Shown here piece by piece: positions 1-51,510 of a stretch of DNA of 51,510 nucleotides. How positions within the stretch are numbered: the first letter of the stretch is position 1; each line of letters starts with the position of its first letter. The translations under genes and the position numbers were made by a program. The notes beneath the pieces are model-generated. The model was not told the origin of the DNA. It was given only the letters and a program-made list of their open reading frames with translations, and did no database searches. Origin of the DNA: Paludibacteraceae bacterium (GTDB taxonomy: Bacteria > Bacteroidota > Bacteroidia > Bacteroidales > Paludibacteraceae); contig JAFTHS010000047.1 in NCBI GenBank assembly GCA_017457295.1, positions 1 through 51,510 on the forward strand, in the 5' to 3' direction.

Positions 1-1
1 A

Positions 2-217
2 GTAATTGAGCGTTGCGCACTCATGCACGACTGCGGTGATAAGACCGAGGATATGTTGGCTATGTGGTCACGTGTCAAGGGCGACAACCTGAGTAGCGGA
101 TTGGTGATATTCATCATCGTTGTATTGGTGCTCATCATGGTAGTGGTGATTATCCAAGCCATCAATCGCAAACGCCAACGCGACATGCAACGCAAAAAAC
201 GTAACCGTAGAAGATAA
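2..217 (+). CDS. C-terminal end of an unidentified membrane protein (5' end outside window)
   Basis: The reading frame is open from the first bases of the window (residues V-I-E-R-C-A-L precede the first Met at 23), so this is most likely the tail of a longer gene. What is visible is a polar stretch, one hydrophobic segment of about 20 residues rich in Val and Ile (one membrane helix), and a very basic tail ending in NRRR, probably cytoplasmic by the positive-inside rule. It ends 21 bases before the TPR gene on the same strand and may share its transcript. I do not recognise the family. A separate 64-residue gene starting at position 23 is possible but less likely. Confidence 0.5.
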   Translation, partial: VIERCALMHDCGDKTEDMLAMWSRVKGDNLSSGLVIFIIVVLVLIMVVVIIQAINRKRQRDMQRKKRNRRR

Positions 218-238
218 TTACCTATTACCTACAAACAT

Positions 239-3163
239 ATGAACAAACGATTATGTATAGTTTTCTTGTTGACACTGAGTAGCATCTGCTATCTTGGTGC
301 ACAAGATTATGAACGAGATTTTAGAGCAGCACAACAGGCATTCCAAGAACGCCTTAAAACTGCTCCTAATACCCTTAAGCAACACTTGAGCAATTATCCA
401 TACTCGCCCTATAGCGATGAGATACTACTGATGGAAGGTGTTTTACAGACAGAAAAGGGCAAGTACAAACAAGCCACTAAAGTGTTCAACAAAGTGGAGG
501 CAAAAAACCTTTCGCGAGAAACACAACCCATGTTGTATTTCTACGCTGGTTATGCTTTGATTCAACAGAAGCAATACGAAAAAGCTTTGTCCCTATTTTT
601 ACGACTAAAGAATCAAAAGTCCACCTATGCTCCGCATGCTAGATATTATGCAGGATACTGCTACTACTGTATGCAAGATTTTCCACAAGCTATGGCTGAA
701 TTCTTATCGGTGGAGCATCTCGGGGTATATAAAAAAATCGCTCCTTATTACATTGTGCAAATATACTATGCACAACATCAATATGATAAGGTATATGATC
801 GAGCAGAAGAATTGTTAAGAACTTATCCTGATAATGCCAACAACGATGAATTGCATCGCATGTTGGGCGAGATGTATTATCAAGATAGCTTGTATGTTGA
901 AGCAATACAACATTTAGAAACATATCGCACCAAACGCCACGAACAAAAGAAAGACATTCTTCGCAATGACATTTATTTACTAGGTATGGCCAACTACTAT
1001 ACCCGTAATTATCAAGCTGCGATTGACAATCTTAAACTGGTAAAACAAATCGAAGACTCGATTTCGGAAAATACCTGCTTGCACCTTGGACATAGTTACC
1101 TCAGATTAGACGATTTAGAGAAAGCCAAGCTGTCGTATGCCGCTGCTATGCGTTTCAAAATCAATGATCGTTTGCGCGAAGAAGCTATGTACAACTACGT
1201 ACAAATCACATACTTGCAGGGGTCCGCATTAGGCGAAAACATTACTGCTTTTAATGATTTTTTGCGCGAATATCCAAACACGCAATATGCTAATAAAGTG
1301 TATGCTCTCATGGGAGATATGTACATGACAAGCAAAAACTACAAATCGGCATTAGAAGCATTAAGCGAAATCAAGAACCCTAATGAGGAACTGAAAAATA
1401 CGATGCAATATCTGCGTTATCAAATGGGTATTGATGCTTTTCTACAAAATAAAATGCAAGATGCTGTGACATGGATGAGCGAAGTCATCGAAAACGCAAA
1501 TGGAACATCAGATTACAAAACCGAAGCCTATTATGTTCGTGCTGAGAGTCATTATCGACTCCATCAGTATGATGCTTGTTTAACAGATTTGAAACAATAT
1601 AATGCACAGCCAAATGTAAATAAATCAAGCAACCAACAAGCAGCACTCTACTTGAAAGGATATGCCTATTTCAACCAGCAACAATTGACAGATGCGCAGA
1701 CAGTATTCAGCAACTACATTGCACAAACAGACACTACAAATGTCACATACGCAGATGTGTTGAATCGTTTAGGTGATTGCAGCTTCAATAGCCGCCATTT
1801 TGAAGATGCTATCAAGCTTTATGAGCAAGTCGTTTCGCATAAAGGAGCTGGTGCGGATTATGCGTTATTCCAAAAAGGATATGCATTGGGGCTATTGCAT
1901 CGTTATGATGAAAAGATACAAGCGATGCAACAAATCAACAATCTCTATCCTCGCTCCGATTATGCTGATGATGCGCTATACGAAACGGCTCGAGCACAAT
2001 TGCAACTAGAAAAAAGCGATGCTGCAATTCTAACCTACAACAAATTGCTCAAGCAATATCCAAACAGCAATAAAGCTGCTAAATCGGCATTGGAGTTAGG
2101 CATGGCCTATCGCACGTTGAAACAGTATGACAACGCCACCCAAGCATTCAAACAAACCATTGAACGTTATGCTGGCAGCGAGGAAGCATATGCTGCATTA
2201 GAGGGTTTAGAGCAGGTATATGTGGAAAACAACCAGATTGGAGATTACCTTGCCTACACTAAAACGCTCACCAGAATGAACATGCAAGCGGCTACGAGCG
2301 AAGATTCATTGGTATATGTAACAGCCGAACTGCAATATATGATGGGCAACTACGAGCAAGCGGCTGCTGGCTTAACCACTTATCTCACGTCTTATTGTCC
2401 CGGAGGACGTTATTGCATGACGGCTCAATACTATGCTGCGAATAGCTATTATCGTTTAAAGCAATACGACGCTGCCATTGACCAATATAGCGCTTTAGCA
2501 GAAATAAGTGGCAGTCCATACATGGAAGAGGCATGCATGCGCGTGGCAGAACTAAGTTACGACAAAAAAGAGTACCACACTGCCTTGTACTATTTCCAAC
2601 GGATGAAGGAAGTAGCATCATCATCTGCTATGCGTACAACGGCTCAATTGGGAGTCTTACGTTGCAGTTATAATACCGACAATATTGCAGCTACTATTAA
2701 GGAGGCCACAACGTTGCTTGAACAAGAAAATTTGGCAGAAAACATTCGCAAAGAAGCACTTTATTGCCGAGCAAAAGCCCATATCAAAGAACAGCAATAT
2801 GGTCTAGCAGTCGTGGATTTGACACCAATATCCAAGGAAGTACGTACGGTTGTTGGAGCCGAAGCCAAATATGAACTAGCTAATTGCTATTTCCTTTTAG
2901 GAGCTATTGATATGGCAGAGCAAGAAGTAATGTCATTCATGCAAATGCAAACCACTCAACAATATTGGCTTGCCAAGAGTATGATTCTATTAGCTGACAT
3001 CAACCTACAACGCAACGATTCTTTCCAAGCTAAGCAATATCTCTTGGCACTACAAGCCAACTACAAACAGACTGATGACATCCAATCTATTGTGGCTGAG
3101 AAGTTACGTGCATTAGAAGAGAAAGAAGAAACACCCGAAATAGAGGAGGAAGAAACATTATGA
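239..3163 (+). CDS. Large secreted tetratricopeptide-repeat protein
   Basis: The 974-residue product starts with a signal peptide (hydrophobic core at residues 6–18, likely cleavage after the Gly-Ala near residue 21). The rest is almost entirely helical 34-residue TPR-type repeats, with recurrent Y-x-x-A, G-x-x-Y and YP-x-S/N patterns, to about residue 940. The C-terminus is strongly acidic (EEKEETPEIEEEE). TPR solenoids are protein-interaction scaffolds, so a periplasmic or envelope-assembly role is likely. The stop overlaps the next start in an ATGA arrangement (3160–3163), so translation is coupled to the beta-barrel gene that follows and the two products probably work as a pair. The actual partner or substrate is not visible. 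Confidence 0.85.
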   Translation: MNKRLCIVFLLTLSSICYLGAQDYERDFRAAQQAFQERLKTAPNTLKQHLSNYPYSPYSDEILLMEGVLQTEKGKYKQATKVFNKVEAKNLSRETQPMLYFYAGYALIQQKQYEKALSLFLRLKNQKSTYAPHARYYAGYCYYCMQDFPQAMAEFLSVEHLGVYKKIAPYYIVQIYYAQHQYDKVYDRAEELLRTYPDNANNDELHRMLGEMYYQDSLYVEAIQHLETYRTKRHEQKKDILRNDIYLLGMANYYTRNYQAAIDNLKLVKQIEDSISENTCLHLGHSYLRLDDLEKAKLSYAAAMRFKINDRLREEAMYNYVQITYLQGSALGENITAFNDFLREYPNTQYANKVYALMGDMYMTSKNYKSALEALSEIKNPNEELKNTMQYLRYQMGIDAFLQNKMQDAVTWMSEVIENANGTSDYKTEAYYVRAESHYRLHQYDACLTDLKQYNAQPNVNKSSNQQAALYLKGYAYFNQQQLTDAQTVFSNYIAQTDTTNVTYADVLNRLGDCSFNSRHFEDAIKLYEQVVSHKGAGADYALFQKGYALGLLHRYDEKIQAMQQINNLYPRSDYADDALYETARAQLQLEKSDAAILTYNKLLKQYPNSNKAAKSALELGMAYRTLKQYDNATQAFKQTIERYAGSEEAYAALEGLEQVYVENNQIGDYLAYTKTLTRMNMQAATSEDSLVYVTAELQYMMGNYEQAAAGLTTYLTSYCPGGRYCMTAQYYAANSYYRLKQYDAAIDQYSALAEISGSPYMEEACMRVAELSYDKKEYHTALYYFQRMKEVASSSAMRTTAQLGVLRCSYNTDNIAATIKEATTLLEQENLAENIRKEALYCRAKAHIKEQQYGLAVVDLTPISKEVRTVVGAEAKYELANCYFLLGAIDMAEQEVMSFMQMQTTQQYWLAKSMILLADINLQRNDSFQAKQYLLALQANYKQTDDIQSIVAEKLRALEEKEETPEIEEEETL

Positions 3164-4896
3164 AACGTACAGCAAGCATTCTTATTATATTTGCAGCAAT
3201 CAGTGTCTATGCCCAGCAAGACACCATTAGCCGTGTAGTTACCGTAGAACGTGACTTTCAACCTGCCATCCAAAGTGCAGGAAAAATCAACCAAACGCCA
3301 TCAGTTTTACAGCATAAACTGCAGCTCAATCCTGTTGTGTATTCCACCTATACCACACCTCTATCTGTAGGATACAACATCTACCCGCTGCAGGCATCTG
3401 AAACGCGTTTTACTCCACAGGCGCCACTAAATGGTATTATGGAGTTTGCTGCTGGTTATCGCAACACTCATTTTCTTTTTAATTATGGTATTCACCAAAA
3501 AAAGAAAATGTCGCTCAATCTCTATGCCAACCATGATGCGTATTGGGGAAAAGATGCTCTATCACAATCTAGATTGGGTATGTTAGTTACTCGTCACTTC
3601 TCTGCGTCGGACTTCTATTTCGGTTTAGAGGGGAACAACGATTATTTCACCTACTATGGTCAATACTTCAATGGCAGCAATGGATTAGTTAAATCCTCTA
3701 ATATTGATGCGCAAACCATATGGCAAGTCAACACGAAGATTGGCATACAATCTACCAAAGACACCCCAATTCAATACCATATACAAACGGGTTATGCTGC
3801 TTTTATGCCTACCAATTATTATGGCAATCTAGTGGAGCATCAAGTGCGTACACATCTTGACTTATTTTGGACAAACAAAACCCATAGTGCAGGAGCAAAT
3901 GCATATGTGCAAAACAACATACAGGTAGACAATCCAGAACTTACCTCAGGAGAAAGTAACATCATATCACGTCATGCTATTCGTATAGAACCTTTCTACG
4001 AGTATAACAACAAACACATCCACCTGCACCTTGGTGTAAATATCGACTTGAATGTGGGTACTGGCGAGCTATTGAGTAGCGTAAAGAACCTCAGTTTCGC
4101 ACCTTCTCCTAACGTTCAATTCGAATGGCACATGATGGATAATATTTTCCACATCTACGCACAAGCTGAAGGTTCATATGGCATCGGATCCTTAGAAGAA
4201 TATCTTGGATACAATCGATATTTGAATATAGTAGAAGGACTTCGCTTCAATCAACCTCGTTCCTACACTCCTGTAGATGCACAAGTCGGCTTCAAGATTC
4301 GCCCCGCCAAAACACTACTCATTGATCTTTACGGAGGGTATGCATATTTTATAGGCGCATGTAATATGCACGCAGAGCAACGTTATGACAGTGAGGGCAT
4401 TGCGTACTATAGTTTATGGCAGAGCGATTACCAACGTTGGAAAGTAGGTGCAAACCTCCACTACCATTACCGCGATATTTTGGAAATCAATTTGGATGGT
4501 AACTATTATTTCTATCAGCAACAACCTATTCCATCTATGGATCCAGAGAGTCCATATTTTCAAGAAACTCGTATCAAAGGCACTCATATTTTTGACCGCC
4601 CTAATTGGGATATCAGAGCGCGCCTTGACGTACATATTGACTCTAAATGGAGCATTTATTCCGAGAATTATTTTGCAGGAAGCAGAATGGCTTTTGTTCA
4701 AAAATATCCAGGTGGTGCCTCTGCTGTCGAACTCAAACCAATCATCTCGTTAAATCTTGGTGCTCAATATGCTATCAACCGTTGGTTAATTGTGTATGCA
4801 CAATTAAATGATTATCTCAACCGCAAGAGCGATATCTTCTACGGATATCAATCACAAGGTATTCATTTCTTATTGGGTGTAAGGTGGAAATTCTAA
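3160..4896 (+). CDS. Outer-membrane beta-barrel protein coupled to the TPR protein
   Basis: The 578-residue product has a signal peptide (residues 1–18, cleavage likely after VYA). A short N-terminal segment follows with the motif TVERDFQPAIQSAGKIN, of a type seen at the N-terminus of Bacteroidota barrel proteins. The remainder alternates aromatic and polar residues in strand-like stretches, and the protein ends in Phe (RWKF), as expected for an outer-membrane barrel. It shares the ATGA overlap with the preceding TPR gene. No TonB box or plug domain is visible, so it is not a typical SusC-like receptor. It may be an assembly or transport partner of the TPR protein; the substrate is unknown. 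Confidence 0.8.
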   Translation: MKRTASILIIFAAISVYAQQDTISRVVTVERDFQPAIQSAGKINQTPSVLQHKLQLNPVVYSTYTTPLSVGYNIYPLQASETRFTPQAPLNGIMEFAAGYRNTHFLFNYGIHQKKKMSLNLYANHDAYWGKDALSQSRLGMLVTRHFSASDFYFGLEGNNDYFTYYGQYFNGSNGLVKSSNIDAQTIWQVNTKIGIQSTKDTPIQYHIQTGYAAFMPTNYYGNLVEHQVRTHLDLFWTNKTHSAGANAYVQNNIQVDNPELTSGESNIISRHAIRIEPFYEYNNKHIHLHLGVNIDLNVGTGELLSSVKNLSFAPSPNVQFEWHMMDNIFHIYAQAEGSYGIGSLEEYLGYNRYLNIVEGLRFNQPRSYTPVDAQVGFKIRPAKTLLIDLYGGYAYFIGACNMHAEQRYDSEGIAYYSLWQSDYQRWKVGANLHYHYRDILEINLDGNYYFYQQQPIPSMDPESPYFQETRIKGTHIFDRPNWDIRARLDVHIDSKWSIYSENYFAGSRMAFVQKYPGGASAVELKPIISLNLGAQYAINRWLIVYAQLNDYLNRKSDIFYGYQSQGIHFLLGVRWKF

Positions 4897-4989
4897 GCCA
4901 CCTTATATCCATTCCTAATGTGCTTCACATACACTCTTTTCTTTTCTGCCACTTATCTTCCTTATATCCTCCCTTTTGCCTCCTATCGG

Positions 4990-5066
4990 CATCGTGATCT
5001 CATCGTGACCTCATCGTGACCTCATCGGAACCTCATCGGAACCTCATCGGAATTTCATCGGGACAT
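4990..5066. repeat. 11-bp tandem repeat array, seven units (CATCGnnAnCT)
   Basis: CATCG recurs at 4990, 5001, 5012, 5023, 5034, 5045 and 5056, exactly 11 bases apart. Units drift from CATCGTGACCT to CATCGGAACCT. The array fills much of the gap between the barrel gene (ends 4896) and the tRNA terminator at 5169. The same unit in reverse complement forms a second array at 48251–48305. The rest of 4897–5168 shows nothing recognisable. Confidence 0.9.
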
Positions 5067-5168
5067 CAACGATACTTGACAATAGGTTAAACCAAACTTC
5101 AGCACAAATCCCCATACCCTTCCATATCATTGTTTCTAACCAACACCCAGCTACTATCTATACAATAC

Positions 5169-5201
5169 AAAAAGAGTTGCCTTGATTGGCAACTCTTTTT
5201 G
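5169..5201 (-). terminator. Intrinsic terminator, downstream of the CAU tRNA
   Basis: Perfect stem AAGAGTTGCC / GGCAACTCTT with a six-base loop, flanked by A and T tracts on the two sides, so it can work in both directions. On the minus strand it lies just after the tRNA 3' end at 5204. Confidence 0.85.
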
Positions 5202-5203
5202 TG

Positions 5204-5278
5204 TGGTCCTGCTTGGGCTTGAACCAAGGACCCCCTGATTATGAGTCAGGTGCTACTAACCAACTGAGCTACAGGACC
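5204..5278 (-). tRNA. tRNA with anticodon CAU (Met elongator or Ile2)
   Basis: Read on the minus strand it folds as a cloverleaf: acceptor GGTCCTG paired with CAGGACC and discriminator A. The anticodon stem is CCTGA/TCAGG around the loop CTCATAA (anticodon CAT), and the T arm carries GGTTCAAGC. The first pair is G-C, so this is not the initiator. CAU can be elongator Met or lysidine-modified Ile, which I cannot decide from sequence alone. The D arm carries one extra base compared with common forms. No promoter of its own is seen; it probably comes from the OmpA-family transcript upstream on the same strand. Confidence 0.9.
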
Positions 5279-5309
5279 ATGATGCGTAAAGTGCATCCTA
5301 CTTTATCTT

Positions 5310-6911
5310 TTAGAAGCTTACGTTCTTTATCGACTCCTTTTGGCTTTGGGTCAAAGTTGGAATCACAATCTTCTGACCTATTTGCAATTTGCTTGGATCT
5401 GAAATGTTTTGCTTGTTTGCTTCATACAAATATATCCAGCAATGCGCATTACCATATTCTGTAAATGCTATGTTTGATAGCGTCATACCTTCTTCCACCG
5501 TCAACACTTTCGCCCCTTTCGTATCATTATTCGCAGTTGCTGTAGAAACAGACTTTACTTTTTGTGTGGTTTGCGTATTCTTTGGTGCTACAGGCTTAAA
5601 ATCCTCTTTAGGCAACAAACGAATTTCCACACGGCGGTTTGGAGAATATTTGCCTTTGCGCTTTCCTTGAATAATACCACCACTATAGTAGGTTACGCGT
5701 TCTGTTGGAATATCATACTCATTAATCAATTCGTCATATACTTTCTTTGCACGAACTTGAGTCAATTTCTCATTATATTCCAACGAACCTGTATTATCGC
5801 CATATCCCACAATCTCCGCACACAACTCTTCATCCTCTTCCATTGCAGCAGCCACTTGTTGTATGGTATTCAAACTTGCATCCGACAAGTTTGAAGTATT
5901 CAAGTCATAGTATAAATAATGTGTCTCTTTCTTAGGAGCTTGATGTTCTACGCGTACGGATTCGATTACCACAGTATCTCTGCGAACTACTTGCACTTCG
6001 TGTCTTCTTACTTCATCGCGAACAGTAACCACTTCTCTTACTACAGTTTCTACAATCTTCTGCTCCAACTGATCATCCACTTTGGTTAGCAATTCGCCAT
6101 AAGCAGTCTCATTGCTCACGTGTTTACCCTTGCGTGCGCCAATCTTATAACGTAGCGACAAAGTCAAATCCACTATACCGTCATTGTTAGTACCTTGAAT
6201 ACGAGCATCCAAATCGTCCTTTGTAAACAAGTTGTATGTTGTCTTCACGCCCAACGAAAAACTTGGACTGATATTAAACTGACAATCAGCACCAAACAAG
6301 AACAATGGAGTCATCTCATACGATCCTGGTGCATCATACATAGGAGTGGTAAAATTCACATCTGCTTTCTCGTAATACAACTCTCTATTGAAGAAAGCAG
6401 CTCCCACACCAGCAAACAAGTTTGCAGAGAATACCTTCTTTCCATATGGACGCCACATGTTGATAATGTCGAACATCACAAAAACTTGAGCACGATGCAT
6501 TTGTCCCATAAGCATTGTATCTGGACAAAATGCAGTCCCCGTAGGATATGTTTTCGTACTATCACCAGTGGTTTTGTATTTTGAGAACGCATATGAAGCA
6601 CCCAATCCCCATGTTCCATTAAAGTTGTACGTAAACCCAACTCCCAACGCTGGATAATATGGGAAAGGTTTATCCACATCCTTAAAGTCACCATCAAACC
6701 AGTTCACACCAGCATCCACTGATACTGCCCAGTGGGAAGATGGCAATGGCTTCGATTTCGTAGGTTTAGCTACAGATGCGCTATCTGGAGCCGAACTACG
6801 AACATAGATTGCATCTTCTGCCACTACACCTTGAGCACTAAATAGCGCGCAGGCAAGCAACATCACGCACAACCCCAACTTTGATGCAGTATTTTTGCAC
6901 ATAACTATCAT
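5310..6911 (-). CDS. OmpA-family outer-membrane protein with C-terminal LysM domain
   Basis: From the chosen start (ATG at 6911; the ATG at 6902 is also possible) the product is about 533 residues. It has a signal peptide, an N-terminal beta-barrel-like region, a charged linker rich in Val-Arg-Glu, and an OmpA-like peptidoglycan-binding domain containing YYDLNTSNL and NRRVEIRLLP. The last 50 residues form a LysM domain (LTVEEGMTLSNIA ... IGQKIVIP). Such proteins tie the outer membrane to peptidoglycan. An earlier in-frame ATG exists at 6965, but a strong promoter (6943–6974) lies downstream of it, so the mRNA would begin after that codon. The gene is divergent from pta. Confidence 0.88.
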   Translation of the reverse strand: MIVMCKNTASKLGLCVMLLACALFSAQGVVAEDAIYVRSSAPDSASVAKPTKSKPLPSSHWAVSVDAGVNWFDGDFKDVDKPFPYYPALGVGFTYNFNGTWGLGASYAFSKYKTTGDSTKTYPTGTAFCPDTMLMGQMHRAQVFVMFDIINMWRPYGKKVFSANLFAGVGAAFFNRELYYEKADVNFTTPMYDAPGSYEMTPLFLFGADCQFNISPSFSLGVKTTYNLFTKDDLDARIQGTNNDGIVDLTLSLRYKIGARKGKHVSNETAYGELLTKVDDQLEQKIVETVVREVVTVRDEVRRHEVQVVRRDTVVIESVRVEHQAPKKETHYLYYDLNTSNLSDASLNTIQQVAAAMEEDEELCAEIVGYGDNTGSLEYNEKLTQVRAKKVYDELINEYDIPTERVTYYSGGIIQGKRKGKYSPNRRVEIRLLPKEDFKPVAPKNTQTTQKVKSVSTATANNDTKGAKVLTVEEGMTLSNIAFTEYGNAHCWIYLYEANKQNISDPSKLQIGQKIVIPTLTQSQKESIKNVSF

Positions 6912-6942
6912 TTCTATTGATGTGAAATTACAAATTTGACTG

Positions 6943-6974
6943 CAAAGGTACAACTTTTTTTTCATTCAACCAAG
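6943..6974 (-). promoter_or_regulatory. Bacteroidota-type promoter for the OmpA/LysM gene
   Basis: On the minus strand: CTTG (6971–6974), 20 bases, then TACCTTTG (6943–6950). This matches the TTTG / TAnnTTTG consensus of Bacteroidota primary sigma promoters. Transcription would begin near 6936, leaving a short leader before the ATG at 6911 or 6902. Confidence 0.75.
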
Positions 6975-7009
6975 AAAAAACAAAAAAAAATAATAAAATT
7001 CTTACTACT

Positions 7010-7041
7010 GTTGCATATATGGCAAAAAAAGGGTATCTTTG
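7010..7041 (+). promoter_or_regulatory. Bacteroidota-type promoter for pta–ackA
   Basis: GTTG (7010–7013), a 20-base spacer with an A tract, then TATCTTTG (7034–7041). This leaves a leader of about 25 bases before the pta start at 7073. Confidence 0.75.
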
Positions 7042-7072
7042 CAGACTATTTGAGAAATAAATTACATAGACT

Positions 7073-8080
7073 ATGGATATCTTACAACAAATGTTAAAAC
7101 GCGCACAGGAAAATCCTCAGCGTATCGTATTGCCCGAAGGTGATGAGCCTCGCACATTGGAGGCTGCCAATATTCTTTTGAAGGACAACGTAGCAAACAT
7201 TATCTTGATTGGTAACCCACAACGGATTCAAGAGATGGCAACAGAAAATGGCTACGATTATATCAACAAAGCACAAATCATAGATCCTATCAACGATCCT
7301 AAGATGCCCGAGTATGCGGCTTTGCTTTACGAATTGCGCAAAGCAAAAGGTATGACTATGGAGCAAGCCACTGAGAAAGCGAAAGACCCACTCTATTTGG
7401 GCTGCCTTATGATTAAGAACGGCGACGCTGATGGCGAGTTAGCAGGTGCTCGTGGCACTACTGCCGACACTATTCGTCCTGCGTTCCAGATTCTAAAGAC
7501 TCGTCCTGGCGTACATATCGTATCGGGTGCTTTCTTAATGTTCACTCCTGCCAAGCATTTAGGAGAAAACGGATTCCTTGTGTTCGCAGACTGCGCTGTC
7601 AATCCATGTCCTAACGCACAAGAGTTAGCTGAGATTGCGGTCACCACCGCAGAGACTGCACGCGCATTAGGCAGTATTGAGCCACGCGTAGCAATGCTCA
7701 GTTTCTCCACCAAAGGCAGTGCAAAGCACGAACTAGTGGACAAGGTTACCGAAGCCACTCGCCTTGCTCATGAGATGGCACCAGACCTTGCACTCGACGG
7801 CGAACTGCAATTAGATGCTTCACTCGTTGAGAGCGTAGCCGCACAAAAAGCCCCAGGTTCTACCGTAGCAGGAAAAGCCAACGTATTGGTATTCCCTGAC
7901 TTGCAAGCAGGTAATATTGGTTACAAACTGGTGGAACGCTTCTCGGGTGCCGATGCTGTAGGTCCAATCCTGCAAGGTATTGCGGCACCAGTCAACGACC
8001 TCAGTCGTGGCTGTAAAGTACAAGACATTGTGCAAATGGTGATTATCACAGCCAATCAAGCAATTGGCATGAAGCAATAA
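7073..8080 (+). CDS. pta: Phosphate acetyltransferase
   Basis: The 335-residue product is the single-domain form of the enzyme that interconverts acetyl-CoA plus phosphate with acetyl phosphate plus CoA, in the cytoplasm. Recognisable features are the N-terminal RIVLPEGDEPRTLEAA and the central GARGTTADTIRPAFQIL. C-terminal family signatures are LDGELQLDASLV, KANVLVFPDLQAGNIGYKLV and GPILQG...PVNDLSRG. Length and motifs are complete. It is followed after 59 bases by ackA, so the two make the acetate-forming, ATP-yielding pathway of fermentation. A TTTG/TATCTTTG-type promoter lies immediately upstream. Confidence 0.97.
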   Translation: MDILQQMLKRAQENPQRIVLPEGDEPRTLEAANILLKDNVANIILIGNPQRIQEMATENGYDYINKAQIIDPINDPKMPEYAALLYELRKAKGMTMEQATEKAKDPLYLGCLMIKNGDADGELAGARGTTADTIRPAFQILKTRPGVHIVSGAFLMFTPAKHLGENGFLVFADCAVNPCPNAQELAEIAVTTAETARALGSIEPRVAMLSFSTKGSAKHELVDKVTEATRLAHEMAPDLALDGELQLDASLVESVAAQKAPGSTVAGKANVLVFPDLQAGNIGYKLVERFSGADAVGPILQGIAAPVNDLSRGCKVQDIVQMVIITANQAIGMKQ

Positions 8081-8139
8081 TCATTCGGACAAATTCAAGT
8101 ATGAACATAAATAGATAACCATAAAAACACATTATAGAT

Positions 8140-9330
8140 ATGAAGATTTTAGTTCTTAACTGCGGAAGTAGCAGTATCAAGTACAAACTTTTTGATATGG
8201 ACACCCGTGCCATTATGGCGCAAGGTGGTGTTGAAAAAATCGGCTTACCTGATTCTTTCCTGCAGGTCAAATTACCTAACGGAGAGAAAGTAAAAATTGA
8301 GCAATCCATGCCCGAGCACACAGTAGGTATCCAGCTCATTCTCAACAGTCTTATCAACAAAGAGATTGGCTGCCTCCAATCACTCGAAGAAATCAATGCC
8401 GTTGGTCATCGCGTTGTACACGGTGGCGAGAAGTTCAATCAGTCTGTTCTCATCACTCCTGAAGTGAAAGAGATGATTGTTAAGTGTATCGAGTTAGCTC
8501 CTTTGCACAACCCTGCTAACCTCAAAGGTATCGAGGCAATTGAACAAACATTGCCAAGCGTACCACAGGTAGCTGTTTTCGACACCGCTTTCCACCAAAC
8601 CATGCCCGATGAGGCATACATGTACGCTTTGCCTTACGAGCTTTACGAAAAGTATGCTATCCGTCGCTACGGTTTCCACGGCACATCTCACCGCTATGTA
8701 TCCGCACGCGTATGCGAATTTTTAGGTGTAAACCCTGCTGGCAAAAAGATTATCACCGCACACATTGGCAATGGTGGTAGTTGTACCGCTATATGCGACG
8801 GCAAATCCATGGACACATCTATGGGCCTCACTCCACTCGAAGGTCTAATGATGGGTACACGCGCGGGCGATGTTGATTTAGGAGCTGCCACATATATCAT
8901 GGACAAAGAGCAACTGACAACGGCCGATTTCTCCAATCTTGTGAACAAGAAATCTGGATTAATGGGTGTAAGTGGTGTATCAAGCGACGCCCGTGATATT
9001 GCTGATGCTATCGCACACGGCAACCAACGTGCAGATCTCGCACGCAGAATGTTCATCTACCGCGTCAAGAAGTACATTGGTGCATATGCAGCAGCACTAA
9101 ATGGTGTAGATATCTTGGTCTTCACAGGAGGTATTGGCGAGAACGACGCTTACATTCGTGGAGAAATCACCAAAGGGCTCACTTATCTTGGCATTGAATT
9201 CGATGAAAACAAAAACGCTGTACGCGGCGAAGAAGCAATTATCTCCACATCAGATAGCAAGGTTACTGTATGCGTCATCCCAACCGATGAAGAATGGATG
9301 ATTGCATCAGACACCATGCACCTTGTTTAG
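8140..9330 (+). CDS. ackA: Acetate kinase
   Basis: The 396-residue product transfers phosphate from acetyl phosphate to ADP, giving acetate and ATP. It shows the N-terminal acetokinase signature LVLNCGSSSIKYKLFD, the substrate/phosphate motifs GHRVVHGGEKF and RRYGFHGTSHRYV, the nucleotide motif HIGNGGSC and the C-terminal TGGIGEN. It is full length. It lies 59 bases after pta in the same direction and is almost certainly on the same transcript. Confidence 0.97.
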   Translation: MKILVLNCGSSSIKYKLFDMDTRAIMAQGGVEKIGLPDSFLQVKLPNGEKVKIEQSMPEHTVGIQLILNSLINKEIGCLQSLEEINAVGHRVVHGGEKFNQSVLITPEVKEMIVKCIELAPLHNPANLKGIEAIEQTLPSVPQVAVFDTAFHQTMPDEAYMYALPYELYEKYAIRRYGFHGTSHRYVSARVCEFLGVNPAGKKIITAHIGNGGSCTAICDGKSMDTSMGLTPLEGLMMGTRAGDVDLGAATYIMDKEQLTTADFSNLVNKKSGLMGVSGVSSDARDIADAIAHGNQRADLARRMFIYRVKKYIGAYAAALNGVDILVFTGGIGENDAYIRGEITKGLTYLGIEFDENKNAVRGEEAIISTSDSKVTVCVIPTDEEWMIASDTMHLV

Positions 9331-9382
9331 CCGAGGATAAGCCGAAGATAAACCAAAATTTATTAAGAACAATGTTTAATCT

Positions 9383-9414
9383 TATGGGAAAGCCACGCCT
9401 GTGGCTTCCCCATA
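9383..9414. terminator. Hairpin after ackA
   Basis: A 14-bp stem with one mismatch (TATGGGAAAGCCAC / GTGGCTTCCCCATA, loop GCCT) lies between ackA and the following GH13 gene. It has no long T run, so it may be an attenuating or RNA-stabilising hairpin rather than a full terminator. Confidence 0.55.
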
Positions 9415-9432
9415 GAAAATACGCACTGAACC

Positions 9433-11067
9433 TTGAAACCTATTATTTATCAACTGTTGCCGCGTACTTTCACCAACTACAACGAGACGCGACGTCATGC
9501 AGGCACACTGCAGGAAAATGGATGTGGCACACTCAACGCTATTACTCCCAAAGCTCTCCGAGCTATTCGCGACTTGGGAGCTACACACGTTTGGTACACG
9601 GGCATCATACGCCATGCTACCGCTCAATACAACACCCCTTCTATTGTCAAAGGTAAAGCGGGAAGTCCATATGCCATCACCGACTATTACGACGTACACC
9701 CCGATCTCTGCGAAGACAAACGCCGTCGGATGCAAGAGTTTACCGAACTAGTAGAACGCAGCCATCAAGCCAAACTGGATGTCATTATTGACTTTGTCCC
9801 CAACCATGTCGCACGTGAGTATCACTCCACATGCAAGCCACGTGGAGTAGAAGATTTAGGAGAGAACGACAATCCACAATGGGCATTCTCACCGCTCAAC
9901 AATTTCTACTACATGAACGAGCCCTTCTATCCGCAGTTCGATACGCAGGACTATCACGAAGAACCAGCTCGTGCCACAGGCAATGATTGTTTTACTGCCC
10001 AACCATCAAAAAACGATTGGTACGAAACTATCAAGCTAAACTATGGAGTATTCTACCAAGGTGGCGGCGAACAACAATTCGACCCAATTCCCAGCACATG
10101 GTACAAGATGTTGCACATCTTGCTGTTCTGGTCAAGCAAAGGTGTCGATGGTTTCCGTTGCGACATGGCAGAAATGGTGCCACAAGCTTTCTGGTCTTGG
10201 GTGATTCCGCAAGTGAAAGAGCAATATCCTAATATGCTCTTCATTGCTGAAGTGTACAACCCCAATTTGTACCGCAACTACTTGTCTGCAGGGTTTGATT
10301 ATCTCTACGACAAAGTAGGTATGTACGATTATCTACGTGGAGTTACTAGCAAGAATTGGGCTGTTGAAGGCATTACCCTTCAGTGGCAAGCTGTGGATGA
10401 CATACGCGACCATATGCTTTACTTCTTGGAGAACCACGATGAGCAACGAATAGCTAGTGGCTTCTTCTGCGGACGCGGTATGTGTGCAGAGCCCGCAATG
10501 ATTGTAGCTGCCACACTCGGAACCAACCCTGTTATGATTTATGCAGGTCAAGAGTTGGGCGAAAAAGGTATGGATGCTGAAGGATTCTCAGGCATGGATG
10601 GCAAGACCACCATCTTCGACTATTGGGGTGTCAAGTCGTTACAGGCATGGGCCAACCATGGTAAGTTCGATGGTGCAGGGCTGAGCGAGGAGCAACGCGA
10701 CTTACGCCATTTCTATCGTCAGTTATTGCGCATTGCACGTACTGAGAAAGCTATCACACAAGGCGAAATGTACGATCTGGTTTATGCTCAAGCAGGGGGA
10801 TTTAACAAGCACGAGCAATATGCCTACATTCGCAAATACAAATCGCAACTCTTACTTGTGGTATTAAACTTCGACGACCGGCAATGCGACATTACCGTGC
10901 GTATCCCGCAGGAGGCCTTCGAGCATCTTCAGTTATCTGAACACGATATCGTACAAGCCACCGACCTACTTACCGACACCACATACACCTTTCCCCTATC
11001 TGTACACACACCTATCTACCTTACCCTACCTGCATGGAAAGGCGTAATCCTCAAGATTAAGAACTAA
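9433..11067 (+). CDS. GH13 alpha-amylase family enzyme (cytoplasmic)
   Basis: The 544-residue product has no signal peptide and starts straight into the catalytic barrel (PIIYQLLPRTFTN). GH13 motifs appear in order: DFVPNH (about 120–125), GVDGFRCDMAE with the nucleophile Asp about 244, FIAEVYNP with the acid/base Glu about 273, and FLENHDEQR with the third Asp about 336. A beta-sandwich C-terminal domain follows. The start is TTG at 9433: an in-frame TGA lies two codons upstream and no ATG occurs before the conserved N-terminus. It probably acts on maltodextrins or glycogen inside the cell; exact specificity is unknown. It follows ackA by 102 bases and precedes a prenyltransferase by 34. Confidence 0.9.
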   Translation: MKPIIYQLLPRTFTNYNETRRHAGTLQENGCGTLNAITPKALRAIRDLGATHVWYTGIIRHATAQYNTPSIVKGKAGSPYAITDYYDVHPDLCEDKRRRMQEFTELVERSHQAKLDVIIDFVPNHVAREYHSTCKPRGVEDLGENDNPQWAFSPLNNFYYMNEPFYPQFDTQDYHEEPARATGNDCFTAQPSKNDWYETIKLNYGVFYQGGGEQQFDPIPSTWYKMLHILLFWSSKGVDGFRCDMAEMVPQAFWSWVIPQVKEQYPNMLFIAEVYNPNLYRNYLSAGFDYLYDKVGMYDYLRGVTSKNWAVEGITLQWQAVDDIRDHMLYFLENHDEQRIASGFFCGRGMCAEPAMIVAATLGTNPVMIYAGQELGEKGMDAEGFSGMDGKTTIFDYWGVKSLQAWANHGKFDGAGLSEEQRDLRHFYRQLLRIARTEKAITQGEMYDLVYAQAGGFNKHEQYAYIRKYKSQLLLVVLNFDDRQCDITVRIPQEAFEHLQLSEHDIVQATDLLTDTTYTFPLSVHTPIYLTLPAWKGVILKIKN

Positions 11068-11101
11068 TCCTATTATATTCCAACACTCGCTTTAGAACCG
11101 T

Positions 11102-12082
11102 ATGACGCAAATACTCAAACAAATCGCACCTTATTTTCGACTGATCAGAGTTGGCAATCTCACCTTCTTAGCCATATTGCTCTATGTCATTGAAAAATGG
11201 GTAGCTACTCCTTTGTTGGCGATTGCCCATTTCGGAGAAATCATGCCAACATGGATACTAATATTACTCATACTCAGCATTATGTTTATTGCTGCTGGAG
11301 GATATGTTATCAACGACTACTTCGATGTCAAGATAGACAAGATCAATCGCCCTGACGACCTCATTGTCACACGTCATATCTCGCGAGATGGTGCTATGCG
11401 ATTATTCCTAGTGCTCTCTATTGTGGGAGTGCTTCTCGGAATGGTTGTTGCATGGTGGGGAAGAAGTTGGACATTAGGGATGATTCTTATTGTTATTCCA
11501 GGACTACTGTGGTTCTATTCTGCCAGTTACAAACGCCAACTGCTCATTGGAAATATAGTAGTGGCGTTCATGTCCGCATTGGTTCCTCTGCTGATTGCTA
11601 TTATCAACGCTGATTATCTACATCACCTCTATCGAGAGACGCTCTCCTACACCCCCATCGTCGGACACCTGTACTTGTGGTGTGGCGGCTTTGCTCTCTT
11701 TGCTTTTATCATCACCATAGCCAGAGAAATAGTTAAGGATATCGAAGACAAACTAGGCGACTGCGAAATGGAATGTCGTACCATACCTATTGTCTGGGGA
11801 GATACCACGGCCAAAATAATCACCACGGGCACACTTATCACAGCCGCATCGCTCATTGGTTACGTTGCATTTGCTGTCTTACCTTTCCCCCACGAATGGC
11901 GCACGTTATCCACACGATACGTCATCTTCGGACTGATAACGCCTATTATTGGTACTCTTATCCTTCTTTGGTCTGCAAAGACCCCACAAGAATATCATCA
12001 TACACAATTGGTTATCAAGTTCGTTATGTTCATGGGAGTCTTGTATAGCTTTGTTATTCAGCAGAATCTCCTTTCGCTCTAA
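11102..12082 (+). CDS. UbiA-family prenyltransferase
   Basis: The 326-residue integral membrane protein has about eight hydrophobic helices. It carries both Asp-rich motifs of the UbiA superfamily: NDYFDVKIDKINRPDD (about residues 75–90), which binds the prenyl diphosphate through Mg, and DIEDKLGDCEMECRTIPI (about 213–230). Bacteroidota members next to maf are commonly annotated as geranylgeranylglycerol-phosphate geranylgeranyltransferase, but substrate cannot be read from sequence. It overlaps nothing and is followed by maf after 12 bases, so the pair is likely co-transcribed. Confidence 0.88.
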   Translation: MTQILKQIAPYFRLIRVGNLTFLAILLYVIEKWVATPLLAIAHFGEIMPTWILILLILSIMFIAAGGYVINDYFDVKIDKINRPDDLIVTRHISRDGAMRLFLVLSIVGVLLGMVVAWWGRSWTLGMILIVIPGLLWFYSASYKRQLLIGNIVVAFMSALVPLLIAIINADYLHHLYRETLSYTPIVGHLYLWCGGFALFAFIITIAREIVKDIEDKLGDCEMECRTIPIVWGDTTAKIITTGTLITAASLIGYVAFAVLPFPHEWRTLSTRYVIFGLITPIIGTLILLWSAKTPQEYHHTQLVIKFVMFMGVLYSFVIQQNLLSL

Positions 12083-12094
12083 CCTTACTACGCT

Positions 12095-12688
12095 ATGCAC
12101 AACATCATACTCGGCAGTCAAAGTCCTCGTCGCCGCGAACTTATGGCGGGATTAGATATCCCCTTTACATCCATCACAATTGATGCAGACGAGTCCTACC
12201 CTACTCACTTGCAGGCGGGGGATATACCTATGTACATATCGCGTGCAAAGGCGAGCGCGCACGCGAAGCACCTCATGCCACATGATCTGCTCATCACTTC
12301 CGACACCATTGTTTGGCTCAATGGGCACATGCTAGGCAAACCACAATCTAAAATCGAAGCCAAGGCCATGCTCCAAAAGTTGAGTGGTCAAACTCACCAG
12401 GTTTATACAGCCGTATGCTTCACGCACATTGACTCCACCACCAATCAACCCAAGTACCAAACGCTTGTTGATTGCACACAAGTCACTTTTCGAACACTGA
12501 ATCCCGACGAAATTGATTATTATGTAGAAAACTACCTACCTCTTGACAAAGCAGGTGCATATGGAGTGCAAGAATGGATTGGTTATGTTGGTGTCAGCCG
12601 TATGGAGGGCTCTTATTTCAATGTCATGGGATTCCCTATTGAACGAGTCTATACGTTTCTAAAGCAAAACGGCTATCTATCCTTGTAA
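12095..12688 (+). CDS. maf: Maf-like nucleoside triphosphate pyrophosphatase
   Basis: The 197-residue product begins with the Maf signature LGSQSPRRRELMAGL. It carries ITSDTIVWLNG, LGKPQSKIEAKAML, LDKAGAYGVQEW and the C-terminal EGSYFNVMGFPIERVY. Family members hydrolyse dTTP, UTP or modified nucleotides to the monophosphate (house-cleaning) and were first linked to septum formation. Its length is typical. It is the last gene of the pta-to-maf run and is followed directly by a strong terminator. Confidence 0.93.
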   Translation: MHNIILGSQSPRRRELMAGLDIPFTSITIDADESYPTHLQAGDIPMYISRAKASAHAKHLMPHDLLITSDTIVWLNGHMLGKPQSKIEAKAMLQKLSGQTHQVYTAVCFTHIDSTTNQPKYQTLVDCTQVTFRTLNPDEIDYYVENYLPLDKAGAYGVQEWIGYVGVSRMEGSYFNVMGFPIERVYTFLKQNGYLSL

Positions 12689-12724
12689 AAAAATGCTCAA
12701 CACTTTCATGTTGAGCATTTTTTT
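12687..12724. terminator. Bidirectional intrinsic terminator (maf / tRNA-Leu)
   Basis: Perfect stem TGCTCAACA / TGTTGAGCA with a six-base loop, with seven A before and seven T after. It ends maf on the plus strand and tRNA-Leu on the minus strand. Confidence 0.92.
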
Positions 12725-12743
12725 GTTAAAACATTTCTTTCTG

Positions 12744-12829
12744 TACCGCGAGCGGGACTTGAACCCGCACAGCCATCACTGGCCAAAGGATTTTAAGTCC
12801 TTCGTGTCTACCGATTCCACCATCGCGGC
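12744..12829 (-). tRNA. tRNA-Leu (anticodon UAA)
   Basis: The 86-base cloverleaf has a long variable arm (TGGCCAGTGATGGCTG region), typical of a class II tRNA. Acceptor GCCGCGA pairs with TCGCGGT, the discriminator is A, and the anticodon loop is CTTAAAA, giving TAA. The CCA is not encoded. Confidence 0.95.
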
Positions 12830-12841
12830 TCAAAATCGGTG

Positions 12842-12873
12842 CAAAGGTACAACAAAAATTGCAAATATGCAAA
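12842..12873 (-). promoter_or_regulatory. Promoter of tRNA-Leu
   Basis: On the minus strand: TTTG (12870–12873), 20 bases, then TACCTTTG (12842–12849), about 13 bases upstream of the tRNA 5' end. Its sequence is almost the same as the tRNA-Cys promoter at 27557–27588. Confidence 0.85.
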
Positions 12874-13009
12874 AAAAATCACAGAAAATGGTAATTTTCC
12901 GTAATTTTGTCAAAAGTCTTGTATGTACGATAGCAGTACTTTCACCATTTTTCCATGCAGACTTTCTATGCCTGCCATCAATTTCACTTTTGCCATAAAA
13001 TCCTTTTCT

Positions 13010-13267
13010 TTAATCTTTCATCTCTATTTCCTTGTCCTTCGCATACCATTCGGTTACCATTCGATTACCACTTGCCACGTCCCGCCATTTCCTTCCTGCT
13101 AGGTTTTCGGCGAACCATTTGCGAGCGGCTAATTGTTTCTCAGTAGGTTTCTTTTTGCGTTCGGGACAGCGTTGTATTACTTGTTTACCATATACCACGC
13201 GTGCGTAGTATCCTCTAACTATAGTGCCTTGCACTTTATCTATTGGTATCATCATCCTCGCTTTCAT
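13010..13267 (-). CDS. Small basic protein of unknown function
   Basis: The 85-residue basic protein starts MKARMMIPIDKVQGT. It contains GYYARVVYGKQVIQRCP and a helical segment PTEKQLAARKWFAENL, then ends DKEIEMKD. No signal peptide or membrane segment is visible. The sequence reads like a genuine protein rather than noise, but I cannot name a family. Two repeat structures touch it: a 7-bp array runs up to and includes its start codon (13266–13321), and an 11-bp array codes for part of its C-terminus (13043–13075). It stands alone between tRNA-Leu and the phosphorylase gene. Confidence 0.6.
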   Translation of the reverse strand: MKARMMIPIDKVQGTIVRGYYARVVYGKQVIQRCPERKKKPTEKQLAARKWFAENLAGRKWRDVASGNRMVTEWYAKDKEIEMKD

Positions 13268-13321
13268 AATTCCTAATTCTTAATTCCAAATTCATAATTC
13301 TCAATTCTTAATTCATAATTT
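13266..13321. repeat. 7-bp tandem array abutting the start codon of the 85-residue gene
   Basis: AATTC (plus strand) recurs at 13268, 13275, 13282, 13289, 13296, 13303 and 13310, with a last AATTT at 13317, all exactly 7 bases apart. On the minus strand the unit is GAATTnn, and the last unit plus the following bases reads GGAATTATG, whose ATG starts the gene ending at 13010. Confidence 0.88.
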
Positions 13322-13586
13322 TCTCTAAAGGGGTGGGTGGGGGTAAGTAGTTTTCATACACTTTATATATTATGATTGGATATATAATATATTTAGAGTT
13401 GTACTATTTTTACCTACCCCTCCCCCCCACACCATCTCTATTCCTCTTATCCAAGCATTCGTTTCGGAGTCCCCATCTCATCCGACACACATACACATCC
13501 TAAAGATAGGTAAGGTTAATTTTGATAAACGGTAACGTGTTTTGCAACCGATTGCGAGAATGTATTACGTAATTATGAAAGATAAA
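13322..13586. other. Gene-free stretch with G-rich and C-rich segments
   Basis: Between the 7-bp array and the glucan phosphorylase promoter there is no convincing gene. A G-rich run (about 13331–13344) and a C-rich run (about 13415–13432) face each other about 80 bases apart and are partly complementary. Nothing else is recognisable. Confidence 0.4.
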
Positions 13587-13618
13587 TTTGCATATTTCAA
13601 AAAAAAGCAGTACCTTTG
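13587..13618 (+). promoter_or_regulatory. Promoter of the glucan phosphorylase gene
   Basis: TTTG (13587–13590), a 20-base spacer with eight A, then TACCTTTG (13611–13618). The leader to the ATG at 13701 is about 75 bases and includes a CG-rich segment. A 23-base block covering spacer and -7 box is identical to the initiator tRNA promoter. Confidence 0.85.
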
Positions 13619-13700
13619 CGCCGTTTTTTACGCGCCCGCGAATGGGCTTGGGTAAAAATAAATACTAAGAAATTGTACAAAAAAGATAAAATAAATCATT

Positions 13701-16262
13701 ATGGTAATCAAAGTAAGTAACACTAATCAACCCAATTGGACAGAGGTAAAGGTGAATGCTAACCTTCCTAAAAACCTCCACAAACTACAAGAAATTGCAT
13801 ACAACCTTTGGTGGGTATGGAACTCTGAGGCTAAAAACATCTTCCGTTACATTGATAACGACGCATGGCACAAAGCACAATCCAACCCTATCGTGCTACT
13901 GAATATCATCAGTTATGAGCGCATGGTGGAACTCAGCAAGGATAAAAAATTCATGAAAGAATTGGATGCTATCTATGCTGATTTTCGTGCGTACATGGAC
14001 GAACCAAAAGACGCTAAAAAGCCAAGTGTAGCCTATTTCTCTATGGAATATGGTTTAACTCATGTGCTCAAAATCTATTCTGGTGGTCTGGGCGTTCTCG
14101 CAGGTGACTACCTGAAAGAGGCATCAGACTGCAATGTGGATATGACCGCTATCGGCTTCCTCTATCGTTATGGCTACTTCACACAAACCCTTTCTCCAGA
14201 AGGACAACAAATCGCTAAATACGAGGCACAAAACTTCTCTAACTTGCCAATCAGCCAAGTGATGAACGAAGATGGTACTCCAATGGTTATTGAAGTGCCT
14301 TATCCAGACCGCACTGTGAAGGCATACTTGTGGAAGGTGGCTGTAGGTCGTATCAACCTCTACCTCTTGGATACCGACAACGAGATGAACTCTGAGTGGG
14401 ATCGTCAAATCACTCACCAACTCTATGGTGGCGACATCGAGAACCGTATCAAACAAGAGATTATGCTCGGTATGGGTGGTGTACTTGCCCTCAACAAACT
14501 GGGTATCAAGAAAGACGTATATCACTGCAACGAGGGTCACGCGGCTTTCATGGGATTGCAACGTATGCTCGACCTTGTGGAGAAAGAGGGCTTAAACTAC
14601 CAACAAGCATTGGAGGTAGTACGTGCAAGCGGTCTTTATACTTGCCACACTCCAGTACCAGCAGGTCACGACTATTTCGAGGAGGGCTTGTTCTACAAGT
14701 ATATGAACGCTTTCCCAGCACGTTTGGGTATCGAGTGGCATGACCTCATTGGTATGGGTCGCCAGAATCCAGCGGACAACACCGAGAAGTTCTCGATGTC
14801 TGTGTTTGCGCTGAACACCTGCCAAGAGGCCAACGGTGTGAGCTGGTTGCACGGCGAGGTGAGCAAGAAGATGTTTGCTCCTGTATGGCAAGGATATTTC
14901 CCAGAGGAGTTGCACGTGGATTATGTAACCAATGGTGTGCACATGCCAACTTGGGCTGCCAGCGAGTGGAAGACTATCTACAAAGAGACCTTCCCAAAAG
15001 AGTGGTTCAACGACCAATCTAATCTCGCAATGTGGGCTCCTTACAACGATTTGCCAGAGGAGAAGATTTGGGCTACCCGTATGAGCCTCAAATGCAAACT
15101 GATTGACTACTTAAAAGAGCAATTCCGCGACAACTGGATGAAGAGCCAAGGTGATCCTGCTCGTATCGTGCGCGCATTGAACGAGATGAATCCTAATAAC
15201 TTGATTATTGGTTTCGGTCGTCGTTTTGCTACCTACAAACGTGCTCACTTGCTCTTTACCGACTTGGAGCGTCTTGATAAACTCGTAAACAACCCTAACC
15301 GTCCAGTACAATTCCTCTTCACAGGTAAGGCTCACCCAGCAGACGGTGGCGGTCAAGGACTTATCAAGCGTATTATTGAGATTAGCCGTATGCCACAGTT
15401 CCTCGGTAAGATTATCTTCCTCGAGAACTACGATATGCGCCTCGCTAAACGCCTCATCTCAGGTGTGGATATTTGGTTGAACACTCCTACTCGTCCATTG
15501 GAGGCATCTGGTACTTCTGGCGAGAAAGCACAAATGAACGGTGTACTCAACTTCTCTGTGCTTGACGGTTGGTGGAAAGAAGGTTATGTAGAAGGTGCTG
15601 GTTGGGCATTGACCGATGTTCGTACCTACGAGAACCAAGCACACCAAGACCAATTGGATGCGGCTACTATCTACCAAATGCTTGAGCAAGAGATTATCCC
15701 AATGTACTATGCTAAGAACAGCAAGGGTTACTCTCCAGAGTGGATTCAAACAATCAAGAATAGTGTAACAAAGATTACTCCACGCTTCACTACCAAGCGT
15801 ATGATGGACGACTATTTCGAGAAGTTCTACAACAAACTTGCTAAGCGTCACGCACTCTTGTTGGCTGACAATTACCAAGTAGCAAAGAATATTGTAGATT
15901 GGAAGAATAATATCGTTGCTCACTGGAATGAGATTGAGGTAGTAAACTCTACCCTCAACGCCAAGAGCGCAGAACTCAATGTGGGTAACAAATGTACTAT
16001 CGCAGTAGAGTTGGATACGAAAGGCTTGAATGACAAGGGTATCGGTGTGGAATTGGTAGCCGTTCGAACCTCTACTCACAACAACGAAAAATTGTACGAG
16101 GTTAAGCCATTGGAACTTGTAAAAACCAATGGGTCACACCTCTTCTTCGAAACCGAGTATCAGTTGGCATATGCGGGTGGAATGAAATTCGGATTGCGTA
16201 TGTATCCTAACAACGCACTCCTCCCTCACCGCATGGACTTCTGCTACGTTCGTTGGTTGTAA
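13701..16262 (+). CDS. glgP: Alpha-glucan phosphorylase (GT35)
   Basis: The 853-residue cytoplasmic enzyme cleaves terminal alpha-1,4-glucose from glycogen or maltodextrin with phosphate, giving glucose-1-phosphate. The N-terminal segment (LPKNLHKLQEIAYNLWW) is the DUF3417 region found in bacterial short-type phosphorylases, and AYFSMEYGLT and YSGGLGVLAGD follow. The cofactor motif EASGTSGEKAQMNG places the pyridoxal-phosphate Lys at about residue 609, and the catalytic domain contains GFGRRFATYKRA and FTGKAHPAD. Length is normal. It has its own promoter and a long perfect inverted repeat follows its stop. No glycogen synthase or branching enzyme lies next to it. Confidence 0.95.
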   Translation: MVIKVSNTNQPNWTEVKVNANLPKNLHKLQEIAYNLWWVWNSEAKNIFRYIDNDAWHKAQSNPIVLLNIISYERMVELSKDKKFMKELDAIYADFRAYMDEPKDAKKPSVAYFSMEYGLTHVLKIYSGGLGVLAGDYLKEASDCNVDMTAIGFLYRYGYFTQTLSPEGQQIAKYEAQNFSNLPISQVMNEDGTPMVIEVPYPDRTVKAYLWKVAVGRINLYLLDTDNEMNSEWDRQITHQLYGGDIENRIKQEIMLGMGGVLALNKLGIKKDVYHCNEGHAAFMGLQRMLDLVEKEGLNYQQALEVVRASGLYTCHTPVPAGHDYFEEGLFYKYMNAFPARLGIEWHDLIGMGRQNPADNTEKFSMSVFALNTCQEANGVSWLHGEVSKKMFAPVWQGYFPEELHVDYVTNGVHMPTWAASEWKTIYKETFPKEWFNDQSNLAMWAPYNDLPEEKIWATRMSLKCKLIDYLKEQFRDNWMKSQGDPARIVRALNEMNPNNLIIGFGRRFATYKRAHLLFTDLERLDKLVNNPNRPVQFLFTGKAHPADGGGQGLIKRIIEISRMPQFLGKIIFLENYDMRLAKRLISGVDIWLNTPTRPLEASGTSGEKAQMNGVLNFSVLDGWWKEGYVEGAGWALTDVRTYENQAHQDQLDAATIYQMLEQEIIPMYYAKNSKGYSPEWIQTIKNSVTKITPRFTTKRMMDDYFEKFYNKLAKRHALLLADNYQVAKNIVDWKNNIVAHWNEIEVVNSTLNAKSAELNVGNKCTIAVELDTKGLNDKGIGVELVAVRTSTHNNEKLYEVKPLELVKTNGSHLFFETEYQLAYAGGMKFGLRMYPNNALLPHRMDFCYVRWL

Positions 16263-16283
16263 AAAAAAGATAATGTATAAATG

Positions 16284-16337
16284 AAACAAAGGATATGTGC
16301 CATGAATCAAAGAACAATATGCACATATCCTTTGTTT
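16284..16337. terminator. Perfect 17-bp inverted repeat between glgP and the SulP gene
   Basis: Arms 16284–16300 and 16321–16337 are perfectly complementary (AAACAAAGGATATGTGC and its reverse complement) around a 20-base loop. It sits 22 bases after the phosphorylase stop and 13 bases before the SulP start. It could be a transcript-end structure, a leader structure, or a protein-binding palindrome. Confidence 0.6.
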
Positions 16338-16350
16338 ATATAGCAAGGTT

Positions 16351-18084
16351 ATGAAATTGGAATTTTCATTAAAGGACGTGTTTTGTCCTAAATTATTTAA
16401 TTGTTTGCGCGCGTACACGCGCAAGCAATTGCTGCAAGACTCGATAGCTGGTTTCATCGTTGGCGTAGTGGCTATACCATTGGCTATCGCCTTTGGTATA
16501 GCTTCGGGGGTAGGACCTACAGAAGGATTAATCACGGCTGTGATAGCAGGATTCATTATCTCAGCAATGGGTGGCAGCAAAGTGCAGATAGGTGGCCCCA
16601 CAGGAGCATTTATCGTAATCATATATGGAGTGATTCAGCAACATGGAATAACGGGACTGCTGATTGCCACAATCATGGCAGGTATATTGCTGATATTGAT
16701 GGGAATATTCAAGCTGGGTAATATCATAAAATTTGTGCCCTATCCCGTGGTAATTGGCTTTACGGCAGGTATTGCATTGACTATCTTCTCTACTCAGATG
16801 AATGACCTGTTTGGCATGAACATAGAGTCGGTTCCCGCTGATTTTTTACATAAATGGGTGTGTTACGCACAGCATTGGCAAGATATCAATTGGTGGGCAT
16901 TTGGCATAGGAATAACCTCGCTGCTAATGCTGATTTTCCTGCCGAAATTAAGCAAAAAAATGCCTACGTCGCTAATAGTGATTATAGTAATGACTGCGGT
17001 GGTTTGGGTATTGAAGCAGTATGCAGGAGTGGATTCTATAACGACGATTGGCGACTTATACACTATTCCTCAGGGAATACCTATGCCAAAGATGCCGAGT
17101 TTAGAACTGACGGAAGGACAAACATTATGGTCGCTGATACAAAACCTATTTCCTGCAGCATTTACGATTGCCATCTTGGGCGCGATAGAGTCACTGCTAT
17201 CAGCTATGGTAGCAGATGGCGTGATTGGCGACCAGCACAACTCAAATACCGAATTGATAGCGCAAGGTGTAGCCAATATAGCAGTTCCGTTCTTTGGCGG
17301 TATACCTGCTACGGGAGCTATTGCCCGCACTATGACCAATATAGATAGCGGTGGCAGAACACCGGTAGCGGGCATTATTCATGCGTTAGTATTGCTGTCG
17401 GCATTGTTGTTCTTTGGCCCTTTGGTAGGTATGATTCCTATGGCTTGTTTAGCAGGTGTGCTAATTATGGTCAGCTACAATATGTCAGGTTGGCGTTCGC
17501 TGGTATGGTTAGCCAAGAATCCTAAATCGGACTTCATAGTGATGCTAGTAACGTTCGTATTGACCATTTTGTTTGATTTGACCATTGCCATTGAGGTGGG
17601 ATTGCTGCTGGCTATTGTATTGTTTCTCAAGCGAACAAACGAAGCAACAAGTATCCGCAGTTTCTCCAACGAATTAGATCCTAATGCGAATAGCGATGTG
17701 TACGGACACGATTTGGAGATGCTAAAGATTCCTCGCTATACAGAAGTGTATGAAATAGATGGTCCGTACTTTTTTGGTATAGCCAACAAGTTCGATGACA
17801 TTAGTCGTCAAACGAGTAGTGGCGAGCAAAGAGTACGTATTATTCGTATGCGAAAAGTGTCATTCATTGACTCGACAGGTATACACAACTTGGAGCAACT
17901 ATATCTCCGTTTACGTCGAAGTGGCATTGTATTGGTACTTTCAGGGGTTAATAACCAAGTGTTCGGCGCACTAGAAAAGGCCGGACTGGTAGAGATGATT
18001 GGACATGAAAATGTACGCAATCATATCAATGGAGCATTGGAACGTGCAGAACAGATTGTTGAAGCAATAGATAATCAAAAATAA
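16351..18084 (+). CDS. SulP-family anion transporter with STAS domain
   Basis: The 577-residue membrane protein has about 12 hydrophobic segments between residues 25 and 430. It carries the SulP signatures DSIAGFIVGVVAIPLAIAFG and GPTGAFIVI early on, and GIPATGAIARTMTNIDSGGR in the second half. A cytoplasmic STAS domain fills the last 130 residues, including FIDSTGIHNLEQL. SulP proteins move sulfate, bicarbonate or other anions; substrate cannot be assigned here. It lies downstream of glgP and two bases upstream of the alkaline phosphatase remnant, with which it may be co-transcribed. Confidence 0.92.
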   Translation: MKLEFSLKDVFCPKLFNCLRAYTRKQLLQDSIAGFIVGVVAIPLAIAFGIASGVGPTEGLITAVIAGFIISAMGGSKVQIGGPTGAFIVIIYGVIQQHGITGLLIATIMAGILLILMGIFKLGNIIKFVPYPVVIGFTAGIALTIFSTQMNDLFGMNIESVPADFLHKWVCYAQHWQDINWWAFGIGITSLLMLIFLPKLSKKMPTSLIVIIVMTAVVWVLKQYAGVDSITTIGDLYTIPQGIPMPKMPSLELTEGQTLWSLIQNLFPAAFTIAILGAIESLLSAMVADGVIGDQHNSNTELIAQGVANIAVPFFGGIPATGAIARTMTNIDSGGRTPVAGIIHALVLLSALLFFGPLVGMIPMACLAGVLIMVSYNMSGWRSLVWLAKNPKSDFIVMLVTFVLTILFDLTIAIEVGLLLAIVLFLKRTNEATSIRSFSNELDPNANSDVYGHDLEMLKIPRYTEVYEIDGPYFFGIANKFDDISRQTSSGEQRVRIIRMRKVSFIDSTGIHNLEQLYLRLRRSGIVLVLSGVNNQVFGALEKAGLVEMIGHENVRNHINGALERAEQIVEAIDNQK

Positions 18085-18086
18085 TA

Positions 18087-18440
18087 ATGGATATGAAACG
18101 ACTGATTTTAGTATGTGCATGGCTCATAGGGTTTGCCATGGCATCTATGGCGCAAGCCAAGTATGTATTCTATTTTATAGGCGACGGAATGGGAGCTAAT
18201 CAAGTGTTAGCAGCAGAAATGTATCAAGCAGCCTTGCAAGGTAAGATTGGTCATATTCCATTAGTGATGTCACAGTTCCCCTATTCTAGTCAAGCAGCTA
18301 CTTTTTCTGCATCCTATGGAATAACCGATTCTGCTGCTACGGTACCAATCTTTGCCATTGGCGTTGGTGCTGAGCATTTCACTGGATGGCATGATAATAG
18401 CGAAATAGCTCCTTTGATTTACCAAGCCACTCGCGAGTAA
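18087..18440 (+). pseudogene. Alkaline phosphatase remnant with large in-frame internal deletion
   Basis: The 117-codon frame has a signal peptide (to about residue 24) and then the true N-terminal start of an alkaline phosphatase: KYVFYFIGDGMGANQ with the metal-binding Asp33, and GITDSAA with the phosphoserine position Ser82. Directly after Ala84 it continues with TVPIFAIGVGAEHFTGWHDNSE, which in the family lies close to the C-terminus. About three quarters of the usual 450–500 residues, including the metal-binding His residues, are missing, yet the frame is kept. It is almost certainly inactive. It begins two bases after the SulP stop; translation may start at the Met codon at 18087 or 18093. 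Confidence 0.85.
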
Positions 18441-18481
18441 TTAGTTCACAGTCTGCTGAAAGTTATACGGAAATGAAAAGA

Positions 18482-18536
18482 ATAGTGCGTCTATTGTCCG
18501 TGTATTGTGCGTCTATTGTGCGTGAATAGTGCGTAA
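18482..18536. repeat. 11-bp tandem repeat array, five units (ATtGTGCGTCT)
   Basis: Units begin at 18482, 18493, 18504, 18515 and 18526, each 11 bases long (ATAGTGCGTCT, ATTGTCCGTGT, ATTGTGCGTCT, ATTGTGCGTGA, ATAGTGCGTAA). It lies just after the phosphatase remnant. A similar unit forms a short array at 33081–33113. Confidence 0.88.
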
Positions 18537-18556
18537 TTGGCAGCAAAAAATAATTA

Positions 18557-18587
18557 AAAATAGGCGGTGACATTCACCGCCTATTTT
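18557..18587. terminator. Bidirectional intrinsic terminator
   Basis: 14-bp perfect stem AAAATAGGCGGTGA / TCACCGCCTATTTT with a 3-base loop, between the convergent phosphatase remnant and pullulanase genes. Confidence 0.9.
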
Positions 18588-18625
18588 GTTTGAATCACAT
18601 CAAATTGATGATTACAATTCGTTGA

Positions 18626-20617
18626 TCAATTCATATATAATATCGCAGCGCTTTGAGGTGATACTAGTACTCTGCCTTCTGCAATACGCTCGCCATAGTA
18701 TGGACATTTGCCATCCACACAAGCGAAGCGGAAAACGCCCTCTGGCAATGTCACTTGAGCACTACGCTCTTGACCATTCAAAATTACTACAATTCGCTTC
18801 CAGCTATCTCCAACAGCTTCGCCGTTCAACTCCCATGCCACAACACCTTCTTTTGCTGGCAAGAAATGTACATGCTGACGCACCAAGTCTGCATCACCCA
18901 TGCGGAAAGCAGGGTGCGCTTTGCGCAATGCAATTAGACCTTGATAATAGCGGAAGAGATCGATGTTCTGAGCCTTCAACGACCAGTCAATAGCGTTGAT
19001 CTCGTCAGGACTGCAATAGGAGTTGTGCACACCTTTCTTATCGCGCGCGATTTCCTCGCCACACCACAAGAATGGCATACCTTGTGAAGTCAAAACCGCT
19101 GTTTGCGCCAACTTGCTGAGTTTTTGCAACTCGCCAGGACGCAGTCTTTTATTCGCTTTGAGGCGGTCAGTAAGCATCATATCATCGTGGCAAGACACAT
19201 AACTGATACATTGAGTAGGTTGAGCCGTCCACGCCTGTTTGGAGTAGTTTACCTTCTCCATATCCACTTCTGGGTGCGCAATACAGCCCACAATACCAAA
19301 CTTAATACTCTCCTCATGACCAGTTTCTCCAACGAGGAAAGCGCCGCGGTTGTTGTCAGAGAATGGGCCGCGCAAAGCATCGCGCATATCGTCGCAGAAA
19401 GCACCAATACCCGGCAACTTTTGCATATTAGCCTTCATGGCCAATGAGTCTCCATTATAGAGTGGACCACCAGCAGCCCAACCCTCGCCATAGAGCAATA
19501 AACTTGGGTCAATGCTATCCATCATAGCGCGCACTTGGTTCATGGTCTCCACATCGTGGATACCCATAAGGTCGAAACGAAAACCGTCCATGTGATACTC
19601 CTCAATCCAATAACGGCAAGACTCGATAATAAACTTGCGCATCATTGGGCGTTCGCTGGCAGTCTCGTTGCCACAACCCGAAGCATTACCCAAGTCGCCA
19701 TTCTCCGTCAAACGATAGAAATAATCGGGTGCAGTTTGGGTGAAATTGCTATTCTCCACATTGAACGTATGGTTATACACCACGTCCATAATCACGCGGA
19801 TACCTGCTTTGTGCAACGCTTGAATCATCTGCTTCATCTCGCGAATACGGGTAGCAGGATCGTATGGGTTGGTGCTATAGCCACCATCAGGCACATTGTA
19901 GTTCACAGGGTCGTATCCCCAGTTGTAGCGGTTATCGCTCAGGCGAGTCTCATCTACCGATCCGTAGTCATACGAAGGAAGGATTTGCACGTGTGTAACG
20001 CCCAACTCTATGAGGTGGTCAATACCAGTAGCCAGACCTTCGGCAGTCTTGGTGCCATGCTCGGTCCATTGTACAAACTTACCTTTGTTCTCCACACCAG
20101 AGGTAGCATGAATAGACATATCGCGGTGGTGCATCTCATACACAATCGCATCTTTGGCACCCTCGAAAGCAGGACGGACATCCTCTGCCCAACCCTCGGG
20201 ATTGGTAGTGGCAAGGTCAATAATCGCAGCACGGCGACCATTCACACCCACAGCCTTAGCAAAGATACCTGGCGTTTCGTGCAATGTCCAACGCGAGTCA
20301 GCCTCAATAAGTTGGAATGTGTAGAATTGTCCATTCAAATCGCCCTTCACCGTTTTGGTCCAACTGCCATCTTTCTGACTACACATCGTCAAACGTTGTA
20401 ATGGCTCAACGGTAGTAGCATCCGCATAGATATTCAAATACACCGTATCGGCATTGGGACTCCACACCGAGAAAGCAGTTTGCTCAGGCGAATATATCAT
20501 CTCGTTGAGCGAACCTTGTTTCACGGGATACTCATCTACACTCTCGTAATGAGGTTTCTTAGCACAACAGCCCATGAATGTGGCTGCAATAGTCATCATG
20601 ATTAGTACTTTTTTCAT
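18626..20617 (-). CDS. pulA: Type I pullulanase lipoprotein (GH13)
   Basis: The 663-residue enzyme hydrolyses alpha-1,6 branch bonds in pullulan, starch or glycogen fragments. A lipoprotein signal (FMGC with Cys17) places it on a membrane. A beta-sandwich N-terminal domain (about 45–120) precedes the GH13 barrel. The type I pullulanase motif YNWGYDP is at 231–237, DVVYNH at 278–283, the nucleophile Asp349 in DGFRFD, the acid/base Glu378 in YGEGW, and the third acid in SCHDD about 478. The gene is 24 bases downstream of clpX on the same strand with no visible promoter or terminator, so it probably shares the clpPX transcript, an unusual partner for it. Confidence 0.95.
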   Translation of the reverse strand: MKKVLIMMTIAATFMGCCAKKPHYESVDEYPVKQGSLNEMIYSPEQTAFSVWSPNADTVYLNIYADATTVEPLQRLTMCSQKDGSWTKTVKGDLNGQFYTFQLIEADSRWTLHETPGIFAKAVGVNGRRAAIIDLATTNPEGWAEDVRPAFEGAKDAIVYEMHHRDMSIHATSGVENKGKFVQWTEHGTKTAEGLATGIDHLIELGVTHVQILPSYDYGSVDETRLSDNRYNWGYDPVNYNVPDGGYSTNPYDPATRIREMKQMIQALHKAGIRVIMDVVYNHTFNVENSNFTQTAPDYFYRLTENGDLGNASGCGNETASERPMMRKFIIESCRYWIEEYHMDGFRFDLMGIHDVETMNQVRAMMDSIDPSLLLYGEGWAAGGPLYNGDSLAMKANMQKLPGIGAFCDDMRDALRGPFSDNNRGAFLVGETGHEESIKFGIVGCIAHPEVDMEKVNYSKQAWTAQPTQCISYVSCHDDMMLTDRLKANKRLRPGELQKLSKLAQTAVLTSQGMPFLWCGEEIARDKKGVHNSYCSPDEINAIDWSLKAQNIDLFRYYQGLIALRKAHPAFRMGDADLVRQHVHFLPAKEGVVAWELNGEAVGDSWKRIVVILNGQERSAQVTLPEGVFRFACVDGKCPYYGERIAEGRVLVSPQSAAILYMN

Positions 20618-20641
20618 AAATTATCGTTTTAGTTCTTTATG

Positions 20642-21886
20642 TTATTCTCCGCTTGCAGCCAACTGATGCAAGTTTACCTTCTCAATACGTTGCTGCGCAT
20701 ATGCTTTGGTTACTTCATACGTCTTTTTACGGCTCTTAGAAGAAGGTAAATCGTACATCACGTCCATCATTACCGTCTCCATCAGCCCACGCAAACCACG
20801 TGCGCCCAACTTATATTCGATGGCTTTATCCACGATATAATCGAGCATATCAGGTGCAAAAGTGAGGTCGAAGCCGTCCATCGAAAGCAGTTTCTTATAT
20901 TGCTTGACAATGGCATTATTGGGTTCGGTGAGGATATTGCGCAACGCATCACGGTCCAAAGGCTTGAGATAGGTGAGAATAGGCAAACGACCTACAATCT
21001 CAGGAATCAAACCAAAAGACTTCAGGTCTTGTGGGGCAATGTATTGCAGCAAATCGCTCTTGTCAATCTTTTGCGCCTTCTTGCTGGCATCGAAGCCCAC
21101 CACTTGTGTATTGAGTCGCTGTGCAATCTTGCGCTCGATACCATCGAACGCGCCACCGCATATAAAGAGGATATTCTGTGTATTGACATGAATAAACTCT
21201 TGCTCAGGGTGCTTGCGCCCACCTTGAGGTGGCACATTCACAACCGACCCCTCAAGCAACTTCAGCAGACCCTGCTGCACACCCTCGCCCGACACATCGC
21301 GAGTGATACTGGGGTTGTCAGATTTACGTGCAATCTTGTCAATCTCATCAATAAAAACGATACCTTTCTCTGCCTTCTTCACATTATAATCGGCTTCTTG
21401 CAAGAGGCGTGTCAAAAGACTCTCCACGTCCTCGCCCACATATCCTGCCTCGGTCAGCACCGTAGCATCCACGATGGTGAAAGGCACTTTCAGCAGTTTG
21501 GCAATCGTGCGAGCAAGGAGTGTCTTGCCCGTACCTGTAGAGCCGACTAAGATGATATTCGATTTCTCAATCTCCACCCCACCCTCTTCGCGAGGTTGCA
21601 ACACGCGCTTATAGTGGTTATACACCGCCACCGACAAATAGCGTTTAGCATCGTCTTGACCTATCACATATTGGTCCAAAAACGCTTTTATCTCCGCAGG
21701 TTTGGGCAAGGTGTTGAGTTCCAGCCCCTTGATATCGGTATCTTCCTCCAAATACTGCTTCATCTCACGAATCATCTTATGACCCGCTTCGATACAATCA
21801 TGGCAAATCAGGCTGCCATCATCGCCACGAAACATGTGCGGCATCTCGCGACCGCAAAAAGAGCATTGTTCTTTTTTCTTCGCCAT
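20642..21886 (-). CDS. clpX: ATP-dependent Clp protease ATP-binding subunit ClpX
   Basis: The 414-residue AAA+ unfoldase delivers substrates to ClpP. An N-terminal zinc-binding domain has CSFCGRE and CHDC. The Walker A motif is GSTGTGKT and Walker B is VFIDEIDK. Later motifs include the pore-loop region [14 protein letters not shown], the IGF-type loop and the sensor 2 region [11 protein letters not shown]. It is full length and begins 9 bases after clpP ends, in the same operon. Confidence 0.97.
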
Positions 21887-21895
21887 AGACCCTAA

Positions 21896-22561
21896 TTACT
21901 TGTTTTCTCTGCGATATACTTTGTCAATCATGCCATAATTCAATGCTTCCTCAGCTGTCATCCAATAATCGCGGTCGGCATCTTGGCGGATTTTCTTCAC
22001 GGCTTGTCCCGAGTGGTCAGAGATAATCTGATAAAGTTCATCTTTGAGTTTGAGAATCTCTTTGGCTGTGATTTCAATATCGGATGCTTGTCCTTGGATA
22101 CCGCCCATAGGCTGATGAATCATCACGCGGCTATGAGGCAAGGCAGCACGCATACCTTTCTCGCCCGCCACCAACAAAACCGCACCCATACTGGCTGCCA
22201 TACCCGTGCAGATAGTGGCTACACGCGAGCGAACAAACTGCATCGTGTCATAAATGCCTAATCCTGCATACACAGAACCACCTGGCGTATTGAGATAGAT
22301 GCTAATATCGCGCTCCGAGTCCACTGAGTCCAAATACAACAACTGTGCTTGAATCACATTGGCTGTATAGTCATTCACCTCTGTGCCGAGGAAAATGATA
22401 CGGTCCATCATCAAACGCGAAAAGACATCCATCTGGGTAACATTCAGTTGGCGCTCCTCCAAGATGGAAGGGCTAATATAACTTGCCGATGCATTCATGG
22501 CGTTCTCCACGTGCATCGAGTTCATGCCACGCGAGGTAGCAAATTTCAAAAAATCATTCAT
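21896..22561 (-). CDS. clpP: ATP-dependent Clp protease proteolytic subunit
   Basis: The 221-residue serine protease forms the proteolytic chamber of ClpXP. The catalytic Ser is in TGMAASMGAV (about residue 124) and the His in RVMIHQPMGG (about 149), with the Asp near residue 198. A 35-residue N-terminal extension precedes the conserved core. It has its own promoter (22608–22639) and heads clpP–clpX–pulA. No tig gene is next to it; the upstream neighbour is a divergent initiator tRNA. Confidence 0.97.
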   Translation of the reverse strand: MNDFLKFATSRGMNSMHVENAMNASASYISPSILEERQLNVTQMDVFSRLMMDRIIFLGTEVNDYTANVIQAQLLYLDSVDSERDISIYLNTPGGSVYAGLGIYDTMQFVRSRVATICTGMAASMGAVLLVAGEKGMRAALPHSRVMIHQPMGGIQGQASDIEITAKEILKLKDELYQIISDHSGQAVKKIRQDADRDYWMTAEEALNYGMIDKVYRRENK

Positions 22562-22607
22562 AATTATTTGTTTACGTATAAAAAATTATCATTATCCAAA
22601 AAGCACG

Positions 22608-22639
22608 CAAAGATACAAAAAAAAAATGAATGTAACAAA
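22608..22639 (-). promoter_or_regulatory. Promoter of clpP–clpX
   Basis: On the minus strand: TTTG (22636–22639), 20 bases, then TATCTTTG (22608–22615). The leader to the clpP ATG at 22561 is about 40 bases. It is back to back with the initiator tRNA promoter. Confidence 0.82.
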
Positions 22640-22663
22640 TTATATAGTTTTTTTACAAAATAA

Positions 22664-22695
22664 TTTGGTCATGTCAAAAAAAAGCAGTACCTTTG
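22664..22695 (+). promoter_or_regulatory. Promoter of initiator tRNA
   Basis: TTTG (22664–22667), 20 bases, then TACCTTTG (22688–22695), about 30 bases upstream of the tRNA. Confidence 0.85.
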
Positions 22696-22725
22696 CAGCG
22701 CATTTCGATAATCGAGGTGATATAT

Positions 22726-22800
<75 letters not shown>

Positions 22801-22805
22801 AAGAG

Positions 22806-22829
22806 AAGCCGCCTAAAAAGCGGCTTTTT
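22806..22829 (+). terminator. Terminator of initiator tRNA
   Basis: Stem AAGCCGC / GCGGCTT with a 7-base loop followed by T residues, starting 5 bases after the tRNA CCA. Confidence 0.85.
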
Positions 22830-22861
22830 GTTTGACTACTACCATCATTATCATATAAGAA

Positions 22862-22890
22862 AAACGCTGCGCTTTTTCGGCACAGCGTTT
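22862..22890 (-). terminator. Terminator of the secreted amylase gene
   Basis: On the minus strand: AAACGCTGTGC, loop CGAAAAA, then GCGCAGCGTTT and further T residues (one G·U pair). It lies 26 bases after the amylase stop. Confidence 0.82.
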
Positions 22891-22915
22891 CTTATATTTC
22901 AACAATCAGAAGTGA

Positions 22916-25837
22916 TTAGCGAACCAATCTACCCGACACATCATACATATCGCCGTTGGACATTATAAGATATAGCGACTGGTTGATCAATGCTTTGCGG
23001 ACGGAAGGTTTAGCCATTTCTACATTCTCCACAGCAGTCGTTTCACAAAGCGTTGTGATTTGTTCAGTACACTTGATAGACCCCTTGTTATTACCCGTAT
23101 AGAGTCCCTGATTGGTATATTTCAAATCGGCTGTTTGATTGCCCGAACCGTCATTCCAAATAATCATCCAATTATCATTGACAGCAGGAGCATCTACTGG
23201 TATAGCAAAACGATATACGTTGTCATACAAGCGCGTAGCAGACTTACCTGGCCATGCACCACAAATTTCGGTAGTACTACCATCTTCGAACCATATGTAG
23301 CAATTTATATTGCTACCAAAATCGCTAGACTTTGTAAAGAACACTACACGCTCGTCAGCAGAATTCAAACACATTTCCGAAGGTTGTGGAGTATCTGGAT
23401 TGCTTGGGTTGTTTGGTGTACTAGGCGTCTCGCCAGTATCACCGCCCTCGCACAACGTAGTTACAAGGCTTTGATAACCATCTTTGCTGTACAATCCGCG
23501 CATTTGGAACTTCAAATCGGCTGTTTGCTTGCCACTGTTATTGTTGTTCCAAATGATTTGCCAATCCGAGCCACTAACATCCACATTCTCAGGAATCAGA
23601 TACTTGAAAGTACCGCCCCCAAGATGTTCAGCACGTTGTCCTGGCCATCCTGCGATATTGCCATTACTATTCCACATATACACTGCAACCGAAGTGCCCC
23701 AGTCTTTTTCTCCTTTAAAGAACACGGCACGCTCGCTTGCTGATGCCAAACATGGCTCTACTGGCTCGCCCCAATCGGTATTACCACTTTGACCAAAGCG
23801 GTCATCCAATTCTTCTTCTGTGCCGTCCCAACTTGGATAACTACCAGAGTTCTTTACACCATCATAGATATATTTGCCGTCTACGCCTACCTTACCAGGC
23901 GCTTTGGTTTTGCTCGTACTCAGTACATACACACGCAAATTGCCCTTGCCTGAGCAAGAAACGCTGAGAGTACGATTATTCACAGTTTTAGTATCACCCG
24001 TCACACAGTCCACATAAGTTCCGTTCTCAATGCCGGAGAAAGTAGCATTACCAGAGATACATACCAACGCATATGAATCGGTAGTAGCATCGGTATATCG
24101 ACGTTTGAAAGCAAACGAGCCAGAACAACCATCAGTAGAATATTGTCCCTTGCGCAATGCAGGCACAGCCATACGAATCTTAGCGAGGCGTTGGATATGC
24201 AATGCAAGCGGATGATTCAGTGTTTGTGCGATATTGCCTGAAGCATTGCTATATTCGGCAAAATCGGTCACATTAATATCACCTTTGATATAGCCACCAT
24301 AGTACGCACGACCTGTCTCTTTCAATGCGATATTTGGCCCTTTATCAATCACACAACCTTTCTTGAATTGAATCTCCGAGCCGTAATATACACAGGGAAT
24401 ACCGCGGAAGGTAAATATCAATGCCAAGTTCTCCGCCCAAACGTCCTCACTTTGGTCAAAACGCGTGCCCTCTGGTGCACCGTCAGGAGCATAGTCGTGA
24501 GAATCCACATAGGTTACATTCCAAGTTGCATCATTGTAGTATTTGTCGCCATATTTCACCCCAAACGCTTCGCTTGCAGTCCGAAAGTTCCAGTGCATTG
24601 GGAAGTCAATCACACTGAGCTGCGAATTTTTGCTATAGTCTGGAGTATGATACGTATTACCATTCAAAAAGGCATTATTAGAATTTGGCAATGATTGATC
24701 ATCCATATCATCTTTACCTTGTTGATCAGTAGAGCTGATGTTGGTATGATTACCTTTTTGACCTTCCATCACAACAATATTATTCCACGAAGTCTCACTA
24801 GTATCCCACGCATAATCTTTGCTTTCTTTCCATGTGTAGTAGAATGGCGAGCAGTTCTCATGGTTGCGATATACCACATTACGTTCACGCGCGCAGACTT
24901 CTGCATACATAAAGAAATCGCCACCATTACGTTTGGCCTTGTATTGCTCTGCTAGGGCTTCAAATTGAGGAATAAAACTCTTATTAAAGGTCAAACGAGA
25001 GATATGACCACCTGTGTCAATACGAAAGCCGTCCACACCCATCGCAATAAACTTGCCATAGCACTCTACAAGGTAATTAGACACAGCGGGATTTTCTGTG
25101 TTCAAATCCACGCAATCGCCTGCAATTTGTCCATACCAACGAGAATAATCATCCCAATTCCACTCATTGCCAACATGGTGCCAATAGTTGTTCTTATCAT
25201 GGTTTTTTCCGTCGGTATTTTTCATCTCCGCCAAGCGTTTTGCATATTGTTCACCACCTGCCAAGGAAAGATAGTTATCAGGCAGTTTGCCGCCATCTTT
25301 TTGGGTATACGGAATCATACATGCATCAATATCGCTTTGGTCTGCCTCCCAATCGCGGGTAAAGAGTTTACACAGATTTTCCTCGCCGAAGTTACCTGTG
25401 TGATTGAGCACGATATCCAAGATTATCTTCATGCCCTTTGCGTGCGCTGCATCAATCAGGTCTTGAAATTTCACATCCTCGCTCTCATAGCGCTTATCCA
25501 CTTCCGAGAAGTTGCGAGCATGATAGCCGTGGTAGTCATAGCCAGAAGCATTCTCCACCACAGGAGTAATCCATACAGCTGTAAAACCGAGTGCCTTGAT
25601 GTAGTCCAGTTTCTCAATCAAGCCCTTGAAGTCGCCACGCCATGCAGGGTCGCCTACGTTGTAGTTTTGCGCGTCCCAACATTGGGTGTCGTTACTTGGA
25701 TCACCATTGTAGAAACGGGTGGTCATCACAAAATAGATTTGCTCATCGCGGAAATCCGTGCGACTAGGGAACAATGTGGCAGCAATAGTGCTTATAGATA
25801 CTGCACACAAAGACAGAACAAAGAAAAACTTCTTCAT
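22916..25837 (-). CDS. Secreted GH13 alpha-amylase with two CBM26-like modules and sorting tail
   Basis: The 973-residue product has a signal peptide (1–20) and a GH13 barrel. Barrel motifs are GYDYHGYHARNF (about 99–110), DIVLNH, the nucleophile Asp274 in DGFRID, the acid/base Glu313 in YAEVCARE, and a third acid in VDSHD. Two starch-binding modules of CBM26 type follow, at about 690–800 and 825–925, each with W-P-G and a QTADL-K motif. The last 30 residues (SLYLIMSNGDMYDVSGRLVR) belong to the C-terminal tail family shared by several proteins here. It probably digests starch at the cell surface. It lies 41 bases downstream of sufB without a clear promoter. Confidence 0.93.
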   Translation of the reverse strand: MKKFFFVLSLCAVSISTIAATLFPSRTDFRDEQIYFVMTTRFYNGDPSNDTQCWDAQNYNVGDPAWRGDFKGLIEKLDYIKALGFTAVWITPVVENASGYDYHGYHARNFSEVDKRYESEDVKFQDLIDAAHAKGMKIILDIVLNHTGNFGEENLCKLFTRDWEADQSDIDACMIPYTQKDGGKLPDNYLSLAGGEQYAKRLAEMKNTDGKNHDKNNYWHHVGNEWNWDDYSRWYGQIAGDCVDLNTENPAVSNYLVECYGKFIAMGVDGFRIDTGGHISRLTFNKSFIPQFEALAEQYKAKRNGGDFFMYAEVCARERNVVYRNHENCSPFYYTWKESKDYAWDTSETSWNNIVVMEGQKGNHTNISSTDQQGKDDMDDQSLPNSNNAFLNGNTYHTPDYSKNSQLSVIDFPMHWNFRTASEAFGVKYGDKYYNDATWNVTYVDSHDYAPDGAPEGTRFDQSEDVWAENLALIFTFRGIPCVYYGSEIQFKKGCVIDKGPNIALKETGRAYYGGYIKGDINVTDFAEYSNASGNIAQTLNHPLALHIQRLAKIRMAVPALRKGQYSTDGCSGSFAFKRRYTDATTDSYALVCISGNATFSGIENGTYVDCVTGDTKTVNNRTLSVSCSGKGNLRVYVLSTSKTKAPGKVGVDGKYIYDGVKNSGSYPSWDGTEEELDDRFGQSGNTDWGEPVEPCLASASERAVFFKGEKDWGTSVAVYMWNSNGNIAGWPGQRAEHLGGGTFKYLIPENVDVSGSDWQIIWNNNNSGKQTADLKFQMRGLYSKDGYQSLVTTLCEGGDTGETPSTPNNPSNPDTPQPSEMCLNSADERVVFFTKSSDFGSNINCYIWFEDGSTTEICGAWPGKSATRLYDNVYRFAIPVDAPAVNDNWMIIWNDGSGNQTADLKYTNQGLYTGNNKGSIKCTEQITTLCETTAVENVEMAKPSVRKALINQSLYLIMSNGDMYDVSGRLVR

Positions 25838-25878
25838 ATATCTAATCGAAATAATTGTTATTCTTCTGGAAATTCAGG

Positions 25879-27309
25879 TTATCCTACAGCTCCTTCCAAA
25901 CTCACTTGCAACAGTTTCTGTGCTTCCACTGCAAACTCCATTGGCAGTTTATCCATCACCTCTTTAGCGTAGCCATTCACTATCAATCCCACTGCATCTT
26001 CCACGCCTATGCCACGTTGTTGGCAATAGAACAATTGGTCTTCGCTAATCTTGCTTGTGGTAGCTTCGTGCTCTATAATCGCAGTCGGGTTTTGTATGCG
26101 CATCGTCGGGAAAGTATGCGCACCGCACTTGTCGCCCAACAACAAGCTATCACACTGGCTATAGTTACGCACATTCTCTGCGTTAGGCATCACGCGCACC
26201 AATCCACGGTACGCATTTTGGCTCTTGCCCGCCGATATACCTTTACTTATTATACGCGAGCGCGTGTTCTTGCCTATATGAATCATCTTCGTTCCCGTGT
26301 CGGCTTGCTGGTAGTTGTTGGTCACAGCCACCGAATAGAACTCTGCGCTGGAGTTATCGCCTTTCAAGATGCAACTGGGGTATTTCCATGTGATTGCCGA
26401 ACCTGTTTCCACTTGTGTCCAACTCAGTCGCGCATTCTCATGCGTGATACCGCGTTTCGTTACAAAGTTATATATACCGCCTTTGCCTTCCTTATCGCCT
26501 GGATACCAGTTCTGCACGGTAGAGTATTTCACTTCGGCATCCTTGTGCACCACAATCTCCACGATAGCAGCATGCAACTGATTCTCATCGCGCATCGGCG
26601 CGGTACAACCCTCCAAATAACTGAGGTAAGCCCCCTCATCTGCCACCAGTAAGGTACGCTCGAACTGTCCCGTATTACCCGCATTAATTCGGAAATACGT
26701 GCTCAATTCCATAGGGCAACGCACGCCTTTTGGTATATATACAAACGACCCATCCGAGAACACTGCCGAGTTCAATGCTGCATAGAAGTTATCGTTTGCT
26801 GGCACTACCGAACCCAAGTATTTCTGCACCAGTTCGGGGTATTCTTGCACTGCCTCCGAGATAGAACAGAAGATGATGCCTTTCTCTGCCAACGTCTCGC
26901 GGAAGGTCGTTTTCACCGACACGGAGTCCATCACCGCATCCACCGCCATATTGCCTGCCAACGCAGCACGCTCTTCCAACGGAATACCCAGTTTGTCAAA
27001 GGTCTTCATCAGTTCAGGGTCAATCTCTTTCTTCTCATCGCCTGTGTGCGTTTTAGGCGCAGCATAGTACGAAATCGCCTGAAAATCAATCTCTGGTATA
27101 TCCAGGTGCGCCCAATTTGGGTGCTCCATTGTCAGCCACTTACGGTATGCTTTCAGACGGAATTCCAGCAGCCATTCGGGTTCATTCTTCTTTGCAGAAA
27201 TCAGCCGAACGACATCTTCGTTCAACCCCACAGGAATCACATCGGTTTCCACGTCTGTGGTAAAACCGTATTTATACTCTTGACTGGTTATTTCTTCTAT
27301 CTCTTTCAT
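25879..27309 (-). CDS. sufB: Fe-S cluster assembly protein SufB
   Basis: The 476-residue scaffold protein of the SUF pathway builds iron-sulfur clusters in complex with SufC and SufD. It shows the family sequences [44 protein letters not shown], the core helix region [11 protein letters not shown], and [15 protein letters not shown] near the end. Length is normal. In Bacteroidota sufB is usually followed by sufC and sufD, but here the next gene is an amylase, so the partners must be elsewhere. A composite repeat starts 3 bases upstream of its ATG. Confidence 0.97.
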
Positions 27310-27311
27310 TG

Positions 27312-27425
27312 TCCTATATCCATTAGGCGTAATGCCGTCCTACAGCCCGTAGGGCGTCCAATATCCAATATCCATCAGGCGAAACGCCGCCCATTAGCAA
27401 AGCGTCCATTAGCCCAACGGGCATC
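27312..27425. repeat. Composite repeat, about two and a half copies, upstream of sufB
   Basis: Two near copies of about 45 bases can be aligned: short 7-bp units (CCTATAT, CCATTAG; CCAATAT, CCAATAT, CCATCAG), then GCGnaanGCCGnCC and a segment with AGC...GCGT. A partial third copy begins CCATTAG at about 27405. A third related copy lies inside the coding gene at 50352–50410 in the other orientation. Confidence 0.65.
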
Positions 27426-27434
27426 TTCTATACT

Positions 27435-27462
27435 AAAAAAAGCCGCTCTTTAAGCGGCTTTT
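27435..27462 (-). terminator. Terminator of tRNA-Cys
   Basis: Stem AAGCCGCT / AGCGGCTT with a 5-base loop, followed on the minus strand by a T run, starting 6 bases after the tRNA 3' end. Confidence 0.88.
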
Positions 27463-27467
27463 CTCTG

Positions 27468-27538
27468 AGGTACCTGGCGGATTCGAACCGCCGTCCCCGG
27501 TTTTGCAGACCGATCCCTAACCGCTCGGGCAAGGTACC
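27468..27538 (-). tRNA. tRNA-Cys (anticodon GCA)
   Basis: The 71-base cloverleaf has acceptor GGTACCT paired with AGGTACC, discriminator U as expected for tRNA-Cys, anticodon loop CTGCAAA (GCA) and T loop TTCGAAT. CCA is not encoded. Confidence 0.95.
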
Positions 27539-27556
27539 AATTTTTCAAATCGACTG

Positions 27557-27588
27557 CAAAGGTACTACAAAAATTGCACATACGCAAA
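27557..27588 (-). promoter_or_regulatory. Promoter of tRNA-Cys
   Basis: On the minus strand: TTTG (27585–27588), 20 bases, then TACCTTTG (27557–27564). It differs from the tRNA-Leu promoter (12842–12873) at only three positions. Confidence 0.85.
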
Positions 27589-27734
27589 TATTTTTAGGAA
27601 AAAATGCATTTTTGTTCGAAAAATACGTATTTGTTACATTGTCCAATATCTTAACATCCCTCTGCGATTGGCTGCACGCTCCTCGCAATTTCTTTCACTC
27701 TTCCCACTATTCCCCCAAACCTCTACCCTATACT

Positions 27735-27836
27735 TTTGCTACACCTTTGCTATCAATTTGCTGTCAATAATTAGTGATTAATTAGTGATTAATTAGTGAT
27801 TAGTTAGTGATTAATTAGTGATTAATTAGTGATTCC
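27735..27836. repeat. Two adjacent 11-bp tandem arrays (TTTGCTnnCAn ×3, TTAGTGATTAA ×6)
   Basis: TTTGCT recurs at 27735, 27746 and 27757. Then TTAGTGATTAA-type units begin at 27771, 27782, 27793, 27804, 27815 and 27826. Both have a period of exactly 11. They lie in the gap of about 570 bases between tRNA-Cys and the surface protein gene. Confidence 0.92.
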
Positions 27837-27955
27837 CGAATGAATAACCTATGTTTAACATAAGAAAACCATTATTCCATCCTTTCGCTTATCTACGTTT
27901 ACTTTCTTTCAAGAATATGTTTTACAACACATTTGCATAAAAAAAACGACATTTT

Positions 27956-27987
27956 CTTGCAACATTAAAAAAAATATCGTATCTTTG
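27956..27987 (+). promoter_or_regulatory. Promoter of the amber-split surface protein gene
   Basis: CTTG (27956–27959), a 20-base A-rich spacer, then TATCTTTG (27980–27987). The leader to the ATG at 28112 is about 118 bases. Confidence 0.8.
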
Positions 27988-28017
27988 CAAACGTTTTCTA
28001 AATGCATAGTAATCCTC

Positions 28018-28046
28018 TTTTGTTACCACCTACTATGGTAGCAAAA
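28018..28046 (+). promoter_or_regulatory. Hairpin in the long 5' leader
   Basis: TTTTGTTACCA / TGGTAGCAAAA form an 11-bp stem (one G·U) with loop CCTACTA, about 24 bases after the expected transcription start and 65 bases before the start codon. It could act on mRNA stability or expression; no known riboswitch is recognised. Confidence 0.55.
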
Positions 28047-28111
28047 AAGGGGTCGGTTTTGTGAAACAACAAATTTAATTAACATAATTACTAACTTTAA
28101 TTCTATTTCTT

Positions 28112-28897
28112 ATGAAGAAATTAGCTCTTTTTGCCATTGCGTTATTGGCAAGTGCTGTATCTTTTGCTGCACTCAATCCTTTTGCTTATGGCTTGTCTTC
28201 TAAGTTGTCGGCAGACGAGACTACTCTCACCGTCAACTACTCGCTCAACGCAACTGCTACTGCAGTCAGCGTGGTTATTCTTGATGGCGAAACTGTAGTA
28301 AAAACTGTGGACTGCGCTGACAAAGGTCTCACCAAAGGCGCATACGAAGTTGAGATTCCTACGACTGATCTTCCAAAGACCAAATCCCTCACATGGAAAG
28401 TAGAGGTAAAAGGTGAATCGGTGGTAACGCCAACAATACAAAACACAAAATTCAGTTTCTATATGCCATCAAGTATAGCAGTGGATGTAGATATTGAGAG
28501 TGACAATTTTGGTCGTTGGTATGCGATAGAAGCAACAAGAAAGAGCACAAACCAAACACATACAGGATATCATACTTATGAGCCAAATAAGAATGTGCGT
28601 GCTCTTTATGCATTTGAAGCGACACTAGATCCGATTGCAAATGCAAGTGGTACCTATGGATTTACTGGTGGAGGAAACTGGGGAGCAACTGAAACTAATG
28701 TAAATGGCGATTTCCTCAACAATTGGCGTGTAACAACCAGTGGTGGTCGCGTTTTTATTGGTAAATTTCGTAAAGACCATGTAGCTGTTGTTGAAGTAAA
28801 TCCTGCTAATTTAAGTGCTAACTTTACAGACGTAATTCCAGCTGGTAAAAGAGTAGTTTCTATAAGTGCTACAGGTCGAGGAGAAAACCTAAAGTAG
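28112..28897 (+). CDS. Surface protein, N-terminal part (ends at an in-frame amber codon)
   Basis: This part is 261 codons with a signal peptide (cleavage after about SFA, residue 19) and a beta-rich N-terminal domain. It then enters a propeller-like region (FGRWYAIEATRKS, VNPANLSANFTDVIPAGKRVV). It stops at TAG (28895–28897), and the very next codon continues the same frame and domain without a break, so this and the following frame are one gene of about 1,017 codons. If the stop is real, the product is a secreted fragment without the C-terminal sorting tail. A promoter and hairpin leader lie upstream. Confidence 0.75.
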   Translation: MKKLALFAIALLASAVSFAALNPFAYGLSSKLSADETTLTVNYSLNATATAVSVVILDGETVVKTVDCADKGLTKGAYEVEIPTTDLPKTKSLTWKVEVKGESVVTPTIQNTKFSFYMPSSIAVDVDIESDNFGRWYAIEATRKSTNQTHTGYHTYEPNKNVRALYAFEATLDPIANASGTYGFTGGGNWGATETNVNGDFLNNWRVTTSGGRVFIGKFRKDHVAVVEVNPANLSANFTDVIPAGKRVVSISATGRGENLK

Positions 28898-31165
28898 GTG
28901 ATTTTAGATACAGATTTAAACATTACCGAATATGATTTAGGCGCGGCTTCTTCAGTCACAAACACAACACCTTCTCGTACATATACTCAAATGGTGGGAA
29001 GTAATAAATTAACTGTTCGTGATGATGCTACTATTACATATGATAATGCCGGAGGTGGTATTTGGCTTAATCAAAACAGAGAAGGCACTGATCTTCCTAC
29101 AATTGCACATATTACACCAGAGGGTGTTGATTATGATAATTTGAGTGCAGGTGTATCGCATGTTTATTGTAGAAATAGTGGTATTGCAATCAACCCCGCA
29201 GGTACAGAATTGGCTGTGGTAGGCGCAGGTTCTAAAACATTAACTATTTATACTATTTCAAAAGACAATATAGGAAAAATTTCCTTGACTAAGAAATATA
29301 CTATTTCAACTGCGGGTAGCAACCACACTGCTCTCTCTTACGACTATGCAGGCAATTTATATGTTGCAAACCGTTCCGCAGAAACTATTACTTTCTACGC
29401 TATGCCATACTCAGGCACCGTTGTTACTCCTTGTGCTTCTAAATATGCATTCCAATTGCAAGAAGAGGTAGTTGGCACATTCTATACTGTTACTGCTAAT
29501 GCTAATGACCCTGCTATGGGTGAAATCACTGGCAATGATGGACAATACACTGCTGGTGCAACTGCTACTCTTACTGCCGTTCCTGCAGCAGGTTATAAGT
29601 TCGTTAACTGGACTGTTGGTGAAGAAACTAAGACAGAGAACCCATTAACCCTCACCGTAAATAGCGACCTCACTGTTACTGCTAATTTCGCTGCTCTTCC
29701 ACAATACACCATCACCGCTACTGCTAATGACGCAGCAATGGGTGCTGTAGAAGGTGCAGGCAAATACTATGAAGGCCAAGAAGTTACTTTGAAAGCTATT
29801 GCTAACCAAGGTCACGAGTTCGTAGATTGGAACAATGGTGCTACCGAAGCAACTCTTACCTTTGCTGCAGAAAAAGATTCTGCAGTAGTTGCAAACTTTA
29901 AGAAACTTTCTTATACTGTTACAGCTGTTGTAAATGATGATGCAAAGGGTTCTGTAAGTGGTATTGGCACATATGAGTATGGTGCAACAGCTACTGTCGA
30001 AGCTGTTGCAGCTGATGGCTATGAACTTCTCTATTGGAGCGACCGCTCAACAGAAAACCCAAGAACCGTTACCGTAGATGGCAACAAGGTTCTAAATGCT
30101 TATTTCATCAAAAAATACGAATCAGAACCAACCTTCAAGGTGGAAAAACTTTGGGAGAACACCAACGTACCTGCTGCTACAGGCAATGGCTACCAAGCAG
30201 TTGGATGGGATGGCAAGATTTATATGCAAGATGCTGGAAACAAGAAAATCGTCACTTACGCTAGCGCAGAAGATTCTGGTACAGACTATGCTACTGGAGG
30301 TGGCGCAGGTCAACAAATTGCTGTTGACGAAGCGGGTAACTTGATCGTATTCAATGCCACATTCTATGCTGCAAGCCCTAACGCAATCCTTATCTACAAA
30401 AAAGGTAGCACCGAGGGTAAGGCAGTAAGTTTCACACTCCCTAATCCGGGGCAATGTCACTTCTTCACTGCTTCTGGTGACATCTATAGTGCAGAAGGTG
30501 GTTATGTATATTTCTACTGCCAAAATACAACAGTGGTTAACCGCGTCAAGATTACCAATGGAGCTGCAACTGCTGAAGATATTGTTGTTGATGCAGTAGG
30601 TAGTGCAATTACCACAGGTAACACTCAAAACCATGTAATGGTGGATATCTTCGGTAACTTGGCGGCACATAGTCGTTCGAATGGCGTTAGCAGCATTAAT
30701 GTACATAATAATGCGTCTTCTAAGACATTCGCAGCTACTCTTTCTGGCATCAAACTAAGCACACTTGGTGGTTGCACATTTGAGTTAGGTGGTAAAGAGT
30801 TCTGGGCATACAATGTAGGTACAACTCACTACAATAGCGAATGGAATATCTACAACATGACTGATGGTATATTCCTTTCTGATACTGTATTCTACGCTAA
30901 GAACAAAACTGACAAGAATTCAGCCGCCAACTGGCTCAACGTACAAGTGGTAGATGAGAAGACTGCTTATATCTATCAATTCTGTCCAAAGGTTGCAGTT
31001 GCAGTTTGGAAAGTAACTTGCGATACAGGTGACGAGCCAGGTACTGGCACCGCAGTTGACAACACCACCGTTGCTCCTCAAGTTCAAAAGATCATCCGCA
31101 ACGGTCAAGTACTCATCATCCGCGATGGCAAGACCTTCAACATGATGGGCCAAGAAGTACACTAA
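28898..31165 (+). CDS. Surface protein, C-terminal part with InlB-type B repeats and sorting tail
   Basis: This is the same frame as the preceding part; it begins with GTG directly after the TAG and has no signal peptide of its own. It completes the propeller-like region (SGIAINPAGTELAVVG, ALSYDYAGNLYVANRSAE). Three Divergent-InlB-B-type repeats follow at about 197–265, 268–335 and 336–403 (YTVTANANDPAMGEITG, then GYKFVNW and VTANF-type ends), then a second propeller-like region. The end, KIIRNGQVLIIRDGKTFNMM, belongs to the shared tail family. The likely role is surface adhesion or glycan binding. It is followed by a hairpin. Confidence 0.75.
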   Translation: MILDTDLNITEYDLGAASSVTNTTPSRTYTQMVGSNKLTVRDDATITYDNAGGGIWLNQNREGTDLPTIAHITPEGVDYDNLSAGVSHVYCRNSGIAINPAGTELAVVGAGSKTLTIYTISKDNIGKISLTKKYTISTAGSNHTALSYDYAGNLYVANRSAETITFYAMPYSGTVVTPCASKYAFQLQEEVVGTFYTVTANANDPAMGEITGNDGQYTAGATATLTAVPAAGYKFVNWTVGEETKTENPLTLTVNSDLTVTANFAALPQYTITATANDAAMGAVEGAGKYYEGQEVTLKAIANQGHEFVDWNNGATEATLTFAAEKDSAVVANFKKLSYTVTAVVNDDAKGSVSGIGTYEYGATATVEAVAADGYELLYWSDRSTENPRTVTVDGNKVLNAYFIKKYESEPTFKVEKLWENTNVPAATGNGYQAVGWDGKIYMQDAGNKKIVTYASAEDSGTDYATGGGAGQQIAVDEAGNLIVFNATFYAASPNAILIYKKGSTEGKAVSFTLPNPGQCHFFTASGDIYSAEGGYVYFYCQNTTVVNRVKITNGAATAEDIVVDAVGSAITTGNTQNHVMVDIFGNLAAHSRSNGVSSINVHNNASSKTFAATLSGIKLSTLGGCTFELGGKEFWAYNVGTTHYNSEWNIYNMTDGIFLSDTVFYAKNKTDKNSAANWLNVQVVDEKTAYIYQFCPKVAVAVWKVTCDTGDEPGTGTAVDNTTVAPQVQKIIRNGQVLIIRDGKTFNMMGQEVH

Positions 31166-31224
31166 TTAAAAATTAGTAAATTAGACCCGCTTCGCTATTA
31201 GAAGCAAACACTAACAAATATCCA

Positions 31225-31253
31225 AATAGGCTTCCTCTTTGAGGGAGCCTATT
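31225..31253 (+). terminator. Terminator-like hairpin after the surface protein gene
   Basis: 13-bp stem AATAGGCTTCCTC / GAGGGAGCCTATT with one G·U pair and loop TTT; only a weak T run follows. Confidence 0.65.
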
Positions 31254-31363
31254 GATATTATATTCATGGAAAAACAACTACAACAGGTTGCCATTTTGGC
31301 AGTTTCCAACATTCTTTATCCTCCACAACTTCTCTTTTGCATAGTTTTTGTACAAGATTGTAT

Positions 31364-33028
31364 ATGAGAACAAAAGACCTAATAGCTAAGCGTGAGCGAA
31401 GAGAACGCAAGCAAACACGCAAACTTAGAAACAACGCCCCAAAGAAGCAGGTACTAGACCTACCCGCTGAGGAGAAATATACCCTGCCCACTGAGTTCAG
31501 CGAACACGTGCTCGACGAATTAAAGCACCTGCCGACATTCATCTCCAACGAAGAGATTATGCGCCGTCGCGACATGCGCGATGTGCTCACTTTCACCATC
31601 GACCCCGAAGATGCAAAGGACTTCGATGATGCCATATCCTTTAAAATATTAGATACGGGCAACTACCAGATTGGCATACACATTGCCGACGTAACGCACT
31701 ACGTACACGAGGGCTCTGCCGTAGATGAAGAGGCCTTTCAACGCGGCACCAGCATCTATCTCGTTGATCGCGTCATTCCTATGCTACCCGAACGACTCTG
31801 CAACGAGCTATGTAGTCTGCGCCCCAACGAAGATAAACTATGCATGTCCGTCATCGTAGAGATGAATCAGCAGGCCAAAGTAATCCGCCATAAGATATGC
31901 CGAACAGTGATTCGCTCCAACTATCGCCTAACCTATCAACAGGCACAAGAGATATTAGGAAACGGAAAAGGGGAAAGTGAAAACAGCAAAGTAACAGCGG
32001 AAAACGGCAAACTAGCAGAGGCATTGCACATCTTGAACGGTTTAGCACAAATCCTGCGTGCCAAACGCTTTGAGCATGGCGCCATCAACTTCGAGACACC
32101 AGAAGTGCGCTTCCATCTTGATGAGCAAGGCAATCCTACAGAGATTATCTTCCACCGCTCTACCGAAGCCAACTACCTTATTGAGGAGTTTATGCTACTC
32201 GCTAACCGAATTGTAGCCGCAGAGATTGGTGCCAAGAAAAGTGATAAGACAAAAGTCGAGGACAACGCCAAAGACAAAAAAGAGGACCATCCTGCCAAGC
32301 CATTCGTTTATCGTGTGCACGATGTTCCCGACCCAGAGAAATTAGTCAAGTTGGGCAACTTTATCCGTCAGTTTGGCTTCCACCTACGCACTTCAGCCAA
32401 GCGCAGCGTGCAAAACAAACATATCAACAATCTCTTAAACGAATGCCAAGGCACTAACAGTCAGTCACTCATTGAGACACTTGCTATACGCTCTATGGCG
32501 AAAGCCGTATATTCTACATCCAATATTGGGCACTATGGATTGGCATTCCCCTACTACACCCACTTCACATCCCCTATCCGCAGATACCCCGATATGATGG
32601 TACACCGCCTGTTGGCACGCTACATCCTGCAATCTAAAGCCACCTGCCGACACGACAAAGAGACCCTCGAAGAGGCATGCGTTCACTGCTCCGACACCGA
32701 ACAAATGGCGCAAATGGCTGAACGCGACTCTATCAAAGAAATGCAAGCCAAATGGATGAGCAACCATATTGGGGAAGAGTTTGATGGTATTATTAGTGGT
32801 GTAACCGAATTCGGACTCTTTGTCCAGCTCCAAGATACACTCACCGAAGGTCTTGTTCCTATCCGCACCATTCAGCCACACGACTATATGCAGTACGATG
32901 AAGAAAACTATTGTCTCATCGCTGCTCGCAGCGGCAAGACCTACACCTTATCAGATAACGTGCGCGTGCGCGTGGTGAGAGCGGATGTGGAACGCAAGAA
33001 AATAGATTTTGAACTAGTAGAAGAATAA
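31364..33028 (+). CDS. RNase II/R family exoribonuclease lacking the N-terminal cold-shock domains
   Basis: The product is about 554 residues from the ATG at 31364 (an in-frame TTG at 31337 would add nine). It starts with a basic stretch and enters the RNB catalytic domain almost at once: FTIDPEDAKDFDDA supplies the metal-binding Asp residues, with HIADVTHYV and HFTSPIRRYPDMMVHRLLA later. An S1 RNA-binding domain ends the protein (FDGIISGVTEFGLFVQL). It degrades RNA 3' to 5'. RNase R normally has about 200 more residues with OB-fold domains at the N-terminus, absent here. Two low-complexity insertions are present, GKGESENSKVTAENGK and KKSDKTKVEDNAKDKKED; the first is coded by a degenerate 7-bp repeat. 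Confidence 0.88.
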   Translation: MRTKDLIAKRERRERKQTRKLRNNAPKKQVLDLPAEEKYTLPTEFSEHVLDELKHLPTFISNEEIMRRRDMRDVLTFTIDPEDAKDFDDAISFKILDTGNYQIGIHIADVTHYVHEGSAVDEEAFQRGTSIYLVDRVIPMLPERLCNELCSLRPNEDKLCMSVIVEMNQQAKVIRHKICRTVIRSNYRLTYQQAQEILGNGKGESENSKVTAENGKLAEALHILNGLAQILRAKRFEHGAINFETPEVRFHLDEQGNPTEIIFHRSTEANYLIEEFMLLANRIVAAEIGAKKSDKTKVEDNAKDKKEDHPAKPFVYRVHDVPDPEKLVKLGNFIRQFGFHLRTSAKRSVQNKHINNLLNECQGTNSQSLIETLAIRSMAKAVYSTSNIGHYGLAFPYYTHFTSPIRRYPDMMVHRLLARYILQSKATCRHDKETLEEACVHCSDTEQMAQMAERDSIKEMQAKWMSNHIGEEFDGIISGVTEFGLFVQLQDTLTEGLVPIRTIQPHDYMQYDEENYCLIAARSGKTYTLSDNVRVRVVRADVERKKIDFELVEE

Positions 33029-33080
33029 CCTGCTTTTCTCAAAAAAAGACCTCTGCCGGAGTGCTATATCCGCAACACGA

Positions 33081-33113
33081 ATTGTGCGGTTATTGTTTGA
33101 TTATTGTGCAGTA
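33081..33113. repeat. 11-bp tandem array, three units (ATTGTnnGnTT)
   Basis: ATTG recurs at 33081, 33092 and 33103, exactly 11 apart. The first and third units (ATTGTGCGGTT, ATTGTGCAGTA) resemble the array at 18482–18536. It lies between two convergent genes, with no clear terminator hairpin there. Confidence 0.7.
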
Positions 33114-33133
33114 CGGACAGGAAAAATACCACA

Positions 33134-33358
33134 TTAATCAAAGAGTGTAGGAGCATCTTTTTCAAATTGCTTGAGCACCGAACGCATGAGTGCCTCACGC
33201 ACCACGCGAGAACGGTTGCGCACACCATACTTCTCACAATAGCGATCCAATGCACGCATCTCGCTATCATTGAGCAAGATGCTCACACGATTGGTGCGCG
33301 CCTCGCGAACGCGAGAGCGACTGAACTGCTGAAAAGATGATGGCTTTTGCGATTTCAT
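33134..33358 (-). CDS. Ribbon-helix-helix DNA-binding protein
   Basis: The 74-residue basic protein has the ribbon-helix-helix pattern: a short strand (NRVSILLND) then two helices (SEMRALDRYCEKYGV and NRSRVVREALMRSVLKQF). Such proteins are CopG/Arc-like repressors, often autoregulatory or linked to plasmid, toxin-antitoxin or conjugation functions. No toxin gene is adjacent: upstream, 12 bases away on the same strand, is a small outer-membrane-type protein gene, with which it probably shares a transcript. Target unknown. Confidence 0.75.
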   Translation of the reverse strand: MKSQKPSSFQQFSRSRVREARTNRVSILLNDSEMRALDRYCEKYGVRNRSRVVREALMRSVLKQFEKDAPTLFD

Positions 33359-33370
33359 AGCATTCTTTTA

Positions 33371-34108
33371 CTAAAACTGTATTCCTACACGTGCTCCAAT
33401 ATGTAATTGAGAACAACCTATATAATTTTGATATGCAGTACCATTAATCGTTTCTATAGTATTGATACGTGTTTGTTGCCAACCGGCCACCACAGCCAAC
33501 AGCAAACTGCTACGTTGATTGATATCGTAGCCGCAACCCACATTCACTCCTGCACACATACCTCCACCCCACTCTTTATTTGTGGCAAAGGCATAACCCA
33601 CATTCACTCCCACCTTAGGATACCAGCGTTTATCTTCCCTTAATATTGGTACTTGAGCCACCAATTGCAGAGGTATCCAATGATAATTCTTGTCTGCATA
33701 AACGGATGCTTGATACCCCACACTACCCCCTAAGAATATGCGTTTACCTAATAGGTTATGAGAACCCAACATCAACTCTAATCGGGTTGTACCTCCCCAA
33801 CCATGGTAAGGCAAATACGCCGCACCACCATCTACCGCAGCATAGCAATCCACCTTTCGAACACGCACTGCGGATGCTGTTTTCTCCATATCATCATGCT
33901 CATCCTGAGCATTCGTTTCCACTCGCAATATCTCCGATGCAGGAAATTGATAACGCGAACCATCCTTCTTGCGTATAATCATCACCTCCTCGTTCTGAAA
34001 CAGAATATCGCCTTTGACCTTCTGCCCCGAACGCAAGACAATAACCTCCGCGTGCACTGAAGCAATCAATGCGAAACACATTAGTAATATGGCGTGTATC
34101 TTTTTCAC
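33371..34108 (-). CDS. Small outer-membrane beta-barrel-type protein
   Basis: The 245-residue product has a signal peptide (cleavage after VHA, residue 20). An N-terminal SH3/Sm-like strand segment follows (VLRSGQKVKGDILFQNEEV), of the kind that opens many Bacteroidota envelope proteins. The remainder is predicted barrel from about residue 85 onward, rich in Gly and aromatic residues, ending in Phe (GARVGIQF). The likely location is the outer membrane. I do not recognise a specific function. The RHH protein gene follows it. Confidence 0.75.
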   Translation of the reverse strand: MKKIHAILLMCFALIASVHAEVIVLRSGQKVKGDILFQNEEVMIIRKKDGSRYQFPASEILRVETNAQDEHDDMEKTASAVRVRKVDCYAAVDGGAAYLPYHGWGGTTRLELMLGSHNLLGKRIFLGGSVGYQASVYADKNYHWIPLQLVAQVPILREDKRWYPKVGVNVGYAFATNKEWGGGMCAGVNVGCGYDINQRSSLLLAVVAGWQQTRINTIETINGTAYQNYIGCSQLHIGARVGIQF

Positions 34109-34121
34109 CTTATGCCCTCTA

Positions 34122-34231
34122 GTTCTCAGCGACCTTGTTTCACCAAAAGGGTGAAACAGGTCTTGTGACCCTGCTTGTTCTCAGCGACCTTGTTTCACCA
34201 AAAGGGTGAAACAGGTCTTGTGACCCTGCTG
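34122..34231. repeat. 55-bp tandem duplication with strong hairpins at the 3' end of tRNA-Arg
   Basis: Copies 34122–34176 and 34177–34231 are identical except for the last base. Each holds a hairpin of about 13 bp (34131–34162 and 34186–34217; core TGTTTCACC / GGTGAAACA). Each ends with the last bases of the tRNA acceptor strand, so the duplication includes the tRNA 3' end. The hairpins probably act in tRNA 3' end formation or termination. Confidence 0.85.
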
Positions 34232-34294
34232 GGATTCAAACCCAGGACCTTCAGAACCGGAATCTGACGCTCTATTCAGCTAAGCTACAGGGCC
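34221..34294 (-). tRNA. tRNA-Arg (anticodon CCG)
   Basis: The 74-base cloverleaf has acceptor GGCCCTG paired with CAGGGTC (one G·U), discriminator A, anticodon stem TCAGA/TCTGA and loop TTCCGGT (CCG). T arm CTGGG/CCCAG. No promoter of its own is seen; it lies 41 bases downstream of the zinc peptidase gene on the same strand. Confidence 0.93.
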
Positions 34295-34334
34295 TTCGTC
34301 GGAATACGCTTGTCGCAATGAACGCGCTTGGCTT

Positions 34335-35003
34335 TTAATCTCTTCTACCCACTAGAATCAGCATGTAGTAGATGAGCGTACCCAAGGATGCTAGGGCTGC
34401 TACCACATATGTGTACGCCGCACTTCGCAAAGCTGCAGATGCCATAGGCGTAGTTTGGCGATCTGTAATCCCCGACTGCTCAAGCCACTGTACCGCACGT
34501 TGGCTCGCATTGATTTCTACTGGCAAAGTAACAAAAGAAAACAATGTAGTCAGTCCATAAAGCACTATGCCCGCTATCAGCAATTGCGGAAATGTCTCTA
34601 TCATCAATATGCCAATCAGCAAAATCCAAGTTACCCAACGTGAAGCAAAATTCACCACTGGCACCAATGCCGTACGCATGCGTAGAGGAGCATAGCCAAA
34701 GGCATGCTGCAAGGCATGTCCACACTCGTGTGCCGCTACTGCTGCTGCAGCCACATTAGCAGAACTATACACCGCCTCCGACAGATTTACCGTCTTCGAA
34801 CGAGGGTCGTAGTGATCCGTCAAATGACCAGATGTACAAGTCACACGCACATCAGTTATGCCATTATCACGCAGCATTTTCTCTGCTACTTGACAACCAG
34901 TCAGTGGTAAATCTACTCGAGAATATTCTTTAAAACGATGATTAAGCAAGGCGTTTACACCCCAACTCAACAATGCAATTGTAATAAATAAAAACCAATA
35001 CAT
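34335..35003 (-). CDS. Neutral zinc metallopeptidase of the YugP type, membrane bound
   Basis: The 222-residue product has an N-terminal membrane helix (residues 2–18) and three more hydrophobic segments after residue 110. The zinc motif is HECGHALQH (HExxH class with Cys) at about residue 91. The segment preceding it (DHYDPRSKTVNLSEAVY) is typical of this family. It is probably an inner-membrane protease of unknown substrate. It is 33 bases downstream of a Fur-family regulator in a three-gene unit, and the gap is filled by a 7-bp repeat. Confidence 0.88.
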   Translation of the reverse strand: MYWFLFITIALLSWGVNALLNHRFKEYSRVDLPLTGCQVAEKMLRDNGITDVRVTCTSGHLTDHYDPRSKTVNLSEAVYSSANVAAAAVAAHECGHALQHAFGYAPLRMRTALVPVVNFASRWVTWILLIGILMIETFPQLLIAGIVLYGLTTLFSFVTLPVEINASQRAVQWLEQSGITDRQTTPMASAALRSAAYTYVVAALASLGTLIYYMLILVGRRD

Positions 35004-35004
35004 A

Positions 35005-35033
35005 ATAGTTGAAAGTTTATAGTTTATAATTCA
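35005..35033. repeat. 7-bp tandem array between regulator and zinc peptidase genes
   Basis: On the plus strand AGTT, or AATT in the last unit, recurs at 35007, 35014, 35021 and 35028 (period 7; minus-strand unit ATAAACT). It fills almost the whole gap and ends one base before the start codon at 35003. Confidence 0.72.
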
Positions 35034-35036
35034 TGA

Positions 35037-35501
35037 CTAACTCTTCTTGTTGCCTCTTCGCCTACAGACTTTGCATTGTCCTACAACGTATAGCGAGAAA
35101 TGGTCTGGCTCAAAGTTTGACCAACGCTTATCTGCAAGCATACGCTTGATAGTGGGGTCTTTCACTATACCCACTCTGCCACAACGCTGACAAATGATTT
35201 GCACTACCGAATCAGTAGCTCTCACCAATTCATACTGCGCTGCTCTTACTCCATACTCCTTTGTCAGACGACGCACTAATTGAGCATCTTCCAATAGGGA
35301 TAGCGTATTATAAACAGTAGCTCGGCTGATGGCCAACTCATTCAAGGAGGCACGCAACTCATCAATAGTAAAGCGTTGCAACTTGCATACTGTACTCAAT
35401 ATGGTAAAGCGTTCAGGAGTATGACGCAACTGGTGCTCATCAAGATAAGCACACAATCGACTAGAAGATGATTGTAATATATCTTCCTTTTTGGTAGGCA
35501 T
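35037..35501 (-). CDS. Fur-family transcriptional regulator
   Basis: The 154-residue product has an N-terminal winged helix (RHTPERFTILSTV ... SRATVYNTLSLLEDAQLVRR) and a C-terminal dimerisation domain with two CxxC pairs (CQRCG and CKVC), which bind structural zinc. It could be a Fur, PerR or Zur homologue; the sensing metal cannot be decided. Its ATG shares one base with the stop of the upstream gene (TAATG), so the two are translationally coupled. Confidence 0.9.
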   Translation of the reverse strand: MPTKKEDILQSSSSRLCAYLDEHQLRHTPERFTILSTVCKLQRFTIDELRASLNELAISRATVYNTLSLLEDAQLVRRLTKEYGVRAAQYELVRATDSVVQIICQRCGRVGIVKDPTIKRMLADKRWSNFEPDHFSLYVVGQCKVCRRRGNKKS

Positions 35502-36631
35502 TAAATATCCTTGATATAGGCACGACGGCGTTTATGAATCTTGTGTGGGAACATCTCCCAATGCGATTGATTCTTGCTATTGGTTTCCAATATAGCAGTT
35601 GTCTCAACACGCTTGATTCCATATTGCACGAAGTATGGGTGTTGGTCAGCAATAATCACTGCATTCAACCCCTTATCTTGATAATCAGGACGTACTGCAA
35701 TAATCAGCAAATCAAATGCTTCCATCTGCTTTGCACGAAGTGCTTTCACCAAATGATACCAACCTAATGGGAATAACTTGCCCTTGCATTTGCGCAACGC
35801 ATCTGACACATCAGGCATACCTACACCTACGCCCACCACTTCATCTTTTTCATTCACCACCACAGTGACAAAATCAAAGTTCAGCAAAGGGAAATAGATA
35901 TCACAATAATACTTCTTTTGACGTTCCGTCATTGGTTGGAAATTGTACAACTTTTGGTATGCCACATCTATCACATCCATATACTGCATACCATATTTCT
36001 TCACCAGTTCCTTGCAATTCTTCACCTTATCCACTCTCACGCCGCTACGCTCACGCACAATCTTGTCGAAACGCGCAAAACGCTCGGGCAATTCAGTTGG
36101 AGGATAAATCTGATACTCAATCCAATCGGCCTCTTTCACCAAGCCATACTCGTCCATATGACGCACATAGTATGGATAATTGTAGAGCGAAGCCATAGGA
36201 GCAAGTTGGTCATATCCCTCAAGGAGCAAACCTTGGTGATCAAAATCAGTAAAGCCCACTGGGCCATTGATTTGCTCCATTCCTTTTGCTTTTCCCCAAG
36301 CTGCCACTGCATCTAATAGAGCAAAACTAACTTCTTGGTCATCAATAAAATCTATCCAACCAAAACGAACATGCTTCACTTTCCATTTCTCATTGGCTGC
36401 ATGGTTGATAATACCAGCAATACGACCTACAACTCGTTTGTCGCGATAGGCCATATAGAGAACATATTCACATACTTCATGGGCTGGATTGTGTTTTTCA
36501 TCAAAAGTGTTGATTTCATCGTCAATTAGTTGAGGGCAATAATATTCACTATCTTTGTAGAACTCATTCCCAAAACGCACGAACTCTTTTAATTCTCTAC
36601 GAGTCGTAATTTCCTTAATTTCTACTGCCAT
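35501..36631 (-). CDS. GNAT-like acetyltransferase-fold protein
   Basis: From the ATG at 36631 (MAVEIKEITTRRE) the product is 376 residues. It resembles large Bacteroidota GNAT-like proteins of unknown substrate, with sequences YKDSEYYCPQLIDDE, RVVGRIAGIINHAANE, GPVGFTDFDHQGLLLEGYD and VVNEKDEVVGVGVGMPD. An earlier in-frame ATG at 36661 lies inside the promoter's -7 box (36659–36666) and upstream of the expected transcript start, so it is unlikely to be used. It heads a coupled unit with the Fur-family regulator and the zinc peptidase. Confidence 0.8.
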   Translation of the reverse strand: MAVEIKEITTRRELKEFVRFGNEFYKDSEYYCPQLIDDEINTFDEKHNPAHEVCEYVLYMAYRDKRVVGRIAGIINHAANEKWKVKHVRFGWIDFIDDQEVSFALLDAVAAWGKAKGMEQINGPVGFTDFDHQGLLLEGYDQLAPMASLYNYPYYVRHMDEYGLVKEADWIEYQIYPPTELPERFARFDKIVRERSGVRVDKVKNCKELVKKYGMQYMDVIDVAYQKLYNFQPMTERQKKYYCDIYFPLLNFDFVTVVVNEKDEVVGVGVGMPDVSDALRKCKGKLFPLGWYHLVKALRAKQMEAFDLLIIAVRPDYQDKGLNAVIIADQHPYFVQYGIKRVETTAILETNSKNQSHWEMFPHKIHKRRRAYIKDI

Positions 36632-36658
36632 AATTAAAAAAAATGCACAATTTGAGCG

Positions 36659-36690
36659 CAAAATTACAAATAATTTCTAGAAAAAACAAA
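36659..36690 (-). promoter_or_regulatory. Promoter of the acetyltransferase–Fur–peptidase unit
   Basis: On the minus strand: TTTG (36687–36690), 20 bases, then TAATTTTG (36659–36666). Transcription should begin near 36652. On the plus strand a TAATTTTG box (36709–36716) may serve the divergent LOG gene, but no TTTG at the usual distance is seen for it. Confidence 0.75.
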
Positions 36691-36759
36691 TATATCGATA
36701 TTTTTTTGTAATTTTGCAGTCGATTTTGTAATGTTTACAAAAAATAAGAGATTATTGCT

Positions 36760-37347
36760 ATGAAAGAGGTTCATTCTATCGCTATATATTGCTCTAGTTC
36801 AAACAAAGTTCGTGAATCATATATGCAAGCGGCAGAACGCTTGGGTGAATTATTTGCAAAAGCAAATATTCAACTCATTTATGGTGATGGTGGCATAGGC
36901 CTGATGGCTGCGGCTGCTCAAGGAGCTTTGGATGCAGGAGGCAAAGTGCTAGGAGTAATACCCCAATTTATGGTGGATGCGGGTTGGAATAATCCCCGCA
37001 GTACAAAAACCATTGTGACGGAGACAATGCACGAGCGCAAGGCCACCATCTGTCAGCACGCTGATGCTATGGTGGCATTGCCTGGAGGCATAGGTACCTT
37101 TGAGGAATTACTAGAATGCTTGACATGGAAGCAGTTGGGACTACATACATGCCCCGTGGTGATACTGAACACTGATGGATATTATGATCGACTATTGTCA
37201 TGCATCGACTATATGATAGAAGAACAAATGATGCGCCCTATCCATCGAGAGATGTTTATTGTAGTCTCTACTCCCGAGGAAGTACTGCCAGCCATCATGT
37301 CAGCTCCGCAATGGGATCCTTCTACCAGAAGATTAGCGGCTATCTAA
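36760..37347 (+). CDS. LOG-family protein (nucleoside 5'-monophosphate phosphoribohydrolase)
   Basis: The 195-residue Rossmann-like protein carries the family motif PGGIGTFEELLECLTWKQLG (about 108–127) and an N-terminal IAIYCSSS with YGDGGIGLMAA. LOG family members cleave the N-glycosidic bond of nucleotide monophosphates, for example cytokinin riboside 5'-monophosphate or AMP. Length is typical. It heads a plus-strand run, 40 bases before the DUF4271 gene, and is divergent from the acetyltransferase-like gene. Confidence 0.9.
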   Translation: MKEVHSIAIYCSSSNKVRESYMQAAERLGELFAKANIQLIYGDGGIGLMAAAAQGALDAGGKVLGVIPQFMVDAGWNNPRSTKTIVTETMHERKATICQHADAMVALPGGIGTFEELLECLTWKQLGLHTCPVVILNTDGYYDRLLSCIDYMIEEQMMRPIHREMFIVVSTPEEVLPAIMSAPQWDPSTRRLAAI

Positions 37348-37387
37348 TCCATTTAGCATACACTACATTGCAACACACAGCACAACC

Positions 37388-38020
37388 TTGATTCACACAT
37401 TGCACATATCATCGCTATACACAACCACTTGGGTCAGGTGGGTGCTGTTGGTATTATTGATTATTGGCATAGTTTGCAATGGCCAGTTAAAAGGCCTATT
37501 GGGTAGTGTGTTTAGTCGCTCAGAACGCGTGTACGGCATTCAAGCACAAACGATAGGGAATGCTATTATGACGTGGTTATTTCGCCTCGGCATATTGGCA
37601 TTGACTATTAGCATACTGAGCCATACAGGTGGAGCATTCTTATGGATCACCTATATTAAGGCCTTAGCAGCGGTGGTAGTGGTGTATGTACTTCAAATGC
37701 TATTGGTACGCTGGATAGGATGGGTATTTGTGACACCTAAAGTGATGGATATAGCATTAGAGCAATACCACAACTTGCGTATGTTGGCATGCTATCTGCT
37801 CTACCCTGTCCTCTTGATAGTAATCAACTGGCCCAACACGTTAGCCACTTATATCCTATTGGGAATCATATTTCTGCTATTCACGGTTGCATTCATATGG
37901 AAGGGTATTCAACTATTTTATACAAAACCCCTTTCCATCTTATATATACTAATCTTTTTTGTGAGTTTGGAGATTATTCCTCTGGCTGCAGTGTACAACG
38001 TTCATCTACTTTTTACATAA
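37388..38020 (+). CDS. DUF4271 membrane protein
   Basis: The 210-residue integral membrane protein has about six hydrophobic helices. It fits DUF4271, a Bacteroidota family usually found directly before hemD, and the gene order here agrees. The start is TTG at 37388: no ATG occurs in frame before well into the helices and the frame is blocked nowhere near. Function unknown. Confidence 0.78.
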   Translation: MIHTLHISSLYTTTWVRWVLLVLLIIGIVCNGQLKGLLGSVFSRSERVYGIQAQTIGNAIMTWLFRLGILALTISILSHTGGAFLWITYIKALAAVVVVYVLQMLLVRWIGWVFVTPKVMDIALEQYHNLRMLACYLLYPVLLIVINWPNTLATYILLGIIFLLFTVAFIWKGIQLFYTKPLSILYILIFFVSLEIIPLAAVYNVHLLFT

Positions 38021-38035
38021 TTTACATTTGCGATT

Positions 38036-38788
38036 ATGAAACAAATAAAAAATATTCTTATTTCCCAACCCAAGCCATTGTCTGACCGTAATCCATACGC
38101 AGATATGGAATCACTATATGGAGTGAAATGCGATTTTCAGCAACTGATTCGTATAGAGGGAATCAGTGTTCGCGAGTTCCGAGATCAACACGTATATTTG
38201 GAAGAATATACGGCTGTGATTGTCAGTTCACGCCTAGGTATTGATCATTTTTTCCGTTTGTGTGAAGAGTCGCGTTTTACAGTGCCTCAGACGATGCACT
38301 ACTATTGCATATCAGAGGCCGTAGGCAACTATCTGCAAAAGTATATTCAATATCGCAAGCGCAAAGTGTTTACCGCAGAAAACAATCGCTTTGAGGATTT
38401 GCTACCCGCTATGTTCCGTCGCCCCAATGAGAAGTACCTGATGGTAATGTCGGATGTGCACAATGATGATGACTTGAATATGTTTGCAGAGAACAACATC
38501 AAAGTGAAGCCTGCCATCATGTATCGCACAGTGGCTACTGAATGGCCAACAGATAAGCCATTCAATTATGATATGATTGTGCTATTCACACCATCGGGAG
38601 TAGCAGCACTGAAGAAAAATTTTCCGGATTGGCAACAGGGTGATACAGTGCTAGCATGCTTTGGAGCAAACACATTAGCTGCTATAGAGGAGAATGGTTG
38701 GACTGCAAACATACAAGCACCTACTCCGGAGTGTCCAAGCATCACCACCGCTATCAAAAATTACTTGGAGGCACAACAAAATCAATAG
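38036..38788 (+). CDS. hemD: Uroporphyrinogen-III synthase
   Basis: The 250-residue product is the cyclising enzyme of tetrapyrrole synthesis, converting hydroxymethylbilane to uroporphyrinogen III. Recognisable are the N-terminal ILISQPKP, YTAVIVSSRLGIDHFF, and the second-domain segments YDMIVLFTPSGVAAL and ACFGANTLAAIEENG. The family is poorly conserved, but the position between DUF4271 and rnpA is the standard Bacteroidota arrangement and supports the call. Length is normal. Confidence 0.9.
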   Translation: MKQIKNILISQPKPLSDRNPYADMESLYGVKCDFQQLIRIEGISVREFRDQHVYLEEYTAVIVSSRLGIDHFFRLCEESRFTVPQTMHYYCISEAVGNYLQKYIQYRKRKVFTAENNRFEDLLPAMFRRPNEKYLMVMSDVHNDDDLNMFAENNIKVKPAIMYRTVATEWPTDKPFNYDMIVLFTPSGVAALKKNFPDWQQGDTVLACFGANTLAAIEENGWTANIQAPTPECPSITTAIKNYLEAQQNQ

Positions 38789-38791
38789 AGC

Positions 38792-39166
38792 TTGAACTAT
38801 ACCTTTCCAAAATCTGAGAAGTTGTGTGGTCAGCCCCATATTGACCATCTATATCGCAATGGCAAACGTTTTGTGGTATGGCCTATGCGTGTGACCTACT
38901 TGCCCATAGAAGATGCTACCCAAGTATTGGTGTGGGCGCCCAAGTCGCTATTTAAGAGGGCTGTTCATCGCAATCATCTGAGACGACTGATGCGTGAGGC
39001 ATATCGATTGAACAAAGGTATTATTGAAAATGAAGAAATGCATTTTCAATTGGCTTTTAACTATATCGACAAAGAGATGCAACCCTTCTCAGTAGTAGAA
39101 AAAGCCATGTGCAAAGCCCTAAAGCGCATCAGTAATACTGCGACCAATAGCCCACAAGAAAACTAA
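38792..39166 (+). CDS. rnpA: Ribonuclease P protein component
   Basis: The 124-residue basic protein helps RNase P RNA remove 5' leaders from tRNA precursors. The RNR-type motif is [22 protein letters not shown] (about residues 50–71), and the N-terminal [21 protein letters not shown] is typical. The start is TTG at 38792, three bases after the hemD stop. It is followed by yidD after 13 bases, as usual. Confidence 0.94.
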
Positions 39167-39179
39167 GATCACGAATGGT

Positions 39180-39407
39180 ATGACACTTAAGACTCTGATA
39201 CGAAAACTATTTCTACTGCCTGTATATTTCTACAGATATTGTATATCTCCGCTAACACCTCCATCGTGCCGATACACCCCCACATGTAGCCAATACATGG
39301 TAGAAGCGGTGATGAAGTATGGGATATTCAAAGGAGGATGGATGGGCATTAAGCGCATCTTGCGTTGCAATCCTTGGGGCGGTAGTGGATACGATCCTGT
39401 GCCGTAA
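39180..39407 (+). CDS. yidD: Membrane protein insertion efficiency factor YidD
   Basis: The 75-residue protein carries the family pattern [17 protein letters not shown] and [14 protein letters not shown]. It is membrane associated and helps YidC-dependent insertion. It directly follows rnpA, the common arrangement. Confidence 0.95.
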
Positions 39408-39417
39408 GAGAACTAAT

Positions 39418-39445
39418 AATTAGGAATTTTGAATTAGGAATTATG
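39418..39445 (+). repeat. 7-bp tandem array reaching the trmD start codon
   Basis: AATT recurs at 39418, 39425, 39432 and 39439 (units AATTAGG, AATTTTG, AATTAGG, AATTATG). The last unit contains the ATG (39443) of trmD. On the minus strand the same unit family builds the array before the 85-residue gene at 13267. Confidence 0.82.
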
Positions 39446-40120
39446 CGAATAGATATTCTTACCGCTTGTCCAGAGTTGTTAGAGTCTCCACTCAACCACT
39501 CGATTATTCAGCGAGCCAAAGATAAAGGGTTGGCTGAAATCTATGTGCACAATCTACGCGATTACACCTTAGACAAACATCGGAAGATTGATGACTATGC
39601 CTTTGGTTTCGGTGCAGGCATGGTACTGCAAGTAGAACCAATAGACCGTGCTATTGCACATTTAACTAGCCAACGCCACTATGATGAGATCATCTTCACT
39701 GCTCCAGATGGCGAACGGTTTACCCAACGCGAAGCCAATGCATTATCTCTGAAAGAGAATATCATCATCCTATGTGGACACTACAAGGGAGTGGACCAGC
39801 GAGTGCGCGATCATTTGATTACAAAAGAATATACCATTGGCGATTTTGTTCTCACAGGTGGTGAAATGCCCGCAGCCATCATGACTGATGCTATTGTCCG
39901 CCTATTGCCAGGCGCTATTGGCGATGAGACAAGCGCATTGAGCGACAGTTTTCAAGATGGCCTGTTAGAGCCAGGTGTATATACTCGTCCAGCAGAATAC
40001 AAAGGATGGAAGGTACCCGAAATATTGCTATCTGGTCATCAAGCCAAGATAGAAGAGTGGCTTTACGAAGAGTCTATTCGCCATACTAGAGAACGTCGTC
40101 CCGATTTGTTGGAGGAATAG
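39443..40120 (+). CDS. trmD: tRNA (guanine-N1)-methyltransferase
   Basis: The 225-residue SPOUT methyltransferase makes m1G37 next to the anticodon, using S-adenosylmethionine. Motifs: [18 protein letters not shown] at the N-terminus, [10 protein letters not shown], the knot region [11 protein letters not shown] and [12 protein letters not shown], and [19 protein letters not shown]. Length is usual. It starts 35 bases after yidD. The start codon lies in the last unit of a 7-bp array, so there is no ordinary ribosome-binding sequence. Confidence 0.96.
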
Positions 40121-40145
40121 AAATTTCAAATTACTCTATAATGAC

Positions 40146-40172
40146 ACGAGACTGCCCGTCGGGCAGTCTCGT
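40146..40172. terminator. Bidirectional hairpin between convergent genes
   Basis: A perfect 12-bp stem ACGAGACTGCCC / GGGCAGTCTCGT with a 3-base loop, between trmD and the convergent 932-residue gene. There is little T tract, so strength is uncertain. Confidence 0.75.
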
Positions 40173-40202
40173 TGCGTAAAGATATTGTTTTGTCAACAAT
40201 TA

Positions 40203-43001
40203 TTATAGCGTATTTCCTAAAACATCGTAGCGGATGCCATTGCTGATAATAATGAGTCGGCCGTTCTCAAGTACTTTTTGTACATTGTGTTGCACTTTAT
40301 GATTTTCAACTGCTGTATTATCTCCCCAGAAATACACATTGTCAATAAAGAATTGCTTACCATTGCCATTGAAGAACTTAATCTGCATGAATTTGGTGAA
40401 ATCTACCGTAGGGTAAGTGGAGAATGGAATATCAAATTGGTTCCATTTTCCTGCTTGTAATCGCATGGTATAAGAGCCCTCTTTATTGGTAGGTGTGGCC
40501 AGAGATATTGGTGTGATATCAAGGAGGGCATCTTCTGCACAATATACATCCACGTGCATATTGCCAGTACGTGCCACATTGAATGCCTTATTATCGTTGA
40601 TCTCCCAGCCAAGATAATCTGTGTTAGTAAACAGATAGCATTGATCATTTGGAGCAAGATAACCCGTAGTAGCAATGGTTTGTTGTGCCCAACCACCCAT
40701 CCAGAAATAGGTAGGAGATGTATAAGCATCGCTATAGATGGAGATAACTATATTTGGATCGTGAGTTGGCGTAGGTGCCGACGCAGGACCTTTCAAGGTA
40801 GCTATATCCAAAGTGATAGTATCGGAAGCATTATCGCCCAAGTCGAAGGCGACAATCTGCAACTGAGTTTGCGTAGAAGGCAGCAGCGGTTCTACTCGGA
40901 TAGTTTTGGTAATACCAGAAGTGGCAGGAGCAGAGAGCAATAGACTATCTTGGTGATATACATGGAAGAATACTACTCCTGACTCATCGGTAGCCGAGCA
41001 ATCGAGTGTAACAGAGAAATAATCTGCCTCTTTGAGAGTAGCAGTGATATTAGTAGGAGCAATACTATCCTCAAGAGCAGAGGTACGATAGAAATAGAGA
41101 TTATCCACCGCAAAAGTGGAAAGTTCAGGATTACCATCTGAGAATTTCATTTGAAAAATAGAGGTAAGGTCGAGCCCCTTGAAGTCAGCAACAGGGATAT
41201 CAAAATGATTCCATTGTTGTCCTACTAGGTTCACAAAAACACCTTTGCCATCATCCGTAGTTAACCCAGGGCCACCATAGATAGGTGTAAGCTTCATCTT
41301 ACCATCATTTGCTGCCCAAATATCTACGTGCATATACTCCATATGTTTCACAAATATTGGAGTAGCAACTGCCCATCCAAGCCAGTTGAAAGAGGTGTAG
41401 TATGCATAATTATCTCCATCAATATTCTTTTGCTCATAGACCGTAGCATCACCCCAATTCTCTTTATAAGACCATGTTGGATTGATCTCATAAACATCCG
41501 AATAGATTGCATGTACTAGCGCTGCATCATGTGTAGGCACGGGTGCTGCAGTTTGAGGAGTGGCATAATATTTAGCAGTAGTGGCTTCTACGTTAACAGA
41601 ATTATCGGATATGTTGCCCGCTCCATCAATCGCATGAATGGTAAAATTGTATTTAGTTTCTGGTTTAAGTCCTGTAATAGTAAGTAGGTCATTATCTACT
41701 GAGAACTTGCCATTGAGACCATTAGCAGGATCAGTAACTTGGCACTGAGCCACTAGGATATTGTCGGTAGCCTTGATGCGCACTTGCGCCTTATCAAAAG
41801 AGGTAGATACGAGTTCTGCAGATTGGATAGCAGGTTTCTCTGTATCTGGAACCAGAGAACCGAAAGCTTGTATCTCATATACTTTCATGCCATATTGCGT
41901 AGAAGCACGAGTAGAGAAGAAGCGAATATAGCGTACCTCTTTGGTTTTATCAGGTTGATCGTACCAGAAGTCGGTGTGGTGCCAAATATTGGTATTTCCC
42001 ACATAGTTATACACAGTATCCCAATTTTGGTTATCTTTAGATACATCAAAATGATACAATTCAGAACATGCACCCTCGAAGTGAATAGAAATGAGGTCGA
42101 GGTTGTAGGCATTCTTGAGATCAATGATATACCATGCATCGTAGGTGCGCTCTTCGGCAGAAGTGCCTGTATTAGCATGTGCTACCCACATGGAAGCATC
42201 ATTACCATCCACCGCCTTTTCAGGAGTGTCATTGCCTTCATAACCGCTTGCAGAATGGAAATGATTGAGAGCAATATTCTCGCCTTCGTAACCAAACACG
42301 ATGAACTCAGGAGCTACAACATCATCCACATTTGCGGTAATAGTAGCTTTTCCCTTTTGCTTAGGATAGTACTTGCCATCGACTACTTCGCCTGCGCCAG
42401 CAGGTTGGATGGTATAAGTAGGCTTCACTTCCATTTGTTTGCCATTTTGGTCAGGCGCTGTGATAGCAAGGTTGACAAACTCTCCTACTCTACATACATT
42501 GTTGTCAGGAGTTACAGTGAGAGATTGTAGCACGCTGGCACCGGCCTTGTACACACGGAACTCGAAGAACGAATAACCATACCCTGTACCACGCTCTTTA
42601 CCATCGAAGCGAATGTAACGTGCAGTGGTCTCTTTGAACTCTAAAGTTTGCGTATGAGGGAAGCCACTGAGAGACTGCCCTTCGATTTCAATAATAGGTG
42701 TGAAAGCAGCATTATCTGCAGAAGCAGAGATAGTGAAGGTTTTGCCATAAGCACCTTCCCAAATGATTTGGATGGTATTGAAAGTGCGGCTTTGTCCCAT
42801 ATCTAACACCCACCATTGAGGGTCAGAGAATTCAGATTCCCAACGAGAACCTTTGTTGTCATCAATAGCTGCAGCTGCATTACCTGATGAAGCAGTAGCT
42901 GAGGAACCATTGGATGTCAATGCAAAATTGACATCGGTGTCTTGTGCACAAACAGCAATAGCACACAGACAAGCAAAAAGAGAAAGATAAAAGTGCTTCA
43001 T
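40203..43001 (-). CDS. Secreted modular protein: two discoidin-type domains, Fn3-like domains, two IYSD modules, sorting tail
   Basis: The 932-residue product has a signal peptide (1–19). It then has two F5/8-type-C (discoidin-like) carbohydrate-binding domains at about 22–152 and 242–380, with RWESEFSDPQWWVLDMG and the second ending YEIQAFG. A BIG/Fn3-type stretch follows at 387–475. Next come two IYSD modules at about 495–640 and 750–885 (IYSDVY/IYSDAY, LGWA/LGWE, MHVDI/MHVDV, IDNVYFW type), separated by an Fn3-like domain. The last 27 residues (ENGRLIIISNGIRYDVLG) are the shared tail. It has no catalytic domain, so it is a surface glycan-binding or adhesion protein. It is last in the minus-strand accessory block. 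Confidence 0.8.
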   Translation of the reverse strand: MKHFYLSLFACLCAIAVCAQDTDVNFALTSNGSSATASSGNAAAAIDDNKGSRWESEFSDPQWWVLDMGQSRTFNTIQIIWEGAYGKTFTISASADNAAFTPIIEIEGQSLSGFPHTQTLEFKETTARYIRFDGKERGTGYGYSFFEFRVYKAGASVLQSLTVTPDNNVCRVGEFVNLAITAPDQNGKQMEVKPTYTIQPAGAGEVVDGKYYPKQKGKATITANVDDVVAPEFIVFGYEGENIALNHFHSASGYEGNDTPEKAVDGNDASMWVAHANTGTSAEERTYDAWYIIDLKNAYNLDLISIHFEGACSELYHFDVSKDNQNWDTVYNYVGNTNIWHHTDFWYDQPDKTKEVRYIRFFSTRASTQYGMKVYEIQAFGSLVPDTEKPAIQSAELVSTSFDKAQVRIKATDNILVAQCQVTDPANGLNGKFSVDNDLLTITGLKPETKYNFTIHAIDGAGNISDNSVNVEATTAKYYATPQTAAPVPTHDAALVHAIYSDVYEINPTWSYKENWGDATVYEQKNIDGDNYAYYTSFNWLGWAVATPIFVKHMEYMHVDIWAANDGKMKLTPIYGGPGLTTDDGKGVFVNLVGQQWNHFDIPVADFKGLDLTSIFQMKFSDGNPELSTFAVDNLYFYRTSALEDSIAPTNITATLKEADYFSVTLDCSATDESGVVFFHVYHQDSLLLSAPATSGITKTIRVEPLLPSTQTQLQIVAFDLGDNASDTITLDIATLKGPASAPTPTHDPNIVISIYSDAYTSPTYFWMGGWAQQTIATTGYLAPNDQCYLFTNTDYLGWEINDNKAFNVARTGNMHVDVYCAEDALLDITPISLATPTNKEGSYTMRLQAGKWNQFDIPFSTYPTVDFTKFMQIKFFNGNGKQFFIDNVYFWGDNTAVENHKVQHNVQKVLENGRLIIISNGIRYDVLGNTL

Positions 43002-43050
43002 GATTGTAAAATTTTAGAGTTGTGTAATATTGTCTTGGATTATTTAGGAA

Positions 43051-43077
43051 GTTAGGGAGGGAGCCACCCTCCCTAAC
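43051..43077 (-). terminator. Hairpin upstream of the 932-residue gene (twin of 44714–44742)
   Basis: Arms GTTAGGGAGGG (43051–43061) and CCCTCCCTAAC (43067–43077) pair perfectly. It has no T run. Almost the same hairpin follows the next gene upstream, so both genes end in a copied 3' structure. Confidence 0.7.
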
Positions 43078-43089
43078 CAAGGGAATAGG

Positions 43090-44655
43090 TTAGCGTACTA
43101 CGCTACCAGTGATGTCATATTTCACGCCATCGCGGATGATGATGAGTTGGCCGTTCTCAATCTTTTTGGTAGCATGTTTCTCAACGGTGATGTTCTCTAC
43201 GCCAGTACCTTCACCATAGAAATATACATTATCAATGTAGCAAGTAGAAGGCATAGAATCCCACTTTATTTGGATGATATTTGCCAAATTGATACCTACA
43301 AACTCTGTAACGAGGTCAATATCAATAGCATTCCAACCTGCTTGCAAAGCATATTCCTTCAATGCCTCACCACCCCATATAGGAGTAAACTTGATGGATG
43401 CTGCTTCAGCCACATAGATATCGAGGTGCAGTTTTGGATATGCGGTCATGTCGCCGATAGTACTACTACTATTGAACTCCCAGCCGAGGTAGTTACACTT
43501 GGTGTAATAGAACGCCTTGTCACCTTCAGCGAGCTGTACCTCTTCCTCTTTGGTGGATTGTCCCCAACCGCCAGTAACGCGAGTAACGGTAGATGTGTAA
43601 ACATCGGAGTAGATAGAGAATACTTGTGCAGAATCGCGAGTAGGAGCAGGTGCTGCCTCTGGGTGGTCTACTTGAGGAGGAGCAACCGCAGCTCCTACAT
43701 CTTTGATAGATATTTCGCTGATAGTAATTTGGCAAGGGCCAGCCAAACCGAAGTCAAATACAAGAATTTGGTTGTTGCCTTCGATACCATTGCCTGGTGC
43801 TGATACATATGTGTAATCAGCATTAGCAGGCAAATTGATTTGATTATCATATACTGGTGCCACATTATCGTCCATCTTCACGGTAACACCACCGATAGCA
43901 GCGGTAGCATGGAACTTAGCAGAGAAGACATATTGCTTTGCAGGGTCGAAAACGACATTGTGTTTGATTTTTACTTGACCTTGCCATTGACCCAAAAGTT
44001 GGCTCTTGATGTCCACGCTGACAGTGCCAGTGGCAGGGTTGTAAGTTGCAGAGCTGACGCCATCGGGTGTCCAGTTAGGTGCGATATAATAGCTATCAAG
44101 GGAGGCAGCAGCAGGGTCAAAAAGTTCAGTACCCTCTACAGATTGTTGCTCTACCTCATGTACGGTGATTTCACTGATAGTGATTTGGCAAGGAGGAGCC
44201 CAGCCAAAGTCAAAGACAAGTACTTGATCAGTACCAGCTATGCCATTGACGGGATCAGAAGTATATACATAATCCTCGTTGGCAGGCAAATTGACTTGAT
44301 TGTCATAAACCAATGCAGGGTCGCTATTGTCCATCTTGATGGTGACGCCACCAACAGCAGCCGTAGCGTGAAACTTAATAGACAAGGCATACTGCTTTGC
44401 AGAATCGAAAACCATATTGTGTTTTAGTTTTACTTGTGCTTGCCATTGGCCATAGAATTGGCTTTTGAGGTCCACAGAGAGGGTACCAGTAGTAGCATTG
44501 TAGGTAGCAGAACTGTTGGTTTCTTGTTGCCAGTTAGGAGCGAAATAGGTGCCGCCTTCAGGAATGTAGGCAGATGCAGGGTCAAACAAATTGGTTTGAG
44601 CCATGGCGCTGATTGCGAATAACGCAATAGCGAAAAGAGAAAAGATCTTTTTCAT
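43090..44655 (-). CDS. Secreted protein with duplicated carbohydrate-binding-like domain, IYSD module and sorting tail
   Basis: The 521-residue product has a signal peptide (1–19). Two beta-sandwich domains of about 150 residues follow, at about 21–170 and 175–325, and they are clear copies of each other. Both carry LFDPA, a W-Q-x-Q-V-K-[LI]-K-H-N segment and CQITISEI, and resemble CBM4/9-type domains. Then comes one IYSD module (about 345–485: FSIYSDVY, YLGWEF, LHLDIYV, YIDNVYFYG) and the tail IENGQLIIIRDGVKYDITG. No catalytic residues are visible. It is probably a surface glycan-binding protein. Confidence 0.8.
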   Translation of the reverse strand: MKKIFSLFAIALFAISAMAQTNLFDPASAYIPEGGTYFAPNWQQETNSSATYNATTGTLSVDLKSQFYGQWQAQVKLKHNMVFDSAKQYALSIKFHATAAVGGVTIKMDNSDPALVYDNQVNLPANEDYVYTSDPVNGIAGTDQVLVFDFGWAPPCQITISEITVHEVEQQSVEGTELFDPAAASLDSYYIAPNWTPDGVSSATYNPATGTVSVDIKSQLLGQWQGQVKIKHNVVFDPAKQYVFSAKFHATAAIGGVTVKMDDNVAPVYDNQINLPANADYTYVSAPGNGIEGNNQILVFDFGLAGPCQITISEISIKDVGAAVAPPQVDHPEAAPAPTRDSAQVFSIYSDVYTSTVTRVTGGWGQSTKEEEVQLAEGDKAFYYTKCNYLGWEFNSSSTIGDMTAYPKLHLDIYVAEAASIKFTPIWGGEALKEYALQAGWNAIDIDLVTEFVGINLANIIQIKWDSMPSTCYIDNVYFYGEGTGVENITVEKHATKKIENGQLIIIRDGVKYDITGSVVR

Positions 44656-44713
44656 ACGCGTAATGATTTAATGGTTAATAATTATATATAGCCAAACTTT
44701 GTTTGGATTAGAG

Positions 44714-44742
44714 GGTTAGGGAGGGAGTCACCCTCCCTAACC
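44714..44742 (-). terminator. Hairpin upstream of the 521-residue gene's 5' end (twin of 43051–43077)
   Basis: Arms GGTTAGGGAGGG (44714–44725) and CCCTCCCTAACC (44731–44742) pair perfectly around AGTCA-type loop bases. It lies just after the stop of the gene at 44754–47123 on the minus strand, as the twin does for the next gene. Confidence 0.7.
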
Positions 44743-44753
44743 TAATAAATGAA

Positions 44754-47123
44754 TTAGCGTACTACACGACCCATAACGTCGTATGTAACACCATTGTAAA
44801 TAATGTACAATGCGCCATTACGGATAGTCTTTTGGATTTGTACAGAATTGAGAGTATTCTCTACGTTAGTAGTAGGACCATCTGGTTCTGTTGTTTCTTC
44901 GCAAGTTGTACCATAGAGGTAAGCATCGAATACATATTTCGACCAGTCATCGACATGGATAGATGATTTTGCCTCAATTTGACCAGAGTAGCTGATGACT
45001 GCACCTGGCAATGGTTTATTAGCTGCATCTTTGAGAGTCAAAGTGTATGTATAATCATCTGTTTTAACTCTATCAAAATAAGCAATAAAGTTATCTTTTG
45101 AGCCATCCAATAGGAAATCTCCACCCATAGCATTATTACGGAACATAGTAGCATTCTCATCACCTTCGGAAGCACTAATCGTAATAACTACATTGCCAGT
45201 AGCATCAGTAATCCATGAGAATAAAGGATTGCAAGAACCTTGATTTTCTGTTATACGGTCAGCTGGTGCTTCGCAATAGTTAGATATCGGAAGTGGAGAA
45301 GCTGCCACATTCCATGTGACACCATCTGATTCAAGAGAGTCATCTTTATCAATAGCTTTAGCAACAACCTTAACAGTATATTCACCTGCTACGTATGCTT
45401 CAAAATTGATTGTACCGCCATTGGTAATTTCTTGTGTGTATTTCAAAGTAACACCTTGATATACACGCACCTCGTATGATGTAGCATCAAGAACTTCATC
45501 GAAAGTAACAACACCAGCATCGGTAACTGCCACATTAGAAGGAGCCTCTAATTTGTTGCAAACACCGCCATAGGTATAGATGAAATCTGGAAAACAATAT
45601 TCATCATTTCCATTTACCGTCCAAGCAAGCGCATGACCTGAACCAATGTGCATAATTTTAGCACCCTTTTCCAAATCTGCTATATTCACGAGACGTGCTT
45701 CGTTACCAGAAAATACTTTCTCAAATGTAAAGTAATCGGAAGCAGGGGTAGTAGTAACAAAGTTGTCTGTACTAACAACAAAAGCCTCGATGCCACCCTC
45801 GAAACCACCATTACGGTAAGAGCAAGACTCTGTACCAATGCCATTATCCATAGTAATAACTACATCGCCATTGTCAGCAGTTTCCCAAGTAAGAGCAATA
45901 GCTGCACCGTTTTTGGTAAGTAGTTCGTTAGTATAGTAACAGTATTCAGTAACAATCAAATCGCCTGTTTCGCCGCCTTCGCCTGGGGTCTCGCCTGTTG
46001 TGCCATCCGCATAATATACCCAGAAAGTGCAAGAGCCTAATCCGTGGGTAATAGTTACTTCTGTTTCTTTGGCTGTAAATGAAGATAGATAAAGAATCAT
46101 ACCTGCGCCATCAATCTTTCCATTAACAGTACAATCAGAAATACCTGCTGGAGCTGTTATATAGATACCTTTTTCTGCAGCCCAAGGTGGTTGTTGTACA
46201 TTTACAACACTAGACAAACACTCGTGTGATACTTTATACTTATTATCTGAAGCTTCAACCCAATCCACATTAGCCCATTTGTCAGTTACTTCAGGATCTT
46301 CTGGATCTGGAGTTGGCTCTGGTTCTTCACCGCCTTCGCCAGGAGTGTCACCGCCTTCGCCGCCACCTTCGGTGCCGTCAGCATAATATACCCAGAAAGT
46401 GCAAGAGCCTAATCCGTGGGTAATAGTTACCTCTGTTTCTTTGGCGGTAAATGAAGATAGATAAAGAATCATACCTGCGCCATCAATTGCACCATTCACA
46501 CTACACTCAGAGATGCCAGCAGGAACTGTAACATAAATACCCTTTTCATTAGCCCATCCAGGTTGTTGAACGTTTATAACAGCAGTTAAACAATCACTAT
46601 AAACTTTGAATTTATTATCGGAAGCAGCGACCCAATCAATAGATTCCCAATCAATTGTGCCATCTTCTGGTTCTTCTGGGTCTGGAGTTGGTTCTGGTTC
46701 TTCGCCACCTTCACCTGTGCCTGGGTCTGGGGTTTCGCCAGTTGTGCCATCTGCATAATATACCCAGAAGTTGCAAGAACCGCCGGCATAGTTAATGGTT
46801 ACAGCTGTTTCTTGAGCGGTAAATGCAGAGAGATGAAGTGCAATACCTGCACCTTGAATAGCGCTAGAAACATTGCAATCTAAAATACCAGCAGGAACTG
46901 TCACATAAATACTTGGTTCTGTAGTAAAACTTGGTTGCTGGATATTAACAACACTCAAACCTTCGGCAGCAGATACTTTGTATTTATTACTATAAGCACC
47001 TCCACCTGCACCATCGCCGAGAAAATCATATGTACTCCAATCCACGCCAGAAGCTGCGGAGAGGTTCAATGCACCAAATAGCATGGCTATTAGTGCGAAC
47101 GATTTTAGAAAATGTTTTTTCAT
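44754..47123 (-). CDS. Secreted protein with three 124-residue tandem repeats, Fn3-like domain and sorting tail
   Basis: The 789-residue product has a signal peptide almost the same as that of the next gene (MKKHFLKS-AL...LSAA). Three copies of a beta-rich domain follow, joined by acidic Pro-rich linkers (EPEPTPDPE). Each copy has a VxNVQQP core and ends CxFWVYYADG. At DNA level the copies repeat every 372 bases. Then there are a domain with TEYCYYTNELLTKNG, an Fn3-like domain near APSNVAVTDAGVVTF, a C-terminal beta domain, and the tail IRNGALYIIYNGVTYDVMG. No enzyme motif is seen; adhesion or glycan binding is likely. Confidence 0.78.
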   Translation of the reverse strand: MKKHFLKSFALIAMLFGALNLSAASGVDWSTYDFLGDGAGGGAYSNKYKVSAAEGLSVVNIQQPSFTTEPSIYVTVPAGILDCNVSSAIQGAGIALHLSAFTAQETAVTINYAGGSCNFWVYYADGTTGETPDPGTGEGGEEPEPTPDPEEPEDGTIDWESIDWVAASDNKFKVYSDCLTAVINVQQPGWANEKGIYVTVPAGISECSVNGAIDGAGMILYLSSFTAKETEVTITHGLGSCTFWVYYADGTEGGGEGGDTPGEGGEEPEPTPDPEDPEVTDKWANVDWVEASDNKYKVSHECLSSVVNVQQPPWAAEKGIYITAPAGISDCTVNGKIDGAGMILYLSSFTAKETEVTITHGLGSCTFWVYYADGTTGETPGEGGETGDLIVTEYCYYTNELLTKNGAAIALTWETADNGDVVITMDNGIGTESCSYRNGGFEGGIEAFVVSTDNFVTTTPASDYFTFEKVFSGNEARLVNIADLEKGAKIMHIGSGHALAWTVNGNDEYCFPDFIYTYGGVCNKLEAPSNVAVTDAGVVTFDEVLDATSYEVRVYQGVTLKYTQEITNGGTINFEAYVAGEYTVKVVAKAIDKDDSLESDGVTWNVAASPLPISNYCEAPADRITENQGSCNPLFSWITDATGNVVITISASEGDENATMFRNNAMGGDFLLDGSKDNFIAYFDRVKTDDYTYTLTLKDAANKPLPGAVISYSGQIEAKSSIHVDDWSKYVFDAYLYGTTCEETTEPDGPTTNVENTLNSVQIQKTIRNGALYIIYNGVTYDVMGRVVR

Positions 47124-47126
47124 AAC
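46011..47126. repeat. 372-bp in-gene tandem triplication
   Basis: The block beginning ATAATATACC recurs at 46011, 46383 and 46755, exactly 372 bases apart. The first two copies are nearly identical over about 90 bases; the third is more diverged. Each codes for one 124-residue domain plus linker. Confidence 0.88.
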
Positions 47127-47138
47127 CGTAATAATTTA

Positions 47139-47174
47139 AAAGTTAATAATAAAGTTAATAATAAAGTTAATATT
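47139..47174. repeat. 12-bp repeat ×3 in the leader of the 789-residue gene
   Basis: AAAGTTAATAAT at 47139 and 47151 and AAAGTTAATATT at 47163, directly upstream (minus strand) of the start at 47123. Confidence 0.8.
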
Positions 47175-47208
47175 GTTGTTTTGAGTTTTGCTTTGTAAGG
47201 AATCATGC

Positions 47209-48186
47209 TTATTTAATCTGCATACCCAGAGCATTGTAGCGGATACCATTAGAGATGATAATCATCTGACCGTTCTCAATGAGCTTTTTAGCAGCGGTAT
47301 TGGTAACTACATTATCAATATCGGTTGTTTCGCAATTTTCACCAACAGTATAAGAAACACGCTCTGTAAAGAGAACTTTACCAGCTTCAAGTGCCACTTT
47401 CACTAAGAAGACCAATTGCTCTCCATTAGCTAAACCAGTAAGGGTATGGGTAGCTGTGCGCGTGGTAGCATCCCAACCTGCCATTTGGATATCACCACCC
47501 ATCATCACACCATTTTGGTCGAAACGGAAAAGATATGGCGATGCCATACCAGGGAGATTGTCTAGGAATTGTACCGTGATATTCACACCAGCAGTAGTGG
47601 TCTGAACTTGCCAATAGAATCCTTTCTCGAGCGAAGTGATAGCATGATTAGGATCGGCCTCGGTATAGTAGGTATCAACTCCCTTTGCCGTACCAGAACA
47701 TGCACCTTCTTGAAGATCTTCTGGAGTATCAGGAGTATCTGGTGTATCTGGATTATCAGGTGTATCTGGGGTATCAAAACCATCGCATACTTGCGAGAAG
47801 TCGGCATCGATAGGTAACTTGAACCATGCTTCGCCATCTTCGTATTGCACGAAGAAATCACCAGCATAGATAGTAGGCGCTACATTGGACTCAATAATCA
47901 CCGATAAAGTGTCGCCGTTTTGCGTAAGATTTTTAGATGCATGGTAGCCACCTACTCCATTCACATTCATGAAGAAGTTGGAACCATCGTTGTACTTAAC
48001 GAAAGCATCCGTGGATACAAAAACAAATTGATACCGATTGCCGCCCAATGAAGAGCAGGTAATCTGTGCTGTGTGGACTGCCTGCGTGCTTGTGATAAGC
48101 GCATCGCAATAGGTGGCAGCAGAGAGGGTTGTTGCACTAAAGAACAACGCGAGTAGTGCAATCGATTTGAGGAAATGCTTTTTCAT
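47209..48186 (-). CDS. Secreted protein with DTP linker and sorting tail
   Basis: The 325-residue product has a signal peptide (1–23). An N-terminal beta domain follows (about 25–138), then a linker of repeated D-T-P (TPDTPDNPDTPDTPDTP). The second domain (about 160–280) has the segment GFYWQVQTTTAGVNITVQFL. The tail is IENGQMIIISNGIRYNALG. Its signal peptide matches that of the 789-residue neighbour, so the two genes probably arose by duplication with later swaps of domains. Function unknown. Confidence 0.75.
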   Translation of the reverse strand: MKKHFLKSIALLALFFSATTLSAATYCDALITSTQAVHTAQITCSSLGGNRYQFVFVSTDAFVKYNDGSNFFMNVNGVGGYHASKNLTQNGDTLSVIIESNVAPTIYAGDFFVQYEDGEAWFKLPIDADFSQVCDGFDTPDTPDNPDTPDTPDTPEDLQEGACSGTAKGVDTYYTEADPNHAITSLEKGFYWQVQTTTAGVNITVQFLDNLPGMASPYLFRFDQNGVMMGGDIQMAGWDATTRTATHTLTGLANGEQLVFLVKVALEAGKVLFTERVSYTVGENCETTDIDNVVTNTAAKKLIENGQMIIISNGIRYNALGMQIK

Positions 48187-48216
48187 ATAAAATTAATTTT
48201 AAGTTAGTATTATCTA

Positions 48217-48305
48217 TTGTTTATCCCTTGCTTATCCTATACTCCTCTCACGATGAGGTTTCGATGAGGTCTCGATGAGGTTCCGATGAGGTTCCGATAC
48301 CGTAA
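48217..48305. repeat. 11-bp tandem array, five units (CGATGAGGTTC), with a short flanking pair
   Basis: CGATG (CGATA in the last) recurs at 48251, 48262, 48273, 48284 and 48295. On the other strand the unit is GAACCTCATCG, the same as the array at 4990–5066. Two more 11-base units, TTGTTTATCCC and TTGCTTATCCT, sit at 48217–48238. Confidence 0.9.
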
Positions 48306-48330
48306 GGTGGCAATTAGAGGGAGTTATAAG

Positions 48331-49965
48331 TTATAATTTTACGATGATGGTTTGTACAGAGGCAGCAGGTAGCTTAACATTGGCATAGTGATTGCCCAAC
48401 TGCACTGGCAGTGTGGTCTCGGGACCCATGTTGAGGATATTGATAGCATATGAGCCATCGGTTTTCTCCACGGCGCAGAGGAAGATATCCTGTGTGAGGC
48501 AGTCGGAACCCGTCTTCATGGTAGCAGGGTAGTCCACTTGCAACGCCACATCGCCTGGGCGCATGGAGCGAGAGAACTGCTTGAGTACATAATAATAAGG
48601 TGTATAGTAAATCACGTCATTCTGATAATCAACCATCACCTGCGCACCTGCGAAATTATTCACGTGGTTAGGTCCGCCAATGGAGTCGAGCACGATATTC
48701 CAATCGCAATAGCCCGTGAGCCAATGGTTAGTACCATCAATGATATACTGCGCATAGCGGAAGACTGGCGAATACTTGGGGTGTGTGCCACCTGCCCAAC
48801 GTGTGGAATATGCCCAATCGGTGGCAATCTTGTCCCACCAGAACGCATCGTTATTGAACCATCCAGACTCTTGGAAGCCGACTGGGTCAGTGACACCGTC
48901 CCATGGTGGGCAACCGAGGTTGTCGATACAGCCCTCAGAGTGGAAGATAGTCTTATTAGGGTATTTGGCATGTGCCTCTTCCAATGTCTCAGGGAAGCAA
49001 CCAATGGTGCTACCATACCAGTGGACAGCCATACCAGTGGTGTATTGGTTAGCCAATGAGTCTTGGTAGATTGCATCGGCGTAAGGCATCATCTCGAAGA
49101 TGTTTTGGTCGAAGCCATAGATAGCCACATCGCTATGTCCACGGCGGATGAGCGTAGGTGCGAGGTAGTCGCGGATGAACTCGGTCTCGACTTGTGGCGA
49201 GAAATCCATGCTCTCCCAACCGCCATCGTTGCCCATAGGTTCGTTGACTGGGGTCACAGACCAGATATTGACACCCTCTGCCTTCCATGCCTCGATATAA
49301 GCAGCGATATAGTTGGCATACACCTGATAGTACTCGGGCAGCAATGCACCACCACGGGCTACGCCGTTCTCGCGCTCGTAGTACTTCTGGTTGTCCTTCA
49401 TCCATGCAGGCGCGGTCCAAGTGTTCGCCATGATGCGATAGGTGTTGTCCGACTGCCCTTGCTTGATATTCCAGACGTCCAGCATGAGATGGTAGAGGTC
49501 GTATTGCTCATCCTTCACCTGTGGGTACTTGCTGGCAGGGAAGCCCTCTTTGTCACGGTTGAGCGAGAAGTGCTTCATCTCGGTATCGCCGTCCACCTCG
49601 GTGAGGGCATACTTGCCTTCGACAGAGAAATCGGATGAGCCGATTTGTGTGCGGACTACGGAGAAGTTGGCACCCTCCTCGGAGAAGAGTTCGTGGAGCA
49701 CGCTCTGGCGTTGCTCGGGCGTGAGGCACGCAAGCACGAAAGCCGAAGACTCGGTGAGTGAGCCACCATAGCCGTCGATGGTCTGCTTTCGCTCATCCAC
49801 ATGGATGGTGATAGCATTGTCGGCTGTGCCCTCGTGGAAAACGACTGCCTTTTGTTCGGTGCATTTGTCGCCCGCAGCAGAAGTGAGCCACACGTGGGTG
49901 GAGGGGACTTTTGCGGTACAAGATACCAACAAGAAGAGTGATGATGCGATTAATAACTTTCTCAT
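48331..49965 (-). CDS. GH30-family glycoside hydrolase, lipoprotein
   Basis: From the ATG at 49965 the product is 544 residues with a lipobox (LLVSC, Cys16), so it is a membrane-anchored lipoprotein. Longer frames upstream lack any signal peptide and are rejected. GH30 features: IDGYGGSLTESSAF near residue 63, NTWTAPAWMK near 181, the acid/base Glu242 in TPVNEP and the nucleophile Glu344 in FHSEGC, then AGAQVMVDYQNDVIYY. Family members cleave beta-1,6-glucan, glucosylceramide or xylan; specificity here is unknown. Its start overlaps the upstream stop (ATGA, 49962–49965), so it is translationally coupled to the upstream gene. Confidence 0.93.
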   Translation of the reverse strand: MRKLLIASSLFLLVSCTAKVPSTHVWLTSAAGDKCTEQKAVVFHEGTADNAITIHVDERKQTIDGYGGSLTESSAFVLACLTPEQRQSVLHELFSEEGANFSVVRTQIGSSDFSVEGKYALTEVDGDTEMKHFSLNRDKEGFPASKYPQVKDEQYDLYHLMLDVWNIKQGQSDNTYRIMANTWTAPAWMKDNQKYYERENGVARGGALLPEYYQVYANYIAAYIEAWKAEGVNIWSVTPVNEPMGNDGGWESMDFSPQVETEFIRDYLAPTLIRRGHSDVAIYGFDQNIFEMMPYADAIYQDSLANQYTTGMAVHWYGSTIGCFPETLEEAHAKYPNKTIFHSEGCIDNLGCPPWDGVTDPVGFQESGWFNNDAFWWDKIATDWAYSTRWAGGTHPKYSPVFRYAQYIIDGTNHWLTGYCDWNIVLDSIGGPNHVNNFAGAQVMVDYQNDVIYYTPYYYVLKQFSRSMRPGDVALQVDYPATMKTGSDCLTQDIFLCAVEKTDGSYAINILNMGPETTLPVQLGNHYANVKLPAASVQTIIVKL

Positions 49966-51510
49966 AATTCTACTATTAACTGTTTGATTTCGCCATCGCG
50001 GGCGAAGATGTGTTGGCTTTGTTCTGGGGTTAGGGTGACACTGCCTGTGCCTTTGCCCGTTTTGCGGTAGATAATCTCTATGCCACAATACGAGAAGCGC
50101 AGTTCGCCATCGCGGAAGTCCGCATCGGTAAGCATGATGGGGCAGAAGGTGATTTGACCGTCTTGCACGTGTACGCCCAACTCGAAGAAGCGAGAGATGA
50201 TGTCCTCCTTGACTTGTCCTGTCATGCCCGGTTGCTGAACACCCATCATAGATGGTGTGTGTGAATAGGCATCGAATGGGAAAGAGCCGTACTCGGCAGG
50301 GGTCTTGTGGGAGCCGATGCCTTCGCGGATTGCTTGGTAATGGGCGATTAGATTAGACGCAGCTTCGCTGCTATGGGACGGCGTTCCGCCTATTGGATAT
50401 TGGCTATTGGCTTGAATACATTCGCCAACAGCGAGGAGGAGTTTGCTGACCATGTGCCAGTAGATACAACCCAGACCTTCGTACTTGTAGAACGTGCCTG
50501 AACGGCCCGTGAAGGCATGGTGGTTGAAGAGCTGTTCGTAGAGATTGAGCAGTTGCTCTGTCTCCTCTGGGGTGATCTGCTCGCTGCTGCGTTGGATAGC
50601 GCGCAGGAGGAAATCGGCATTGTTGAAGTTAGCCGAGAAATGTACCTTACCAGTGCAGTCCTGCGTGAGGATGTCCGTAGCACGATGAGCCAAGAGGCGT
50701 TGCACGATAGGCAAGGATAGTGCCTCCTCTGGCAGGGTGTTCATATCTAAGAAGGACGCGCGCTTGCGTGCGGGATAGAGCATGTAGCTGCGTTGGTCTT
50801 CGCGATAAAGTGCGGACTGGCGCATAGCATCCAAGAGATGGGCTGCTTGCTCTGCATCCAAACGGCGAGAAGAGAGGACTGCCACCTGACCCTCGAGCAT
50901 CTCATAGAGATGGCTGATGGCGATGGTGCCACGATCGAACTTCACCAGATTATATGCGTGATACAATCCATCCTCGCGCTGGTTGACATCGATAGACTGG
51001 TCGATGAAGTCAAGCGTCATATTGAGGAACTGGCAGATGAGCGATGCGTCCATCTCCACTTTCTTGCCAGAGTGTCCTGCATAGATAGCGTTGCGGTAAG
51101 CCTCGCCTGCACGCCCCACTTGGTCGGTGAAGGTGCGGCGGGTGTGGTTCGTGAAGGAGATAGGCTGGTCGGCTTGCTCTGGCAAGTGATTGACCATAGC
51201 GGTCAGTATATTGCGCAAGAAGAGTACGACCTCTTCGGAGAGAGCGTAGGTGGTTTCCTCCGACAGATACAAGTCGATGAGGAAGGTAACGAAGCGGCGC
51301 ATGTAATAGAGCGTGACCATAGAGGCACCATTGCCCACCAGTGCGTTGTTGGCATCGTTCCACTCAGGACGCAGGGTGTTCATCCATATACCTGCCTCGG
51401 GAATGAAATTGCTGAGTTTGGTGAGCAGTGTGATGAGCAGTTTCTCGGTGAAAGTAACCAAGAGTGGTTGGTTGTCAGTACCCATCACGAGGCGAGCATC
51501 TTGTCCGTAG
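49962..51510 (-). CDS. Large protein, N-terminus outside window, probable carbohydrate-active enzyme
   Basis: The frame is open to the window edge, so this is the C-terminal 515 residues or so of a longer protein. It is mostly helical, with RPEWNDANNALVGNG near the visible N-terminus, and AGEAYRNAIYAG, NHHAFTGRSGTFYKYEGLGCIYWHMV and QQPGMTGQVKEDI further on. The WNDANNALVG-type segment and helical layout suggest an (alpha/alpha)6-barrel glycosidase, but I cannot name the family. A repeat-derived segment codes for about residues NSQYPIGGTPSHSSEAAS. It is coupled to GH30 by an ATGA overlap, which supports a shared role in glycan breakdown. Confidence 0.65.
   Translation of the reverse strand, partial: YGQDARLVMGTDNQPLLVTFTEKLLITLLTKLSNFIPEAGIWMNTLRPEWNDANNALVGNGASMVTLYYMRRFVTFLIDLYLSEETTYALSEEVVLFLRNILTAMVNHLPEQADQPISFTNHTRRTFTDQVGRAGEAYRNAIYAGHSGKKVEMDASLICQFLNMTLDFIDQSIDVNQREDGLYHAYNLVKFDRGTIAISHLYEMLEGQVAVLSSRRLDAEQAAHLLDAMRQSALYREDQRSYMLYPARKRASFLDMNTLPEEALSLPIVQRLLAHRATDILTQDCTGKVHFSANFNNADFLLRAIQRSSEQITPEETEQLLNLYEQLFNHHAFTGRSGTFYKYEGLGCIYWHMVSKLLLAVGECIQANSQYPIGGTPSHSSEAASNLIAHYQAIREGIGSHKTPAEYGSFPFDAYSHTPSMMGVQQPGMTGQVKEDIISRFFELGVHVQDGQITFCPIMLTDADFRDGELRFSYCGIEIIYRKTGKGTGSVTLTPEQSQHIFARDGEIKQLIVEL
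50352..50410. repeat. Repeat element inside the coding region (relative of 27312–27425)
   Basis: It contains 7-bp units CTATTGG, ATATTGG and CTATTGG (50390–50410), then a GGCG-AAC-GCC core and a segment AGCttcgctGCT. In reverse complement the order matches the copies upstream of sufB. It keeps the reading frame of the host gene. Confidence 0.6.

Follow-up and report, generated by a model that had tools for sequence, protein, structure and literature searches.

The window (the whole stretch of 51,510 nucleotides analysed here) encodes six proteins with similar short C-terminal tails, and the question raised by this locus is whether such a tail is a secretion signal. In the preliminary description, the tails had been likened to the G-r-v part of type IX sorting domains, though much shorter, and read as a possible short signal for secretion or anchoring. 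All six proteins were found where that description had placed them (Table 1). By alignment and profile, the short tails of all six form one family, with seven invariant columns across the last 45 residues. The strict pattern proposed as common to them fits four of the six; the amylase deviates at the NG position of the pattern, and at [LM] the amber-split protein carries V.

Table 1. Tail-bearing proteins of the window and their C-terminal tails
Feature	Position	Strand	Remarks
Protein, 932 aa	40203..43001	-	two F5/8 type C domains and a weak Fn3; signal peptide; short tail
Tail of 932-aa protein, last 44 residues	40206..40337	-	alignment and profile
Protein, 521 aa	43090..44655	-	signal peptide; short tail; no Pfam domain above cut-off
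Tail of 521-aa protein, last 44 residues	43093..43224	-	AlphaFold2 query
Protein, 789 aa	44754..47123	-	signal peptide; short tail; no Pfam domain above cut-off
Tail of 789-aa protein, last 44 residues	44757..44888	-	
Protein, 325 aa	47209..48186	-	signal peptide; short tail; without Pfam match
Tail of 325-aa protein, last 44 residues	47212..47343	-	
Alpha-amylase, 973 aa	22916..25837	-	PF00128 and CBM26; signal peptide; divergent short tail
Alpha-amylase tail, last 44 residues	22919..23050	-	NQS replaces NG
Amber-split protein, upstream half	28112..28897	+	signal peptide; stop TAG 28895-28897
Amber-split protein, downstream half, 755 aa	28898..31165	+	InlB B-repeat domains PF18998; short tail at end
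Amber-split protein tail, last 44 residues	31031..31162	+	

The codon preceding the tail ORF is TAG in the split gene of the window and at two other loci (L023 and L045), TGA at L052 and TAA at L025. We make no claim of amber recoding for these split tail genes, since the upstream frames of all but the window gene hold further stops.

When a profile built from the six tails was run on the genome, as had been proposed, 65 matching places were obtained at E ≤ 1, the six included. Sixty-one of these were followed, the weakest being C46:743 (E 0.28); C30 (E 0.06, with stops inside) and three others (C109:46049, C119:24548 and C54:3220; E 0.40–0.52) were left out. In all 61 followed tails, the stop codon lay 0–7 residues past the profile match. 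The strict pattern was present in 6 of the 61. Columns were counted on 58 aligned tails, after C36:44877, C38:21649 and C46:743 had been dropped; K28 and G49 are invariant among them and I38 occurs in 56. The length of about 25 residues given earlier was an underestimate, as in 29 of the 52 tails with T-x-[VILF] the T is followed by 37 or 38 residues. Four of the 61 tail ORFs are cut by a contig end. The 57 complete ones were subjected to a home-made signal-peptide test that does not tell signal peptides and membrane segments apart: 50 passed and 7 failed, compared to 10 passes for the 26 non-tail ORFs of the window. Hence the tails are mainly carried by signal-peptide proteins, as had been claimed, and the intracellular carriers named beforehand as a refutation were not found.

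AlphaFold2 predicted the query tail to be a three-stranded beta-meander (core pLDDT 91–94), with strands at residues 18–23, 26–31 and 34–36. PEP-CTERM-like exosortase signals consist of a transmembrane helix followed by basic residues. The tails are unlike these, having three predicted beta strands, no predicted helix and, by the column counts, no long hydrophobic stretch. None of the 58 tails matched the models of the type A CTD (PF18962, TIGR04183) or of the type B CTD (TIGR04131, PF13585) at E ≤ 1, nor was any matched by the secretion models of Pfam and NCBIfam. The 58 tails do possess a motif-B-like stretch (tyrosine in 48 and phenylalanine in 9, asparagine or aspartate in 49, glycine in every one), which is collinear with motif B of the type A CTD in the profile alignment. 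In a comparison with 40 classical CTDs, the tail profile scored higher against their motif A-B half than all 80 column permutations did. In contrast, the score against the D-E half was at chance level, being reached by 9 of 80 permutations. Against the whole type A CTD the match was weak (HH-suite probability 7–33%; score reached by 1 of 150 permutations). Motifs D (GxY) and E (basic) are absent from the tails, and the proteins end a few residues past the motif-B-like stretch. An assignment of the tail to motifs D-E, as in HBP35, was suggested by topology and found no support in the profile permutation test. The likeness to a type IX signal noted in the preliminary description was thus narrowed to the motif A-B half of the type A CTD, with D-E absent. 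Given this resemblance, the tail may be a truncated CTD working without motifs D and E.

The same cargo was then compared between genomes, taking the best endonuclease I match from each of 30 (4 of the genus to which this genome belongs and 26 others). All four copies of the genus end in the tail, against none of the 26 others; 18 of these 26 were read as carrying a type A CTD (14 of them by PF18962 at E ≤ 0.001), and 4 end without either signal. Moreover, for three of this genome's tail proteins, two species of the genus possess full-length relatives, which end in classical CTDs. In five such within-genus pairs, the similarity extends across 727–984 aa and ends at the signal. The tail therefore stands where the related proteins have their type A CTD: the cargo is shared and the label differs. 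A small beta-meander of an unrecognised family could also be a structural or ligand-binding C-terminal module with no sorting role. We regard this as very improbable: the carriers are unrelated (LRR, alpha-amylase, amidase, endonuclease and phosphatase proteins), the tail is terminal in every case followed, and it replaces the type A CTD as described above.

Every one of the 61 genomes sampled from the genus had tails, 3–112 per genome and 3,647 in total, and each of 80 named tail loci lies within 5 residues of a stop. Beyond the metagenome-assembly origin, nothing was found to speak for a fortuitous resemblance or an artefact of assembly, and in the face of these counts either is scarcely credible. 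Classical type A CTDs number 361 in the 61 genomes of the genus, with a median of 4, compared to a median of 36 in the other 57 genomes of the family. Tail and classical CTD counts were inversely correlated across all 61 genus genomes (rho -0.37, p 0.004) and also among the 28 with a completeness of 90% or more (rho -0.61, p 5e-4), related genomes being counted as independent in both cases. It seems that a genus of uncultured gut bacteria has swapped the usual label of the type IX secretion system (T9SS), 70–80 residues long, for one of about 38 that dozens of secreted proteins bear in each genome.

The T9SS genes were examined alongside. SprA, PorV and PorU all scored above cut-off in this genome. 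PorU was matched in 58 of the 61 genus genomes, including all 26 of good quality; the three unmatched ones are 83, 77 and 59% complete. SprA and PorV were present in the four genus genomes tested. Co-occurrence with T9SS genes, which had been put forward as a check, was observed for PorU, PorV and SprA, and the situation named as a refutation, many tails with the T9SS machinery absent, was not encountered, since tail-rich genomes keep the T9SS genes. One genome (G302, 90% complete) has PorU, yet just 3 tails and 4 classical CTDs. In an order-wide scan, tails occurred in 8 of 229 genomes with PorU and in none of 18 without it, which does not separate T9SS-plus from T9SS-minus genomes. Among 34 PorV sequences compared, those of the genus diverged most and have 7 signature substitutions in common. 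From this we draw no conclusion on co-evolution of PorV with the tail, because the 30 comparators were the family's best-scoring PorVs and the random control had not been matched for relatedness.

The tail might instead be a sorting or anchoring signal of another, undescribed system, with its own protease or transpeptidase, that has taken over T9SS cargo. The failure of every known secretion model to match the tail and the lack of motifs D-E would suit such a system, as would a genome of another genus (G332, 96% complete) that has 9 tails and PorV, with SprA unmatched. Once their cargo was gone, however, the T9SS genes would be expected to decay, so their retention speaks against it: PorU is kept almost throughout the genus, and SprA and PorV persist in G360 (99% complete) despite 62 tails and no PF18962 match. 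The motif-B-like end and the predicted three-stranded fold also resemble T9SS CTDs. Another system is hence improbable, though less so than a purely structural module.

We conclude, with a probability of roughly 0.87, that the tail is a miniature sorting signal of the T9SS, combining a flexible T-x-V-x-N linker with a predicted three-stranded beta-meander. Its computational support comprises the terminal position, the signal peptides, the co-occurrence with T9SS, the replacement of classical CTDs, the cargo swap and the predicted fold. Secretion by way of the tail is inferred. The Sec signal peptide would carry the protein into the periplasm. Its folded tail, a beta-meander with tight turns at N-G and [ND]-G, would serve as the recognition element both at SprA, the translocon, and for PorV, the shuttle; PorU would probably cleave within the linker near T|[AGSND]-[VIL]-[ED]-N, after which the protein may be joined to a surface polysaccharide or released. 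The secretion-signal reading of the preliminary description is thus upheld in silico; the cargo swap, the genus-wide replacement and the A-B match without D-E had gone unnoticed there. As for its class, we lean slightly towards a T9SS signal class of its own, a half-size CTD consisting of the motif A-B region only, which has replaced most type A CTDs genus-wide while translocon, shuttle and sortase were kept and PorV was possibly adapted. If the miniature-signal reading is right, all that T9SS needs to read is a three-stranded sheet of about 25 residues plus a short linker. Natural swap pairs, with either label on one kind of cargo, make the question directly testable.

Among the matches listed in the open-access PMC literature, no paper on tails of this kind in Paludibacteraceae was found. 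One of the closest known systems is the type A CTD, which shares with the tail the C-terminal position on cargo common to related species, the motif-B-like Y-[DN]-x-x-G-x-x-[VI] and the presence alongside SprA, PorV and PorU. It differs in being about twice as long, in having motifs D and E and in forming a seven-stranded Ig-like sandwich, against three predicted strands for the tail. The type B CTD (150–235 residues, with dedicated shuttles; PMC12618676) is likewise an alternative T9SS signal, but its models miss the tails. HBP35 resembles the tail in using a very short C-terminal stretch: according to a review (PMC10202324), its last 22 residues, which contain motifs D and E, suffice for T9SS secretion of GFP, and the lysines of motif E are required. 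The HBP35 stretch is thus D-E whereas the tail is A-B-like, and the absence of motifs so reported speaks against the T9SS reading. The short CTDs of Prevotella intermedia are, by description, T9SS cargo signals on signal-peptide proteins and of sub-classical length, like the tail. As reported in PMC11969387, they measure 43–55 residues from the cleavage site (40–51 in the first set), keep motifs B, D and E and are predicted to form a single three-stranded sheet; its authors name P. intermedia as the sole species reported with both CTD lengths. They are longer than the tail and include D-E, whereas the tail most often has 37–38 residues after the T of its probable cleavage site and aligns with the A-B half, D-E being absent. 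The single predicted three-stranded sheet is common to both, as is the occurrence of short and long signals within one genome, and the cleavage consensus PT/GI of P. intermedia is close to the [PT]-T-[AG]-[VI] of the tail.

All six secreted proteins that the preliminary description had singled out for their short C-terminal signal (the tail) were present in the window at the coordinates it had named, and seven columns were invariant in an alignment of their last 45 residues. The strict pattern proposed there fitted four of the six tails and missed the other two, while a profile built from these same six matches all of them. A lone in-frame TAG (28895-28897) divides the otherwise open secreted-protein gene at 28112-31165, with the signal peptide on the upstream half and the tail on the downstream half. 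The frame is the same on either side of the TAG, so the gene does not have the appearance of a frameshift.

Tail proteins of the window and T9SS components of this genome
Feature	Position	Strand	Remark
Alpha-amylase	22916-25837	-	tail protein
Amber-split protein	28112-28897 plus 28898-31165	+	tail on downstream half
Tail gene 1 of four neighbours	40203-43001	-	
Tail gene 2 of four neighbours	43090-44655	-	
Tail gene 3 of four neighbours	44754-47123	-	
Tail gene 4 of four neighbours	47209-48186	-	
PorU	C37:9358-12663		over NCBIfam cut-off
PorV	C37:12838-13941 (L221:3839-4942)		over NCBIfam cut-off
SprA	C119:8236-15510		over NCBIfam cut-off

When the six-tail profile was searched against the 2.19-Mb genome, in which the window is contig C45, 65 places appeared at E <= 1. 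We followed 61, leaving out one with internal stops (E 0.06) and three at E 0.40-0.52; each of the 61 had a stop codon 0-7 residues past the profile match. Three were dropped from the alignment, and across the remaining 58 tails K28 and G49 are invariant, followed by I38 (56/58), T8 (49), G33 (49), Q34 (48) and N12 (38), with Y (48) or F (9) at column 45. The consensus reads T-[AGSND]-[VIL]-[ED]-N, about 8-10 residues, then K-[IV]-[IL]-x-[ND]-G-Q-L-x-I-[IL]-[RK]-[ND]-G-x-x-Y-[ND]-x-x-G-x-x-[VI]-[KR]; 37 or 38 residues follow the T in 29 of the 52 tails in which T-x-[VILF] can be recognised.

On contig C135 a TAG stands before another tail ORF, and the residues encoded immediately upstream in that frame are hydrophobic and resemble a signal peptide (L023:712-771), but no start codon was seen there. 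A stand-alone ORF of 43 residues (G000:C116:43744-43872; L025:1950-2078), some 330 bases beyond another tail gene, consists of the tail alone and looks like a gene remnant.

With our home-made test, which does not tell signal peptides from membrane segments, a signal peptide was found in 50/57 tail ORFs (four of the 61, cut by contig ends, were excluded), and the same kind of test was positive in 10/26 non-tail ORFs of the window. The seven failures were the amber-split downstream half, two stub ORFs, three ORFs with odd starts and one whose hydrophobic start has no basic residue. A domain survey of 30 of the 55 non-window tail ORFs (several 5'-cut by the fetched stretch) and seven window ORFs returned BspA-type LRR, alpha-amylase with CBM26, Amidase_3, Endonuclease I, NAGPA, purple acid phosphatase, Omp28, F5/8 type C and InlB repeats; many of the ORFs surveyed had no Pfam domain.

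The same cargo was found with either the tail or the classical (type A, PF18962) CTD of the type IX secretion system (T9SS). Tail-bearing secreted endonuclease I had a match in 33 of 61 Paludibacteraceae genomes, and the best match was taken from 30 of these. All four copies from the genus of this genome end in the tail; none of the 26 non-genus copies does (four of these run off the fetched stretch). Eighteen of the 26 end, as read by eye, in a type A CTD, with PF18962 backing at E <= 0.001 for 14 (seven over the cut-off), at 0.006-0.008 for two and at 0.14 for one, and none for the last. Four copies (L235, L242, L246, L255) show neither signal; L235 has weak ASH/Cep192-like domain matches at its C-terminal end.

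Within the genus, two tail-poor species supplied 18 proteins with a classical CTD for comparison: G274 contributed 8 of its 23 PF18962 matches and G257 10 of its 18. Five of these proteins are related along their full length to three of this genome's tail proteins: L267 and L278 to C116:1502 (49% over 981 aa and 46% over 984), L271 and L276 to C116:4615 (45% over 737 and 36% over 727), and L272 to C116:71554 (39% over 773). In all five pairs the similarity ends at the signal; beyond that point one partner has a type A CTD of 69-81 residues and the other a tail of 25-48. For the remaining 13, matches were partial, limited to the domain level, or absent.

Co-occurrence with T9SS genes, which had been proposed as a check, was borne out. 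PorU is present in 58/61 genomes of the genus, the three without a match being 83, 77 and 59% complete, and SprA and PorV were both found in the four genus genomes tested. The 61 genomes carry 3,647 tails versus 361 classical CTDs (median 4; median 5 in the 28 genomes >= 90% complete); elsewhere in the family, the median is 36 classical CTDs (57 genomes, each >= 88% complete; range 4-75). Taking related genomes as independent, the two counts are inversely related, with Spearman -0.61 (p 5e-4) in the 28 genomes and -0.37 (p 0.004) in all 61. G360 (99% complete) has 62 tails, SprA and PorV, and zero PF18962 matches; this genome has nine, one inside PorU itself. Two results do not fit: no SprA match was found in G332 (another genus, 96% complete), despite nine tails, 13 classical CTDs and PorV, and G302, of the genus, has PorU yet only three tails and four classical CTDs. 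In a biased sample of 34 family PorVs, that of the genus was the most divergent, with seven shared substitutions.

Tails occur in all 61 sampled genomes of the genus (3-112 each, lower bounds since in a few genomes not all candidates were scored) and in 18/57 genomes of the rest of the family (1-12 each). A scan of named genomes gave 183 relatives, of which 80 were kept, all titled Paludibacteraceae or Bacteroidales; by our count a ruminant host (deer, sheep, goat, cattle, buffalo, yak) is named for 43. The stop lies within 5 residues of the match in all 80, and a signal peptide is present in 64 of the 68 whose 5' end is complete. Across the order, where no more than 29 candidates were scored in any genome, 8/247 genomes had any tail; two belong to the genus, one to a different genus of the family, and five lie outside the family. 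These five (L068, L069, L070, L071, L073) are single, C-terminal, within 8 residues of the stop and spread over four other families. The signal is therefore not entirely restricted to the family. In L075 (G223:C17:98375-98497), a 78-residue ORF, the tail follows short tandem repeats of one peptide unit.

An AlphaFold2 model based on 56 of the 61 tails predicted a meander of three strands (residues 18-23, 26-31 and 34-36; turns N24-G25 and D32-G33; core pLDDT 91-94, mean 85.7, pTM 0.50), with T-x-V-x-N in an unstructured linker. The tail is collinear with a profile of 40 classical CTDs over the PNP...L.I...Y..G..v stretch, that is, motifs A and B. Its score against the A-B part (16.7) was reached by 0/80 column permutations, against the D-E part (10.8) by 9/80, and against the whole profile (16.4) by 1/150. 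Because the HH-suite probability is only 7-33%, profile similarity suggests, without proving, homology to the type A CTD. The tail behaves like a T9SS signal yet does not pass the type A tests of model match, fold and motifs D-E.

In the mechanism we propose, Sec would export the tail protein, the small tail sheet would fold in the periplasm, SprA and PorV would recognise it, and PorU would cut in the linker. The linker sequence, [PT]-T-[AGSND]-[VIL], suggests that the cut would follow the T. Among the papers listed in searches of open-access PMC, none reported such tails. The nearest known signals are the short CTDs of P. intermedia. According to PMC11969387, these are predicted to form a single three-stranded sheet that binds PorV as the long ones do, and both kinds are cut preferentially at PT/GI; the short CTDs are longer than the tails and keep motifs B, D and E.
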